DNA of 64,000 bases from Periconia sp. R9002 (Eukaryota > Ascomycota > Dothideomycetes > Pleosporales > Periconiaceae): assembly GCA_023627715.1 (NCBI GenBank), contig JAMAHW010000041.1, forward strand, positions 62,001-126,000. Direction: 5' to 3'. A program made the translations under genes and the position numbers. Below the pieces are notes generated by a model. The model was not told the origin of the DNA and did no database searches. It saw only the letters and a program-made list of their open reading frames with translations. Of this stretch, positions 1-64,000 are shown in pieces. Position 1 is the first letter of the stretch. Each line of letters starts with the position of its first letter.

Positions 1-400
1 TCGAGGCCGACAGTAACGCTAGAAGCGAGAAGAGAACGGGATCAACTGGGTAAAAGTCTGTGGGTGTATCAGATTATCAAAGATGCAGACGGAAAGGAGA
101 TTGAGAAGAGGCCTTTGAGGGAGGTTCGTTAGCCATGCTTTCCTGTCTTCAAACCACCTCGAGTCCTATCATAGAACGAACTATCCACATCCAAGTTATC
201 GAGTACAGAGTACTAACAACGCTGTCTAGGTCACCTGGTTCTTTGCCGATGAAGAAGATTGGAGCGTTGGTGTAGGTGGTTATGTATGTCGTCCGACGAA
301 GCTAGAGACAAATGGAACGGACACGAGCACGCTAGAAGCCGAATTCCCGGAGGGCTTTGAAGTTGAGATATTGGATTACGAGACGAAACTGTCAGACTAG
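1..400 (+). CDS. 3' end of a DUF1349-like (REE1-type) protein, partial
   Basis: The window opens inside a gene. Frame 1 reads from base 1 to an intron at 124-229 (GTTCGT donor, TACTAAC branch site, CTAG acceptor), then exon 230-397 and stop TAG 398-400. The joined C-terminus contains REVTWFFADEEDW followed by a VGVGGYVCRP segment. This arrangement (WVY...PLREVTWFF...VGVYAARP) matches the end of DUF1349/concanavalin-A-like proteins related to yeast Ree1, from my knowledge of the family. The N-terminal half lies outside the window. Function in these fungi is not well established; the yeast relative is linked to enolase regulation. The family call is moderate, the exon structure strong. Confidence 0.65.
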
Positions 401-1242
401 ATCCAGAATAGCGTATTATGCAGTGGTAAATGCGAAACCATAGTAGTCGAGTGTTTTTAGCGTAAAGGCGCTAGTTTAAGTACCTGTCTTAGAAAAGGTA
501 ACCGCTATCCACTTCGTGTGTTTTGTGACCTTCGCTTTACATACCGAGGGTTTTTGGGCCACTTAGCAAAAGATGAGCATTGGTTTCCCATCAGTTATAT
601 CCACTTTTCATACCTACTCTCAATCATTCGCCGTCGTCTTGTCTTCTGTTTTCTCGCCTTCGTAGTAACAATTAATTCCATGTCTTTTTTGGTTACATCC
701 AAATTCCAGAAATCCACGCACATATTGATACCTACCGAGGTAGGTAGATAAAGCGGATGAACCAATGAAGAGCTAGTACCTTGGTTTATCTGTACAGTCA
801 GACTGTAGGTTTGTTCAATCTTTTGGGTAAGAGCAATCTAACCCGTCATCTACTGAGGTAGCTCTGCAAAATCGGAACAAATTCAGCGTCACACTCGGAG
901 ACGACTACTACAAATACAGCGGCGACGATTGCTGTAGTCATTGGATTATCGATATCCATTGTGGGTCATTTATTTCACTTAGTACGAGTAAATTGTGCTT
1001 TGTGTATGAGCGAACTTAAACTGGTGCTGATTTCTTGCAATCTCACGCTATAACTTTTATTTAGATTCGATGACCGGCTGTCATGCCAATATCAACCCTA
1101 ATACTGAATACATTGATGCTACGTTCCCATGCTCTAGAACAGGTGATGATGAATTTTGTTAGACTTTTTACGACTGATTTGAGAACTCTCTGCGGCTAGT
1201 TGAACCCGACATCAGACAAACAGGTGAACGAGTCCAGATAAC
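401..1242. other. Spacer, no gene seen
   Basis: AT-moderate intergenic sequence between two convergent genes. Only short ORFs with no recognisable motif are present. It presumably holds the 3' UTRs of the genes on each side. Confidence 0.5.
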
Positions 1243-1824
1243 TCATGGAGAGTACGGAGGCGGATTGATGTCTTCCTTTGGTTTAGAAACACCACTGTTT
1301 TGGAGATGGGATTCCGTCGTCGTAATGGCTTCTGAAGTAGGGCCTGACTTCTGTTGCTTGGTGCTGGTCGAATTGGTAAAGAACGGCGTGTAGGCTGCTG
1401 TTTTCGCCGCCTTCAACACCCTCGCCTTGGATGTACCCGCCAATAGCTCTTCTGCTATAGCCAGAGCGACCTTTAGCGCTGCAATTTCCATGTCAGTCTT
1501 GCGCTCCAACGCCCGCTCTCCCCACAACGTCTTGCTTTCCTGAATCTCGTCCTCGATCCCGTCGCGGGTATAGACCTTCCGCATAACAGCATTCATTATC
1601 CCCTGCGACGAACTAGGTTCTTCAGTCAATTGCCTTGCTGCACTCATCACTATTCTGAGTGCTTTCAATTCCATAACCCTATTTTGTCTCTCGATCATGG
1701 CGTCTTGAGAATTTTGACCTTCGTCAACTGATGGCGCCATGGTGACACCCTTCTGGGATTTTGTGAGTTCTCGATCTTGTTGTAATGGAAATTCGGGGCA
1801 ATACGCAACTTGTTCGAGTGTCAT
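1243..1824 (-). CDS. Hypothetical protein, 193 aa
   Basis: An uninterrupted 194-codon reading frame starts at an ATG (1824) and ends at 1243. I do not recognise a family. The middle (about residues 45-150) is rich in alternating charged and aliphatic residues, e.g. MELKALRIVMSAARQL and MEIAALKVALAIAEELL, predicting helices. The N- and C-termini are polar, and the C-terminus is proline-rich (NPPPYSP). No signal peptide or membrane span is visible. The length and protein-like composition argue that it is expressed, but it has no homology support here and could be a chance ORF. Confidence 0.5.
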   Translation of the reverse strand: MTLEQVAYCPEFPLQQDRELTKSQKGVTMAPSVDEGQNSQDAMIERQNRVMELKALRIVMSAARQLTEEPSSSQGIMNAVMRKVYTRDGIEDEIQESKTLWGERALERKTDMEIAALKVALAIAEELLAGTSKARVLKAAKTAAYTPFFTNSTSTKQQKSGPTSEAITTTESHLQNSGVSKPKEDINPPPYSP

Positions 1825-2092
1825 TAGAACGATGGGGAGTTGTCTTTTCTTGCAGTCAAGTTCAACACGCGGGTTGCTGGTATGTGAGAGAGTGAGATTC
1901 GCTGTCGAGAAAACTGGGACTGTTCGGCGAGTGAGTCGGCACCGGGGTGTTTTATATTCGATAAAGGGCTCGGTTGAGTTTATTAGCAGCTACTGTAGTG
2001 TGTGAGGGAGCCTTGCTTTTATAGCGACGAGCAGCCTACTTAGCCACCAGCGGTGCTCGCACGGCTGGTACCATGGTTGCGGTGGCAGTGGA

Positions 2093-2313
2093 TGACGATA
2101 ACTTATATATTTCTCGCACTTGACATTATCAAGTACCTATAGTACATCCATACAACAAAAAACATATTCTGAGGGAGTAAAGTGAGAGAAAGAACAAAAA
2201 ACTTATTTTTATAGAAATACTCTCCTAGCCTCCTACTTACCTCTAACAAAATTATAATTTTAGGGGAGAAAGTTGTATGTAGAGGACTGCGGGCTCTTTG
2301 CACACCTAGGTGC
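2093..2313 (-). mobile_element. Degenerate MITE, same family as the element at 9151-9403
   Basis: Read on the minus strand, this stretch matches the 9151-9403 element in several blocks: the GTGT..AAA.AGCCCGCA.TC end (about 2290-2305), the TACAAC and CCCCTAA blocks, and GTAAGTAGGA followed by TTTCTATAAAA (about 2205-2245). It also has a partial copy of the opposite terminal repeat near 2104-2122. Bounds are approximate, and no clean target-site duplication remains. It lies between the hypothetical gene at 1243-1824 and the small gene at 2516. Confidence 0.65.
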
Positions 2314-2444
2314 CACCATCCACCATCCAACTTCCGCCTTCCGCCTTGCACTAATCAGCACCAGATTGTTGATACCTCAGTGATCAGTGGCCCAAAGTGT
2401 GTGGTCAATAACGCCATGAACACCGCGCTGGGTATCACCCTGCT

Positions 2445-2452
2445 CATATAAA
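2445..2452 (+). promoter_or_regulatory. TATA-like box
   Basis: CATATAAA lies about 64 bases before the ATG of the small spliced gene at 2516. It is followed by a 19-base poly-C run (2464-2482) and a pyrimidine-rich leader, a common arrangement in filamentous fungal promoters. Confidence 0.4.
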
Positions 2453-2463
2453 CTCCTGGCAAA

Positions 2464-2482
2464 CCCCCCCCCCCCCCCCCCC
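2464..2482 (+). repeat. 19-base poly-C run
   Basis: Uninterrupted C19 between the TATA-like box and the start codon of the small gene at 2516. Its exact length may be a sequencing estimate. Confidence 0.8.
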
Positions 2483-2515
2483 TTCTTTCCTCTTTTTCGA
2501 CATTGATCCTCAACC

Positions 2516-2867
2516 ATGCCTCTAGTAAGTCCTCCCTTTCCCGCTTCCTACAAGATATATAGCTAACCTAATATAGGTTGAAGCAGCCATTATCGTCGCC
2601 GCGGCGACCATGTTTGGCCATCCGACGGTAACATTTGTATATCATGAATTATCCGGCTGGCTCCAGCGCCGGCGGGAGCGAGAGGTCAACCCCCGGGTGT
2701 GGGACGCCACCACTTGGTTGGCCGAGCAGCTAGAGGGAGGGGGTGGAGAGGGGCGGAGGGCGGCGGAGGTGGTGAGGGCGGTGAGGGAGGCGGTCACCAG
2801 GCCTGGCCTGAGGACAAGGGCAGTGCCAGAGCCCCCAGTCGAACTGACAAGCTGGACGGACCACTAA
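2516..2867 (+). CDS. Small hypothetical protein with N-terminal hydrophobic segment, about 99 aa
   Basis: Proposed from splice signals. Exon 1 is 2516-2524 (ATG CCT CTA), the intron is 2525-2576 (GTAAGT, GCTAACC branch, ATATAG), and exon 2 is 2577-2867. The first 28 residues are hydrophobic (VEAAIIVAAATMF, then TVTFVY), suggesting a signal anchor or membrane segment. A basic stretch, LQRRRERE, and a low-complexity Gly/Arg region follow. A good Kozak context (CAACCATGCC), a TATA-like box and a pyrimidine leader support it. No family recognised. The GC-rich, repetitive 3' half makes chance coding possible. Confidence 0.45.
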
Positions 2868-3693
2868 AGGTATGGATTTCTTTGATTTGGAACCCCAACA
2901 AAAACACCCACAGTACTGACTCAGTTCAGGAGAGCAAATGAATCGGCTCACCCGCTCGCTCGCGGTTCGGCCTTCCGCAACCACCGTGCATGAGCGAGAA
3001 CAAACACGACATGCATGCAAAACACACCAAAGTTTGCATCGGGATCGGAGGTTGGAAGACTCCATCGAACGAGACACACGCAATAGACTTTAACGCCAGA
3101 TCGCCAGCCCCGCGCATGGCTCGTCGCGTGGATATTGCGTGCGCGTAGGTCCACTCGTACCTACTTTGGTTTTAAAGGTGACATCACCATTCCGTGGGTG
3201 CCAAGCCCCGTAACGTTGTCCTTCATATCAGATGAAGAATGTCGCTGCACCGCATTCATTTGCCATGACGATGTTGATTTACGATTAGTCTGAACCTAAG
3301 GTGCCTTGTGGCTGTATGGTCTTTTTTGGTCTGGTTATTAGTTGTTGCTTCTTGCTAGCTTTTCCTCCGCGCATTTTCCGAACCACGTTTTTGTCCATCT
3401 TGAAAAGCGCCCTTGCTTGCTGATTGTTTGGTTTCGTTCTTGGTTATTTAGATCCTCTTTCTGCAGTCGAAAGGGATCCCGACGCACCGCGTCACATCTC
3501 CTGGTTCATTAAGACGAAGTGGTTTAACAAAGGAGCTCAACTTTATATTCCGAGCTACTCCTGTAGGTTCTTACATAATTGCATGTTTTCATTATCGTAA
3601 ACATTCCATATGGTGATGCATTGGTTACCCCAGAAATGGTCCCCATGCTAACATTGATATCCAATCAAGGCATATACACAAAACACCGGGACC
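2868..3693. other. Spacer; upstream region of the ABC transporter
   Basis: No convincing gene. The overlapping minus-strand ORFs here are short and compositionally biased. The last 350 bases, with runs such as TTTTTTGGTCTGG, are probably transporter promoter and leader. Confidence 0.4.
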
Positions 3694-6600
3694 ATGGCCG
3701 AATCAGAGAGACCAACCCCTCACACCGAGCAGCTTCCGGGAGGATGGATAGAAACGCCTTACGACTCTGGACGACAACAATCGTATACTGGGACTCAACC
3801 CAGTGCCAACCCAGGGGTGTCGGAACATTCACAAAGAACATCTAGCAATACTATACAGCCCGGTGGAACCTTCCTCAACTATGCACCCCTGATGTCGAAC
3901 GAGCCGTCGGGGACTGAAGCCCGCACGGGATCCGATCAATTCCGTACGGAATCCGGCCAATTCTCTTCTTCAAGTCACACCACAGTTGTCCCCTCTTCGC
4001 CCGAAGAAACTGGTGTACGCCCAGAACATATAGAACCGCACGAGGCGCCTCTAGATATTAGTGATAGCAGTAGTGAAGACAGCGATGCAGAAGTCGGGGA
4101 TGGATTGACGTCCGTGAAGCCAGCATCTTCCACCTCCAAACGACCGGGGCTTCAATCAAAGAACTCGAAGCCAATGACGGAGGATGACTTGTTCCGCGTC
4201 TTGTCCAGACGAAGGACTAACGCCAGCACCATCGGAAGGACCAACACCGGAGGGGCGACAACAGACAACGAAGACGATGAAGAGCAGGAGGAAATCAACA
4301 GGTTGGTGTCGAAGATGTTCGGTCGGAGCAGACAAGCTCAATCCGAAGAAGAAAAGACGCGACATTTGGGTGTGATTTTCAAGAATTTGACGGTCAAGGG
4401 GGCTGGAGTTGGTGCTATGTTGCAACCCTCGGTTGGCGACATATTCATGGGACCCATTCGTACCGTTAAGAATTTATTCACTGGTGGTCCGAGAAAAGCT
4501 GCCGCAAAACCGCCGGTTCGGACTATCCTCGATGACTTTTCTGGATGTATCAAACCAGGTGAAATGCTGTTGGTGCTGGGTCGGCCTGGGGCAGGATGCT
4601 CGACATTTCTCAAAGTCATCGGAAACCAACGATTTGGATACGAAGATATCACAGGAGATGTAACATATGGTGGGACGGGATCGGAAGAGATGCGCAAAAA
4701 ATTTCGAAGTGAAGTTTTGTATAATTCGGAGGAAGATTTGCACTATGCTGCCCTCAAGGTCAAGGATACCCTCACATTTGCGCTAAAGACGAAAACACCA
4801 GGAAAGGACTCCCGTAAAGAAGGCGAGTCTCGAAATGATTACGTCAAAGAGTTTCTCAGGGTCGTCTCTAAACTGTTCTGGATTGAACATACACTGGGAA
4901 CCAAAGTGGGAAATGAGTACATTCGAGGTGTATCCGGAGGCGAGAAGAAACGTGTCAGTATCGCGGAAGCAATGATCACCAAAGCCTCGGTACAGTCTTG
5001 GGATAACTCGACCCGCGGCCTCGATGCCAGCACAGCTCTGGAATACGTCCAAAGTTTACGATCACTCACCAATATGGCCAACATTGCTACGTCGGTTGCC
5101 CTCTATCAAGCCGGTGAATCGCTATTTGATCTTTTCGACAAAGTCCTGCTTATCCATGAGGGTAAATGCTGCTACTTCGGCCCTGCAGATCACGCTGTGA
5201 AGTACTTCAAGGACCTGGGATTCCACCAACCGGAACGCTGGACGAGTGCCGATTTCATCACCTCGGTTACGGATAGCCATGAAAGGCACATTGCGGAGGG
5301 ATACGAGAATCGCATTCCAAGATCGGGGGCGCAGTTTGCGCAGGCGTTCAAGAATAGTCAACAATATCAAGACAATCTCGCCGAGATTGAGGAATTTGAG
5401 CGCGAGACGAAACGGCAGGCCGAGGAGCGAAAGTCTGCCATGACCAAAGCAACCAAGAAGAAGAATTTCACGCTTCCTTTCCACAAGCAGGTGACCGCTT
5501 GCACGGTCAGACAGTTCAAGGTCATGATCGGAGATCAGCAGTCGCTGGGCGGCAAATGGGGAGGTATCCTGTTCCAAGCTCTCATCGTCGGCTCACTCTT
5601 CTACAATCTCCCGCAGACCGCTCAGGGTGCTTTCCCTCGTGGTGGTGTCATCTTCTTCATGTTACTCTTCAACGCGTTGCTCGCTCTCGCCGAACTCACA
5701 GCAGCTTTCGAATCTCGCCCGATCCTCCTCAAGCACAAGAGTTTCTCTTTCTACCGCCCCGCAGCTTACGCCATTGGTCAAACAGTCGTAGATATACCGC
5801 TCGTCTTCGTCCAGGTCTTCATTTTCGACATTGTGGTTTATTTTATGGCAGGCCTGCAACGTACAGCATCCCAGTTTTTTATCTCGCTGTTGTTCTTGTG
5901 GCTCCTCACGATGACCATGTACGCCTTCTTCCGAGCAATTGGTGCACTTGTTGGATCTTTGGATGTTGCCACCAGAATCACCGGCGTCGCTATACAAGCG
6001 CTTGTCGTGTACACGGGCTATCTGATTCCGCCTAGCAAGATGCATCCATGGTTTAGCTGGCTAAGATGGATCAATCCTGTCCAGTATGGCTTCGAAGCGT
6101 TGATGGCGAATGAATTCTACAATCTCGAAATTCAGTGCACGCCGCCATACATTGTTCCCCAGATCCCTAACGCTCAAGAGCAATATCAGTCTTGCGCGTT
6201 GCAAGGTAGCCAGCCAGGGTCGCTCACGGTCAATGGCGCCGACTATATTGCGGTGGCATTCCAGTATTCTCGGTCCCATCTGTGGAGGAACTTTGGCTTT
6301 ATCTGTGCCTTCTTCCTCTTCTTCGTATGTCTCACAGCGTTCGGAATGGAGATCCAGAAACCAAACAAAGGTGGAGGCGCAGTGACGATTTTTAAGCGAG
6401 GACAGGTCCCTAAGACTGTAGAGAAGGCCATGGAAATTCAAGCGCCGTCACCTCGGGATGAGGAAGTCGGGAAAGAGGCAGGAAATGGTGTTGTGGCAAC
6501 AGAAGAGAAGGCAGAGGACAAGTCAACAGAAGGTGTTGCTAAGAACGAGACGATCTGTAAGTCGTTGAACCCAATCCTTCAAGACCCCAATCCTTCATGA

Positions 6601-9061
6601 CCCCAATCCTTCATGACCCCAATCCTTCATGACCCCAATCCTTCATGACTCCAATCCTTCATGACTCCAGTCCTTCATGACTTTCGGCAGCAAACTAAAA
6701 CTTCATTAGTCACATGGCAAAATGTCACTTACACTATCCCTTACGAAAAGGGCGAACGCACCCTCCTCCAAGATGTCCAAGGATATGTGAAACCTGGCAA
6801 GCTAACCGCTCTCATGGGCGCCTCTGGTGCCGGGAAAACGACTTTACTCAACACCCTCGCACAACGTATCAATTTCGGCGTCGTGCGAGGAGACTTCTTG
6901 GTTGACGGACAGCCACTCCCTTCTTCGTTTCAACGCTCAACTGGATTCGCCGAGCAGATGGATGTTCATGAATCGACTGCCACGGTCCGGGAAGCTCTTC
7001 GCTTTTCAGCCAAGCTTCGCCAACCGAAGGAGGTCCCGCTGGAGGAAAAATACGATTACGTATGTTCTTTCAGGTACAGAGTAGTATCAAGACACCACGT
7101 GGCGTGGCGTATTGAGACACTCATTACTCATTCTATCACCCCCGGTTGACTTAAGCTAACTTCGTACCCGCGAATTTTAGGTCGAGAAGATTATCGATTT
7201 GCTCGAGATGCGGGATATCGCCGGTGCCGCTATCGGGGTGACTGGATCTGGATTGAATCAAGAACAGCGTAAACGCGTTACTATTGGTGTGGAGCTGGCC
7301 TCCAAACCGGAACTTCTGGTGAGATACATTGCATCCCCATGAACAAGGACGATTTGCTGACTATGAAACTCTTTATTTCAGATGTTTTTAGACGAACCAA
7401 CTTCCGGTTTGGATTCAGGGGCCGCGTTCAACATTGTCCGTTTCCTACGAAAACTGGCAGATGCTGGGCAGGTATGAGCTTATACCATGCGCCTTATATT
7501 CCGGGTTACTCACTAACTGTTCAATATAGGCGATTCTTTGCACAATCCATCAGCCTTCATCGGTACTATTCGAGAACTTTGATCAACTTCTCCTTCTCAA
7601 GTCCGGAGGTCGCACAGTATACTTTGGGGAGCTGGGCCACGACTCCCGTACACTCATCGAGTACTTGGAAGGCAACGGTGCTAAGAAATGCCCACCAGAC
7701 GAAAACCCTGCGGAATACATGCTTGAAGCAATAGGAGCTGGAGATCCCAACTACAAAGGAAAAGACTGGGGTGACGTGTGGGCAAAGTCTCCCGAGAATG
7801 AGAAATTGACCAAGGAAATCCAGGACATTATTGAGAAGAGAAGAAACGCAAGTGAGAAGAATAATGAGACGCGAGATGATCGTGAATACGCTATGCCGAT
7901 CACCACTCAGCTATACACGGTCATCCATCGGAGTTTTGTGGCGATGTGGCGCGACCCAAGTTATGTTCTGGGCATGTTCATGCTGCACATCATCACAGGT
8001 CTGTTCAATGCCTTTACGTTCTGGCATCTCGGCAACAGCCAAATCGACATGCAATCGCGGCTTTTCTCGACCTTTATGACGCTCACCATTGCGCCACCTC
8101 TGATCCAGCAACTGCAGCCTCGATTTCTCAGGCTGCGAAATCTCTACGAATCACGAGAAGGCAAGGCGAAGATCTACTCGTGGACTGCATTCGTTTGGGG
8201 TGCCATCCTCAGTGAGGTACCGTACCGTATTGTGGCGGGCACCATATACTGGTGCTGTTGGTATTTCCCACCCGCGTTTCCTCGCGATACGTATACGGCA
8301 GCCAGTGTGTGGCTTTTCGTAATGCAATTCGAAATGTTCTATCTTGGATTTGGACAGGCAATTGCGAGTTTTGCGGCCAACGAATTGCTAGCTTCGCTAC
8401 TGGTCCCGCTGTTTTTCCTGTTTGGTAAGTCGTTGGGATTGATATCAGCACATGCTTGTTCTCCTGTGCTAATCCGAGATAGTTGTGTCATTCTGCGGCG
8501 TTGTCGTTCCATATGCTGGGTTACCCTACTTCTGGAAAAGTTGGATGTACTGGTTAACGCCATTCCATTACTTGCTCGAAGGGTTTTTGGGCTTGTTGAC
8601 TCATGGACTGCCAATCCACTGCGATGCAAGCGAGCTTGCTCTCTTCTCCCCGCCCCCGGGCCAAGACTGCCAATCCTATGCCGGCGGGTTCGCGCAGCAG
8701 ACTGGTGGGTACGTGGAGACCCAGCCCAACGGGGATTGTGGCTTCTGTCAATACGCGACTGGCGACGCGTTCGCTGCTTCTTTCAACGTCTTTTCGACCC
8801 ACACGTATCGCAATTTCGGGTTCATGTGTAGGTGACATCCATTCTCCCCACGAAAAGTTATACCAAGAAAGGGGGCTTCTCTAGGGCATGTTAAAGCTGA
8901 CTGATGCTCCAGGGGCGTATATCTTGTTCAACTTCGCCGTTGTGTTCGTGTGTACATATCTTTACCTTGGCGGTTTGCGTAAGATCAAAGCCTTGTTCAG
9001 CCCGTCAGCACGAAAGCAGCGCAGGGAGCAAAAGCAGAGGCAAACAGGGGATTCGGCATAA
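3694..9061 (+). CDS. PDR-type (ABCG) full-size ABC multidrug transporter, 1609 aa
   Basis: Seven exons: 3694-6556, 6710-7059, 7181-7318, 7382-7471, 7530-8424, 8483-8827, 8913-9061 (4830 nt, a whole number of codons). Order is NBD1-TMD1-NBD2-TMD2, as in yeast Pdr5/Cdr1. NBD1 has the fungal-type degenerate Walker [10 protein letters not shown] (about residue 296), signature VSGGEKKR (about 412) and [17 protein letters not shown]2 has canonical GASGAGKTT (about 991), a degenerate signature LNQEQRKR and [11 protein letters not shown]. Each TMD has about six hydrophobic spans. The first 230 residues are long, acidic and Ser-rich. It should sit in the plasma membrane and export azoles, toxins or other hydrophobic compounds; the substrate cannot be told. 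Intron 1 carries a minisatellite. Reading through that intron would end the protein after NBD1-TMD1. Confidence 0.93.
6570..6681 (+). repeat. 16-bp minisatellite, 7 copies, inside intron 1 of the ABC transporter
   Basis: Seven head-to-tail units of CCCAATCCTTCATGAC fill 6570-6681. Unit 1 ends AAGAC instead of ATGAC. Units 6 and 7 begin TCC, and unit 7 also has AGT for AAT. The array starts 13 bases after the GTAAGT donor (6557) and ends 28 bases before the TTAG acceptor (6709), so it makes up most of the 153-base intron. Confidence 0.95.
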
Positions 9062-9150
9062 GTCGATGCTCATGGCCATGGTTAGTTAGCAGAGGTGATA
9101 TCACTTGACTTCAACAAGAGGTACCTAGTTGGGGACAAATATAAATAATG
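9062..9150. other. 3' flank of the ABC transporter
   Basis: Short AT-rich stretch between the transporter stop codon and the MITE; presumably 3' UTR. The ATG at 9148-9150 is the left target-site copy of the MITE. Confidence 0.4.
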
Positions 9151-9403
9151 TCACGCGGGTGTGGAAATAGCCCGCACTCATAACACTTACCTCCATGTAC
9201 AACTCTTCAAGAGTCTCTTTCCCCTAATACTATAGATTTCTTAATAGTAAGTAGGATACGAGGATGGTGTTTCTATAAAATATTTTTACTATTCTTTTAC
9301 TAAATTTACTATTAAAGAAAATAGATTTTCTTTAATACTATACTACAGGTCCTTATGTATACATAGTGTTTTGTGAGTGCGGGATATTTCGACACCCGCG
9401 TGA
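9151..9403. mobile_element. MITE, 253 bp, with about 37-bp terminal inverted repeats
   Basis: The left end begins TCACGCGGGTGT and the right end is its reverse complement (ACACCCGCGTGA, 9392-9403). The match continues inward for about 37 bases with few changes, including the shared block CCCGCACTCA. ATG flanks both sides (9148-9150 and 9404-9406), consistent with a 3-bp target-site duplication. The AT-rich centre has a perfect 12-bp hairpin (9311-9322 with 9325-9336). There is no coding capacity, so movement would need a transposase elsewhere. A PIF/Harbinger-like origin would fit a 3-bp duplication but is only inference. Confidence 0.85.
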
Positions 9404-11335
9404 ATGTATAGTTTGGATAGCGGCAAATCTAATAGTGCGTCTTGAAACTGATGATTCGAATATATTGCAGGACGATTCAAAATCAGAATGATGCTCATGG
9501 ATGCAGCACGATGAAGGCGTTGGGTTCGGGTGAAACCGGCTTGGACCGCGGCCGGCATGAAGAGATGACTAAGTAGCTCCAGGATTGCGCCACAAGTATT
9601 CCCGCATTTCTCGCGCCTTAGTTGGTTGCCCCACAGTCAAGATATTTGTGGCGCGGAGCACGAGTCTGGGGTTCATGGTTTCCTCGTGTTCAATCCATGG
9701 CACCTGGAGGTAGCGACGGATTGGGACTGGGACCGCGCCTGTACACAAAGTGACAGATGCACGCTCAAAAAGGAGACACACGACCAGCCCCACCCGCTTT
9801 CAGCCCTATGTTTGTACATGTATGGAAGGAACACATGTACTCACGACTTCTTTATGGAATGCGTTCTCATCCGAGAATATATGAAAAAAATGGAATGTCG
9901 AAAAGAGTTGCCGAAAAAAAAAGACTGGGGGGCATGGTGGTGCAGAGCCAAGCGGGCAAGGGATCTCGGCTCCAGCAATCGAGATTCCATGACATGTGCC
10001 GCAGCTGAGTCCGAAACGTCACAGGCAGCGATTGACAATCCATCCGCCCGAGGGGAGGCAAGACATCGTGAAGTGCCCAGAGCGGTTAGGGCCAAAGGGG
10101 TACAGCAGGGATAAAGTTGGGCATTGCGAAGAGGAACCGGAACGACAGCACCACGAATGCGCCTTTTTATTTCATCTTTTATTTTTGGGTTCCGAGAAGG
10201 TTTGTCGGGTTCGGCAGTGTTTGGTGTCTCCCCTGGATTCGTGGTGTGATAGGGAAGGTTGTGGTTATCGTTTGTCTCATGTGAGTTTTTTGATTTATTC
10301 CCTCTCTTTCTGTTCCTAAAGATGCCGTGTATATCCGCCGAACGTACCTCTCTAGGTACAGGCATCGGATGCTGGTGGTGTATCACGTAATGAACTACAG
10401 GGCTACATCATGGAGTAGGGTAGAAACTTCACCAAGCAAACAGCAGCCAATCAAGGAGGGGTGGCCTCTACGTCATTAGTCACCCCTTTCCCCCGCAACA
10501 AAGCGATCAGCCTTCAATGTTCCCACCTTCGCCTTGCCCCTTGTCCCAAACGACTTGGCTTGAAACGATGATGAATGGAGAGCGCAGCAGAGGAGGAAAA
10601 TAGGTGCGTGTGGCGTTGATTGTCTTTGGCAGGGCCGTCTTGTATCAGGACCCTTGCAACATGTCCTCTTTTAGGCACTGTCGACGACTATTCATTTGAT
10701 CCGAAATTGCTTGGGTACATGTACAACACTTACACGTAGCGTAGTGTACAGTAGTGTCATGTGAAAAAGGGAGGAGGATCCCCCACTTGAATTCGATTCA
10801 TTCCCGATTGACACACGACGCCCATCAATGACATCGTTCTGACCCTATCGATGTACAGGACCATGTGGCTGCGTGATGCAAACACAGTGGTGATTGTGGA
10901 GCTCCATGGGCCATTTTCTGCTTTGCCATGTCTCTGCTTTCATGGCCCTGGCGCCGTCGTGGCAGCATAAAGACGGCGCTGGGTACCTGCTCCCGGCCTG
11001 GTTACCGCCAGCTCCTGTACTCCCCGACCATCACCATCGCCCCATTCCGACATCTCCCGCGCATTCAAGTCTTCGGCCCAGACTGCTCCAGCTCTCCACC
11101 ATCACAACCCAATCAAAAACGCTCGGACTCGCTACTAGTGTCCAAGGTCAGACATAGCATCCCTCTAGTCACTGCTGCCAGCATCGTCACGATGGGTTAT
11201 AAAGACCAGCCCGACCCCGTCATTCGAACTCAAAGCCCAGCACCTTTAGCCCAAGACTTTGCCCGTCAGCAGCTATCCAAACAACAACGTTCCAACTATC
11301 ATTCTTCTTCTCTTTCCACGTCCCTCCCACACACC
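9404..11335. other. Long spacer before PEP carboxykinase
   Basis: 1.9 kb without a convincing gene. Overlapping ORFs on both strands between 9626 and 10386 have biased composition and no motif. The right part should be the promoter and leader of the PEPCK gene, including a candidate CRE/STRE module near 10457-10487. Confidence 0.45.
10457..10487. promoter_or_regulatory. Inverted AGGGGTG/CACCCCT repeat around a TACGTCAT site
   Basis: AGGGGTG and CACCCCT flank TACGTCATTA, with a CCAAT box just upstream (about 10447). TACGTCA matches a CRE/ATF-type bZIP site and AGGGG/CCCCT matches stress-response (STRE) elements. It lies about 850 bases before the PEPCK start codon. Role in gluconeogenic control is inference. 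Confidence 0.3.
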
Positions 11336-13538
11336 ATGGTCTCCCAAAACGTCAACAAGACAGGCCTCCATCCGGCCGGAGTCCAGTGAGCATTCTCCTC
11401 CCCCTTCATTCTTCGCCCTCTGCACCTCTTAGAGACCCGTGCCATGAATGTTTCGTTTTGAGCAAACAACTAATCTTTACGAAAAAGACCTTCCAATCAA
11501 GAACATACCGAGATTGAGGAAGAGCTCCACGACCGTGCACACATCGACTACGACCGTGTAGCCATTGTAAGTTGGATTCACCACTATCATAACCCAATCA
11601 ACCATTGCCCGTCATGACTGACCCTTTTCCCCTCTCCTAATAGGTCGCCAATCCGTCAGTAGCAGCTCTCTACGAAGATGCCCTAGTCTACGAGTCGGGC
11701 TCAGCCATCACATCAAGTGGTGCTCTTTCAGCATATTCAGGTGCCAAGACGGGCCGTTCACCCTCGGACAAGCGCATCGTGGACGAAGAGTCGTCGAGAA
11801 AAGACGTCTGGTGGGGTCCTGTGAACAAGCCCATGTCGACTGATGTAAGAATTCCCCCCTTTGCTCATTTCCCTTACTCGGCGAAACCAAGTGCTCGGCC
11901 GCGTGTGAAGGCGTTGGTTGCCAGGCGGACGTCATGCAAACCACGCAGTAGCCGAGCGCCTACGGTGCCGAGACCCCTGCAACCCGCCTGCTAGTCTCAC
12001 TTCCCCGCATAGTCGATGCATCGCAGCCAGTCATCAGCCCCCCCTTCTCAGCCTCTCTGGGCAACCTCTCACGTGTGCCATCGAAACTTTGTTTTCTCAT
12101 CTCGTGCTGACACGGCCTGCAGGTCTGGCGCATCAACCGTGAGCGTGCCATTGACTACCTCAACACCCGCAACCGCATCTATGTCGTCGATGGCTTCGCA
12201 GGATGGGACGAGCGCTACCGCATTCGCGTGCGTGTCGTCTGCGCCCGTGCCTATCACGCTCTTTTCATGCGCAACATGTTGATCCGCCCCTCCAAAGAGG
12301 AACTCGAACACTTTCACCCCGATTATGTCATCTACAATGCCGGTGCTTTCCCTGCCAACAGGTACACAGCTGGCATGACTTCATCGACGTCCGTCGCCAT
12401 CAACTTCGCCGAGAAGGAAATGGTCATCCTCGGAACGGAATACGCAGGGGAGATGAAAAAAGGCATTTTCACCGTCTTGTTTTATGAGATGCCTGTAAAA
12501 CACAACGTCCTTACTCTACATTCGTCCGCGAATGAGGGCCAAAATGGCGATGTTAGTGTCTTCTTCGGTCTCTCTGGAACCGGCAAGACAACTCTCTCGG
12601 CTGACCCCAAGCGTGCTCTCATCGGTGATGATGAGCACTGCTGGAGCGACAAGGGTATCTTCAACATTGAGGGCGGCTGCTATGCTAAGTGCATTGGTCT
12701 GTCGGCTGAAAAGGAGCCTGATATCTTTGGAGCCATCAAGTTCGGTGCAATTCTTGAAAACGTTGTTTTTGATCCCGTATCACGTGTCGTGGATTACGAA
12801 GACGACACTTTGACCGAGAACACCCGTTGCGCATACCCTATCGAATACATCGAGAACACCAAGATCCCCTGCATTTCCGACAACCACCCCAAGAATATCA
12901 TCCTCCTCACCTGCGATGCCCGCGGTGTGCTACCTCCCATCTCTAAGCTCAGCAAGGAGCAGACCATGTACCACTTCATCTCTGGTTACACCTCCAAGAT
13001 GGCTGGAACCGAACAAGGTGTCACAGAACCACAGGCTACCTTTTCCTCGTGCTTCGCCCAGCCATTCTTGGCCCTTCACCCCATGCGTTATGCTAAGATG
13101 CTGGCGGAGAAGATTGAAGAGCACAAGGCGAATGCTTGGCTCTTGAACACTGGTTGGGTCGGCGCCGGTGCCACCACTGGCGGAAAGTAAGTGACAAAAC
13201 AAATCACCAGCACTCCAATTGAATCATACTAACTTGGTATCAGGCGCTGCCCCCTCAAGTACACTCGTGCTATTCTCGATGCCATCCACTCCGGCGAGCT
13301 CGCACAGTCCGAGTACGAAACCTACGAAACCTTCAACCTCTCCGTCCCCAAGTCCTGCCCCAACGTTCCTGACGAGCTACTCAACCCGGCCAAGTCATGG
13401 AACGGCACCGCGGACTTCAAGGGTGAGGTCGAGAAACTTGGCCGCTTGTTCATGGAGAACTTCAAGAAGTACGAAGACGAGGCCACGACAGAAGTCGTCA
13501 AGGCTGGTCCTCACGTATGCTGCTGCCCCAAGCACTAG
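11336..13538 (+). CDS. ATP-dependent phosphoenolpyruvate carboxykinase, 562 aa
   Basis: Five exons: 11336-11385, 11488-11566, 11644-11844, 12123-13186, 13244-13538 (1689 nt). It converts oxaloacetate plus ATP to phosphoenolpyruvate, ADP and CO2, the committed cytosolic step of gluconeogenesis from acetate, fatty acids or amino acids. The P-loop GLSGTGKTT (about residue 259) and the metal/ATP motif LIGDDEHCW are intact. The N-terminus ([17 protein letters not shown]) and the [10 protein letters not shown] segment match fungal ATP-PEPCK (Pck1/AcuF). Exon 1 ends within the codon for Gln17 and joins the AAAAAG acceptor at 11487. Intron 3 is long (278 bp). The C-terminus ends in an unusual CCCPKH. 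Expression is normally glucose-repressed and induced by C2 sources in this family. Confidence 0.95.
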
Positions 13539-14386
13539 ATTCTTTATCCTTTCTTTTCCATGTCTATTTATGCGATCGGTTAACTTTCTTCTCACGACAT
13601 GACAGATTGCCTGAAGATCTTCTTTACATCTATTTCCTCCTTCATCGATCGATTCACGGATCGACGCTGCACGATTTCTCTTGATATCTTACATACCACG
13701 ATTCCATCTTGCTTATCTCTTTATGATTTTACTCATATCCTGATCTTCTTCCTGTTTCTTTCAACTGGTGGTTATTCATTTCCTTTGATGTATCTTAATT
13801 CTCATCGAGGTCCTGTTGACCTGGTAGTATCAACCAAAATTCGCACGACGATGCCACATGGCGGCTGACACGGCAGTGTCTGAGATGAATGGAGAAGCAT
13901 GATCTGAATGCCATTGAATAGCGTGGGCTGCCGGAGTGGATTCCATAATTTCTTTCGAGGAGTGCAAGACATGACCATTTGCATGAGCCAGGTAGCAAAA
14001 TATATATCCCATTAACAGCTTTGCAAAACAACGTCTTCAAATTCAATCTGAAAACCCGTTCTAATTGTCGTCAAATGTCACTACATCACGCGCAGTAATA
14101 GGCCGAATCTACTCCGACCTATTTTACCACCCATAAATAAGTAACATTGTGAAAATGGGGGAAGCAGAGAGCATCATTTCTATATAGAGTACAGCACAAA
14201 TAACAGCCCACAAAAAGTAGATGTTGTGTGTTCAACGGCTGTCTGCATTCCAATGTACATTTCAAGTGCAGATCCGTCATTATCGATATGAATGCTTAAA
14301 ATGGACTAGCGCCTTCTCATTAGCGAGGAGACAGGGGTTGGGGAAGCTCTCAGTGCACAGTACATCACAAAGCAATCATCATCACC
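13539..14386. other. Spacer, no gene seen
   Basis: Pyrimidine-rich 3' flank of PEPCK followed by the upstream region of the TAPT1-family gene. Nothing coding recognised. Confidence 0.5.
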
Positions 14387-14467
14387 ATGCCTCCGACCTA
14401 CGTGGAAGACCTGTCACGCAATGAGAGAATCCGATTTAAGAATAAATACTGGAATACGCGCAGCTGA
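14387..14467 (+). promoter_or_regulatory. Upstream ORF overlapping the TAPT1-family start
   Basis: An ATG in good context (CATCACCATGC) at 14387 opens 26 codons ending at TGA 14465-14467, in a different frame from the main ORF that begins at 14421. It would overlap the main start by 47 bases and could reduce its translation. A missed upstream exon or a sequence error would be an alternative explanation. Confidence 0.5.
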
Positions 14468-17297
14468 GCAACTCCCAACCCCTAGCTTGTCTCCCCAATC
14501 CTCGGAAACCTCCTCTACAGGGTTGAACAACGCCGGACATCCGCCAAACAGCGCGAACGATGGACTCCCAGATACAAATGAAACCCTAAATCCAAGAAGC
14601 CGTGTCGGTGGCATTGCCACCAACGATGAGGCGATACTTTCGGACACAAGCGATCGGTCACGGCCCCTTCCGCAAATCAGACGACCTGGAGACAGCAGGA
14701 GGAAGAGTAGCGTTTCCGACCACGACAAGATCCTCAAACTCAGCCCGAAGCAGATCTTTGAGTTGACCAACGAACCTGCCAGTATACCTGTGCGAGCAGC
14801 GACCCCTATACCCGAGGATGCGTCTGAGGAACAAACCGCAGTGGAGAATGGCATAGGTCTGGGCGTGCAATCAGATCAAGGTGTAGACGGGAGGAAGAGG
14901 GGCAGTTCTCAGACTCGGGAGCCACGGTCGTCCAAAGAAGTTGTCGCTATCAAAGGACAGGCTGTCGAATTGAAGCATAGCCGCCATCCAGGCGTTGGAA
15001 GATCCCTGACGACGCCCGTCATGCGAAGAACACGGTCGAGCCAAAAATCACCTGGACAGCCAAATGCATATGAGAGTGAGGAGAAACTGACGACCAAGGA
15101 CAGTCGCGAGCCCAGAGAAACCTTGAAAGCCCCTCCTCAGGACAGAAGAGCCGACGCTTCTTCGCCTCTTCTTCCAGCATCTATGCCTTTACCACCTATG
15201 TCTATGCCCTCCTTTCTTTCGCTTGAACTGTCCTCAGCCCGACCCTCTCCGCTGTACATATACCGATCATCAACTTCCGATTTTCCATATGAATCCTCGA
15301 AAATTAAATATGAGCGCTTGGTCAATTTCCTTCTTCTCCCTCCGAAACTAGAAGCTATATTGGCTTTTGGGGCCTTTGCCTGTCTGGATGCATGGATGCA
15401 TGTTCTTACTATTCTACCCCTGCGCTTTGTGATTGCTGTCTGGATTTTGATCAAATGGTGGGTGTCAGTCATCATAAAAGAAATGCGGGATATCTTCAAC
15501 TTTATATACAGCGGGTTACCAAGAGTGTGGAAGAGGAGAAAGAACACAGACGCACCGACGCCCGTTTTAAGTACACCGGCAGATGAAGAGCCGCCAGCAC
15601 AGTCACGCAGGCCTTCCATTAGCGCCGAAGCTCCGCCCGCTGGCTCGACGACGGCGAGAGAAAATGGTCATAACATTGCAACCTTCAGGTTCCCCGACCC
15701 AAGGCAATTCCCTGCGAAACGGACGCGCAATCGGTATCGTCACCGTAGGACCAAGTCAACACCTTCTGCTCTCCTTCCTAGCCATAAAGCCGACATATTG
15801 AAGGGGCTTTTGGTCATTTCTAGCTGCGCTGTGCTGATGCGATTCGATGCCAGTAGAATGTACCATGGGATTCGCGGACAATCTGCGATTAAGCTATACG
15901 TCATTTACAACGTTCTCGAAGTCTGCGATCGGCTGCTGTCTGCGCTTGGGCAAGATGTCTTGGAGTGTTTATTCTCTCGGGAAACGCTCGATCGAAATGC
16001 AGATGGTCGTAGCAAAGTTTTGCGTCCTTTCTGGATGTTCGTGCTCGCACTGGTTTATAATGTTGCGCACGCCACGGCCCTCTTTTACCAAGTCATTACC
16101 CTCAACGTGGCGGTTAACTCTTATTCGAACGCTCTATTAACACTTCTTATGTCTAACCAATTTGTCGAAATCAAAGGTACGGTCTTCAAGAGATTCGAGA
16201 AGGAAAATTTGTTCCAAATAACATGCTCTGATATTGTCGAGCGCTTCCAACTGTGGCTGATGCTTCTCATTATTGCAATGCGCAATATTGTCGAAGTGGG
16301 CGGTCTCAGCATATCATCTTCTTCATTCTTCTCCACCGGACTTGGAGGGAGTACCCCGAATGCTACCGCGTCGGCACCCTTCTCGGCAAGCAGCATCCTG
16401 CCCATGAGCTTCACCATCTTCCCAAAATGGATTGGGCAGGTGTTGAACCCATTTTTGCTGGTGTTGGGCAGCGAGATGGCCGTCGATTGGCTAAAGCATG
16501 CATACATCACCAAGTTCAACCTAACCAAACCGGAAATATATGGAAAATTTCTGGACGTATTGGCCAAGGACTACTATTCCGACGTAAGAGTTCCTCTGGA
16601 ATCCCACTTCACGGTTGCTAACAATTTCTTTGTAAAGGCCTTCACTGACCAGAACCTCACCCGACGACTTGGTCTCCCCGTCCTCCCCCTTGCCTGCCTC
16701 TTCATCCGCGCCGCAATCCAAACTTACCACATGTTCCTCGCAACGCACATGCCACTCCCCTTCCCAGCCTCAAGCACATCGTTAAGCTCCGACGTCCCAC
16801 CGACGTCATCCCCAGCCCTCGCCCACATCGATCAAATCTTCCGTCGCGCTCTCGGCCGCAGTGCTTTTGGCGCTGGCTCCTCTCCCTCGTCTTCGCAGCC
16901 CCAACAACCCTGGTGGAACCCCCACAGTTGGAGCTTCGACGACGCCATCGCCGCCAGCACCATGCTCACCGTCTTCCTCATCGGCTACCTCTTCTTCCTC
17001 GCCTTCAAGCTCATCCTCGGCATGTGCCTTCTCAAGGTCGCGCGAGGTCGCTACAGTGCGATGAAAGAGCGCGAGCGCGCTAGCGTCGAGGTCTCGGGCA
17101 AGTACATTGGTGGATGGGGCGTTGCAGGTGTGGACGAGGAGAAGAGGAAGTGGATCTACAACGACGATCCGGAGGGGCTGAAGCGGTTGAAGGAGAGGGA
17201 TGAGAAGGAGAAGGCGAGAGTGGAGAAGGAGCGCGAGAAGGGGACGAGCTTCGGGCATGTCGAGCGGTACGCTATGGTTGCTAAGAGGATTTGGTAG
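14421..17297 (+). CDS. TAPT1/Emp65 family (DUF747) membrane protein, 958 aa
   Basis: A single long ORF. The first 290 residues are polar, Ser/Pro-rich and probably disordered. The TAPT1 core begins near residue 295 with LVNFLLLPPKLE and a hydrophobic span with DAWMHVLTILPLR. Further features follow: ILKGLLV (about 455), RMYHGIRGQSAIKLYVIYN, the VCDRLL..GQDVLE block, FWMFVLALVYNVAHA, and a late span MLTVFLIGYLFFLAFK (about 846). The C-terminal 90 residues are basic and charged. Yeast Emp65 and plant/animal TAPT1 are ER proteins tied to protein quality control and cilium-related roles; in fungi an ER role is likely. The start at 14421 is uncertain because of an overlapping upstream ORF. Confidence 0.9.
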   Translation: MRESDLRINTGIRAAEQLPTPSLSPQSSETSSTGLNNAGHPPNSANDGLPDTNETLNPRSRVGGIATNDEAILSDTSDRSRPLPQIRRPGDSRRKSSVSDHDKILKLSPKQIFELTNEPASIPVRAATPIPEDASEEQTAVENGIGLGVQSDQGVDGRKRGSSQTREPRSSKEVVAIKGQAVELKHSRHPGVGRSLTTPVMRRTRSSQKSPGQPNAYESEEKLTTKDSREPRETLKAPPQDRRADASSPLLPASMPLPPMSMPSFLSLELSSARPSPLYIYRSSTSDFPYESSKIKYERLVNFLLLPPKLEAILAFGAFACLDAWMHVLTILPLRFVIAVWILIKWWVSVIIKEMRDIFNFIYSGLPRVWKRRKNTDAPTPVLSTPADEEPPAQSRRPSISAEAPPAGSTTARENGHNIATFRFPDPRQFPAKRTRNRYRHRRTKSTPSALLPSHKADILKGLLVISSCAVLMRFDASRMYHGIRGQSAIKLYVIYNVLEVCDRLLSALGQDVLECLFSRETLDRNADGRSKVLRPFWMFVLALVYNVAHATALFYQVITLNVAVNSYSNALLTLLMSNQFVEIKGTVFKRFEKENLFQITCSDIVERFQLWLMLLIIAMRNIVEVGGLSISSSSFFSTGLGGSTPNATASAPFSASSILPMSFTIFPKWIGQVLNPFLLVLGSEMAVDWLKHAYITKFNLTKPEIYGKFLDVLAKDYYSDVRVPLESHFTVANNFFVKAFTDQNLTRRLGLPVLPLACLFIRAAIQTYHMFLATHMPLPFPASSTSLSSDVPPTSSPALAHIDQIFRRALGRSAFGAGSSPSSSQPQQPWWNPHSWSFDDAIAASTMLTVFLIGYLFFLAFKLILGMCLLKVARGRYSAMKERERASVEVSGKYIGGWGVAGVDEEKRKWIYNDDPEGLKRLKERDEKEKARVEKEREKGTSFGHVERYAMVAKRIW

Positions 17298-20200
17298 GGT
17301 TTTGGTTTGTGCGAGCGCAGTATTCTTCTTCTTCTCCTTCTTCTTCCTCGGCAATACGTGTTGTGTGCCCTTCATACCTTGATCTTTTGTCGTCGTCACC
17401 GTCCTCGTCTTCGTTGGCAAAACTGTCTACTGCCATACTATAGTCGTTCAGAATCTAGATTGCATGAAAATAAATAAATTAGATATTATCTAACCCTCTC
17501 TCTCTATACAAGGCTCTACATCCCACTCAAATCCCATCAGAAAAGAAAAACAATCAACCCAGTAGAAAAATCATTACCCACGTGTTTGAGATGGGCTAAT
17601 AAACAGGACTGGCGAAATCTTTTCATAAGATGTATTCCTCCCTCCCTCCTTCATTCTCTCTTTTTTTTTCTGTGCGTGCCTTGCATCTAAATTTTGACGA
17701 ATCCATGTATGCAACATACATTTATCATCTACATACCCCATACCCTTTTTTTTCACTTATCCAAACGATACTTTCAACATCATGTTCTTATCACATGTCC
17801 GCATAACCAACCCAAACAACCCTAGGTCCAAAAAAAGATTTTAATTAACCCGTTTCCTTTCAATTGTACATAGGAACGGAAATGCTCAAGGTCCCTCACT
17901 CCCTGCCTGGGCAGGTTTGGGCGCTTGACTATATGTGTGTACGTGTGTGTATGCGTGTGTGTTAAGATAAATATGTATGTATGTATGTATACAGACAGAC
18001 AGTTTTTTTTGTGGGAGGGTGGGGGTGTTGGAAAGAAATAAGGGAGTGAGTGGGTGAGGAAGAGTTAGACAATATATGTATGTATATATAGGGAAGGAAG
18101 GAAGAAGGGGATAGGGTTCTATTCTGTTGTGTTTTGGGGGGGTTTTTTTAAAAAATGGAAAATTGTTTATAATGGGTTGACTGAGTTTCCATCGCGGTGG
18201 GGGGTTTTTGAGTTTGGTTGGTTGGTTGGGGTGATGTGGGTGGGTTGTTTTTTTGCTTGGCTGGGTGGGTAGTTTTCTGCTAAGATGGGAAATGGGATCA
18301 CGGTATAGTTATATGAAGTTGTTAATGGGGGGTGATTTCAGAGGGAAGGGGAGTTGGGTGGCGTCTTGATGTTGATGAATGACGTGGTTATTTTGGCGGG
18401 ATGAGGTGGGTTTATTTCCCTTGGGTAGTGGGTTGGAACAAGAGAATAGGGAAAGAGAGGATGGAGTTTGTATAGTTAGTGAGAAAGATGGAGTAACTAG
18501 GTACTTAGTTGATGGATTGTTTAGAGGGAGTGAACTATGCGAGAAGAGGGTTTTGCATGGGTTAGGCTAACATTTGATGGGGAGTTATTTTATGCGGATG
18601 GGTTTTTGGCTTATGTGGGATGGAGAAGGTATGATGAGTGTACATGGAAATTTGAGAAGAGTAATGGATGAACTTGCGGTATCAGCACGGGGAAAAAAAA
18701 ACTTACAAAGACGTATGAGTGGCATTGAGTGCAATATGCCGTTGGAGGGAGGCATCATGACGACTACAGTGCTCACTCACCAGAACACCAAGCCTCGAGG
18801 CTCAACATCCACGAATTCTCACCTTCTCTGACATCACAAAACATCACATCACAATCGCAAAAAGTCCAATCACGAATCTACCGACACCCCCCCCCCCCCC
18901 CCAAGCAAGCTACGCGCCCCCCACTCGAAATCCTACCATCGTCTTTTCGTATTGCATCCCGGAACCATCGACTCCCCCCCGGGTGGGAAAATTAACGATC
19001 CAAGACTCCGCGCTTTTTCAGCGCTCACCCAACCCCGAGGACCGAAAGAAGGAAGAAGGACTCGTATCGTATAGTGTTGTTTCGCTTTCCGGGAACCGAG
19101 CCGAGGGGAAGGAATCCCGTTGAGGAATACAGTAGTGAGGTGCGGTTCCGGGGCGTTGGGCCGAAAGGGGAGGCCTGATCATGCTTAGAGTTGTGGGAGG
19201 GAGGGAGGGAGGGAGAGAGTTTGAAGGTATGTAAGTTCTGGAGGACAGATTGAAGGGGGGGGGGGGGAATAGATGGCTTGGTCTCAAGTTGAAAGACGGG
19301 AGGACGATGAGTGGGAGAAGGGTGGGGGAGAAGAAAGGAGTATGGAAAGTAGGTCACGATGGATTCGGCGTTACCGTTGGGGCGGTATGGGTATTACGTG
19401 TGATTCCTGAAGAAAAGGCAGGACACGGCGCTTGCGCGTGAGTGCGCATGAGAGCGCGGAGGAGAAGCTCGGATATCGGATTGGAATGTGCGATTGTGCG
19501 GTGAGTATCAAACGAAGAAAAGGGCATGTCGAGACGGACCTTGGCTCATCCCAAAGGGGCAAACGTCTAGAAGATGTCTAGAAGGTAGATCATCCGTCGC
19601 TCATGCCATCAGCACCGTCATCATCATACCTCATGCATGTAGGTTTGTGAACGTCGTGTTCAAATATGTAACCTACAGTACAATGCCATGCCGTCAGATT
19701 GTCGGGGGCGAGGGCAAGGGTCGTCTGTGGTCGCCCGCGTGAAAGAACCGTGCTGCAATGCAACGCATAGTTACTGTAAGTACACGTCAAAGTCCGCTCG
19801 GTTGCTTGGTGCCATCATCCATGGCATGACTAGGCATTACAATGAGTAAACAGTAGCTGATGGGCTCTTCGGTACGTGGGTCAAATGAAGTGGAGCGCAG
19901 TCATGGCGGTATTCTTTCAACAGAGCCCCGATATAGCGTTGTCCCGAAGGGGGATATTAGAGATGAGTAGATGAAGGACTACTACTGATGATTCGTTGAC
20001 GATGAATGTTGAGAAGAAACGGCGCAATAGCACGATGGTTAGCAGGATAGAATGCCATGCATGCATGCGTGAGTCCAGAAACAGCAATCAGGTCAGACAG
20101 TGGGTCGGTTAGGGCGATGAGTTATTAATGTGAAGGTACATGTAGGTAATGGAATGTGTAGAGTAGAGTAGGATAGAGTAGGGTGTGGCGTTCGGGATTG

Positions 20201-22997
20201 TAAAGATGGGCTGTGGTTTCGGGCTAGAGGTTAGCGCAAATAGCTAGCTTCTAGAGAGACAACGACACGGTTGCCGGACTTTCACCACCAATCCATGTTC
20301 AGTGACGGGAGTCCGACGCTTACTTTGCTGTATAGGGCATCGTGGCCTCAGGCATTATCTATCTCATACGGCGCTTTTGCAAGTAGGTCATGTTGGCGCT
20401 TAGTTGAAAGAAAGCGTCGCCGCTGTAAAGGGACTTGGAAATACCGGCAGACTCATGGCATCTATCCATGGACCATACCTATGCAGAGGGAGGGTTCTGC
20501 ATGACAAGATGCCGGACATGATGGTATCGACGATAAGCGATGCCGACTTTCTCCCATCTTTTCGTACTGTTAGAGAAGCATGCTCGAGCCTTGCCTCGCT
20601 TGGAATAGGTAGAGCAGGGGCTGCACTTCATCCTTGCACATGGCAGCCTCGCGCTCGCATTCGCCCGTCGTTCGTGCTTCTTCGAGCCGAGGAGCCTCAC
20701 CAGCTCGTGGCAACCAGGTCGGTGGTTATGTAGTTGAGGCGGTTGCACGCTGTCGTAGTTTACCATGCATGCCACGTCGTATTGTCACGGTAGAATGCAA
20801 CCAACTGCGAGTACGCAAGACAGAGACTTGGTCTCCATAGAGGGGACAAAACGGAGCTGTTTGAAGGCGTAGGGAATATGGCGTTGGGGCTTGAGATTGT
20901 GGCGTCCCAGGGGGAAGGATTCGTTCCATGTTGAAGGAAAGGGGGATTATGTAAGTAACATAGGTATCACGGAATTCGAATGTTGCAAGAGGGATCAAGC
21001 CAGGTAGTTAGCAGTGACAGACAGGAACATGCTAATAATTGTGAAGGTTATCCACTGTAAAATTGGCAGCGGGAAGACCACGTCGAACAAACCAAACCCC
21101 ACTTACTGCTGGCGACATGCTTCTTCATGCTAGACGTCGCCTTGACACATGTCGCAGTTCAGCTGTGCCGTCCTTTATCTCGATTTTGAATCACCAGTAA
21201 AAAGCAATCATGGAGGGATGCATGCAGCCTTGGATATTGCCATGAGGTTGAGTTGCGGTGGTACAGGTGTCAGCCAGGCCGAAGCAAAAGAGGCGGGAAC
21301 TTAGGGCCAAAACAACGGAGAAGACAAGGCCACGGCAGAAGAAACCGAGAAACGAAAAAAAGGAAGTAGGGATAAGGTTTGAGGAGAAGAAAGTCTAGGA
21401 AAGTGGGTTCGCCGCAAGCGGTGAGTATTGGCGAAGGAACCGTGATACAGATACAGCTGTTCTTGTAGACGGTATGTACCTATATAATCTGTGGCTAGGG
21501 AATGTTTGTGGTGTTGTGATGAGGGTGAGTAGGACCGAAAGATTAGTCGACGGGTCCAGGGTAGTCTTGACCGTTGCAATGGGAGGCATAAAGAAAGCAT
21601 GGGGGGGGGGATGGTGGTGTTGTGTACATGTGCCGCCGTTGTGCAGACGCAGCTAGGCAGTTAGTGGAGTGGGAGTTGAAGGCAGATAGATGGTGTTTCG
21701 GAAACAACTAGGGAGATGCAGATCCGGCTCCAATCGGACAAAAGCCAGAGGCATACATGAGGGCTAGGCCGGATGGGGATGGTGTGGTGGTGATATCCAA
21801 GGCCGGGCTGACTGTGTCATCATCTAGCGCGTAGTTAGGTTGGTTGCTGCTAACCGTTATGGCCATGGGCGTGGTTTGCACTGTACCGTTACCGTACCGT
21901 ACCGTACTGTACTGTACTGTATCCGCGATGCACCAAGCAGATAGGTAGATGGATACATGGATGTACAGGAGAAGTATATCTATGTAGGTATGTAGGTAAT
22001 TATGTAGGTATAGATGCAACCGCGCGAGCAACATATTAGGCGACACTGGCACCTATACATGTAGATGTATACTTGTTTGGGTGTAATAGCTACAGCAATA
22101 TAACGCGATAGATTACTGCGACTCCCTGACAACGTGGTCCCCCGCGTGCCAGACCGGGCTGGGCGTTGTGTGCTCACTGCTCAACTCACTGTCAGACCAG
22201 GCCGGGGGGTCGGTCGGTCGGTCCACTGGACGCCAGAGGCTATCAATGATAGAGAGCTAGGTGTATAGCTTCACTACAGATGCTGAGTAGGTAGACAAGT
22301 GGATGAAACGTGAGGGATGACGGCCGAAGATGAAATGGCTACCTACTTACATACCTAGGTAGGTAGAGTAGATGGTCTTTGCAGAATACCTCTGTACTAA
22401 GCGGGTAGTTGGTAGTCGTCGCAGCGCAATTCACAGGCGCAATACATAGCGGGCGTAGCGGGCAATAGCGTGGCCCCCTCCCCACCCCCCAAAAGTTGAC
22501 CAACGCTGGCCTCTAACAGCGAGCGCTATTACCACCTCCAGTTGGCCCACCGCCGCCTGGACCTGCCAGTAGCCTTCCGCGCCCTACTCCCAAAAAATCT
22601 CCTGGCCTCCTTTCACCCACCTACCTATCTATCTATCTATCCACCTACGCCTTCCCTCCAGCCCTACCCGTCTTCCCAAATACCTACTACACTACCTATT
22701 CTTTCGCTGTCTACTGCACTGTGCGTGCATCCATCCATCCATCCCCTTATACCACCGCCTTCGCCCTCCCCCTTATCCCCCGCCAGAAAAGAAAGGGACC
22801 GCCCCGACCGCCGCCCAGCCAGCCAACCAACCAACCAAACCAAAGGAACCAAAGGAACCATCCATACCTTTGTCCCACTGCCGCCTCGCCCTGCCATCTA
22901 CATACCACAAGAGACTCCCACCCACCCCGACTCTCTCTGAATGTATTCCTAGCGCATCATATCTTATCCATCGAGGCCACTACCATTGTAGCGAACA
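17298..22997. other. 5.7 kb gene-empty, low-complexity tract
   Basis: No ORF here looks coding and I could not build a spliced gene. It holds many simple repeats: (TATG)n and ACAGACAGACAG at 17972-18002, G/T-rich sequence 18000-18550, poly-C 18891-18902, a GGGA array near 19195, poly-G near 19254-19267, GTACC/GTACT pentamers 21881-21921, (CTAT)n 22621-22641 and CATC repeats near 22728-22744. The last 500 bases are strongly pyrimidine-rich and probably the kinase promoter/leader. An unannotated non-coding transcript is possible. Confidence 0.5.
21881..21921 (+). repeat. Pentanucleotide array (CCGTA/CTGTA)
   Basis: About eight tandem 5-bp units, first CCGTA-type then CTGTA-type, showing a single-base change spread through the second half of the array. 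Confidence 0.8.
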
Positions 22998-25018
<2,021 letters not shown>

Positions 25019-25845
25019 ACTTTCGCCCTATTCTCCTACCCGCGACGGCGTCACGATTTCCATTTCGCTTTCCTCTCGGAGTCCATGTACCTGCGCGGCG
25101 TTGGTGGATGGCGTATTCTGGCATTGTTCAGTTCTCTGATCCTAGCCACCTCGGCTGCATCATTTTCGATTTTGGATACGATTCAGCATTAAATCTACCT
25201 GCATATACCTTTCCGCCGTTTGGGTAGTCGGCGTTGTTGATGGAGGTAACTTGTGAGCGCAGTCGTTTTTTGCATACAGGGCGTACAGACCGATCCAGGT
25301 CTGTATTCTGCAGCTCCTCAAGGCAGATGAGTTGATCAAAGAAGAGACGTATAGTTGGAGGATTCTGGAGCAACATGTACATTTTTTATTGTTTAAAGGG
25401 ATTCAAGGAATGGGAAGGTTTGGAGCCATGTACAAAGGATGAGAACGCTGTTGTCAAAGGCCAAAGTTGGCACAATCTGTAAGAGATGGACGAAAGGCTA
25501 CACCGTCGATATCACCACTTATATACCCATACACTCTAACGCTTTTTTTGGTCTGACAATCTGGATTCGACACACTGTGCTTGGTGTTTTTCTTTGCCGA
25601 TGGTGATTGTGTTTCCTGGTCTGTAATTCAGCTCAGCTAGGAGAGGCCGTTGATGATGTCGCTTGATCGAATTGACCACGACATTTTACCCAAACTCTAG
25701 ATCACGTAAGGAGGTTTGCGGCCGTTTTCTCGCGTGGGGACGTTTGTAGTCAGTGGATGTTGTAATGCATGACATCACTCAAGCATGAAACTAAGAACAG
25801 TCTTTCGGAGTGGCCGTAGTGTGTATTCATGGTACATACTATGTA
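25019..25845. other. Spacer, no gene seen
   Basis: 3' flank of the kinase gene. No coding region recognised. Confidence 0.45.
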
Positions 25846-26010
25846 CAGTGGGTTGACGCATCGGGACGCTGCATATCGGGAGGTTAGTTGTCTCACTAAT
25901 AATTGACTAATTGTATCAAACGGAGGAGAAAGGTCTAACATCTAATTTGTATGAAAACATAGTTCAGCTGAACCTCCCGATATGCGGCGTCCCGATATGT
26001 CAATACCCTG
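25846..26010. mobile_element. 165-bp Tc1/mariner (pogo/Fot1)-like MITE with TA target duplication
   Basis: The element begins CAGTGGGTTGAC and ends with the near-complement GTCAATACCCTG. The terminal repeats extend about 40 bases with about six mismatches and end in an identical block, GCATATCGGGAGGTT, facing its complement (about 25871-25885 and 25971-25985). TA flanks both sides (25844-25845 and 26011-26012), the target site of Tc1/mariner-superfamily elements. The CAG-type ends and size suggest a deletion derivative of a pogo/Fot1 transposon. No ORF. Confidence 0.88.
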
Positions 26011-26012
26011 TA

Positions 26013-27467
26013 TGTGCATCGTACTAAAAGTAAAAGGAGTCATGTAAGGAGTAAAGTCAGAATATGTTGGGAAGAAAAGAATAAAACCGGCTGTCTGCCC
26101 GGGCAGATGTTTTCTTCTCTTGTTACATACACATCACAAATATCCATCTGGCTTTCACGAGTAGGCGTGTGTTCGATTACTTCACCTAGAAATGCTTCCC
26201 TGAGGCAAGTAGGCCGTAAACGCTAAATACTGATAACGTAAAGTCGAACTGATCTTCAGAAGCGATCAACGTATACATGACCAAAGCCGAATACAGAGCT
26301 GTTCCTACAGTGCAATATCAAGAAAAGAAAATCATAAATAAAGCTCCCGTCTCCACGGTATCGAAAAGAAAAAGAAAGAAAAATACGTAACAAGCCACCA
26401 CCTCGCTACACCTTCCTTTTCCCTCCTCCTACCCCTTTTCCCTTTTAAACATCCAACACCCCAACCAGGCCAGGCCAGACCAAACCAGACCAAACCAACC
26501 TTTCCCCCCCCCCCATTAACCTAACCAACAAAATCTTACGCTACGGCGGATTCCGACGTTTAATGGCCACCAACTAACAATGCTACGCCAATTTGCCACT
26601 AAACTAACCACAACCACGCACGCAACGCGTGTGGACCGATCTTAGATCTAGCCATGTTTTTTTCTTTTCTTTCTTATTATTCCCGTTTCTGCTCATTTCT
26701 CCCTTGAGACATGCGTATGAAAAGAGCGCCAGTACTGACTAGCATGTGCAACGGGCGAGTTGGGTGTTTCACAATTTTTTTTTTCAAAGCAGGTTAAGGT
26801 ACGCCCCCGGCGTGCGTGCGTGCGTGCGGCTGATGTACTGTGCATATTGGTCTAGACGCTTCAATGCGCGCGGTAGTGAGCAAAATTCAGCGGCGTTGGA
26901 ATGAATGACATGTGGTGGCGGTGTGGCTGTTGTTGTTTGATTACGCGGCGAGGTAAGGCGTGGGAGTTGGTGGCTCAAAGGCGTGGCTGGCTACCGCGGT
27001 GAGGTGGTGGATGGTGGAGTTTTGGATAAGAGATCCGAGGAAGATCGGTGGAAAGGAAAGGTTGATATGTCACGTAACATGTTCTACGTACTGAAGCGTG
27101 TAAGATTGTGGATGTGTAGATTTCTACGGTCAACTCTAACGTCTACACAGGTGTTTGGTCGGCTTTTGTTTTTGGTATTTTCATACTCATTTAACTCTAT
27201 TGGAATCCGGTGATGCAAGTGATAACTTGAAATAAGGGTCTCTCAAATGATTGAAGCTCGCAACCCTGCTCTGTGTTCCTCATTTTCCCTGGTCGTTTTA
27301 TTCACAGAAAGCAGACATTCAATCACTGCAGATTTTCCAACGAAATGGCAATCAGATTACTCCACAAGAATCCTACATTCCACCGCAATCTTCCCACTCA
27401 TATGGCGACCCCCTCATTCGAATGTTCACAATAAAGCCTCAACCCCAATATCTCCCATCTTCCTCAC
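26013..27467. other. Spacer, no gene seen
   Basis: Includes a CCAGGCCAGACC-type low-complexity run (26461-26500), a poly-C run near 26505-26514 and a (GTGC)n microsatellite at 26811-26828. The last part is the 3' side of the DUF4267 gene. Confidence 0.4.
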
Positions 27468-27896
27468 TCACAACGCTTTCAACCCCCAAATCGCCTGCCC
27501 AACCGCCACCGTCGCACCCCCAATTAACAAACTCCCCGGCACCCTCCCCAAATACCCCCCCGAAATCGCCGCAATAATCACACCAGTATCGAAAAGATCC
27601 GCCGCCATACCCGCCCATAATGCTCTCCTCATCTCTCTCTTCCCTCCGTCAGTTGCTTTATTGTCCTGGGCGGTGTAAAGCGATTCGCCAATGATGAGAT
27701 CGCGCACGCCTATCATGCGTGCGAAGGTGGTTAATTCGGTCGTTCGCAGAGGGTATCCGCAAAGGGCGAAGGTGGGTTTGGGGATGAGCATGCATGAGGC
27801 GCCGATACAGATGCGCATTATGGCGAGGGCGTTGATGTTGTAGTAGTCCATCTTGGAGATGGTTGGAGGTGGGTTTGGTGCCGTGGCTTTGGACAT
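27468..27896 (-). CDS. DUF4267-type small integral membrane protein, 142 aa
   Basis: A single-exon ORF. It has three or four hydrophobic segments: ALAIMRICIGASCMLI (about 24-40), a TTFARMIGVRDLIIGESLY block, LFDTGVIIAAISGGYLG (about 100-117) and LLIGGATVAVGQAIWGLKAL at the C-terminus. The R-hydrophobic-G-x-RD motif and length match fungal DUF4267 proteins, often annotated as integral membrane proteins of unknown function and common near accessory clusters. It is likely in an internal or plasma membrane. The polar first 15 residues show no cleavable signal. Confidence 0.8.
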   Translation of the reverse strand: MSKATAPNPPPTISKMDYYNINALAIMRICIGASCMLIPKPTFALCGYPLRTTELTTFARMIGVRDLIIGESLYTAQDNKATDGGKREMRRALWAGMAADLFDTGVIIAAISGGYLGRVPGSLLIGGATVAVGQAIWGLKAL

Positions 27897-28425
27897 GATG
27901 AATAAAGGTTTGGTGTATATGGTGTGAATTTGACTGATCGGAATGTATAAAGTATTGAGTGGTTTGTACGTTTATTTGATGATGAATTGATGATATAGGA
28001 TATAATATAGACGAACGCATTCTTCAACCTTATATAAAATCGGTCACCTTCAGCATAATGTGTTCAATGTTGAATACCTAAGTATGTAACGTTATACGTG
28101 ACCCACATGGAACTTCGAAACCAGTTGATCACCAAACGTTCTTTTTTATATTCGGAATGGTATACGAGCGAACGTACGTTATGGCTCATAACAATACACG
28201 CTCCTACTTCGCTAAACGCGGTAATTGTATCCAATTAGACGCGATCAGAGACCCAATTATTCTGATTCATCCAATCAGGGATGAATCTTGGTAAGAAACC
28301 CTTGCACCATTACATGCTTACATAACGCCATAACGTTATGCTCTCTTGAGCTTTGCTGACGCCAGTCCTCTCAACTCCTGCTCGTCTCTCGATAGTGCAG
28401 GAGGATAACGTTTTGCACCTACAGC
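27897..28425. other. Divergent spacer between the DUF4267 and bZIP genes
   Basis: 529 bases separating divergent starts, so probably a shared promoter. It contains a short hairpin, GATTCATCC...GGGATGAATC (about 28264-28286), and two AACGTTAT-type motifs (28088 and 28332). No gene. Confidence 0.4.
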
Positions 28426-29606
28426 ATGTCGGAAGGCCGGAAGAAAAATTCCAAAATGGACGGTGATGTGCCAGGAGCCGGTGACCCTGATCGAAAGAGG
28501 GTGTTGAACGTGCTAGCTCAAAGAAGATACCGTACGACAGGATAGAGACCCTCAGGCGGCAACTACTAAAACTCGCAGGTCAAAGAAGGAGGGAGAAGAT
28601 GGCAGCGTTGGAAGCTCAGGCAAAGAATCAAAATGCCCCACAATTTACGGAAAGCCCTCAACGTGCACCCGGGCTTGCTGGTACGTGTGTTCCCCGTGTA
28701 CATACCACATGCAAGCCATGTCCAAGACTGGCCAATGATGTCTTCGAAACCTCTCTGAGGTACCATCATTAGCAATTTACTAATACGATATCCCTGTCTT
28801 TAGCCATCTGGACGGATTCTGCGTCTCCCAATGCTCCGATACCCACAAGCGTTAATCAAAACTCGGCCAGTTTTGTGTCACCCATGTTGGAGTTCGGTGG
28901 AGAGCCATTAGATGAGCAATTGATGGAAGACTTTAACCTACAGTTCTCCGATATCATCGACTTTTCCCCGGTGGCCTCATCCAGCTCTTCCAATACACCT
29001 CACTCATCCACAATATCTAACATTAACTCATCAACAACCACACCAGCTTCCACCTTCCCATTAGGGTCCGATGGTGCCCAACTTGCTTTACCATGTCTCG
29101 AAGCCACGCGCGCTGCGTTATCAATAGTCGAAACCATGGGTCTTACCGACGTCATCTGGGATCTAAACCACATACACATTTTCCCGTCCTGGATCCCTTT
29201 ACACAAGTTGCCCCCGAATCTCCACCCAACCTCGGCGCAGCTGGCAATACCTCACCACCCATTCTTCGACGTCCTACCCTGGCCTTCGATCCGCCAAAAG
29301 CTACTCCTCATGATGGCGATGCCCTCGGGATTTCGGCCGCCTATTGCTCGGAGCCATGATCCCAAAAGTATGGACCAGACTGAGGCTGTTCAGCGGCTTA
29401 TAGCGGACCTGGACGATATGAGCAATGGTATGAGAATACATGGTAACTTGGTCGGGTGGGGTGAATCGAACGAGATGGTAGAGGAGGCGTGGGAGATTGG
29501 CGAGGCTTTCTTTCAAAATTGGTGGTGGTGCATGGGTGAAGATGTGCTTCGTGTTACGAATAGGAGGAGGAGAGAAAGGGGACTTGGGCCTCTGAGGATC
29601 AAGTGA
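28426..29606 (+). CDS. bZIP transcription factor with DUF3425 C-terminal domain, 336 aa
   Basis: Three exons: 28426-28531, 28579-28680, 28804-29606 (1011 nt). The basic region DRKRVLNVLAQRRYRQRRRE is split by the first intron (47 bp, CTACTAAA branch site). After splicing, the AQRRYR core is followed by a short leucine-zipper-like KMAALEAQ stretch. The C-terminal half (about 185-336) has WDLNHIHIFPSWIP, the HPFFDVLPWPSIRQKLL motif and a Trp-rich WEIGEAFFQNWWWCMGE end, which define the DUF3425 fold seen in fungal bZIP regulators (AP-1-like and secondary-metabolite regulators). It should act in the nucleus; its targets are unknown. The zipper is short, so dimerisation may rely on other parts. 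Confidence 0.85.
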
Positions 29607-30157
29607 TGATGTATATACACACCTGTGTTCCAAGGTTCAAATGTTGGCTTGGTTGAAATATGTAGGCGCGTGTATTCTGCTTCTATCCTAACTTTTACGA
29701 AATCAGCTAAAACTGTAATGCATATCAACCAATTGATTGATGTCTTCACATCCAACGCTTTCGTACATGCTTTGTAAAATACCCAGACATACATTTCAAT
29801 GTGCGTGGTACATGTATTGTAAATGCATTTACCTATGTAGCACTTGTGAAGCCTTGCGCTTTCAACTGGTGAAATAATAGATCCGAAGAAATCCGTAATA
29901 GCCAGGTAGTTCAACGCCTTATTTGCGTACGAGTGGCATACCACACAGGTAGCGAGGGAATCAATTAAAACCCCGTGACAACGCGCGAGTGGGAACGCGT
30001 AAGACGGGGGCCTGTCGGCAGTTGCCAGGGGCGACGCAGCGCCAAGACCGCCACTTCGTGCGCGATAAACAGGCACAGGCAACTGCGCCCCAAAAAGTTC
30101 AACGGCATCTTCTACACTCAAATACCCTGAAGGTTGAACCTACATCGATATCGCTGC
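29607..30157. other. Spacer, no gene seen
   Basis: 3' flank of the bZIP gene and upstream region of the SNF2 gene. The overlapping minus-strand ORF here has no recognisable domain. Confidence 0.45.
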
Positions 30158-33100
30158 ATGAAACATCCTTCCGCTTTTAGGCCGATCGATACCTTTTCGT
30201 CCTCCCAGCGACCTCTGCCTGTGTCCGACATCGATAACCACCAGCTCGACGTCGATTACCTAGGTGATTCTAGCTCCTTGTTTGACGAGGACTACAATCA
30301 GCCATTACACTCTACCCCGCCTCCGCTTCGTGACACGCACCGGGGAAATAGAAAAATTCGGGACATCTCAAGGAAGAATCAAAAACAGGACCTCTTACGG
30401 GACAATATGGTGCGTGAGAGGGACCCACCGGTACCCCAACCGCGGCCGGAACAGCGTGTCGACAAACCGCACCCGAATCTCGGGAACACCGTACCAGAGT
30501 TTGGAAAAGCCAGCCCTCTGCGTAATCCGTTAAAAAAGGACGCAAATTCACAGGTCTTCAACGTACCTAGACCAGGTCAAGCGAGGCCGGAACATCACCG
30601 GGATACAAATAGAATAGCATTGCTACATCCGTCAGCGGAACCGCCACATCCCAAAGTACGCTATAGCAATGCATCCTCTGTCGACTCCGATATTTTCGAA
30701 ATCCCAGCTTCACAATTCCAATCGAAACCGCCCGCACAAAAAATTCCTCTACCCTACAATGCCCCCTTCCAACCTATAAAACCACCCCCGAGACCTGTGT
30801 TTTCTTCTATGGGACATGCTAATGGCTTTCAGCCAGTGAATAATGGGTTCCAAAACCCTTATCAAGCAGCTAGAAAGACGGTCATTCTCGATGATGTTGC
30901 TCCAAAACGCCAAGTGAATGAGGACGAGGATGACTTCGATCCTGATGCCGAGATTCGGGCGGAGGGTGATCAGTTCGGCGCTCCTGATCTCTATGGATAT
31001 GTCGATCACGCCAAGGCAAATGAAAACATCAAAGCGCTCCTAGAGGGTGCTTTTGACGAGGAGAAGATCCCTCGCACCCGCGGCCGTAAGAAGAAGAAGC
31101 AACAGGAAGAAGACGATAAGAGCAAGTCGCTCGTCGACCGATTGAAAGCTCTGGAGATCAAAAAAGATGAAGAGGCTGCTGCTGAGGAAAATGAGGAAGA
31201 GGATGATGACGCAGAGGATGATGGTACCGTCGATGGTATGAAGGTGAAACTATTGCCTCACCAAGTGGAGGGTGTGGCTTGGATGATTGAGAAGGAGACG
31301 GGAGCTCACAACAAACGCGCCAAGCTTCCCAAGGGCGGTATTCTCGCTGACGATATGGGTCTGGGTAAGACTGTACAGTCTATCGCTTTGATTCTATCCA
31401 ATCCCCGACCCGAGAAAGGAGTGGAGCCCGAGAACAAGAAGAACAAGATACTTCCCACTGTCGGGAAGGGCACCCTTATCGTCGCCCCTTTGGCTCTGAT
31501 CAAACAGTGGGAAGGTGAAGTCAACGACAAAATCACAAAATCACACAGTTTGAAAGTTCTTGTACATCACGGATCGAATCGCACAAAGTCAATCGACAAG
31601 CTCAAATCATACGACGTCGTGGTCACGACATACCAAGTTCTCACCTCTGAACACAAGGCCTGTGGTGAGGGTGCGGATGGATTAAAAAAAGGATGTTTTG
31701 GCGTACATTGGTACCGAGTCATTCTGGATGAAGCGCATTCCATCAAGAACAGGAGCGCGCAAATGACGAAAGCTTGCTATGAGCTTCGCTCACACTACCG
31801 ATGGTGTTTGACGGGAACACCGATGCAGAATAACTTGGACGAGCTTCAGAGCTTGATCAAGTTTCTACGCATACAGCCGTACAGTGATATCTCGAGCTGG
31901 AAGGAGTCCATTTCCGGTCCTATGAAGAACGGAAAAGGCAACCTTGCGATGCGTCGTTTACAGATATTCCTAAAGGCGTGCATGAAGCGTCGCACGAAGG
32001 ATGTGCTGAAGAAGGACGGTGCCCTGAATTTTGGAGGAAAGAACGCAGAGGGCGATAAGAAGGCAGCTTTCCAGATTGTGGCCCGTAATGTGGAGAATGT
32101 CATAGGCGAATTCACACCTGAAGAGCGGCAATTCTACGATAGGCTGCTGAGCCGCGCTGAATCTCGTCTCGCCGAGATGATGGGTGGTGAGAAGCAGGAT
32201 TACATTGGTGCTTTGGTGCTGCTTTTGCGGCTACGTCAAGCATGCAACCACCCACAACTCGTCAAGAGCAACGTCAAGGACGACAAGGATGCTCTCACCA
32301 CTGGCTCTAAGTCGAGTGCCCAATCTCAGCTACAAACACCTCGGAAGCCAAAGAACAATGACGCCGACGACCTCGCTGATTTACTCGGTGGATTGAGTGT
32401 CCAGACGAAACGCTGCGATATTTGTCAGAACACGCTGAATCGCGACAACGCTGCTTCGGGGGCTATTAGGTGCAATGACTGTGAAGCTGATCTAAACGCT
32501 TCAGTCAAGAAGACCAAGAAGTTGAAAAAGCACAAAAAGAAGAGCAAGTCGAAGGAAACAGCCAAAGAAAAGACACAGGCCCCTCAATCGTCACGCAATC
32601 GCCGAATCGTCGTCGATAGTGACGATGAAGAAGAAGAAGGCGAATGGCTGGTGCCAGAGGATGAGCAAAGCACGCCGGACTTAGGACAAGCTGGTGGGAC
32701 TGATGATGAGAATGCCGAGGGCGGGGGCGATACGTTGAACACCGTTGATTCCGACTCTTCTGAGAACGAAAATGAAGATACGGTGGGCTCCTTCGTTGTT
32801 CATGACACTGACAGCGAGGACGAAGCGCCCATTGCACGCAAGAAGCAGCCTAAGAAGCCTAAAGTCATCACTATCGCATCAGACGATGAATCTGGTGACG
32901 AAAATGATGGTGCAGACGCCGAAGATTCTGGCTCCGAAGCCGATTCCGAGGAAGAGGAGGAGGAAGAGGAAGAAGAGGAGTCTGAGCCTGAATATGAATC
33001 TTCTGAATTCAAGCCTTCGACCAAGATTCGCCAGCTTCTCGCCATCCTGGAAAACGAGACTCCTGAGCACAAAGTCATTGTCTTTTCGCAATTCACTTCC

Positions 33101-33782
33101 ATGCTGGACTTGATAGAGCCTTTCCTTCGCCGCGAAGCCTACGGGTTCACACGATATGACGGCAGCATGAGGAACGACCTCCGCGAGGCTAGCTTAGACA
33201 AGCTTCGCAACGACAAGCGTACTCGCGTACTCCTGTGCAGTTTGAAGTGCGGTAGTTTAGGACTCAACCTGACATGCGCCAGCCGTGTTGTCATCATGGA
33301 GCCATTCTGGAACCCTGTAAGTCATTCTGTTTTGCTCGCTAGCCGTGTACAAGATACATTGCCACTAACATTTACTACAGTTCGTAGAAGAGCAAGCCAT
33401 TGACCGCGTTCATCGCCTCAATCAAACCGTCGACGTAACTGTGTATCGTCTCTCCATTCACAATTCCGTCGAAGAACGAATTCTGGACCTCCAGGAATCG
33501 AAACGCAAGTTAGCTGCCGCAGCCATTGAAGGCGGCAAAGCGATAGGCAAACTCGATATGAAGGACATCCTGGCGTTGTTCAAGCGCGACGCCGAATATA
33601 ATGATGAGCATGTCGACGATGCTCATGATGCCCACCTTTATACCAAGACGAGGGTGCTTGAGGAGAAATCTGGGGGTCTCGGTGAAGGTGGTGAGTCTAC
33701 GTTGGATAGAGGAAAGAAGGGGAGGAAGGCAGGGAGTTTGGGTCTCAAGAGGCAGGAGGATAGCGTTTGGGGGCGGCGTTGA
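30158..33782 (+). CDS. SNF2-family DNA-dependent ATPase (Uls1/Rad5-like), 1186 aa
   Basis: Exons 30158-33316 and 33381-33782. The first ATG of this frame is at 30158; the frame is open 24 bases further up but without ATG. The first 330 residues are polar and disordered. Motif I LADDMGLGKTVQ, Ia LIVAPLALIKQWE, II DEAH, III LTGTPMQNNLDELQ, IV KVIVFSQFTSMLD, V CSLKCGSLGLNL and VI QAIDRVHRLNQT are all present. Between the two lobes lies an insertion with only CDIC...CNDC, then basic and very acidic tracts (E9-E10 runs). In Uls1/Rad5-like enzymes a RING finger sits here, so the RING appears lost or reduced. Likely nuclear, acting on chromatin or sumoylated proteins in genome stability. Confidence 0.9.
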
Positions 33783-34672
33783 GTAGTGCGTCGTTTGGGT
33801 TAGAGGAACATGCCCTTGAGATTTTTACATGCCTTGGATCGTGTCGACTTTGGATAGACATGGGATGATGGAATGAGTTCATGACGGTTTCTTTGCTCTT
33901 TTCTTTGGTTGGGTGTTGGGAAACGCATTTCTTACATGACAACGTATGACACATCGCTACACCCATTAATTTAACGGAAATTTGTGTTTTTTCTCAATTA
34001 TATTTTTTCTTTTTCCCTATTTGCTACCCGACGAATGCCTGAAAATCACCTATCCCCATTCCTCCCAATCAAAGGTGCCATGCGACCAGCTACGCAACTC
34101 AAGGAGACCGTCCAAATATCCCAGAACAGCCTTTCCATTTCCCCGTCCCCTAGCACTAGCAGGGCGTTAGTAAGAGCACCACCAGCAGCAGCAGTAGCGT
34201 AAAGCAAGCGTTGGAAAGAACAAGACGATCAGAAAAAGAGGGCGGGAAGGTGAAAAGAATCCATGCATTTCGAATGGTTGTGGAGCAGCAGTCGAGTGTA
34301 GGCAGCCAGCAAAAAGGTGTGTAAAGTGTGTGGCGTGAGTTGCACGATGGTGTGGGAGCGACGGTTAACGTTTCGTTTTGACCCCCGACAAAGAAAAGAA
34401 GAGCGATCCAGAAGAGAGGTTTTGAAGTTTGATTTTCCCCCATCCAACTCAGATGAGAGGAAGGGAGAGATGGGGGGAGAGCAGGAGCAAGGCGAAAAAG
34501 AACACGATGTCGAAGCTCTGTCTCTCTTTTCGAAGACTCCAACGGACCTAATGTCGCTCTTCTCCTCCAGCGTCAAAAAAGTCCAGCACCCCCGACGATC
34601 ATCAGTCTTCTTGCTCTGAGAATGGAACGAACGCTCGTCACATCACATCACATCGCACTGTGCAAGACTTCC
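33783..34672. other. Spacer, no gene seen
   Basis: Convergent 3' flanks. ORFs are short and biased in composition; no motifs. Confidence 0.45.
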
Positions 34673-35569
34673 TCAAGCCCTGGTATCACGACCAGGCGAA
34701 GGCGGAGGAGGTGGAGGAGGAGGACGATGCTGCACAAACTCGTTCTCGTTCTCCTCGTCCTCGTCCTCGTCCTCGTCCTCCAGCTCCAAAGGCACATCCG
34801 CATCCGCCTTGCGCAGCCCCATCCTGAGAACAGGACGATCCGCGTTCCTGCGGGGACGCGGGGCGGGGCGACCAGCGAGGACGGCGCGGAGGATGGGGTT
34901 GGAGACGGCGCGCTTGACGGGGTCTTTGCCGCGGTACGTGTTGCCGTGGGTGTTGAACTGAGGCTCTGGTCCGTTGTTGACGAAGCGGATGGGTCGGGCG
35001 TTGATGGTGCGCGTGGTGATGGTGCCTAGGATGCCGTTGTTGGCGCCGTTGCGGCGGGAGGGTGCTTGGGAGGAGATGATGGAGTGAGGGGAGGGCGTGG
35101 TGGTTGGGTTGCGGGTGGTGGGTTGGGGAGAAGGGCGAGGTTGCTCTTGACCGCCGCCGTCACCGCCATCGTCGCCCGTGACACGCTCGCTCAGGCGAGG
35201 TTGGCGTACTTGGCCGAGCAGTGGACGAGGAGTCGTGGTCGTGGAAGCGACAGTGTCGTCGGAGACTACACGGCGTGGAGCTGTGATGGGTACGCCAACA
35301 CTGCCATTGGGGTAGGTCATGCTATCGACGAGACGACGGGCGTCACTGCCGGCAATACCATGATTGTTGTCAGTATTGCTAGCACGCTCGACAAGATGGC
35401 CTGGCTGACCTTGAACTTGACCTTGATCGTGACCTTGATGACCACGACGCACGCGAGGGAAATGAACAAATAGACCAGCCTGAGCATTTCGACGCTCTCG
35501 CTGGCGCACCGCCGAATTGCTGCGGTGACCACCAGGATCAATGGTGTGTTGACGTGGCTGACGAGGCAT
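34673..35569 (-). CDS. Hypothetical low-complexity protein, about 298 aa
   Basis: A continuous frame runs from 35611 (first ATG) to 34673. The ATG at 35569 (MPRQPRQHTIDPGG) is given as start because it better fits the leader; the upstream ATG would add 14 residues. The protein is rich in Arg, Gln, Pro, Thr and Asn. Near the C-terminus is a conserved-looking block with KRAVSNPILRAVLAGR, then an acidic run of EDED repeats (from a CCTCGT repeat) and a run of eight prolines. No family recognised; probably disordered. It could be a chance ORF in GC-rich sequence. Confidence 0.5.
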   Translation of the reverse strand: MPRQPRQHTIDPGGHRSNSAVRQRERRNAQAGLFVHFPRVRRGHQGHDQGQVQGQPGHLVERASNTDNNHGIAGSDARRLVDSMTYPNGSVGVPITAPRRVVSDDTVASTTTTPRPLLGQVRQPRLSERVTGDDGGDGGGQEQPRPSPQPTTRNPTTTPSPHSIISSQAPSRRNGANNGILGTITTRTINARPIRFVNNGPEPQFNTHGNTYRGKDPVKRAVSNPILRAVLAGRPAPRPRRNADRPVLRMGLRKADADVPLELEDEDEDEDEENENEFVQHRPPPPPPPPSPGRDTRA

Positions 35570-35611
35570 TTTTGCTTGTAGTGTAACGGCTATTTGCTGT
35601 ATGCGGATCAA

Positions 35612-37385
35612 TGCCTGTTGTGAGGAGGGTGTGGTGGTTATGGGCGATTGTGCGTGTGTGTCCCAATCCGTTGTTTTGGCTTAAATAGGAAATTTGGATG
35701 TAGACACACAGACCACATGGCGATTGGGATTGGTTGGCGGTGTTTTGTTGTTGCGGACTGCTGCCTTTGTTGCCGTATGTAGTGAGCAACAAGTCGGTGA
35801 AAGGTGAATAGTCATCGGGGGACCGCATGGACGTTATATCTAGGCGGCGGCGGTGAGTGAGTGAGTGAGTGAGGAACACAGCAAGTGTTTGAGATGGGAC
35901 GCAAGTTTGTCTAGAGAGTTCTGTGTCGTCCAGTGTGTAGTCAGTAGGATTGATGGCAACAAAGTCGAAACAAAGTCGAATTCGGATCAAACCAACGCAA
36001 TCACCTTTAGCAACAAGAGCCCAGACTTCTCGAACATGAAGGCTTTCGACCGATACGCAATCTTTTACATGGAGATCTCATCTCATCTTACTCCTGAGCA
36101 CACGTTCATGACCATTATGAAGACGCAGTGCTGCTTAGATGTATGCTCGCCACGCAAATAGTGATTTCGGTAACATCATCGGTACTCATAATATTAATCT
36201 CTTGAAGATAGGTAAAGTAAATCTAAAAGTCAAGTAAGTGAGTATGAATGCTAACCCCCAAAATCTCTCAGCTTTGACCTGTACATATGTACCGAAATCG
36301 CCACAAAGACGAGAGCAAATGAACAGCATCTCGGAATGTCTTCAGCAGAGCTCAGCCATGTCGAGTCTGTTGTAAAGAAATAGCTCTGTCGTTGTGGTAA
36401 GAGCACCCTATAACGTGAAAGACAGTGATGCAGTGCTTGCTCATCGAACACAGGAGTGAAGATCTTGGAGGCAAATCCAAATCCAATCCCTAACAGCAAA
36501 CATATGTCAACTTCACTCCAAAGCAACAAAATATTATACCTAGAATGGGAATCCTGTATATGGTCCTCAAGTAACAGGAAGCGAGTACCGTCAGATGGAG
36601 TGGACGAGCACACATGACCCGCAAGGAATCCGCAGTGTATCTGAGTCTGTTCTATAATGATTGGGTGTTCGGATGGTGTATATTTGTATCATACACCGCC
36701 CCCACCCCCAATTCTCTGATCACCTCACCGCTTGAAATATCTCGGCACGGTTCACAGAGCTTGGTCTGTCCGGCCAGTTAGTACTGCCGATGGAACACCG
36801 TACGAGGGGGGAAAAGTATTGAATGAGTTATTTTGAAAGACGCAAAATTGAGAGTAAGAAACTCAGCTTAACAGTGTGGAGAAAAGATGGGCCGACTTTG
36901 GATGGCGTGACTGGGTTTGCGGGAGATCAGGAAGGGGGCAGGAACGGTCTTGCACCACATCGAGAAGACAAAGGACGGTGAAAAGAGTTGCATATGTATG
37001 TTTATGTATTTAGGGTTTGTTAATTTCTACAATGTGACCGTAGTACCTCCTTTTTCGGCATCTCACCCGTGATCGCATCCGTGAATCGAGAGATACGTTC
37101 ACCTCACTTTGGCTCACTCTATGTCATCTGGCAACACATAGGCATCGGTTGAATTGCCCAAGGAAAGTTCTGAATTGACAAAGAAAAAACAAGAACAAAG
37201 AATCAGAAATAAACAAAAAAAACCCGAACCCCTGACAGCTAGAGAGACCAAGTACCGTGGGAATATGTGTGATGATGCAAATATGCGACAATTGCGCCTT
37301 GAACGTCCGTCCAGCCCGCCCGTTTCCGAGAGTAGATAACATATTAGAGAGGAGAGGTTTTTGACAAAGTTGAACTGCCGTTGGC
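35612..37385. other. 1.8 kb spacer, no convincing gene
   Basis: Contains a (GTGA)n microsatellite at 35853-35872. A 120-codon minus-strand ORF (36251-36613) has hydrophobic stretches but no recognisable motif, so I do not call it. Confidence 0.4.
35853..35872 (+). repeat. (GTGA)n microsatellite
   Basis: Five tandem tetranucleotides in an otherwise gene-free spacer. Confidence 0.8.
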
Positions 37386-38438
37386 CTAGATGTCATCCAT
37401 GTTGCCGGCTGCTTCATCTTCATCCCCAGACTCATAGCTACCCACAGAGCTCATCTCGTCGTCATCTTCGTTATCCTTGTCTGAATCTTCGGACGTGTCC
37501 TTGGAGGCATATTTTTGGACATATTCTATGTAGGGTCAGAACCAGTGCTCATCGACAGGCAAGTATGGACTCACCTTTGACTTTGGCGTCGTAGCTCTTG
37601 GGTTCTCGCATCAGTAAAGCCGCCGCTTCTCCGTTGAGAGGGTCGGTTGGGTTAGGGTAGCGAAGGAGTTGAGGGAGGAAGACTTCGAAGATGTTGATCA
37701 TGTCATACATGGGTGACCATGTTTGATTAATAACATCCAAGCAGACAGACCCAGACCTATCCATGTCAGAAACATAGCCCTATTCATGCGAAACTCACGG
37801 CCCTCCCCGTAACAGTAAAGTGAGGCTCAGGGGAGACTCACAACTCATCGATATTAGGGTGAAAAATTCGGTTCACGAAGCCGATGCTGGGGCTCTTGTA
37901 GGGGTACTGATCAGGAAGTTCGACATGGATTTTCCAAAGACCTCCGGCAAAGGGTGCTGGGACGGTCAGCAATGCACGTTGTATCCTGATGATGTGCGTA
38001 GGTGCATACTCTCTTCCGGCCCCTTGAACCTGACGTAAAATTCTTGCCTGTGTTGTATCAGCGATGTTGCGGAGGGTTCGGGGGCGATGCGGCAATCGGC
38101 GGTACGAACACTGTAAGATTGGTTAGATAGACGTGTGTGCAGGTGAAAAGAAGCAGACGTACTGCTATCATTGATGAGGGTGACTTCGTAGTCGCTCATA
38201 AGCCTTTTGTCGTGTCAGTTGCATAGTCTTCCAAGGGGCACAGCTCGGCGAGCAATCACGTACATCCTGTTTATCTGTTAGCAATCCTGCTGCCCACGAA
38301 CCGCTGCAGTGGACCTACTTCATGACCTGTATGCAAAGAAGATCCATACCGTCAGCGCTGCTACTCTACTTCTTGACCATGTATATTGTGTTCAGAAAGA
38401 CCTACATCCGTCTCGATGCGTCGCTTTGGGCTACTCAT
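37386..38438 (-). CDS. UBC8: Ubiquitin-conjugating enzyme E2, UBC8/UBE2H type, nine exons including 8-, 3- and 1-nt micro-exons, 186 aa
   Basis: Exons in coding order: 38438-38406 (33 nt), 38326-38319 (8), 38266-38264 (3), 38203-38163 (41), 38110 (1), 38047-38010 (38), 37956-37842 (115), 37756-37575 (182), 37525-37386 (140); 561 nt total. The product starts [11 protein letters not shown] and has the E2 core with HPNID, catalytic Cys85 in [13 protein letters not shown], and an acidic Ser/Asp/Glu tail ending GNMDDI. Cys85 matches the yeast Ubc8 position. It should accept ubiquitin from E1 and work with the GID/CTLH E3, which in yeast degrades gluconeogenic enzymes. Every intron has GT-AG ends and a plausible branch site. 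The 1-nt exon supplies the T of the Met29 codon; without it the frame shifts. Confidence 0.9.
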
Positions 38439-39571
38439 GATGAGGCAAGCTCTTGTTTTGGTTCTTTTGACGTATAGGGTGGGTGGGCGTAGGGATCGGT
38501 GGATTCTCGAAAAGTGGAAGCGGAGGAGGTAGAAGGTGGTGACGGAGGTGCGGAGTATTGCTGGCGCGATGGAGGCGTAGGCGTAGGCGGAGGCGGAGGT
38601 GTAGGTGCAGATGGTGGATGATATGGAGCTAGGTTACCGATAGCGAGAGCGAGTGAGGGGTGGACTCCGCTTTGTTGGCGGGGTCTGATGTGGCTTGCTG
38701 TTTGCTGCTGTAAAGGGAGATGGTTGGCTTGCAGTCGCGTAAAGGGCAGGAAACTTTGAGTACTTGGGTACCTATGTATGTGTAACCAGACAAGCGTGTG
38801 AAAGAGGCAAAGGACAAGTGGATAGGTACGTAGCACGGCTTTTGAGGTCAAGCATCACATCTTATCCGTGAATGGATCAGCAGGGCCATCACGAGTCATG
38901 GCGGGTCACGCCTGCAGCCCCCGGTCTCCCGTAGCTATGTACAATGAAGTATGTACTCTACATAACTCATGGATACTACAAAGGTATGTATTCCATGTAC
39001 ATGTAGGTACACGTCAAAGCCTTCGCTGCTCGTTTTTGTCCAACTTCTTCCATTGACAATGTCTAACGTTAGCACATCTTTCATTCTACCCGGTGACGAT
39101 GCGTTTTGGTTTCCGGGCAGCTGGCTCTCAAGAAGCCATGGTGCTGGTGCAGGTCCATGTGCGCCGATGGATGATAATAGCCAAAAAGATGCCCAACCGG
39201 TGCGAGCAAAAGGCAGAACAAGACCGTCTCCACGGTCCACCATGAATGTCTGTCGTTGACACTTTTGACATTTGTTCTGGTTGGGAACCAAAGTCAGGAA
39301 CAAAGAAAGAGCCGACCGACCAATCCCGGCCTAGCCCGCTTGCTGACTACACACAGCCGAGGACCGATCCAAACTCCACCAAAAAGCATTCTGGTATTCC
39401 CAACTCTACGCCGCAAAAACCATCACGAAGGACAATACTAAAACCCCGCGCCCGCCCCCTTTGACCGCCATGTTTCTTACTCCTCAATCGTTAACCTCAC
39501 CATCCTCTACATTTTCCGCCACGTCAAATTTCCCTCCTTGAAACGGAACCGCCGCAACAACGTCAAGAACC
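38439..39571. other. Divergent spacer between UBC8 and panB
   Basis: Shared upstream region for two divergently transcribed genes. A 138-codon minus-strand ORF overlapping the UBC8 start is low-complexity and rejected. No other gene. Confidence 0.45.
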
Positions 39572-40633
39572 ATGTCGCGTGCCTTCGCACCAACCACCAT
39601 CAACACTTTGCGGTCCACCTCACGCCTCCCACGTTCGTTCCGCACGCCTTTATACTCGCCCTCGTCGCCCTGGAATATTGCCTTCAACACACCATCATGG
39701 CAATGCCAAACCCGCCACTCCTCTCACTCCCCGCTCGGCACCCCTCCGCCCACCTCCCGTAAGCCTACCACAATCACCACCCTCCAATCTCTCTACCGCC
39801 GCAATGAGCCCATCACCATGATGACCGCGCACGACTTCCCCTCCGCCCACGTCGCCGACCACGCCGGCATGGATATGATCCTCGTCGGCGACAGTCTGGC
39901 CATGGTCGCCCTCGGCATGCCCGACACCAACGAAGTCCTGCTCGAAGAAATGCTGCTCCACTGCCGCAGCGTGAGCCGCGCAACCACCAACGCCTTCACC
40001 GTCGGCGACCTGCCCATGGGAACCTACGAGATCGCGCCCGAACAAGCCCTGGAGAGCGCGATCCGCGTCATCAAGGAAGGCCGCGTCAAATCCGTCAAGC
40101 TCGAAGGCGGCAAGGAAATGGCGCCCACCATCTCCAAAATCACCACCGCCGGCATCCCCGTCCTCGCGCACATTGGCCTCACCCCTCAGCGCCAAAACGC
40201 CCTCGGCGGCTTCAGGGTCCAAGGCAAGTCAACGGCCTCGGCCCTCAAGCTCCTCCAAGACGCGCACGCCGTGCAAGACGCAGGCGCCTTCGCCGTAGTC
40301 CTCGAAGCCGTTCCCGCTGAAGTGGCCGCCCTCGTCACAGAGTCCCTCAGCATCCCCACCATCGGCATCGGCGCCGGCAACGGCTGCTCCGGCCAGGTCC
40401 TCGTGCAGATGGACATGCTCGGGAACTTCCCACCGGGGCGCTTCCTACCCAAGTTTGTGAAGCAGTTTGGGAATGTGTGGGAGGAGAGCTTGAGGGCGCT
40501 CAGGAACTACCGCGACGAGGTCAAGACAAGGGCGTATCCGGCTAAGGAGCATACGTATCCGATGGCCATGTCGAGGGAGGAGTTTGAGGAGTTTGAGAGG
40601 CTGGTTAGGGAGGCGAAGGGGAAGAGGGAATAG
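39572..40633 (+). CDS. panB: 3-methyl-2-oxobutanoate hydroxymethyltransferase (ketopantoate hydroxymethyltransferase), 353 aa
   Basis: Single exon. It transfers a hydroxymethyl group from 5,10-methylene-tetrahydrofolate to 2-oxoisovalerate, the first committed step of pantothenate and CoA synthesis (yeast Ecm31). Conserved blocks: MMTAHDFPSAHVADHAGMD, VGDSLAMV with the metal-binding Asp, VKLEGG, HIGLTPQ, and IPTIGIGAGNGCSGQVLV. The first 60 residues are rich in Arg, Ser and Thr with almost no acids (FAPTTINTLRSTSRLPRSFR), a likely mitochondrial presequence as in other fungi. The body is strongly GC-biased at third positions. Confidence 0.96.
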   Translation: MSRAFAPTTINTLRSTSRLPRSFRTPLYSPSSPWNIAFNTPSWQCQTRHSSHSPLGTPPPTSRKPTTITTLQSLYRRNEPITMMTAHDFPSAHVADHAGMDMILVGDSLAMVALGMPDTNEVLLEEMLLHCRSVSRATTNAFTVGDLPMGTYEIAPEQALESAIRVIKEGRVKSVKLEGGKEMAPTISKITTAGIPVLAHIGLTPQRQNALGGFRVQGKSTASALKLLQDAHAVQDAGAFAVVLEAVPAEVAALVTESLSIPTIGIGAGNGCSGQVLVQMDMLGNFPPGRFLPKFVKQFGNVWEESLRALRNYRDEVKTRAYPAKEHTYPMAMSREEFEEFERLVREAKGKRE

Positions 40634-41334
40634 GATTTAATATACGCTTTTTTTTTAGAATTTGTGGTATAGATTGTTTTTGTGCATGGATTTCCCCCTC
40701 TGTTCCCTACCTCCCGTCTTTTTTTTTTTTTCTGAAGCGGATATAGCGAGTTCGCACGAGTTTATCCCCCTTTGATTTAACCGTTTTTTCTTCTTCTTCT
40801 CTAAGAGGACCGGGAAAGTTTTCCCCCCTTCGATGACGACTGTCTAGACGACAAATTTACATAGCCATACGTACGTACATTCAAACCATAAAAACAAACA
40901 TAATTCAGAAACAAACCTTCTCTTCGCCTTGGTGTTCGAGGCTTTGCAAACCCAACTATTCTTTTGTATCCTTATAAATACAGACGTGACACTTGTACCT
41001 CCTGTCCCCATCATCGCCTACCCTCCCAACCCCAACCCCAACCCCAACCCCAACCACCCTCCTCCACCTCCCACTAAACCACTCCACCCTCATATAACCG
41101 TATTTCTCCATCCGTACACGCTTCCCTCTCTCCCTCCCTCCCTCGTACGTACCTACGTACCCTGCTCAGTCCAATTCGTACCCATACCACGGGCATATAA
41201 ACCAAGCCGAAACCGCCGGTATTCCACCTCAAGTTCTCTTTCCCTTTTGAGTGTTTGGAGTGCACTCATACGTAATTAGTCAAAACGGACCCTACGTTTC
41301 TTCTCGATCGTGATCTTGATAGAAAAGAGAAATG
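40634..41334. other. Spacer between convergent panB and ATG12
   Basis: 3' flanks of both genes with a CCCCAA repeat (41025-41054) and pyrimidine-rich runs. No gene. Confidence 0.45.
41025..41054 (+). repeat. (CCCCAA)n hexanucleotide microsatellite
   Basis: Five units in 30 bases. It resembles the ciliate telomere repeat but not the CCCTAA unit expected for ascomycete telomeres, so it is an ordinary microsatellite. Confidence 0.85.
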
Positions 41335-42210
41335 TTATCCGAAGCTCGGCGCGAGAGCATACCCAACGACCAACTCGTCGCCTTGTTTGAAGCACTGTTT
41401 TGCACTCAACGTATTAGCTCAAACACACAAACCCATCCCTTTCCCCCCCCCCTCTCCGAAACCAACAAGACGTAAGAAATTCAACAAACTCACCCTCCAA
41501 AGATTACTCACGCTCTCATCCAACCCCGGAGAAAACACATTCCCAATGTAGCAGTAGACGGATTCGTGTGCGGGGACGGCGAGTTTCTTGCGCAGCTGGC
41601 GGACAATGACTTCGAAGCGGTTGGTGGAGGAGAGCTTGAAGACGCGCTGTTTGAGGTGCGGGGCGGAGCCGATGGGTTGGAGGCGGATGGTTACTGTTTT
41701 TGAAAGGGGGGAGGGTTAGTTGGGGGATTTTTGGGGGGTGGAGGGGATGGAGGGGATAGATGGGAGGAGGTGTGGTGTGAGGGTTTGGATGTAAATGGTG
41801 TCCGTTGAATGCATGGTGGAGATATTTCTCATGTTCTTCTCCCATGAACCACCTTTCGTGAAAGCCGCGAAGTAAAAAAGGCTAGGCCATTCCAAACAGA
41901 GCTTGAAGTATCAAGAAAAGAAAGAAAAAAAAAGAATCAACATACCCTTCTCCACCCCCAACCTCCCCGCCTCATCCAACGCCTTTGACGCATCCCGCGG
42001 AAGATTCGTTAGTATAACCGACGCAGCCATGGTCAGCGGAGCTTCCGCTTCCTCATCTCCTCCATTCCCGGGCTCCGGCTCTGTTTCAGAGACGGCGGCG
42101 GCGGCGGCGTTGTGCTCGCTATCTCCTTCTTCTTCTTCTCCTCCTCCTCTTGGGCCGTTGTCCGGTGAAGAAGGGTTTGATCTTGTTGGCAGGTGGTGGG
42201 ATTGTGACAT
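41335..42210 (-). CDS. ATG12: Autophagy ubiquitin-like protein ATG12, 174 aa
   Basis: Exons 42210-41946, 41693-41494, 41394-41335 (525 nt). ATG12 is conjugated through its C-terminal glycine to ATG5 by ATG7 (E1) and ATG10 (E2); the conjugate, with ATG16, lipidates ATG8 at the forming autophagosome. The ubiquitin-like fold begins in exon 2: TIRLQPIGSAP, the VFKLSSTNRFEVIVRQLRK strand-helix, then ESVYCYIGNVFSPGLDE. Exon 3 reads CFKQGDELVVGYALAPSFG, ending in the required Gly. The first 80 residues are acidic and disordered (GGGEEEEGD, poly-Ala). The frame is open upstream to 42285 but without ATG. Intron 1 is long (252 bp). Confidence 0.93.
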
Positions 42211-43359
42211 TTTTTTTCTTTCTTCGGTGGGGTTATAGGTGTTTGAATATGTATACGTTCGTGGGCACTGTATTGTTTTTCCCAAAATCCGTCTACACTG
42301 CCCTTGGCCTGTTCTTCTCTTTCACTCCTCTAGTCGCTTTCCGATTTTCTTCGTTCAAGGATTTCCGTAGGAGCGTGTCATGAGCTTGTTCCTGAAACTT
42401 GGAGAAAAGTGATAAGACTGCTTTCGAAGAATTCAAAATTCGAAACCACACTCCCGAATCGGTTGAAAATCCACGTCAAGTCGGAGTTCTCAAGTTTCGT
42501 ATGTAGTAGTCCTGGCTAGGCTGGTAAGTAGTGGGGTTGAAACCTCCGGTAATTGTATCGATTATTCGACCGTTGGATTCCACGCAGTAAAGAGACGGTT
42601 GTCGAGGATCTGGGCGCTAGAAGCAAGGCAGGTAAGGCTGCAGGCATGGGTAGGTAAAGAAGGAGTGAGGGAGAAGTGAAGAAGAAAGGTATGATACCTA
42701 CTTACCTAGAAGGCAACTGACGTTGTACTGGCCAATCGGAGTGGAGCTTCGTCAGTTAACTCTAAACAAACCACCCCCACCGAGAGCACACATACATATT
42801 AATCAGAGCACATTTGCAACGGCTTGTTTCTTTTAAATATTTTTTGTTTCTTAACATTAATGTAATGCATCTAGACTAGCAGGCTAGCAATAGATATTCA
42901 GCATCCCCAAATGGAGACGTGGACGCTTCGACACCAATCACTACAGGTATACATAATCCATACCAAAGACCCTGTAGTCGACGCCCTGATGCGTAGGACG
43001 GACGAGGCTCGCCGCTTGAAGTAGCAGGCCTTGCGATGACAACAATTCAAGGAAAACCAGGATGCGGTAGGTATATACAACAACAAATGAAAATGCATCG
43101 TAGACTCGAAATAAGCAATGCCGCCTAGGAAACAACCAACAAGCCAATGTCTCCATGAAGAAAGGGAAATGCGCCTCAAGAAATGCTGCAGGATCGCTTA
43201 AATGGTGGTAAACGGGTATTCGCAAAGAATGATCACGCTGCCATGTGCCAGGGGCCAGAAAGAAGCGAACAATGGTGTGATCGAAAATGTATGCTGTCGT
43301 ATATTATCGTCGGTGACGAGGTGTCAGAGCCCCGGGAAGATATAAAGAAGCCATAGCAA
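42211..43359. other. Spacer, no gene seen
   Basis: Upstream of ATG12 and downstream of DBF4. Short ORFs only. Confidence 0.45.
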
Positions 43360-45288
43360 TCATTCGCGGACAAGCTGGGCAAGAAGCTGGTCGAGCTCGA
43401 GCCAGTTGTCTGCAGCCTGTGCGAATTTGCGATGTTTGCGTGAAACAACGTGCTGGAATCAAGTTAGTCAAAACCCCTGAAAATACCACTTGGACAACTT
43501 ACTTCATCAAAATCGTTAAACTTCTCTCTGCAATTCTCACAGTAGCCAGGCTTCAGCTCCTTCTCCACGGGCTTCTTGCGTCGAACAATGTTGACTCGGC
43601 GAGGTCCTTCTTCACCATCCTCGCGAATGTATCCAAGTACTTCCTGGGCCTTGCGTTTTGCTGCCCGGATGGGTTGAGCAGGCTCTTGGTTGAAGGCTGC
43701 CCTTAGGTGTACGTCATTCATGGTTGATGACTGGCCGCTGTTGGTATTTGTGGAGGGGACGCTATTCTTCTCCAGAACCTTCCTCTTCAGCTGGTTAACT
43801 TCTTTGCTGTTGCCCGCTCGAGCGCCTGGAGCGGCGGCTGTGGAAGAAATCGCCTGTGAGCGAATCGCGGAAGTGATGTTTGATTGTTGTAAACCGGAGG
43901 CAATGGGCTCGCCGCCAATGAACCGGGGCATGGCGCGTAGGCTAGCTTGAGCACTACCAAACATGGGAGGCATGCTGTCAGGATTGGGGCGCTTGGTAGG
44001 TATCTGTTGTGGTGGTTCCAACGGTTTTGATTCTTCCTTCACAGAAGGAGCGGGGGCCGTACAACGACGAGCGAGATTGTTGTTCTCATTCAGTACGCGT
44101 TTATCCTGTGTAGCAGTTGCTGCTCGAGTACGTGGAACGGCGGCAGCTTTCCGGGCCTTCTCCGCCTCTTCCTGTTGCTGTCGACGAGCATGGTCACGAT
44201 CCTCAACAAACGGACACTTCCCAGTTCCCGAAATGCGGAACTGCGGCCACTTTCCCTCTTCCCTCTTGGCTACCTTGGGATACTCGCGAATCATGACAGG
44301 TCGGGTGAGCTCATCCATATCGTGAACGTACACATAATAACCACGTAGCGGAATCATGTCCTGGGCTGCGGCCGAGTAATCGCGGTCCGAGGTTCCATTC
44401 AGCTTTTCATTTTCGAGCAGCTTTTGCAAATCCCCCTGACGAGCCTTGGGTTGCTGAGCAACCTGACGCGTGCCATGAACATCCTCGTCCGTTCCGCGAT
44501 TGAGCAGCGTGTCAAGAATCTTCTGCAGCTTGTCCACGGTCCACAGTTTCATGCCCAGCTCTTTTGCCTTGTGCAGGATGTCTCCATTGGTAGCCTTGTT
44601 GTAGTTTTGGAGGGCAGTATCGAATATGGACGTCTTCGAGACCAGTTGGGGGTTGACGAAGCCCTTAGCTGCCGACGATGAGCTGGAATCCAGGTCGCGA
44701 GGAATGGTGCGCGCTGTTATGACATGAGTGACTTCCTTGGAGAAAAATTTGACCTCGCGCTGCAAGATGGTAAGCACTGTATGAATAAGAGCAAGGTGAG
44801 GAAGGGACACTCACAGCACCCAGAATGTGGGTCTGACGGATGATTTTGTATTTTGCATCCTCGGGAATGCTCTCGAAGTAAAAGACGAAGCCTGGGAAGA
44901 GTTTTCGATAATGGCGTTGCCATTGGCGGATTTGCTCGAGGTCATTGGTAGTCCTCTGGGTCTTTTCGACATGTTTGGGGATGGCCTTGAGCTCACCGCG
45001 AGCTTCTTGCAACTTCCTGGTCAAGGCGGTGGTTGGGGCCCCACTTCGGCGAACGAGGCCCGAACGGCGACCATCTGCATCATCGACCTCGATGATGTGC
45101 TTTTTCGAGGCTGGTTGACCCTGGGCAAGGTCGCGCTGCTCGCTGGCGTTGGAACGCTGTCGCTTCCCGCCGACCTGGGGTGCGCGTAACGGCGAGTTTG
45201 TGGCATGTTGCAGGTTGGCGAGGGGCACGCGACGGTTTGCCATGGCGTCTACGAATTGGGGAGAGGGTGGTACAGCTACAGCGGCCAT
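43360..45288 (-). CDS. Dbf4/Dfp1 (NimO)-type regulatory subunit of Cdc7 kinase, 607 aa
   Basis: Exons 45288-44815, 44759-43503, 43452-43360 (1824 nt). It activates and targets Cdc7 (DDK), which phosphorylates MCM helicase to fire replication origins; A. nidulans nimO is the named relative. Three family motifs are present. Motif N (BRCT-like) is built across intron 1, with HILGA joined to REVKFFSKEVTHVITAR. Motif M is VHDMDELTRPVMIREYP (about residue 310). Motif C is a CCHH zinc finger, GYCENC...HVVSRKH (about 564-585), split by intron 2. The linker between M and C is long, basic and disordered. The ending QLLAQLVRE gives a short helix. Levels in this family are cell-cycle controlled. Confidence 0.92.
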
Positions 45289-46494
45289 ACGTAGGCAGCT
45301 GTCGAGGGCGGAGAGAGGGAATTGTCGAGAATGACGGTTGATGGGTTTGATGGGTGACGGGCGGAGGGGCAGGAAGGGTGGTAGGGTAGGTAGGGGTAGT
45401 AGGTAGGGCAGGTTAAACTTTCCAGCCTACTGCGGCAGCAAGCTTGGGACGCGACGTAAACGGGTGGACGGCTTCAGCAACGCGAGGCAGCCATAGTGAA
45501 GGGTCGCTGCAACAGAGGGTTAGAGAAGAAGAAGAACAACACAAGTAGGGTATGTGAGAGAGGGTTGAGGAGGGCGGGTTGTGTGGGTAGGTAGGGCAGG
45601 TATTGGACGAGTGTGTTGTTTGTGGCTGGATCAATACAGCGCGCGAGATGGCAGGTTCGCTCGCTCCACGCTAGCTCGGTTGTTCCCAGCAACGAATCCT
45701 TGTTGTCGTGAACCCCAGTCAACAATGCATTCACATACCTATGTACCTAGCAATATATAATATTAATAAACCGATGTATGTACGACAGATCAATGCGAAC
45801 GCCTGGATCGTCGCCATGGTTATTCCCCGATCTCTCTCCCACACGGCGAATGGCCCTCGAGCCCCCCCACCGCCATTGCAATTTCCCTTTGGGGCAGAGA
45901 GAGAAATAATAAACAAGTCGAGTCGATAGTCGCATCCACATCCAAACAGTCTACTCTTCTAGGCAGGTCGAGGCTACACTAGTTGTGCATTGCATTGCAT
46001 TACATTTGCTACTTTTGTTTGTTTATTCATTCATTCATCCATCAATCATTCTTGACTCGGGTGCCACCAGATACATGTATCTATCTATGTATGCAGCTAG
46101 CCACGCACTCATTCCCACGTCGAAAGATGCCAGACACAAACAATGCTGTCGTACACATCGCACAGCAGAAACAGAACAAAGAGAACAAAAACAAAATAGA
46201 CAAATCCCCGCCCATGGTTGAGATACATACATGTCCCTCCCCTGTAAAGGTAAATCAAAATATTGAAAAAATGGAAAGAGAAAAATTCATATTGAACACA
46301 AGGGTCGAATTGAAAAATAAAAGAAAATAGAAGACACCAACCCACAGAACCGAAAAGAAAACTGAGCATGTCCCTAAAATCGTCAACATTAATTGCACTC
46401 CGGGGTCTGTCATCAAGACACCACGTGGCTTGGCGAATAATTAAGACATGGGGGTTGTGCCGAAACCTCCACGTATAGATGGTGTAGGCTGCGC
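45289..46494. other. Spacer, no gene seen
   Basis: Upstream of DBF4 and downstream of the HET-like gene. Contains CATT/ATCC microsatellite-like runs (about 46026-46047) and a 23-base block shared with the transporter intron (46412-46435). No gene. Confidence 0.45.
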
Positions 46495-47808
46495 TCATCG
46501 CAGAACGATTTCCTCGTTTTGAGGGCTTTGGGCATTCCACGCAGCTTCGTGCATCTGCCCAATGGCTTTCCGTTCCCACCACCCACCTTCCTGTCGTTCG
46601 ATGAGCATGACATTGAACATGCACCACTCGTTCTTTTCAAACTTGTCCTCGTCAAAATCTTCCAATGACTGATCCCACAAGAACGCTCCGTCCTTCCATA
46701 CCGGCGCTCCTGGAGGGTGGATGATGTTGCTTCCACCCCGTTGGACTTGTGGGTTCTCCTCTGATAAACGGCTGCGGCTCAGCAGGATATACTTTAATAA
46801 ATCCTGCGACTGGTTTTGCTTGTCCGGTTGGTTACAGATGTTGGCTTTGAAATCCATGAGGTTCCCGCAGTGCTGATCTTTATCGTCCCAGATTTGAGTG
46901 TAAGGTATTGCCTGCGTAGGTTGCTGGTCACTGTTCTGCTTGTTTTCGTCCACCACCTCATATTCGTCGTCGACAGCCAACTGGCGCAGATTGAATTTGG
47001 CAGCTGAAATGGCAAAGGCTTTGAAGCGCAGTGTGTCTGTCTCTTCAGCCGGCTGGGTGTTGCCGGACGGGAAAGAATAAGGAACGTGTAACCGTAGTTT
47101 CGATTCATCCTTTGTTCGACGTACAGTCCACGAGTTTTCTGGCCCTAGGTTATAGCTTCGAACCTCGGAGCGAAAATTGTGACCATCCAAGTTTCGATAA
47201 TCTGGGCAACTGAAGGGGTCGAATGGAAAGTTCACTCCTGTACCGTACCAGCCTGTCCAGCTCCAAGAAGGACCTTTCCCCTCCCCTGTCTTTCGGTGCA
47301 TTTCTCCCGCTGGACACCAAAGCAACGCCAGATCAAACATCGATTCAGGAAGCCCTTGTGAAAAGTAGCCTCCGCATTGTTTTGTGAGTTCTTTGCATAT
47401 TTCCTCAAACTCTTTGGATTTGAACGGCGTGTTTTCGGTGTTTTTGGACTCCCGGTTCGTAACGATTTTGTTGTACTTGACGAAAGCTCCCCCCCAATCA
47501 AAGGACAGTTCATTTTTTATATTTTTCACCGTGGGGGCTGACAGACCAAGACCATCAGCACTGGCGGAAGATTGGGTCCTGCTCCGTGGAAATGTGGTGC
47601 TGATCTTTTCGAGAACTTCGCGAGCGCCATCCGATAGCGACGAACCCCGCGAACGTGACCGTTTGCTATCGCTGGATGATGATGTCGGCCGGGGCACAAC
47701 GATCACGCCAGGATCGGAATTTCGGTCGTTCAAAGAGGATTTGCTGCTTCGCCTAGAGAGCCAGCCGGGTGCTAAAAAACCGCTTCTAGGTGGAGTTTCC
47801 GTCGGCAT
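46495..47808 (-). CDS. HET-like C-terminal region protein lacking a HET domain, 437 aa
   Basis: Single exon, start ATG at 47808. The first 90 residues are basic and Ser-rich (SRRSSKSSLNDR, KRSRSRGSSLSDG). From about residue 95 it resembles the part that follows the HET domain in fungal heterokaryon-incompatibility proteins: WGGAFVKYNKIVTNR, FDLALLWCPAGE with the GPSWSWTGWYG block, and the ending FNVMLIERQEGGWWERKAIGQMHEAAW. The N-terminal HET domain itself is missing, and no upstream exon encoding it could be found within the next 1.2 kb. Either a truncated gene or a stand-alone member. Function unknown; full-length relatives act in non-self recognition and cell death. Confidence 0.65.
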   Translation of the reverse strand: MPTETPPRSGFLAPGWLSRRSSKSSLNDRNSDPGVIVVPRPTSSSSDSKRSRSRGSSLSDGAREVLEKISTTFPRSRTQSSASADGLGLSAPTVKNIKNELSFDWGGAFVKYNKIVTNRESKNTENTPFKSKEFEEICKELTKQCGGYFSQGLPESMFDLALLWCPAGEMHRKTGEGKGPSWSWTGWYGTGVNFPFDPFSCPDYRNLDGHNFRSEVRSYNLGPENSWTVRRTKDESKLRLHVPYSFPSGNTQPAEETDTLRFKAFAISAAKFNLRQLAVDDEYEVVDENKQNSDQQPTQAIPYTQIWDDKDQHCGNLMDFKANICNQPDKQNQSQDLLKYILLSRSRLSEENPQVQRGGSNIIHPPGAPVWKDGAFLWDQSLEDFDEDKFEKNEWCMFNVMLIERQEGGWWERKAIGQMHEAAWNAQSPQNEEIVLR

Positions 47809-49077
47809 GGTTGGTTATATTGAAGATGGAGAGACGGAGTTTAGTTGGCAAGAATTTCCGATAACATCCAGAGGGGCAAGTTGTTAAATAGGTGTGGTTT
47901 GGTGACGACGCTTTCCATTGACTCAAGCGCACTACGTCGCTGTTAACGCACTATGCTATGGATGGCGAATCGGCAAATGACTGCGCCTCAGCTTGGATAT
48001 GTCTCGACCGATGGTAACGTTTCTAGGGAAATCTTAGTAGTTACAAAGGGTAGAGTGTGCTAGAGACAAAGGGTGTGCCACCGAACAAAGTGGGACAATT
48101 GTCAAAGTGGCTGAGCCACAACGGGCCCCTGCTCTGTGTACCTAGGTAACTTCGCACCGCGTGGACAACGTTGACTAAATGCTGGATTTTGCTGACATGG
48201 GCTCGTTTTCTTGTGGTACATTACGAAAGACGTTATCGGTAGGCTGAGCAAGCCTATTAGGTAAAGTGATGCAGTGAGCTGGTGAAGGGCCAGTATGCAG
48301 TGCTTCCAAACTGCGATGGATGGCTGATTCAGAATCATCTACCATACTTTGGCCAAGCTTCTGGAACTGTTTTGGCAGTTGATACCTATTACGAGGGTGA
48401 TATGGTCACTTCATGAAAACACAGCATGTCTCTTTGACTCTGTGACAAATTCTGTTCAGTGGTACAGTCCCAATGAAAACCGCGGAACCAGTCACAGTAG
48501 AGTTGCATCAAGCCCAGCAGATGAAACAGGGGGAAGAATGTGCCGTTCGCGGCAGAATAAAATCACAGCAGTGTGTACATTCGCTGATCTGGATCTTTCT
48601 GCTTCCGTGCTGGGTAGTGGAACAGGCGTGTAAGAGATGAGGAACATGGGAGAGAGGTACAGTTGTAATGTACGTCATTGATGGAGATGCATGGGTTAGA
48701 CAGGTGGGCGAATATGCACTGTGGCGAGCTTTGCTTTTTATATGCCAAGTCGGTTAGAGTATCCAGGTCTGCACATAAGGATCAGAGCATTCAACACGAT
48801 AGATACATTGATATGTGTAGAGGTTGTGTAGTCTGTAAGGGGGGCAGCCCTCCAACAGGGGTCGGAGGATCGGAGCCGTATCAGTACTGATATGCGCCAC
48901 AGTGGCGGTGCAGCGCGGGGTATCAGGCGCCAATCGCATTCGCGTCCATGTCCATGTCCAGACTCTCAAAGCTTCTCATGCTACAAGTACCCTGAGCTCT
49001 GCCCTTCGCCACAAATTTTATGGGCAGTTCTTTCTGGTATCTTCGTCCAAAGTTTTTTACGCTGTGAGTCTCTGACC
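47809..49077. other. Divergent spacer between HET-like and RING genes
   Basis: 1.27 kb without a recognised gene. Includes the promoters of both flanking genes. Confidence 0.45.
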
Positions 49078-49885
49078 ATGTCGGGCTACGAAGGCAAGTT
49101 TTAGGGCTGTTCATGTTGACACTGCCTGAAAATCCTACTAACAACACCGTGCAGTTGAGCACAACATCCCCACCAGCAAGGAACCCAAGCCCGAACAACC
49201 GTCACGCCGACCGGATTTGTCCACCTTTTTCAGTACCTTGGAGCTAGTGGACACGTCGAATCCTGATCACCACCATAACGCCCATGCGCAGCCGCAGCCA
49301 GAGAATACGGCGGCCGCCTTTCGTTTGCTGGCAAATGCATTTGAAATGATGCGCGGGTCCGAGGAACGGGACAATAGCGCCAATGGGGAAGGCGGCTTGC
49401 TGGAAAGCATGATTGAGTACCTGAGGGAGAATGCAGATGACCCTCCAAGCGAGTGTACGTTTGGCAACTTGCTAGGCCGTTGGGGTCTGAATTTGACTGA
49501 CTTTGGGTCCCGCGTTTCTAGTGAAGGGTGTGCCAGACAGTTTTTTGGACGAGCTGGAACGTGTACCCAACAAGTCGTTGAAACCCACAGACACGTGCCC
49601 CATATGCGTCAACCCGTTCCTTGATGGTAAGCACAGCTCGCAAACCATACCTTTGTACAAATTAGTTCGACCGAACCGGCTGACTTGGGGTGGACAGACC
49701 AGTATCCGCTTGTAGTGCAATTGCCCTGCCATAAGGACCACCGCTTCGATTTGGATTGCATACGACCTTGGCTCAAACTGAATTCTACATGTCCACTGGA
49801 TCGCAAGGAACTGCTCAAGAAGAAACAACCGCCACCTCCGCCACCAGATGATGATGAGGAGGATTACGACGACATGTACGCATGA
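49078..49885 (+). CDS. RING-H2 zinc-finger protein (probable E3 ubiquitin ligase), 202 aa
   Basis: Exons 49078-49093, 49155-49454, 49522-49626, 49698-49885 (609 nt). Intron 1 uses a GC-AG pair: GCAAGT donor at 49094, with a strong CTACTAAC branch site before the acceptor; no GT donor there keeps the frame. The RING is split by intron 3: CPICVNPFLD, then LPCHKDHRFDLDCIRPWLKLNSTCPLDR, giving C-x2-C ... C-x-H-x2-H-type spacing with two final cysteines. Upstream lie SRRPDLSTFF and an acidic segment with a KGVPDSFLDELERVP helix. The C-terminus has a proline run then acidic DDDEEDYDDMYA. No membrane span, so cytosolic or nuclear. Confidence 0.87.
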
Positions 49886-51281
49886 TCATGCCAAATACTA
49901 AACATACTGTATACACACGATAATCAGGTCAAGATCATGATTCATCTATCGCCGCAGACCAGTCCCGGCCACATGTATGTGTCGGCCCTGGATAAAAATG
50001 AACGAGCGAAGCGCACCTGTTCCTTGCTTTTCCCTAAAGGGCAATTTGGGCTAGGACTGGACGCCGTCAGCCGCCATGGACGAATACTGAAGGAGGTGTG
50101 CCTAGGTAGAATATCAGATAATATGGCAATTGCCGTGCCATGATTAATCAAACGGTTCGGGTACGTGGTAATGCCGTTGTTTGTACCATTTGAATTACTC
50201 CGACAGTGCATCGATATTATTTTCCCCAAAAAGAGGAATATTTTCGTTTTTGTCACCACATCGGTCATGGCTTGCCACGTCGTTTTTACGAACAAGAGCT
50301 TACATGTCACTGATGCTTACCTAGCCGCTAGTGCAGTACCGATCCGGTGGTATGAGCGAGCGCATCCGAATGTCTGTTTCTAAAATACATCGTTCCGAAA
50401 CTCAAATGGCTGCATCACTCGACGAAGTAGAAGACTACCTAGTAAGATACGACATTTCCGAAAATAGGATATGATGTGGAAAGTTATACATAGTGAAGAT
50501 GACTGTGCAATTTGCATTTTGGTGGACGATTCAGGTACAGGATTAGTAAAGATAACCATTGAAGTAGGAATCGGCCGAGGCGAGTAAGGTTATGCGATGT
50601 CTGATTACACCAGAAATTACAAACGGTCCTAGCAGCGTTAGACAGATCCATCGTCGGGTGATTGAAAGGACGAGAATGGTCAGACCCCGATTTGCACTGG
50701 GCAAATCCAAGGCCCGGCGATTTTCGTCCAGACACAGGATATCCGCAGCCACGCTCCCCTGGACAGCAGTAGACATGTAACTCTCCATGTACGTTAGGTA
50801 CATAGATAGATACATGTATGTATGTAGGTAATTCCAAGCCAGGGATGTTGTATTGCTTAGGCTCTCGTTGAAGAAAGAGATGGGCTGGGAAGGTTTATCG
50901 GAAATGTGACCAAACCATCCAAAACATCAGAAAAGCAATCATAAGCGGTGCTGATGCGGGACAACCATGTGGCCGTGCGGCGAGTGCCTGGGAGAGGTGT
51001 GGTTCCGCCGGGAGGATGCTTTTTTTTTCTGTTTCTTTACCAAGCTGGCTCAGCAGTCGCGGCTTTAATTTCGTCCGTCCGAGAGAAGGCGACGGCTTTC
51101 GGCTCTGGTCAGGCCTACTTACCCGTTGCCATCGCAAGCAACAACCTCCCCACATGCACTATGAAAGTAGGCCCATTTCCAACATGACCCTTTCATAGCA
51201 TCCTACGGTACGGTGCAGTACGATCGCAGGACATAGTGAGCGGCAGGCACATAACCGTCTGCCCTCCTCCCAAGTGTAGTC
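49886..51281. other. Spacer, no gene seen
   Basis: Between two genes on the same strand. Short ORFs only; a GTATGTATGTAGG-type run near 50815-50830. Confidence 0.45.
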
Positions 51282-53414
51282 ATGGAATCGGGAAGTCCCT
51301 CGGCCATGGCCATGGGCAATCCGACTTCGCCGAGAAAGCGCCCCTCGACGAGCCGGCTTCGCGCCTGTTGGGAGTGTAAGCCTCGGCCTACCCCAGCTTA
51401 AACGTCAAGATCCATACATGTCAGTCACTAACGGATCCATCATCATGATACAGGCAAGAAAAGAAAGCTGCACGGAAATGCCGCAGAAACCGGCCCTGCC
51501 AGTCCGCAAGGCTTGGACCAGGCTGACTACGAAAGTGTTTGCTCCATTCACAATCACATAGGAGAGCGCCTGGGCAAGTTGGAACAGCTGTTCGAGAAGT
51601 TTGTATGCCGCAAGACTAGCAATGTTGACGTGCTTTCCGATTCTCAGAGCTCCATTTCAACCTTGGTCAATGAGAAGCCGTCTTCTTCCAACTATCTGCC
51701 CAAAATACAACCCGACTCACACAGCATCGGCTCCATAGGCGAGAGCATTGTCAGTACACTCCCCATTTCTTTCTTTCTTGCCATGCCATTTCATGCTGAT
51801 GGTAAAGAGCAGCTCCTGCATCACGCATGGACGTCACCACCTTCTCTCGGACCATTGGGTAGTGAACCGGACGCTGAGCGTGCGTGCGACTCAGTCCACA
51901 GGGCCTTGGTCCAGCTCCTTCCATCACAGTACGATGCCGACGTGATCTTTGAATCGACCAACGGCTGGATGATTTCGGGCTTATACCGGCCATGCAACGA
52001 CCTCTATGTCCGCAAGGATCCCGACACGTTTGCCCTCGACATGTCTGCGGTAGCACGGGAACGTAGCATCATTGTGGCCCGTACGCTTTTGCACCTTGCT
52101 GTCTGCATGAGCTCACTGCCACACGACTTCGATGCTTCGCGTCTAAAGCACATCTGGAATCTGGAAGCGACCATGGAAAACTATGTGAAGAATGTTCAAT
52201 CACTCATCACTGGCTCAGACGAACTTCTGTCTACACTGCCCGGCCTCGAGACTCTTCTTTTGCATGCCAACTATCATCTGAACACCGCTAACCTTAGGCA
52301 AGCATGGCTCAATGTACGGCGCGCGATGAGTCTGGCGCATCTGATGGGGTTCCACCGTATGATCGAACGTACTTCAATAAGTTCACCCGTTGAAGCCATA
52401 GAACCTGCCACGCGCATGTGGCGCACCCTGGTCGAGATAGAGCGATATCTGGGACTCCTTCTACGCCTTCCTTTGGCGGCCGACAATTATCCAATCGACG
52501 ACGACGCCAGGCCGTACGAGGTGTACAAGGCTCGCCTCTTAAGGATATCTCGGCAAGTCTCGGATCTTGACTCTTCAGTAACACCCCAATCCTATGTACA
52601 GGCGCTGGCTTTGGACGAACAGTTGGAGTCATTGATGAGAGAGCAGCCAAAAGAATTCTGGGCGGTGCCCAATATACCATCGACTGCACGCACAACCGAA
52701 TCGTATGATGTGATTTCGACACTGATGGTGCAGATGTGGCATTTCGAGCATAAGATTTTCATCCATTTACCTTTCCTCTTGCGCGCGACAAAAGACAACC
52801 GGTACGAATACTCCAAGGTGGCAGCATTACAAGCCAGTCGCAACATCATAATGCGATGGGTCGCGCTGCGCAACGCGGGCATCACCCAAGCATGCAGCCG
52901 TTCTGCCGAAATAGCCGTCTTCATCGCCGCCGTCACGCTGACTCTAGATATCCTTATCGAAATGGCCACCAAAGAGACGGCAGACGTGCAGAAGACCAAG
53001 TGCAGCGACTTTGCCATGCTCTGCCGAGTCATCTCGGAGCTCGAAAAGCTTGGAAAAGCCAACGCACGGGAGAAGATTGCGGCTCGCAGTGCCGTCGTGC
53101 TGAGGAATATCCTATCTACGCTCGATCCCAGCAAACGCGCGGTAGGGAAGCTCAAGATGACGATTCCATACTTTGGGACCATCCAGATACAATTCAAGGA
53201 GATGCCTACAAGACCGGCATTTGATTTAGATTCGGACGTGGCGAAGAAACTGAACAGCACATCCACTGGCCAGCATTTGCCAGTATTTTCTTTTGTTAGC
53301 AACGCATTGTGGCCGCCTTCTGGCGAAGGGTGCGACAATTACGATCTGGATTTTGACATTATATTATTCGACGGACTTCAAGACATGGATGTCGACGGCA
53401 ATTGGGTGTTTTGA
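51282..53414 (+). CDS. Fungal-specific transcription factor with disrupted Zn2Cys6 cluster, 684 aa
   Basis: Exons 51282-51375 and 51454-53414 (intron with CACTAAC branch). Exon 1 ends in RLRACWE and exon 2 continues CKKRK, which is the first half of a Zn2Cys6 binuclear cluster. The in-frame continuation is then HGNAAETGP, with no further cysteines of the cluster. The missing half (KCRRNRPCQS) can be read one frame over at about 51477-51506. The rest is intact: a short coiled linker, IGERLGKLEQLFEKF, and a fungal_trans middle-homology region (about 120-520) with LLLHANYHLNTANLRQAW, AMSLAHLMGFHR and MWRTLVEIERYLGLLLRLPL. DNA binding by the usual route is doubtful, so it may be inactive, a decoy or a pseudogene in progress. 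Confidence 0.8.
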
Positions 53415-54685
53415 GCGGTGTTTTTGATCTTTCTGTTTTTCTCCATATCCTGCTTTTTTCGTTGCGCGAGGGAACTCGCTTTTCTTCTAGCAGACGTCCA
53501 GTTTTATTTGTCATTTTATACGCATAGCGTTCCGGTGGAGACGGGGGTGGTGTGCGTTCTGTTCTACTGATTGCTTTGGGATATGCTCGTTTGGGCAATC
53601 GGGGCCCCCAACTGGCGCTAGGCGTTTCTTTTCCTTTTACATGTTCTTGTTGAGGCGGTATGCACAACGCACTCCTTTTCCCTACCAGTTCTTCCTCTTC
53701 GCCTTCTTCTACTGTGTTCCAAAATCTGTTGTAGAGGATGTAGTATCCGAGTGTAAATAAGGGGAGACGGCAGACGGCAAAAAGAAGAAAACGATAAGCA
53801 GCAGCACGAGAAGTAAGCCGATGTGAGATGCGATGACCTTGCAGCAGCCGCGGAGCGATATCAACCTATCGAATGGAAAGCCGGTGTCGTAAGCCCAAAC
53901 ATGCTACTTGCCAACCGTGTCACCACGTCGCAAACAATGTGCGACGACAAGAACCGAAGCTGGACAAGAGCAAAAAAGGAGGTTTCGCTATCGAAGAAAG
54001 TGAGGCATGGGACTGGGCGATTGGCTGGCATCATGTTGGCATTACATAGGCTTGGTCTTGCGCGGTACAAGTTACAACCCAGGTGTTGGTAGCTGTGGAC
54101 CTTTGGGAGAGGATGCAGTGTGCATGCATATGTGTAATGTTTCAACGTTTGACCGGTTGGAAGTGTCGCCGTACATCGAACCAGACAGGACTGTGCACGT
54201 GATGATGCTCCTGTTCGGGGCACCTGGGGCAAGAAGAAGACGAAAAGACTGGTAAATAGTGAAAATCAAATCAATAGGTACCTGTGTCGCGAGGCTTTTG
54301 CTTGAATCACGAGATAAGATCATGCATGTATGTGTTTGTGTGCGTGTGGGTGAAGGTGAAGGTGAAGATGTTGGAAGGCTGCCGTCCCAACTAGGGGATC
54401 GTCGACTCCGAACGGGCCTATGTGCCTACCTATTCTGCCCAACCCTGTTGATTCTACCTATTTGCTCTCTCTCAACCCTTCGACACACGACCACAAACAC
54501 AAACACGACCACCCATCACTATTACCCATCCCGACTCATACTCATCCCCACCCCACTGGCGCAAGCTGTCGCCCTCTTCTCCTTGCCGCATCTTTTCTTT
54601 GCATGCCACCTACCGTCTCCCTCGCTAGTCTCCGTCTTGCGGGCGACTCCGTCTAGTGAGCCTCGCCGCGCCCATACAAGAAAGC
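53415..54685. other. Spacer, no gene seen
   Basis: Promoter and pyrimidine-rich leader of the next gene. The reading frame of that gene is open upstream to 54656 but only with a GTG codon. Confidence 0.45.
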
Positions 54686-57600
54686 ATGAGCAGCCTGGCG
54701 CTCCAGCAGGACCTCTTTTGGCAAAACACTTCCTCGTCTCATCTGGCCACAGACTCATCCGTCACGCGCTATGAGGACGTGAGCAAGAGGGACGACCGCC
54801 TCCTTAGCCTCTTCGAATCCATCTTTACCACCTACCCGCCCATCCTCGAGTCGCTTCTCTCGCAGATCTCCACCTCCACCTTCCTCAACCTCTACCACAC
54901 CTCCAAACACCTCCGCGACTTTTTGCGCAACTACCCCGTCGCATGGAAGACGCTCTCGTTCCGCCTGCCCCAGCCCACCGTGGCAGCTGTGGGCTCCCCC
55001 GGTAACGAAACCCCCGACCATCGAGAACGCCAGTCCAAGGCCTACTCCTTCGACGCCCTCCTGAAGCAGATCATAGCCCCGTATGGCACCCGACTGACCA
55101 GCTTGGATCTGTGCAATACCGCTGTCTCGGGCACAGCCTTGAGTGTGACCGTGCTCGGGCCCCGAAGCAAGACGCTCAAACATCTGTCGGTGCGCGGGTG
55201 CAAAAATGTCTCCATTAAATACCATATAGTGCCATTCCTAGAGCCCTTTACCATGGAATACATGCCCGACTCAGCCAAGGAATTGGCTTTGCGAAGTCTG
55301 TACCTGTACCGCTGCCGCCACCATCGCCGACGACCGTACCTGCCCTCCTCCCTCGTCCGACGTGACTCCGACACGGATCCTACCCACCAACTCATTGAAA
55401 TTTGTCACAAACTGGGCATTTGGACAGACACGGCTTGGTGTCCAACCCCCGGTGGGCGCTGTTACAGGAGAAAGGATTATCATGCGGGAAGGGCAGGACC
55501 GCAGAACTTGGAGGTTTGGGTCCCATTTGACCGCTTGTGGAGGTCAGGGAACCGCATTGGACCAGTGGAGGGTGCTGATATGCTTGGTGAGCAGGATGGA
55601 CGCCTATGGGAAATCGACGAGACGGGCCAAGACGGCGAGCCACTTGGGACCGAGCAGGGCCTGTCCAAAGGCGAGGGAAAACATGTGCCTGCCCATCTGC
55701 GGAAGAGTCACCGACAATTTGTGGAAGATATCAAGTGTGCACAGTGCAACGATACCATCTTGGAGCGGTGTGAGTCCTGTAGTGTGCGTATGCACTGCAT
55801 GGGGTGCCGTAAGACACTTTGTGCGAGTTGCGCGTTCAACAGGCCCATTCCGAGGAAGCGCCCGAAGACGCGACACTTTGCAAGCCTTGCATTTGGGTCT
55901 GGAGGCTCACTGGGAACCGCACTGGGCCAGGCTAACGGATCCTCCGCTTCGCTACCGCACTCCCATCAAGATACCGCGCCGCCCAGGGACCAGTTTTGGT
56001 GGGCACCGGGTGCCTCTCGGTCGCCGAATCTCATGACCGAAGCTTCGCAGGAGGAGGAAGACTCTGACTCAGAAGATGGGGGAGTTGGAAACAATGGACT
56101 ACCCGCTCCCCCGAATAACCGCGACCCTCCGAAACTCGATATGCATTGGTGCTGCTTGGAGCCGATATTCTCTGGTGGGGGTGGAATAGCTGTATTGGGA
56201 ACCGGATTGGGAGGTAGAGGAGCAGACAAAATTCGTGCAGCACCTCTACCTCGCTCCAAGAAATATGAAGACCCCGATTTTGCGAATCAGCTGCGACCGG
56301 TAGACTACATTCGAGAGCTGAAAAACAACGGCCTCTACGAATATGTTCTTGGTGAAGACGTTGATCTCCTGTCTTACCTAAAGCAGGACAACCTTGACCT
56401 TCAAGCACAAACGTGCCCCCGCGGCTTGTGCAACGATTGTTATCGTAGTTTTCGATGGAAGATATCGTGTCGGTGCTGCAAGACGCCCATCTGCAAGGAG
56501 CATGATTTTAGGGCTCTCAAGTTCCGCAAATGTGGTTACCGAGACATGCGTACAGAGCATGAGCACGTTCGAGCGCACAACGACCCCCCTCGTCTCGTCA
56601 TCCCCAAATACAATCCTAATAAAGCACACGCAAAAGAGATTGATCGAACACCCACCGCGCCACCGGCCGTTCAGGGCCCGCCGTCGTCTTCGTCGTCTTT
56701 TATTAACGCGGAACTTGATACATCCGCTACATCACTAACCTCACAATCACAGATTTTGATGCCACCAGCTGCGCCTTCATCATCAGATATGTCTGCTACC
56801 ACGTCTGTCAATTCCCATGTCTCTTCTGATCCATTTACAAACGTGGAGACGCTACCCTTTATTCCTGTCAGTTCTTCCCGGCCGCGCTCCCTGAGTGTAT
56901 CTGGTGTCCGCAGCCGCAACACTGGATCCTGGCCAGCTTCTCCGCGCGGCATTCCAATCAACTCCATCGCAAATCCTCTCCCACTTCCTTGCAATGCACG
57001 TCACCCTGTGCAGTGGGAGGGATGCGGTGCGTACTTTTGTCAATATCCTCGACCAGTTGGCGACAACAGGCCTCAATGCCCAGTGATTCTTAGGGAGTGC
57101 ACTGATTGTGCAGTACTCGTTTGCGATGTAAGATCTTCGCATGCTACTTGGATAGACTTGTTACTGACCTGAACTCAGCAATGTATCGCCTCCAACCCTG
57201 CCTGCTCATGTACATATTGCACCGTCAACTTCCACTGCCCAACGTGTGCTCGTAAGAAGGAGGTCAAAGCCAAGTGCCGATTTGAAGCCGAGATGAAAGC
57301 CAAGAAGGAAGCTGAAATGCGCGCCAGGGAGAAGATGGAGAAGGAGAAAGAGATTCGGGAAAAGGCCGACGAGATTGCCGGGCAGGTCAATGAGTTCTTT
57401 ACCTTTCTTATCCCGCAGGTTGAAGAAACCATAGCGGAGCCATCTGCTGCCGAACAGGGCGAGGACCTAGACCCAAGGCCCGAGTTGGACAGTATCGCTA
57501 CACAAGTACCAAGCCTCGACGCCATTACCGTCACAACGGCGTTTGGGGTCCACGAGGAACCCAACAACATCACCACCATCACGGCATCGGGCCCCGCGTA

Positions 57601-57850
57601 CACTGCCACCACCAGCACGGTCGAGGCCTCACAGCCGGAGTACGAACCTACACTGCTCGAATTGATGTATGAAGCCGACATTGCAGACGAGGACGACGCG
57701 GCAGATGCCGAGGGGGGTTCCTCCCATGATGACGGTGATGATGCGGATGTCGACACGGACGATTTCGACGCCGAGAGCGCCCTCATTGATGAGTTTATCG
57801 ATGATGGAGAGCTTACGCCGACGACGACGACATCGCATGTGTTGAATTGA
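54686..57850 (+). CDS. F-box-like zinc-finger protein, 1037 aa
   Basis: Exons 54686-57127 and 57179-57850. First ATG of the frame is 54686 (MSSLALQQD). Residues about 40-85 look like an F-box: LESLLSQISTSTFLNLYHTSKHLRDFL. Leucine-rich-repeat-like segments follow (LTSLDLCNT, LKHLSVRGCKNV). Three Cys-rich blocks suggest zinc binding: CAQCNDTILERCESCSVRMHCMGC, CNDCYRSFRWKISCRCCKTPIC, and CTDCAVLVCD joined across the intron to QCIASNPACSCTYC...CPTC. After these is a long charged coiled coil (about 845-890, rich in K/E/R/A) and an acidic tail. It may be an SCF substrate adaptor, but no named family is certain. Nuclear or cytosolic; no membrane spans. Confidence 0.8.
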
Positions 57851-57965
57851 AGAAGTTGGATGGGCGTGGCTGGTAGTGTAGGGCCCGGGCCGTTAATTTG
57901 AGGAGGAATGCTCATGATGTTCGAATTGTACCGGATGGAAGATTGGGCGTTGCCAGGCTGTCAAC

Positions 57966-57982
57966 AGAGAGAGAGAGAGAGA
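57966..57982 (+). repeat. (GA)n microsatellite
   Basis: Eight dinucleotide units about 115 bases after the F-box-like gene. Confidence 0.85.
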
Positions 57983-58206
57983 TAGGAGGATGCCGAAAAA
58001 GAGGAGGGTTTCTAAATCGAAAAAATCCCATGGTGTATAGGTCATGTACGTTGGCGATTCAAGAGATATCAAAGGTTCTTTTCCTCGTTTATTTTACTTT
58101 CTTCGTTCCAAAGAAGTCATGGCAATTTGTTACCTTTTTTTCTTCACTGCAGAAGCAAGTACGCAAGCATATGGTTCAAGGCATATAGAATGAAGGATCT
58201 TTTTTT

Positions 58207-58226
58207 TCTCTCTCTCTCTCTCTCTC
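58207..58226 (+). repeat. (CT)n microsatellite
   Basis: Ten dinucleotide units after a T7 run, complementary to the (GA)n array 225 bases upstream. Confidence 0.85.
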
Positions 58227-58669
58227 AAACTCTTATCAACGCAGCGTTTATCATTCATTTTGAATTGGGGCCCTTTTCGAAAACATGGAAGCGTGGTTAC
58301 ATAGTATGTAGGTATGTATGTTACTTGTGCATGAAAATTGGCATTGTGCGATTTTGATGTCCTCACCCGTTCGTTGGTTTTTTGTTTGTGGGGTACATAT
58401 GTACGTACGGGTGAGTGTTGGTGCGGCGAGGTGGCGTGGGGTTTGGTTGGTGGGTGATGTGTGTTTGTTTTTAAGATTGTGGGATTGTGGGATGTAGATT
58501 GGAATCATGCCGTGGGGATGTACACATGTACGTAACGCATAGCAACCATTTGACGATGATGAAAAGTCGTAAGCGGAGACGAAAAAAGCAACTCAAAGTT
58601 TTCTTGGTCAAAATTGACAAAACCAACGGGTATCTATTTATCTTACAGACGTCGACATCAAAACATATA

Positions 58670-60261
58670 TCACTTGGAAGAAGAAGACACGCCCTTGTTC
58701 TCCTTATCCCCCACGCTCTTCGCACTCTTGACGCTCTTGACGCTCTTCAAGCTCTTCTTGCTCGTCGTGCGTCTCAATCGGGCCTTGAACTTGCGCCACC
58801 TCGACTCCTCCTTATTATGCTCGTCGTCGTCCTTGGCGCCGCCAAAGCTCCGCGTCTCGCTGTCCACGCTGCCGCGGGGGTACGTGTACTCGCTGCCCAG
58901 ATCGACGCTCTCGATGTTCCTCTGGTGGTGCTGCTGCTCCTTGGCCACCTTCTCTTTCCGCTTGCCGAGCAGCATGAACGTCTGCGTTTGCCAGCCGGCC
59001 ATGTGCGCGATGGGTCCGTCGAGCGGGTTGCGCTGCGTGTCCGGGTTCTTCCAGGGGCAGTGCTCGCGGTGGGATTCGACGAGGTTGAGGCGGAGAGACT
59101 CGATGGGGACGGAGAGTTTGTGGCTCATTTCTTCGAGTCGTGTGTTTGAATAGAGCCAGAGGCCTGTCCGTTGGAAACAGTGGTTGCAGACGGCTAGGGA
59201 GATCCTCGACTCGGAGACGCCGGTCCAGCCGAAGAGCGCGAAGAGGAATGCAGCGGTGTCTGTGGGTGAGCTGGGTGGTTGCTCCGTAATGTCGGAGCCG
59301 GGTGGGGTGAAGAACGAGGGGGAAACACGCCGCAGGATGTCGTCTACGCGTGGGTCGGGGTAGATTAGGTTTTCTAGGGACGGGAGGTCGTTGGCGATGG
59401 CTTTGAATGAACGATACCGGAGGAGGAAGTCCATGGTGCTTTTCGCTCGGTTGGGTATAGGAATATGGTAGATGTCATCTGGGAAGGTATTAGCAACGGT
59501 AGGTTTGCACATTTGCACGGGTAGGTAGGTAGGTACTTACTTGAACACCCACGCTTCCTCCACAAGCAGTCCTCATGGTGCCCATCCACTATGAGCTCTC
59601 GGTACTTCTCCACAAGCGCATCGTCAATCTCTACCGCCAGGTCTTCCGTCATATCCATCTCCTTGCCGCTCTCGTCTTTGCGCTTCGGGCGAAGCTTAAC
59701 CGCTATCCTCTGCTCACATCCCCCTTTGCACGCAACCGTATTCCAACTATCGCACGACCAGCCCTGTTTCGCCCACTCCACCTCTCCGATGGCGTCGGGC
59801 TTATTACTCCATTTCTTGACGTCGGCAAACGTCTTGAGCCTGTCAAGAAACTGCTCCTGGCTGTAAGGCTGGTAATTTGCAGGCTTCCGCGGCGTGGTTG
59901 TCGTCACAGGTGATTTGTTGTTTCCTCCAACCGCACGCACGCTGGTTCCGACAGTCAACCGGCCACCACCCTCCTTTTGTGTAGTGAATAGCTGGTCCTT
60001 GAGGGCCTGGATCCGCTCATTGCCAGATACTTGCCGGGAGCGATCCATGAGTACGTCTGAAAGGCGAGAGCGCTTGGTTTTGGGTTCGGGGGCAGGGGGG
60101 CTAGTGAGGGATGTTGTGGAGGCATTGGATTCGCGCAGGGTGGTTGCCAGGGAGGTGGTCGAAGCGCTTGCCGTGAGCTTGTCGAGGAGCGTGTCAAACT
60201 TGCGCTTCGTGGTAGCCAGCGCTGGCCCGTGGGCGGGAGACTGAGTCGGCGACGACGACAT
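58670..60261 (-). CDS. C3HC zinc-finger protein, NIPA/ZC3HC1-Rsm1 family, 509 aa
   Basis: Exons 60261-59541 and 59478-58670 (1530 nt). The zf-C3HC core is in exon 1: FADVKKWSNKPDAIGEVEWAK, GWSC..WNTVACKGGC, VKLRPKRKDESGKEMD, then HHEDCLWRKRGC at the exon end. The second, Rsm1-like domain (exon 2) has CNHCFQRTGLWLY and HREHCPWKNP. Relatives are nuclear: S. pombe rsm1 affects mRNA export, and yeast Pml39/human ZC3HC1 sit at the nuclear pore basket. The C-terminal tail is basic with VKSVKSAKSVG-type repeats. It is divergent from HAL2 with 382 bp between starts. Confidence 0.9.
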
Positions 60262-60643
60262 TATGGTTGACGAGGAATTCGGGGGCTGCGAGGTGTGTCG
60301 TGGTGTACCGGGCGGTGATGAATGGTTTGGCAGGTGTCAAGCTCTTTGTTTACAGTTTGTGGTCCAAGCTTCCAAACCCGACTTCGACTTTCGCCCTCTT
60401 TCACTGCATGACACTTACACTCGAGGGATCTTGTCAATATATCTTCATGGACAATCCATGTTCCAGGGAAGTCGAGATTAACAAATAGCAAGAATCTAGA
60501 GAATTTGGCCAACGATCTTCCGCATCATCTCCACCACTATGATGGATAGCTCACCACCTCCGAGTCCCGCCGGTAACGCCAAGACCCTACACGGTACTTC
60601 GCCGTGATTCACCACGACGCATTCAAGCCAACCGATTGCGTAT
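60262..60643. other. 382-bp bidirectional promoter (NIPA-like / HAL2)
   Basis: Separates two divergent starts. No gene; probably a shared promoter. Confidence 0.5.
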
Positions 60644-61909
60644 ATGCCGCACTCCACATTTCCGTATAAATACTTTCTTTTTGCGCTGCTCATCCTGGCC
60701 GCCTCACTTTTCCCCCTCTCCGCCCTTGTGTCCCGCAGTGCAGCGCGTCTGGCTCAATTGAAGCATCACTTCTACCCCTCCCCCGCTATTCTCCACCGTC
60801 GCCCGATTTCCTTCACCCCCACCGCAAACCGTTCCATCGCAACCATGGCCTATGATAAGGAGCTCGAGGTGGCCCTTCTCGCCGTCCAACGCGCTACCCT
60901 CCTCACCAAATCCGTATTCTCGGCACATTCCAAAGGAACGCTGACCAAATCCGATGCGTCCCCCGTCACGATTGGCGATTTCGGCGCACAGGCCCTCATC
61001 ATCTCGTCCATAAAACATGCCTTTCCAGAGGACGAGATTGTGGGCGAGGAAGATGCTGATGATCTCCGGAAAGATGAGTCTCTGAGGGAGCTGGTCTGGG
61101 AATTAGTCCAATCTGCGAAATTGGAGGACGCTACCGCCGAGGACAAGATTGGAGGACCTATTCCAAGCACTGATGCTATGCTGGATGCGCTGGACCAGGG
61201 AAACAGTGCAGGGGGCAGGAAAGGCAGGATCTGGGCTCTTGACCCTATCGACGGAACTAAAGGTTTCCTACGTGGCGGCCAGTATGCCGTATGTTTAGCG
61301 CTCATGGTCGACGGCGTGCCAACTGTGGGCGTGCTTGGATGTCCTAATCTTCCGATTGATGATAAAGCACCGCTTGACGCATCGATAGGAGCCGACGCAG
61401 ATTCCGGCGAGGGCAAGGGCGTGCTGTTCAGCGCCGTCAAGGGTCAAGGCGCCACGAGCCGTCCTCTAGGCAAAGGCGCATTGCAACCCTCGCACCCCAT
61501 CTCCATGAAGTCCATCTCCAATGTCAGCGATGCCACTTTCTGCGAGAGTGTCGAGGCTGGCCACTCGAACCACGGTGATCAGGCCGCTATTGCCTCCAAG
61601 CTCGGCATCACCAAGTCCAGTGTTCGCATGGATTCGCAAGCCAAATACGCCTCCATTGCGCGCGGTGCAGGAGATTTGTACCTGAGGCTTCCGTTTGCCA
61701 AGAAGTACGAGGAGAAGATTTGGGACCATGCTGCTGGCGTGGTGATTGTGCAGGAAGCCGGGGGTGAGGTGACGGATGCATGGGGCAAGCCCTTGGATTT
61801 TGGCATTGGGCGAACGTTGAAGGAGAATAACGGTGTGATCGGTGCGCCAAAGGCTCTGCTGCCTCAAGTGCTCGAGGTAGTCAAGGAGGTCCTTAGTGCG
61901 AAAGAGTGA
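60644..61909 (+). CDS. 3'(2'),5'-bisphosphate nucleotidase, HAL2/MET22 type, 421 aa (354 aa from the second start)
   Basis: Single exon. It hydrolyses 3'-phosphoadenosine 5'-phosphate to AMP, preventing PAP build-up during sulfate assimilation, and is Li+/Na+ sensitive in this family. Metal-site motifs: SPVTIGDFGAQALI, VGEEDADDLR and DPIDGTKGFLRGGQYA; later WDHAAGVVIVQEAGG. Two in-frame starts exist. The one at 60644 adds 67 residues with a hydrophobic stretch, KYFLFALLILAASLFPLSALV, then basic RSAARLAQLKHHF. The one at 60845 (ACCATGG, strong context) gives MAYDKELEVAL and a 354-residue enzyme, close to the usual size (yeast 357). The extension could be a signal anchor or mitochondrial presequence, giving two localisations. 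Confidence 0.93.
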   Translation: MPHSTFPYKYFLFALLILAASLFPLSALVSRSAARLAQLKHHFYPSPAILHRRPISFTPTANRSIATMAYDKELEVALLAVQRATLLTKSVFSAHSKGTLTKSDASPVTIGDFGAQALIISSIKHAFPEDEIVGEEDADDLRKDESLRELVWELVQSAKLEDATAEDKIGGPIPSTDAMLDALDQGNSAGGRKGRIWALDPIDGTKGFLRGGQYAVCLALMVDGVPTVGVLGCPNLPIDDKAPLDASIGADADSGEGKGVLFSAVKGQGATSRPLGKGALQPSHPISMKSISNVSDATFCESVEAGHSNHGDQAAIASKLGITKSSVRMDSQAKYASIARGAGDLYLRLPFAKKYEEKIWDHAAGVVIVQEAGGEVTDAWGKPLDFGIGRTLKENNGVIGAPKALLPQVLEVVKEVLSAKE

Positions 61910-62351
61910 TGTGAAATTGAGGGTTCGTTCGTTGCATTACAAGAAAAATAGAGAGAGCTTAGAAGAACTGCATACACACGTATGATGGCTGAAATATGAT
62001 AATCACGTATCGTAATCTGGGGGTCGTTCTCTTCCCCTTTCTGTTGCTGTCATGCTAGCAGTTTCTCTACGGATCTGATGCATTATTCTTCGAGAGCAAA
62101 ACGTAAAGAGGATATTACTGTCTACATGGCACATATAGAAACTGGCGAGAGAGCTTTTTATATCGTTGTCGGAAATTTAAAATGAGCTAATCCCGTTTGG
62201 AATTTAAGGTTGTCAAGCAGGGGTCCAAGTGGAGAGGGCCAGGAGGGTCTTGCCTGCCTTGAGGCTGGGTGCATGCGTAGTACAATCTGTCTCTGCCCAG
62301 CGCTCAGGCACAATTTACACAATCCTCTTCAGCACTCCCTCCTCCGTCAGC
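61910..62351. other. Spacer, no gene seen
   Basis: 3' flank of HAL2 and promoter of the transporter gene. The frame of that gene is open upstream to 62210 but its first ATG is at 62273. Confidence 0.45.
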
Positions 62352-62402
62352 ATGGCTTCTTCTTCACTCCCCGCATCCGCGGTGCAGCCAGCAACAGCAT
62401 GA
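62352..62402 (+). promoter_or_regulatory. 16-codon upstream ORF whose stop overlaps the transporter ATG (ATGA)
   Basis: ATG 62352 opens MASSSLPASAVQPATA and stops at TGA 62400-62402, sharing two bases with the likely main ATG at 62399-62401. Ribosomes ending the uORF could reinitiate at the main start. Confidence 0.6.
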
Positions 62403-64000
62403 ATTCCTCGCGCCCCTTTACCCGTACGGCCAACAACTTTTTCCGCCCCGCTTTCTCCTACCTGAACAACAATTCCACCCCCCGCGATCCTTCCAAGAAA
62501 AACGACAACTACCGTTACTCCGACTCGCCTCGCCGCAAGAACAGCGCCAGCTCGCTCGATGATACAGACCATTCCGACGTCGAACAATACGCCCAGATGG
62601 ACAGTTCCCGCGTGAGCCATTCCAGCAGCCACTCGCTCAACGAGCTGCAGCCTGCTCTCCCGCTCATTGACATTAGCAGCCGGAGCAATTCACCCTACCC
62701 GCGAACCAGGAGCGCTATCCAGAGCGAAGATGAGGATGACGACTTCGAGCCTGCAGATAGCATACGGCCGCTGTTCTCACAAAGTGTAGACAGACGGACT
62801 GGGGGTGGCACTTTCAGGGGCATATGGCGAGAGGGAGGCTTAGGAAATTTCTTCTTTGCGACGTGGATGGGCTGGCAGATCTGGGTTGCTTTGCTAGTAT
62901 TCTGGGTGGGAGGATGTGGATTTGGCTTGTTGCTGATGAACCGCTTCATCTTGCTCACGGGCGTCTACAAGTTTCCTTTCCCTCTCGCCCACAGCTACCT
63001 CCAACTCGTCCTTACGCACGTTTTCATCGTTATATTTGCTAGCATTACCCGCGGACTCGCTACACCACTTCGGAGACTGGGTTTTGGGGCCGCGGTCGCT
63101 CCTGCGTATCCCGCTGCCCCTACTGGTGGTAACTACCGGGCCCCAAACAAGCCACAATCGACCTTTATGAGATTCGTCAAGTGGATGACCAATGGCTCTG
63201 GTGGCATTGCTGGGGGTGGTCTTTTCGAATTTGATTTGAAGGTGGCTAAACAGGTTTTGCCGCTTGCCGTAGTATTTTCCCTGAAAGTCGTTCTAAGTAA
63301 CTTCTCCTTTGCGTAAGTCTCATTCTCTTACACATTGCTCATTCTCTCGCAAGATGTAAAGACACACCGAACGAGAGGGTAAAAATAGAGAAAAGACTTG
63401 TATTGACCATGTGAAATTATAGCTACGCACCACTCCCCGTCTACCAAGTCGCTCGCATCGGCGTGACACCCCTCGCCTTCATCTTCTCCTGCATCCTCTC
63501 CAAGGAAAACCATTCCGGCTCCACCCTCTCCTCCGCCCTCAGCGCAACCCTCTTCCTCCTGTTCGCCAGCCTGCGCGCCAACGTGCGCGTGACGCAAGAA
63601 TCCATCGTCGCAGGCGTCTTCTCCTCCTTCTTCACCGCGCTGTACCCAATCCTCCTCCTCCGCACCTACCGCGCCATCGTGTCCAGCCTCATCCCACAAG
63701 GCGACACCCTCATCACGGGCTTCCCCTCCAGCGCAGACGACGCCACGTCCTCCAACCGCGAAGAAACCCGCGCTTACTACCTCGTCTTGCACTACACCTC
63801 CCTCCTCTCCATCATCCTCATCACGCCTCTCGTCCTCATCTCCGGCGGCGTCGGCAAAATCCTGCATGACCTTCCCTTTCTCGACCTCCCGTTCTTCTGG
63901 TTCATGATCTGGTGCGGCACCCTCGGCTCGTTTGCCGTCTTCACGAGCACGCTGCTGCTCGTCAAGGCGACGAGTCCGCTTACGGCCACCTTTGTTGCGG
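62399..64000 (+). CDS. Nucleotide-sugar transporter-like (DMT/triose-phosphate-translocator family), 3' end outside window
   Basis: Exon 1 62399-63312, intron 63313-63422, exon 2 63423 to the window end with no stop. Start choice: ATG 62399 (MNSSRPFTRTANNFF), with an in-frame ATG at 62273 possible. The first 140 residues are Ser/Asn-rich and cytosolic. Hydrophobic spans begin near residue 160 (IWVALLVFWVGGCGFGLLLMN) and continue: YLQLVLTHVFIVIFASITRG, VLPLAVVFSLKVVLSNFSF, YAPLPVYQVARIGVTPLAFIF, TLFLLFASLRANVRVTQESIVAGVFSS. The KVVLSN...YAPLPVYQ...R.GVTPL arrangement is typical of Golgi sugar-nucleotide carriers of the TPT family. Substrate (GDP-mannose/fucose or other) cannot be decided. Confidence 0.88.

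Follow-up and report, generated by a model that had tools for sequence, protein, structure and literature searches.

The window, by which I mean the whole 64,000-nucleotide stretch of Periconia DNA analysed here, carries on its minus strand, at 38438-37386, one gene for a ubiquitin-conjugating enzyme (E2) of the UBC8/UBE2H type in nine exons. Joined together, these exons (33, 8, 3, 41, 1, 38, 115, 182 and 140 nt) give a coding sequence of 561 nt, that is 186 amino acids and a stop codon, with the sole cysteine at position 85 in the active-site block SVCLDV; both the length and the cysteine position agree with the original prediction, which was made from the letters alone. Membership of the UBE2H/Ubc8 family is borne out by the E2 profile (Pfam UQ_con, PF00179, E 5e-39), by the active-site cysteine and by the closest solved E2s, the nearest being 8pmq_E (labelled E2-24 kDa; 242.5 bits), which carries NDSMQEF and which I take to be yeast Ubc8, followed by the human UBE2H structures 8pjn_2 (227.6 bits) and 2z5d_A (226.2 bits) and, lower down, by 2onu_A (213.5) and 1yf9_A (190.3), whose labels name no subfamily, and RAD6 1ayz_A (98.8). 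The alignment with 8pmq_E is gapless over residues 1-178, including both micro-exon sites. The closest named protein matches among the best 120 of 4199 presumably belong to the Pleosporales. A search of the assembly (42.9 Mb, 267 contigs) revealed no second UBC8 copy among the best-scoring candidates, and besides three exon matches of the gene itself it returned 15 weaker matches of 28-48% identity. The divergent neighbour of UBC8, at 39572-40633 on the plus strand, is a 353-aa open frame that I take, from its looks, to be a ketopantoate hydroxymethyltransferase. The parts of the UBC8 gene are listed below in the order of transcription; exons 2, 3, 4 and 6 are placed by the only path that leads to the conserved protein, and exon 5 by this path together with sequence shuffles.

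38406..38438, minus strand: exon 1, 33 nt, from the ATG to D11, with a conserved start and the donor GTAGGT
38327..38405, minus strand: intron 1, 79 nt, GTAGGT...CTGAC...CAG
38319..38326, minus strand: exon 2, 8 nt (GTCATGAA), coding V12, M13 and the first two bases of K14
38267..38318, minus strand: intron 2, 52 nt, GTAGGT...CTAAC...CAG
38264..38266, minus strand: exon 3, 3 nt (GAT), the last base of K14 and the first two of M15
38204..38263, minus strand: intron 3, 60 nt, GTACGT...CTGAC...AAG
38163..38203, minus strand: exon 4, 41 nt, from the last base of M15 to the first base of M29
38111..38162, minus strand: intron 4, 52 nt, GTACGT...CTAAC...CAG
38110..38110, minus strand: exon 5, 1 nt (T), the middle base of the M29 codon (A/T/G)
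38048..38109, minus strand: intron 5, 62 nt, GTTCGT...CTGAT...CAG
38010..38047, minus strand: exon 6, 38 nt, from the last base of M29 to the first base of T42
37842..37956, minus strand: exon 7, 115 nt
37575..37756, minus strand: exon 8, 182 nt, containing Cys85
37386..37525, minus strand: exon 9, 140 nt, with the acidic tail and the stop

All eight introns (the last three measure 53, 85 and 49 nt) are of the GT-AG kind and every one holds a CTRAY motif, with the branch A 10-13 nt from the intron end in seven of them and 26 nt from it in intron 1; in introns 2-5 the distance is 11-13 nt, the A itself counted. Base 38110 is a single exonic base bounded by two complete introns, each with its donor, branch motif and AG, and the T at +3 of the intron 5 donor GTTCGT counts against it. 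The original prediction had proposed small exons at 38326-38319, 38266-38264, 38203-38163 and 38110, with intervals of 52, 60, 52 and 62 nt, the donors GTAGGT, GTACGT, GTACGT and GTTCGT, and a branch site in each interval, and these coordinates, lengths, spacings and donors are all confirmed; the branch motifs CTAAC, CTGAC, CTAAC and CTGAT are found in introns 2-5.

Judging from the DNA and its relatives, the UBC8/UBE2H-type E2 gene is very probably intact, with an mRNA that would include both the 3-nt GAT exon and the 1-nt T exon, the M29 codon A/T/G then drawing one base from each of three exons. A dynamic program that traces every GT-AG path between the ATG and the last base of exon 7, with introns of 20 to 400 nt, leaves one path alone that yields the 79 conserved residues at the N-terminus, namely the path with the GAT and T exons, and this uniqueness holds at a minimum intron of 45, 40, 30 or 20 nt and also with GC donors at 30 nt. 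When paths were scored under a fixed exon 1 donor and a fixed intron 6, allowing at most six introns of 45-200 nt each (the first up to 250 nt), 1755 were in frame and free of stops, and the nine-exon form came out best with 424, a score that is identity by construction, because the target is its own translation; the second-best path (413) keeps the 1-nt exon and puts an 11-nt exon in place of the 8- and 3-nt exons, while the best path without an exon under 3 nt reaches 407 and the best without an exon under 8 nt 396. The correctness of the target at M15 and M29 rests on relatives and not on the path score. Leaving out the T shifts the frame so that translation stops after 68 codons, before Cys85, and leaving out GAT keeps the frame at the cost of one Met (M15), the frame shift and the lost Met being as foreseen; the path uniqueness, the gapless 8pmq_E alignment and the public models broken at the same two codons (see below) likewise uphold the earlier proposal that both micro-exons are needed. 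As to chance, 20,000 dinucleotide shuffles of the two gap interiors gave, for the T exon, AG/T/GT at 0.0039, AG/T/GTNNGT at 0.0003 and the latter plus an upstream CTRAY at <0.0001, and for the GAT exon, AG/[GA]AT/GT at 0.0036 and AG/[GA]AT/GTNNGT at <0.0001; if any bases are allowed, an exon of 3 nt flanked by AG and GT turns up often (0.10) and one of 1 nt at 0.017. The complete signal carrying the required bases seldom arises by chance, at <=0.0003 per site.

Assemblies commonly lose a single base, and a one-base sequencing or assembly error might create the apparent need for a 1-nt exon, a reading to which I would give almost no chance given that the gap holds a complete AG/T/GTTCGT and a branch site, and that separate Pezizomycotina genomes have models broken at the same codon. 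The gene itself offers other in-frame joins, which would put S-T for M29, put K for M29-Q30-E31, or lose M15. Also seen at 38264-38274 on the minus strand is an 11-nt exon (ATAAACAGGAT) reached via an upstream AG, which gives an in-frame INRMLMSDY; a similar NRM signature is seen in Plenodomus, Lepidopterella and a number of Claviceps models, and this form is either a minor isoform or an annotation artefact that recurs.

The relatives were compared as protein models, with the intact protein as the query and the best 120 of 4199 proteins retained: 67 named Pezizomycotina genome models, 10 named records from outside this group (six Lipomyces, Dipodascopsis, Saitoella, Pyrus and Quercus) and 43 records without an organism name. 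Records under 170 aa (four nameless, one outside Pezizomycotina) were left out of the junction counts, in which 'not intact' also covers models that have the Met and read on behind it; the form NDNSMQEF is counted as not intact at M29. Among these best 120 of 4199, 10 of the 67 named Pezizomycotina models have an intact M29 junction (57 do not) and 33 an intact M15 junction (34 do not), and the control junctions of introns 1, 6 and 7 are whole in 63, 64 and 65. The junction of intron 8 (intact in 57 of the 67 and in 37 of the 43 nameless records) is an unfair control, because the nameless, mostly transcript-sized records vary there too. Counted by genus-level name within the same best 120, 43 of 53 lack an intact M29 model altogether, nine have only intact ones and Aspergillus has both. 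Outside Pezizomycotina, M29 is present in nine of ten records (Quercus has L) and the residue at 15 in ten of ten, and both positions are kept in 43/43 nameless records, again among the best 120; about 40 of these 43 sit on contigs of <=2.6 kb, and since the contigs are small and the frame is uninterrupted I take them for spliced RNA. Two further searches used the broken models P0098 and P0102 as queries and favour broken models for that reason; over all three queries, at >=170 aa, 14 of 129 Pezizomycotina models keep an intact M29, as do 27 of 28 others and all 61 nameless records, and the figures become 65 of 65 nameless and 29 of 29 outside the group when the records under 170 aa are added with a looser pattern. 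Two labels are in error: 'Geotrichum?' for P0178 is a guess, its name giving no organism, and P0167 was counted with the nameless despite its plant name. The 14 intact Pezizomycotina models reflect either intron loss or good annotation. Both Met are intact in Cladosporium (P0040, P0141, P0142), Peltula (P0049), Psora (P0088), Podospora (P0160) and Chaetomium (P0118), and these models, like others, may be intron losses or good annotations. Comparison with UBC8 of related fungi had been put forward as a check of the original prediction, and in protein models the breaks fall at both micro-exon junctions. A search for the DNA of fungal relatives returned only three prokaryotic E2-like loci from genome contigs and none from viral contigs; one of the three, in an uncultured Micrarchaeota bin (L009, 3001-3393), codes for an E2-like protein with 34% identity over query residues 5-133, and the other two (L010 and L011, Planctomycetota, Phycisphaerales) code for weaker ones.

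The broken models can themselves be decoded, and the splice sites of the other fungi given here were deduced in this way from the 129 Pezizomycotina protein models. Where exon 4 ends in A/GTRNGT at phase 1 and exon 6 is in phase 2, use of the second GT mends the frame and yields S followed by a residue coded by RNG, and the models of the form NDNS-X-[QS]EF have an X codable by RNG in 22 of 22 cases (K, T, M, R, E, G, A). Where intron 4 is spliced correctly and T/GTNNG is then read through, M should be followed by a residue with a T codon (TNN) and one with a G codon, and all 21 NDNM-X-Z models fit, X being Y, F, S or L and Z being V, A or G. Ten of the 129 have the GCAAG/AA acceptor form, and 27 of the 31 models that read into intron 4 have a residue fitting GTRNG, the misfits being Geoglossum and Claviceps africana (D), Thozetella (L) and Verticillium (S); the rest comprise six with R for M29, 25 without a decoding and the 14 intact models. 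The six with R (NDNR[QS]EF: P0005, P0035, P0041, P0061, P0080 and P0108) have a residue that a plain cryptic site does not yield. Evidence of both kinds, A/GT and T/GTNNG, is present in Aspergillus, Penicillium, Fusarium and Aureobasidium, so in these four genera too a solitary T appears to lie between the two introns; a single AT/GTAYGT intron would also yield MYV on read-through, but it is disfavoured because predictors should not fail on such an intron and because A/GT is seen in the same genera.

It might be argued that a cryptic donor 4 nt downstream (AC/GTCTGC) or the acceptor GCAAG/AATTT truly replaces the 1-nt exon, to give an intact E2 with an altered loop (NDSSTQEF or NDSKFYVRF), for both forms are in frame in the UBC8 gene and models of the kind exist in other fungi (NDNSTQEF in Cenococcum, NDNKFYVRF in Penicillium). 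I consider this quite improbable, since M29 is kept in the 43 nameless, mostly transcript-sized records, in 8pmq_E and in nine of the ten records outside Pezizomycotina (among the best 120 of 4199), the residue after S varies (K, T, M, R, E, G, A) as fits intron sequence and not a conserved protein, and the donor GTCTGC looks poor, in my judgement, next to GTACGT. The comparison of single pairs also speaks against it: the nameless record P0031, on a 1.2-kb contig, equals the Penicillium chrysogenum model at all 134 residues that start with HVELPD, and upstream it has NDNMQEFYVRF where that model has NDNKFYVRF. P0018 stands in a like relation to the models of A. niger, A. carbonarius, A. tubingensis and A. 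nanangensis, and P0008 in the same relation to that of Lepidopterella (135 of 135 residues equal), although such downstream identity does not prove one species, because the four Aspergillus species share it. Similarly, the 3-nt exon might always be skipped and the real protein read VMKLMSDYEV without Met15, since this skip is in frame in the UBC8 gene and 47 of the 129 Pezizomycotina models have it, in a set that two of the three queries enriched for such models; yet this too is hardly likely in view of the residue at 15 in 43/43 nameless records and 10/10 outside Pezizomycotina (among the best 120 of 4199), the chance of <0.0001 for AG/GAT/GTACGT, and the nine models that run through GAT into GTAYG (MKMY[VAD]). 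A form unlike the usual GAT skip, VMKMMSDY (or MKMMSDYQ), lacks one residue at the site of the 3-nt exon; it occurs in P0111, P0115, P0119, P0214 (Aureobasidium), P0199 and P0150, and may be a real change or another form of annotation.

Models broken at M29 come from Pezizomycetes (Tuber), Geoglossomycetes, Coniocybomycetes, Arthoniomycetes and Leotiomycetes, and also from what I take to be Dothideo-, Eurotio-, Sordario- and Lecanoromycetes, and those of Lipomyces (Saccharomycotina) and Saitoella (Taphrinomycotina) are not broken. The same two micro-exons thus seem to run through many classes of Pezizomycotina, with gene predictors missing them and mending the frame with cryptic sites, and the breaks at the same spots suggest that they are ancient and widely overlooked; the simplest reading would place their origin before Pezizomycotina split. 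That the 3-nt and 1-nt exons are ancestral to Pezizomycotina and kept with their four flanking introns in most classes, most annotations being wrong, I hold to be probable, a regulated switch being the least likely part of this view. The practical consequence would be that predictors give a wrong protein at M29 in 57 of the 67 named Pezizomycotina records among the best 120 of 4199.

How could a spliceosome handle an exon of one base? Each of the short introns (52-62 nt) would be recognised singly, by intron definition, and the introns would be removed one after another, because two complexes can hardly occupy 1 or 3 nt together. If intron 4 left first, ...AGCAT/GTTCGT would offer a usable donor, and if intron 5 left first, ...TTACAG/TGCAAG would offer a usable acceptor; skipping of the T would produce a truncated E2 and skipping of GAT an E2 without Met15. 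Removal one at a time has been argued for APC11 by Guo and Liu (PMC4674806). Stwintrons, that is nested introns made of adjoining intron units, are known in Ascomycota, and two of them could in principle stand in place of the intron pairs round the micro-exons; they share with UBC8 the adjoining short intron units, which would have to leave in order, and differ in that UBC8 has no split donor and retains 1 or 3 exonic bases between its introns. If each span is excised whole and GAT or T goes with it, M15 or the frame is lost, and I regard stwintrons here as an extremely remote prospect. A [D1,2] stwintron needs a G before the inner GT, and the base is A at both sites; if the donor were split after its second base, a GT would have to precede the inner intron, which is not there. 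The stwintron-like idea floated in the original prediction falls with this, since neither inner intron follows a G or GT that could belong to an outer donor.

The original prediction also called single-nucleotide exons extremely rare, with one report in Arabidopsis, and this is out of date, as spliceosomal 1-nt exons are described in plant APC11 (PMC4674806), in plant VPS55 (PMC8831610) and in Fusarium CYP621A (PMC12940212), the last of which terms its own the first in a fungal gene. APC11 and VPS55 resemble UBC8 in that a 1-nt exon lies between two introns, is kept over a large clade and is absent from annotations, but they are other genes in another kingdom, and the accessible text of these papers describes no neighbouring 3-nt exon such as is predicted for UBC8 (PMC4674806, PMC8831610). 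CYP621A is closer, as a fungal nuclear gene whose 1-nt exon was deduced from a phase clash at a conserved motif; its exon is backed by SRA reads and is a G (in AGGGT) in a P450 of one genus, whereas the UBC8 exon is predicted here from sequence comparison and is a T that, on protein evidence, spans a whole subphylum and is accompanied by the 3-nt exon (PMC12940212). Literature searches that included UBC8 as a term brought up no UBC8 micro-exon by title or abstract among the matches listed, and the listed matches of broader searches held no UBC8 case either. UBC8 is apparently a new case of a deeply conserved single-nucleotide exon, with a 3-nt exon in the same gene, and on protein evidence its 1-nt exon would be more widespread in fungi than the published CYP621A case. 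If true, a 1-nt exon would be a lasting trait of a very large fungal group, among the largest there are, and not of one genus, and a conserved enzyme gene common to laboratory moulds would provide a genetic system for studying how the spliceosome deals with it.

Two further parallels come from different settings. The fungal mitochondrial rnl and placozoan cox1 genes also have one exonic base between two introns, but, as far as the excerpts of these reports go, they are organelle genes, with group II introns at rnl, and not spliceosomal (PMC12308204, PMC5436844). Trichoderma Xlr2 has a microexon, likewise in a filamentous fungus, whose inclusion is described as alternative and glucose-dependent (PMC11121469). 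If inclusion were regulated in UBC8 as well, skipping of the T (truncated E2) or of GAT (E2 without Met15) could switch the enzyme, for example with the carbon source, which is speculation.
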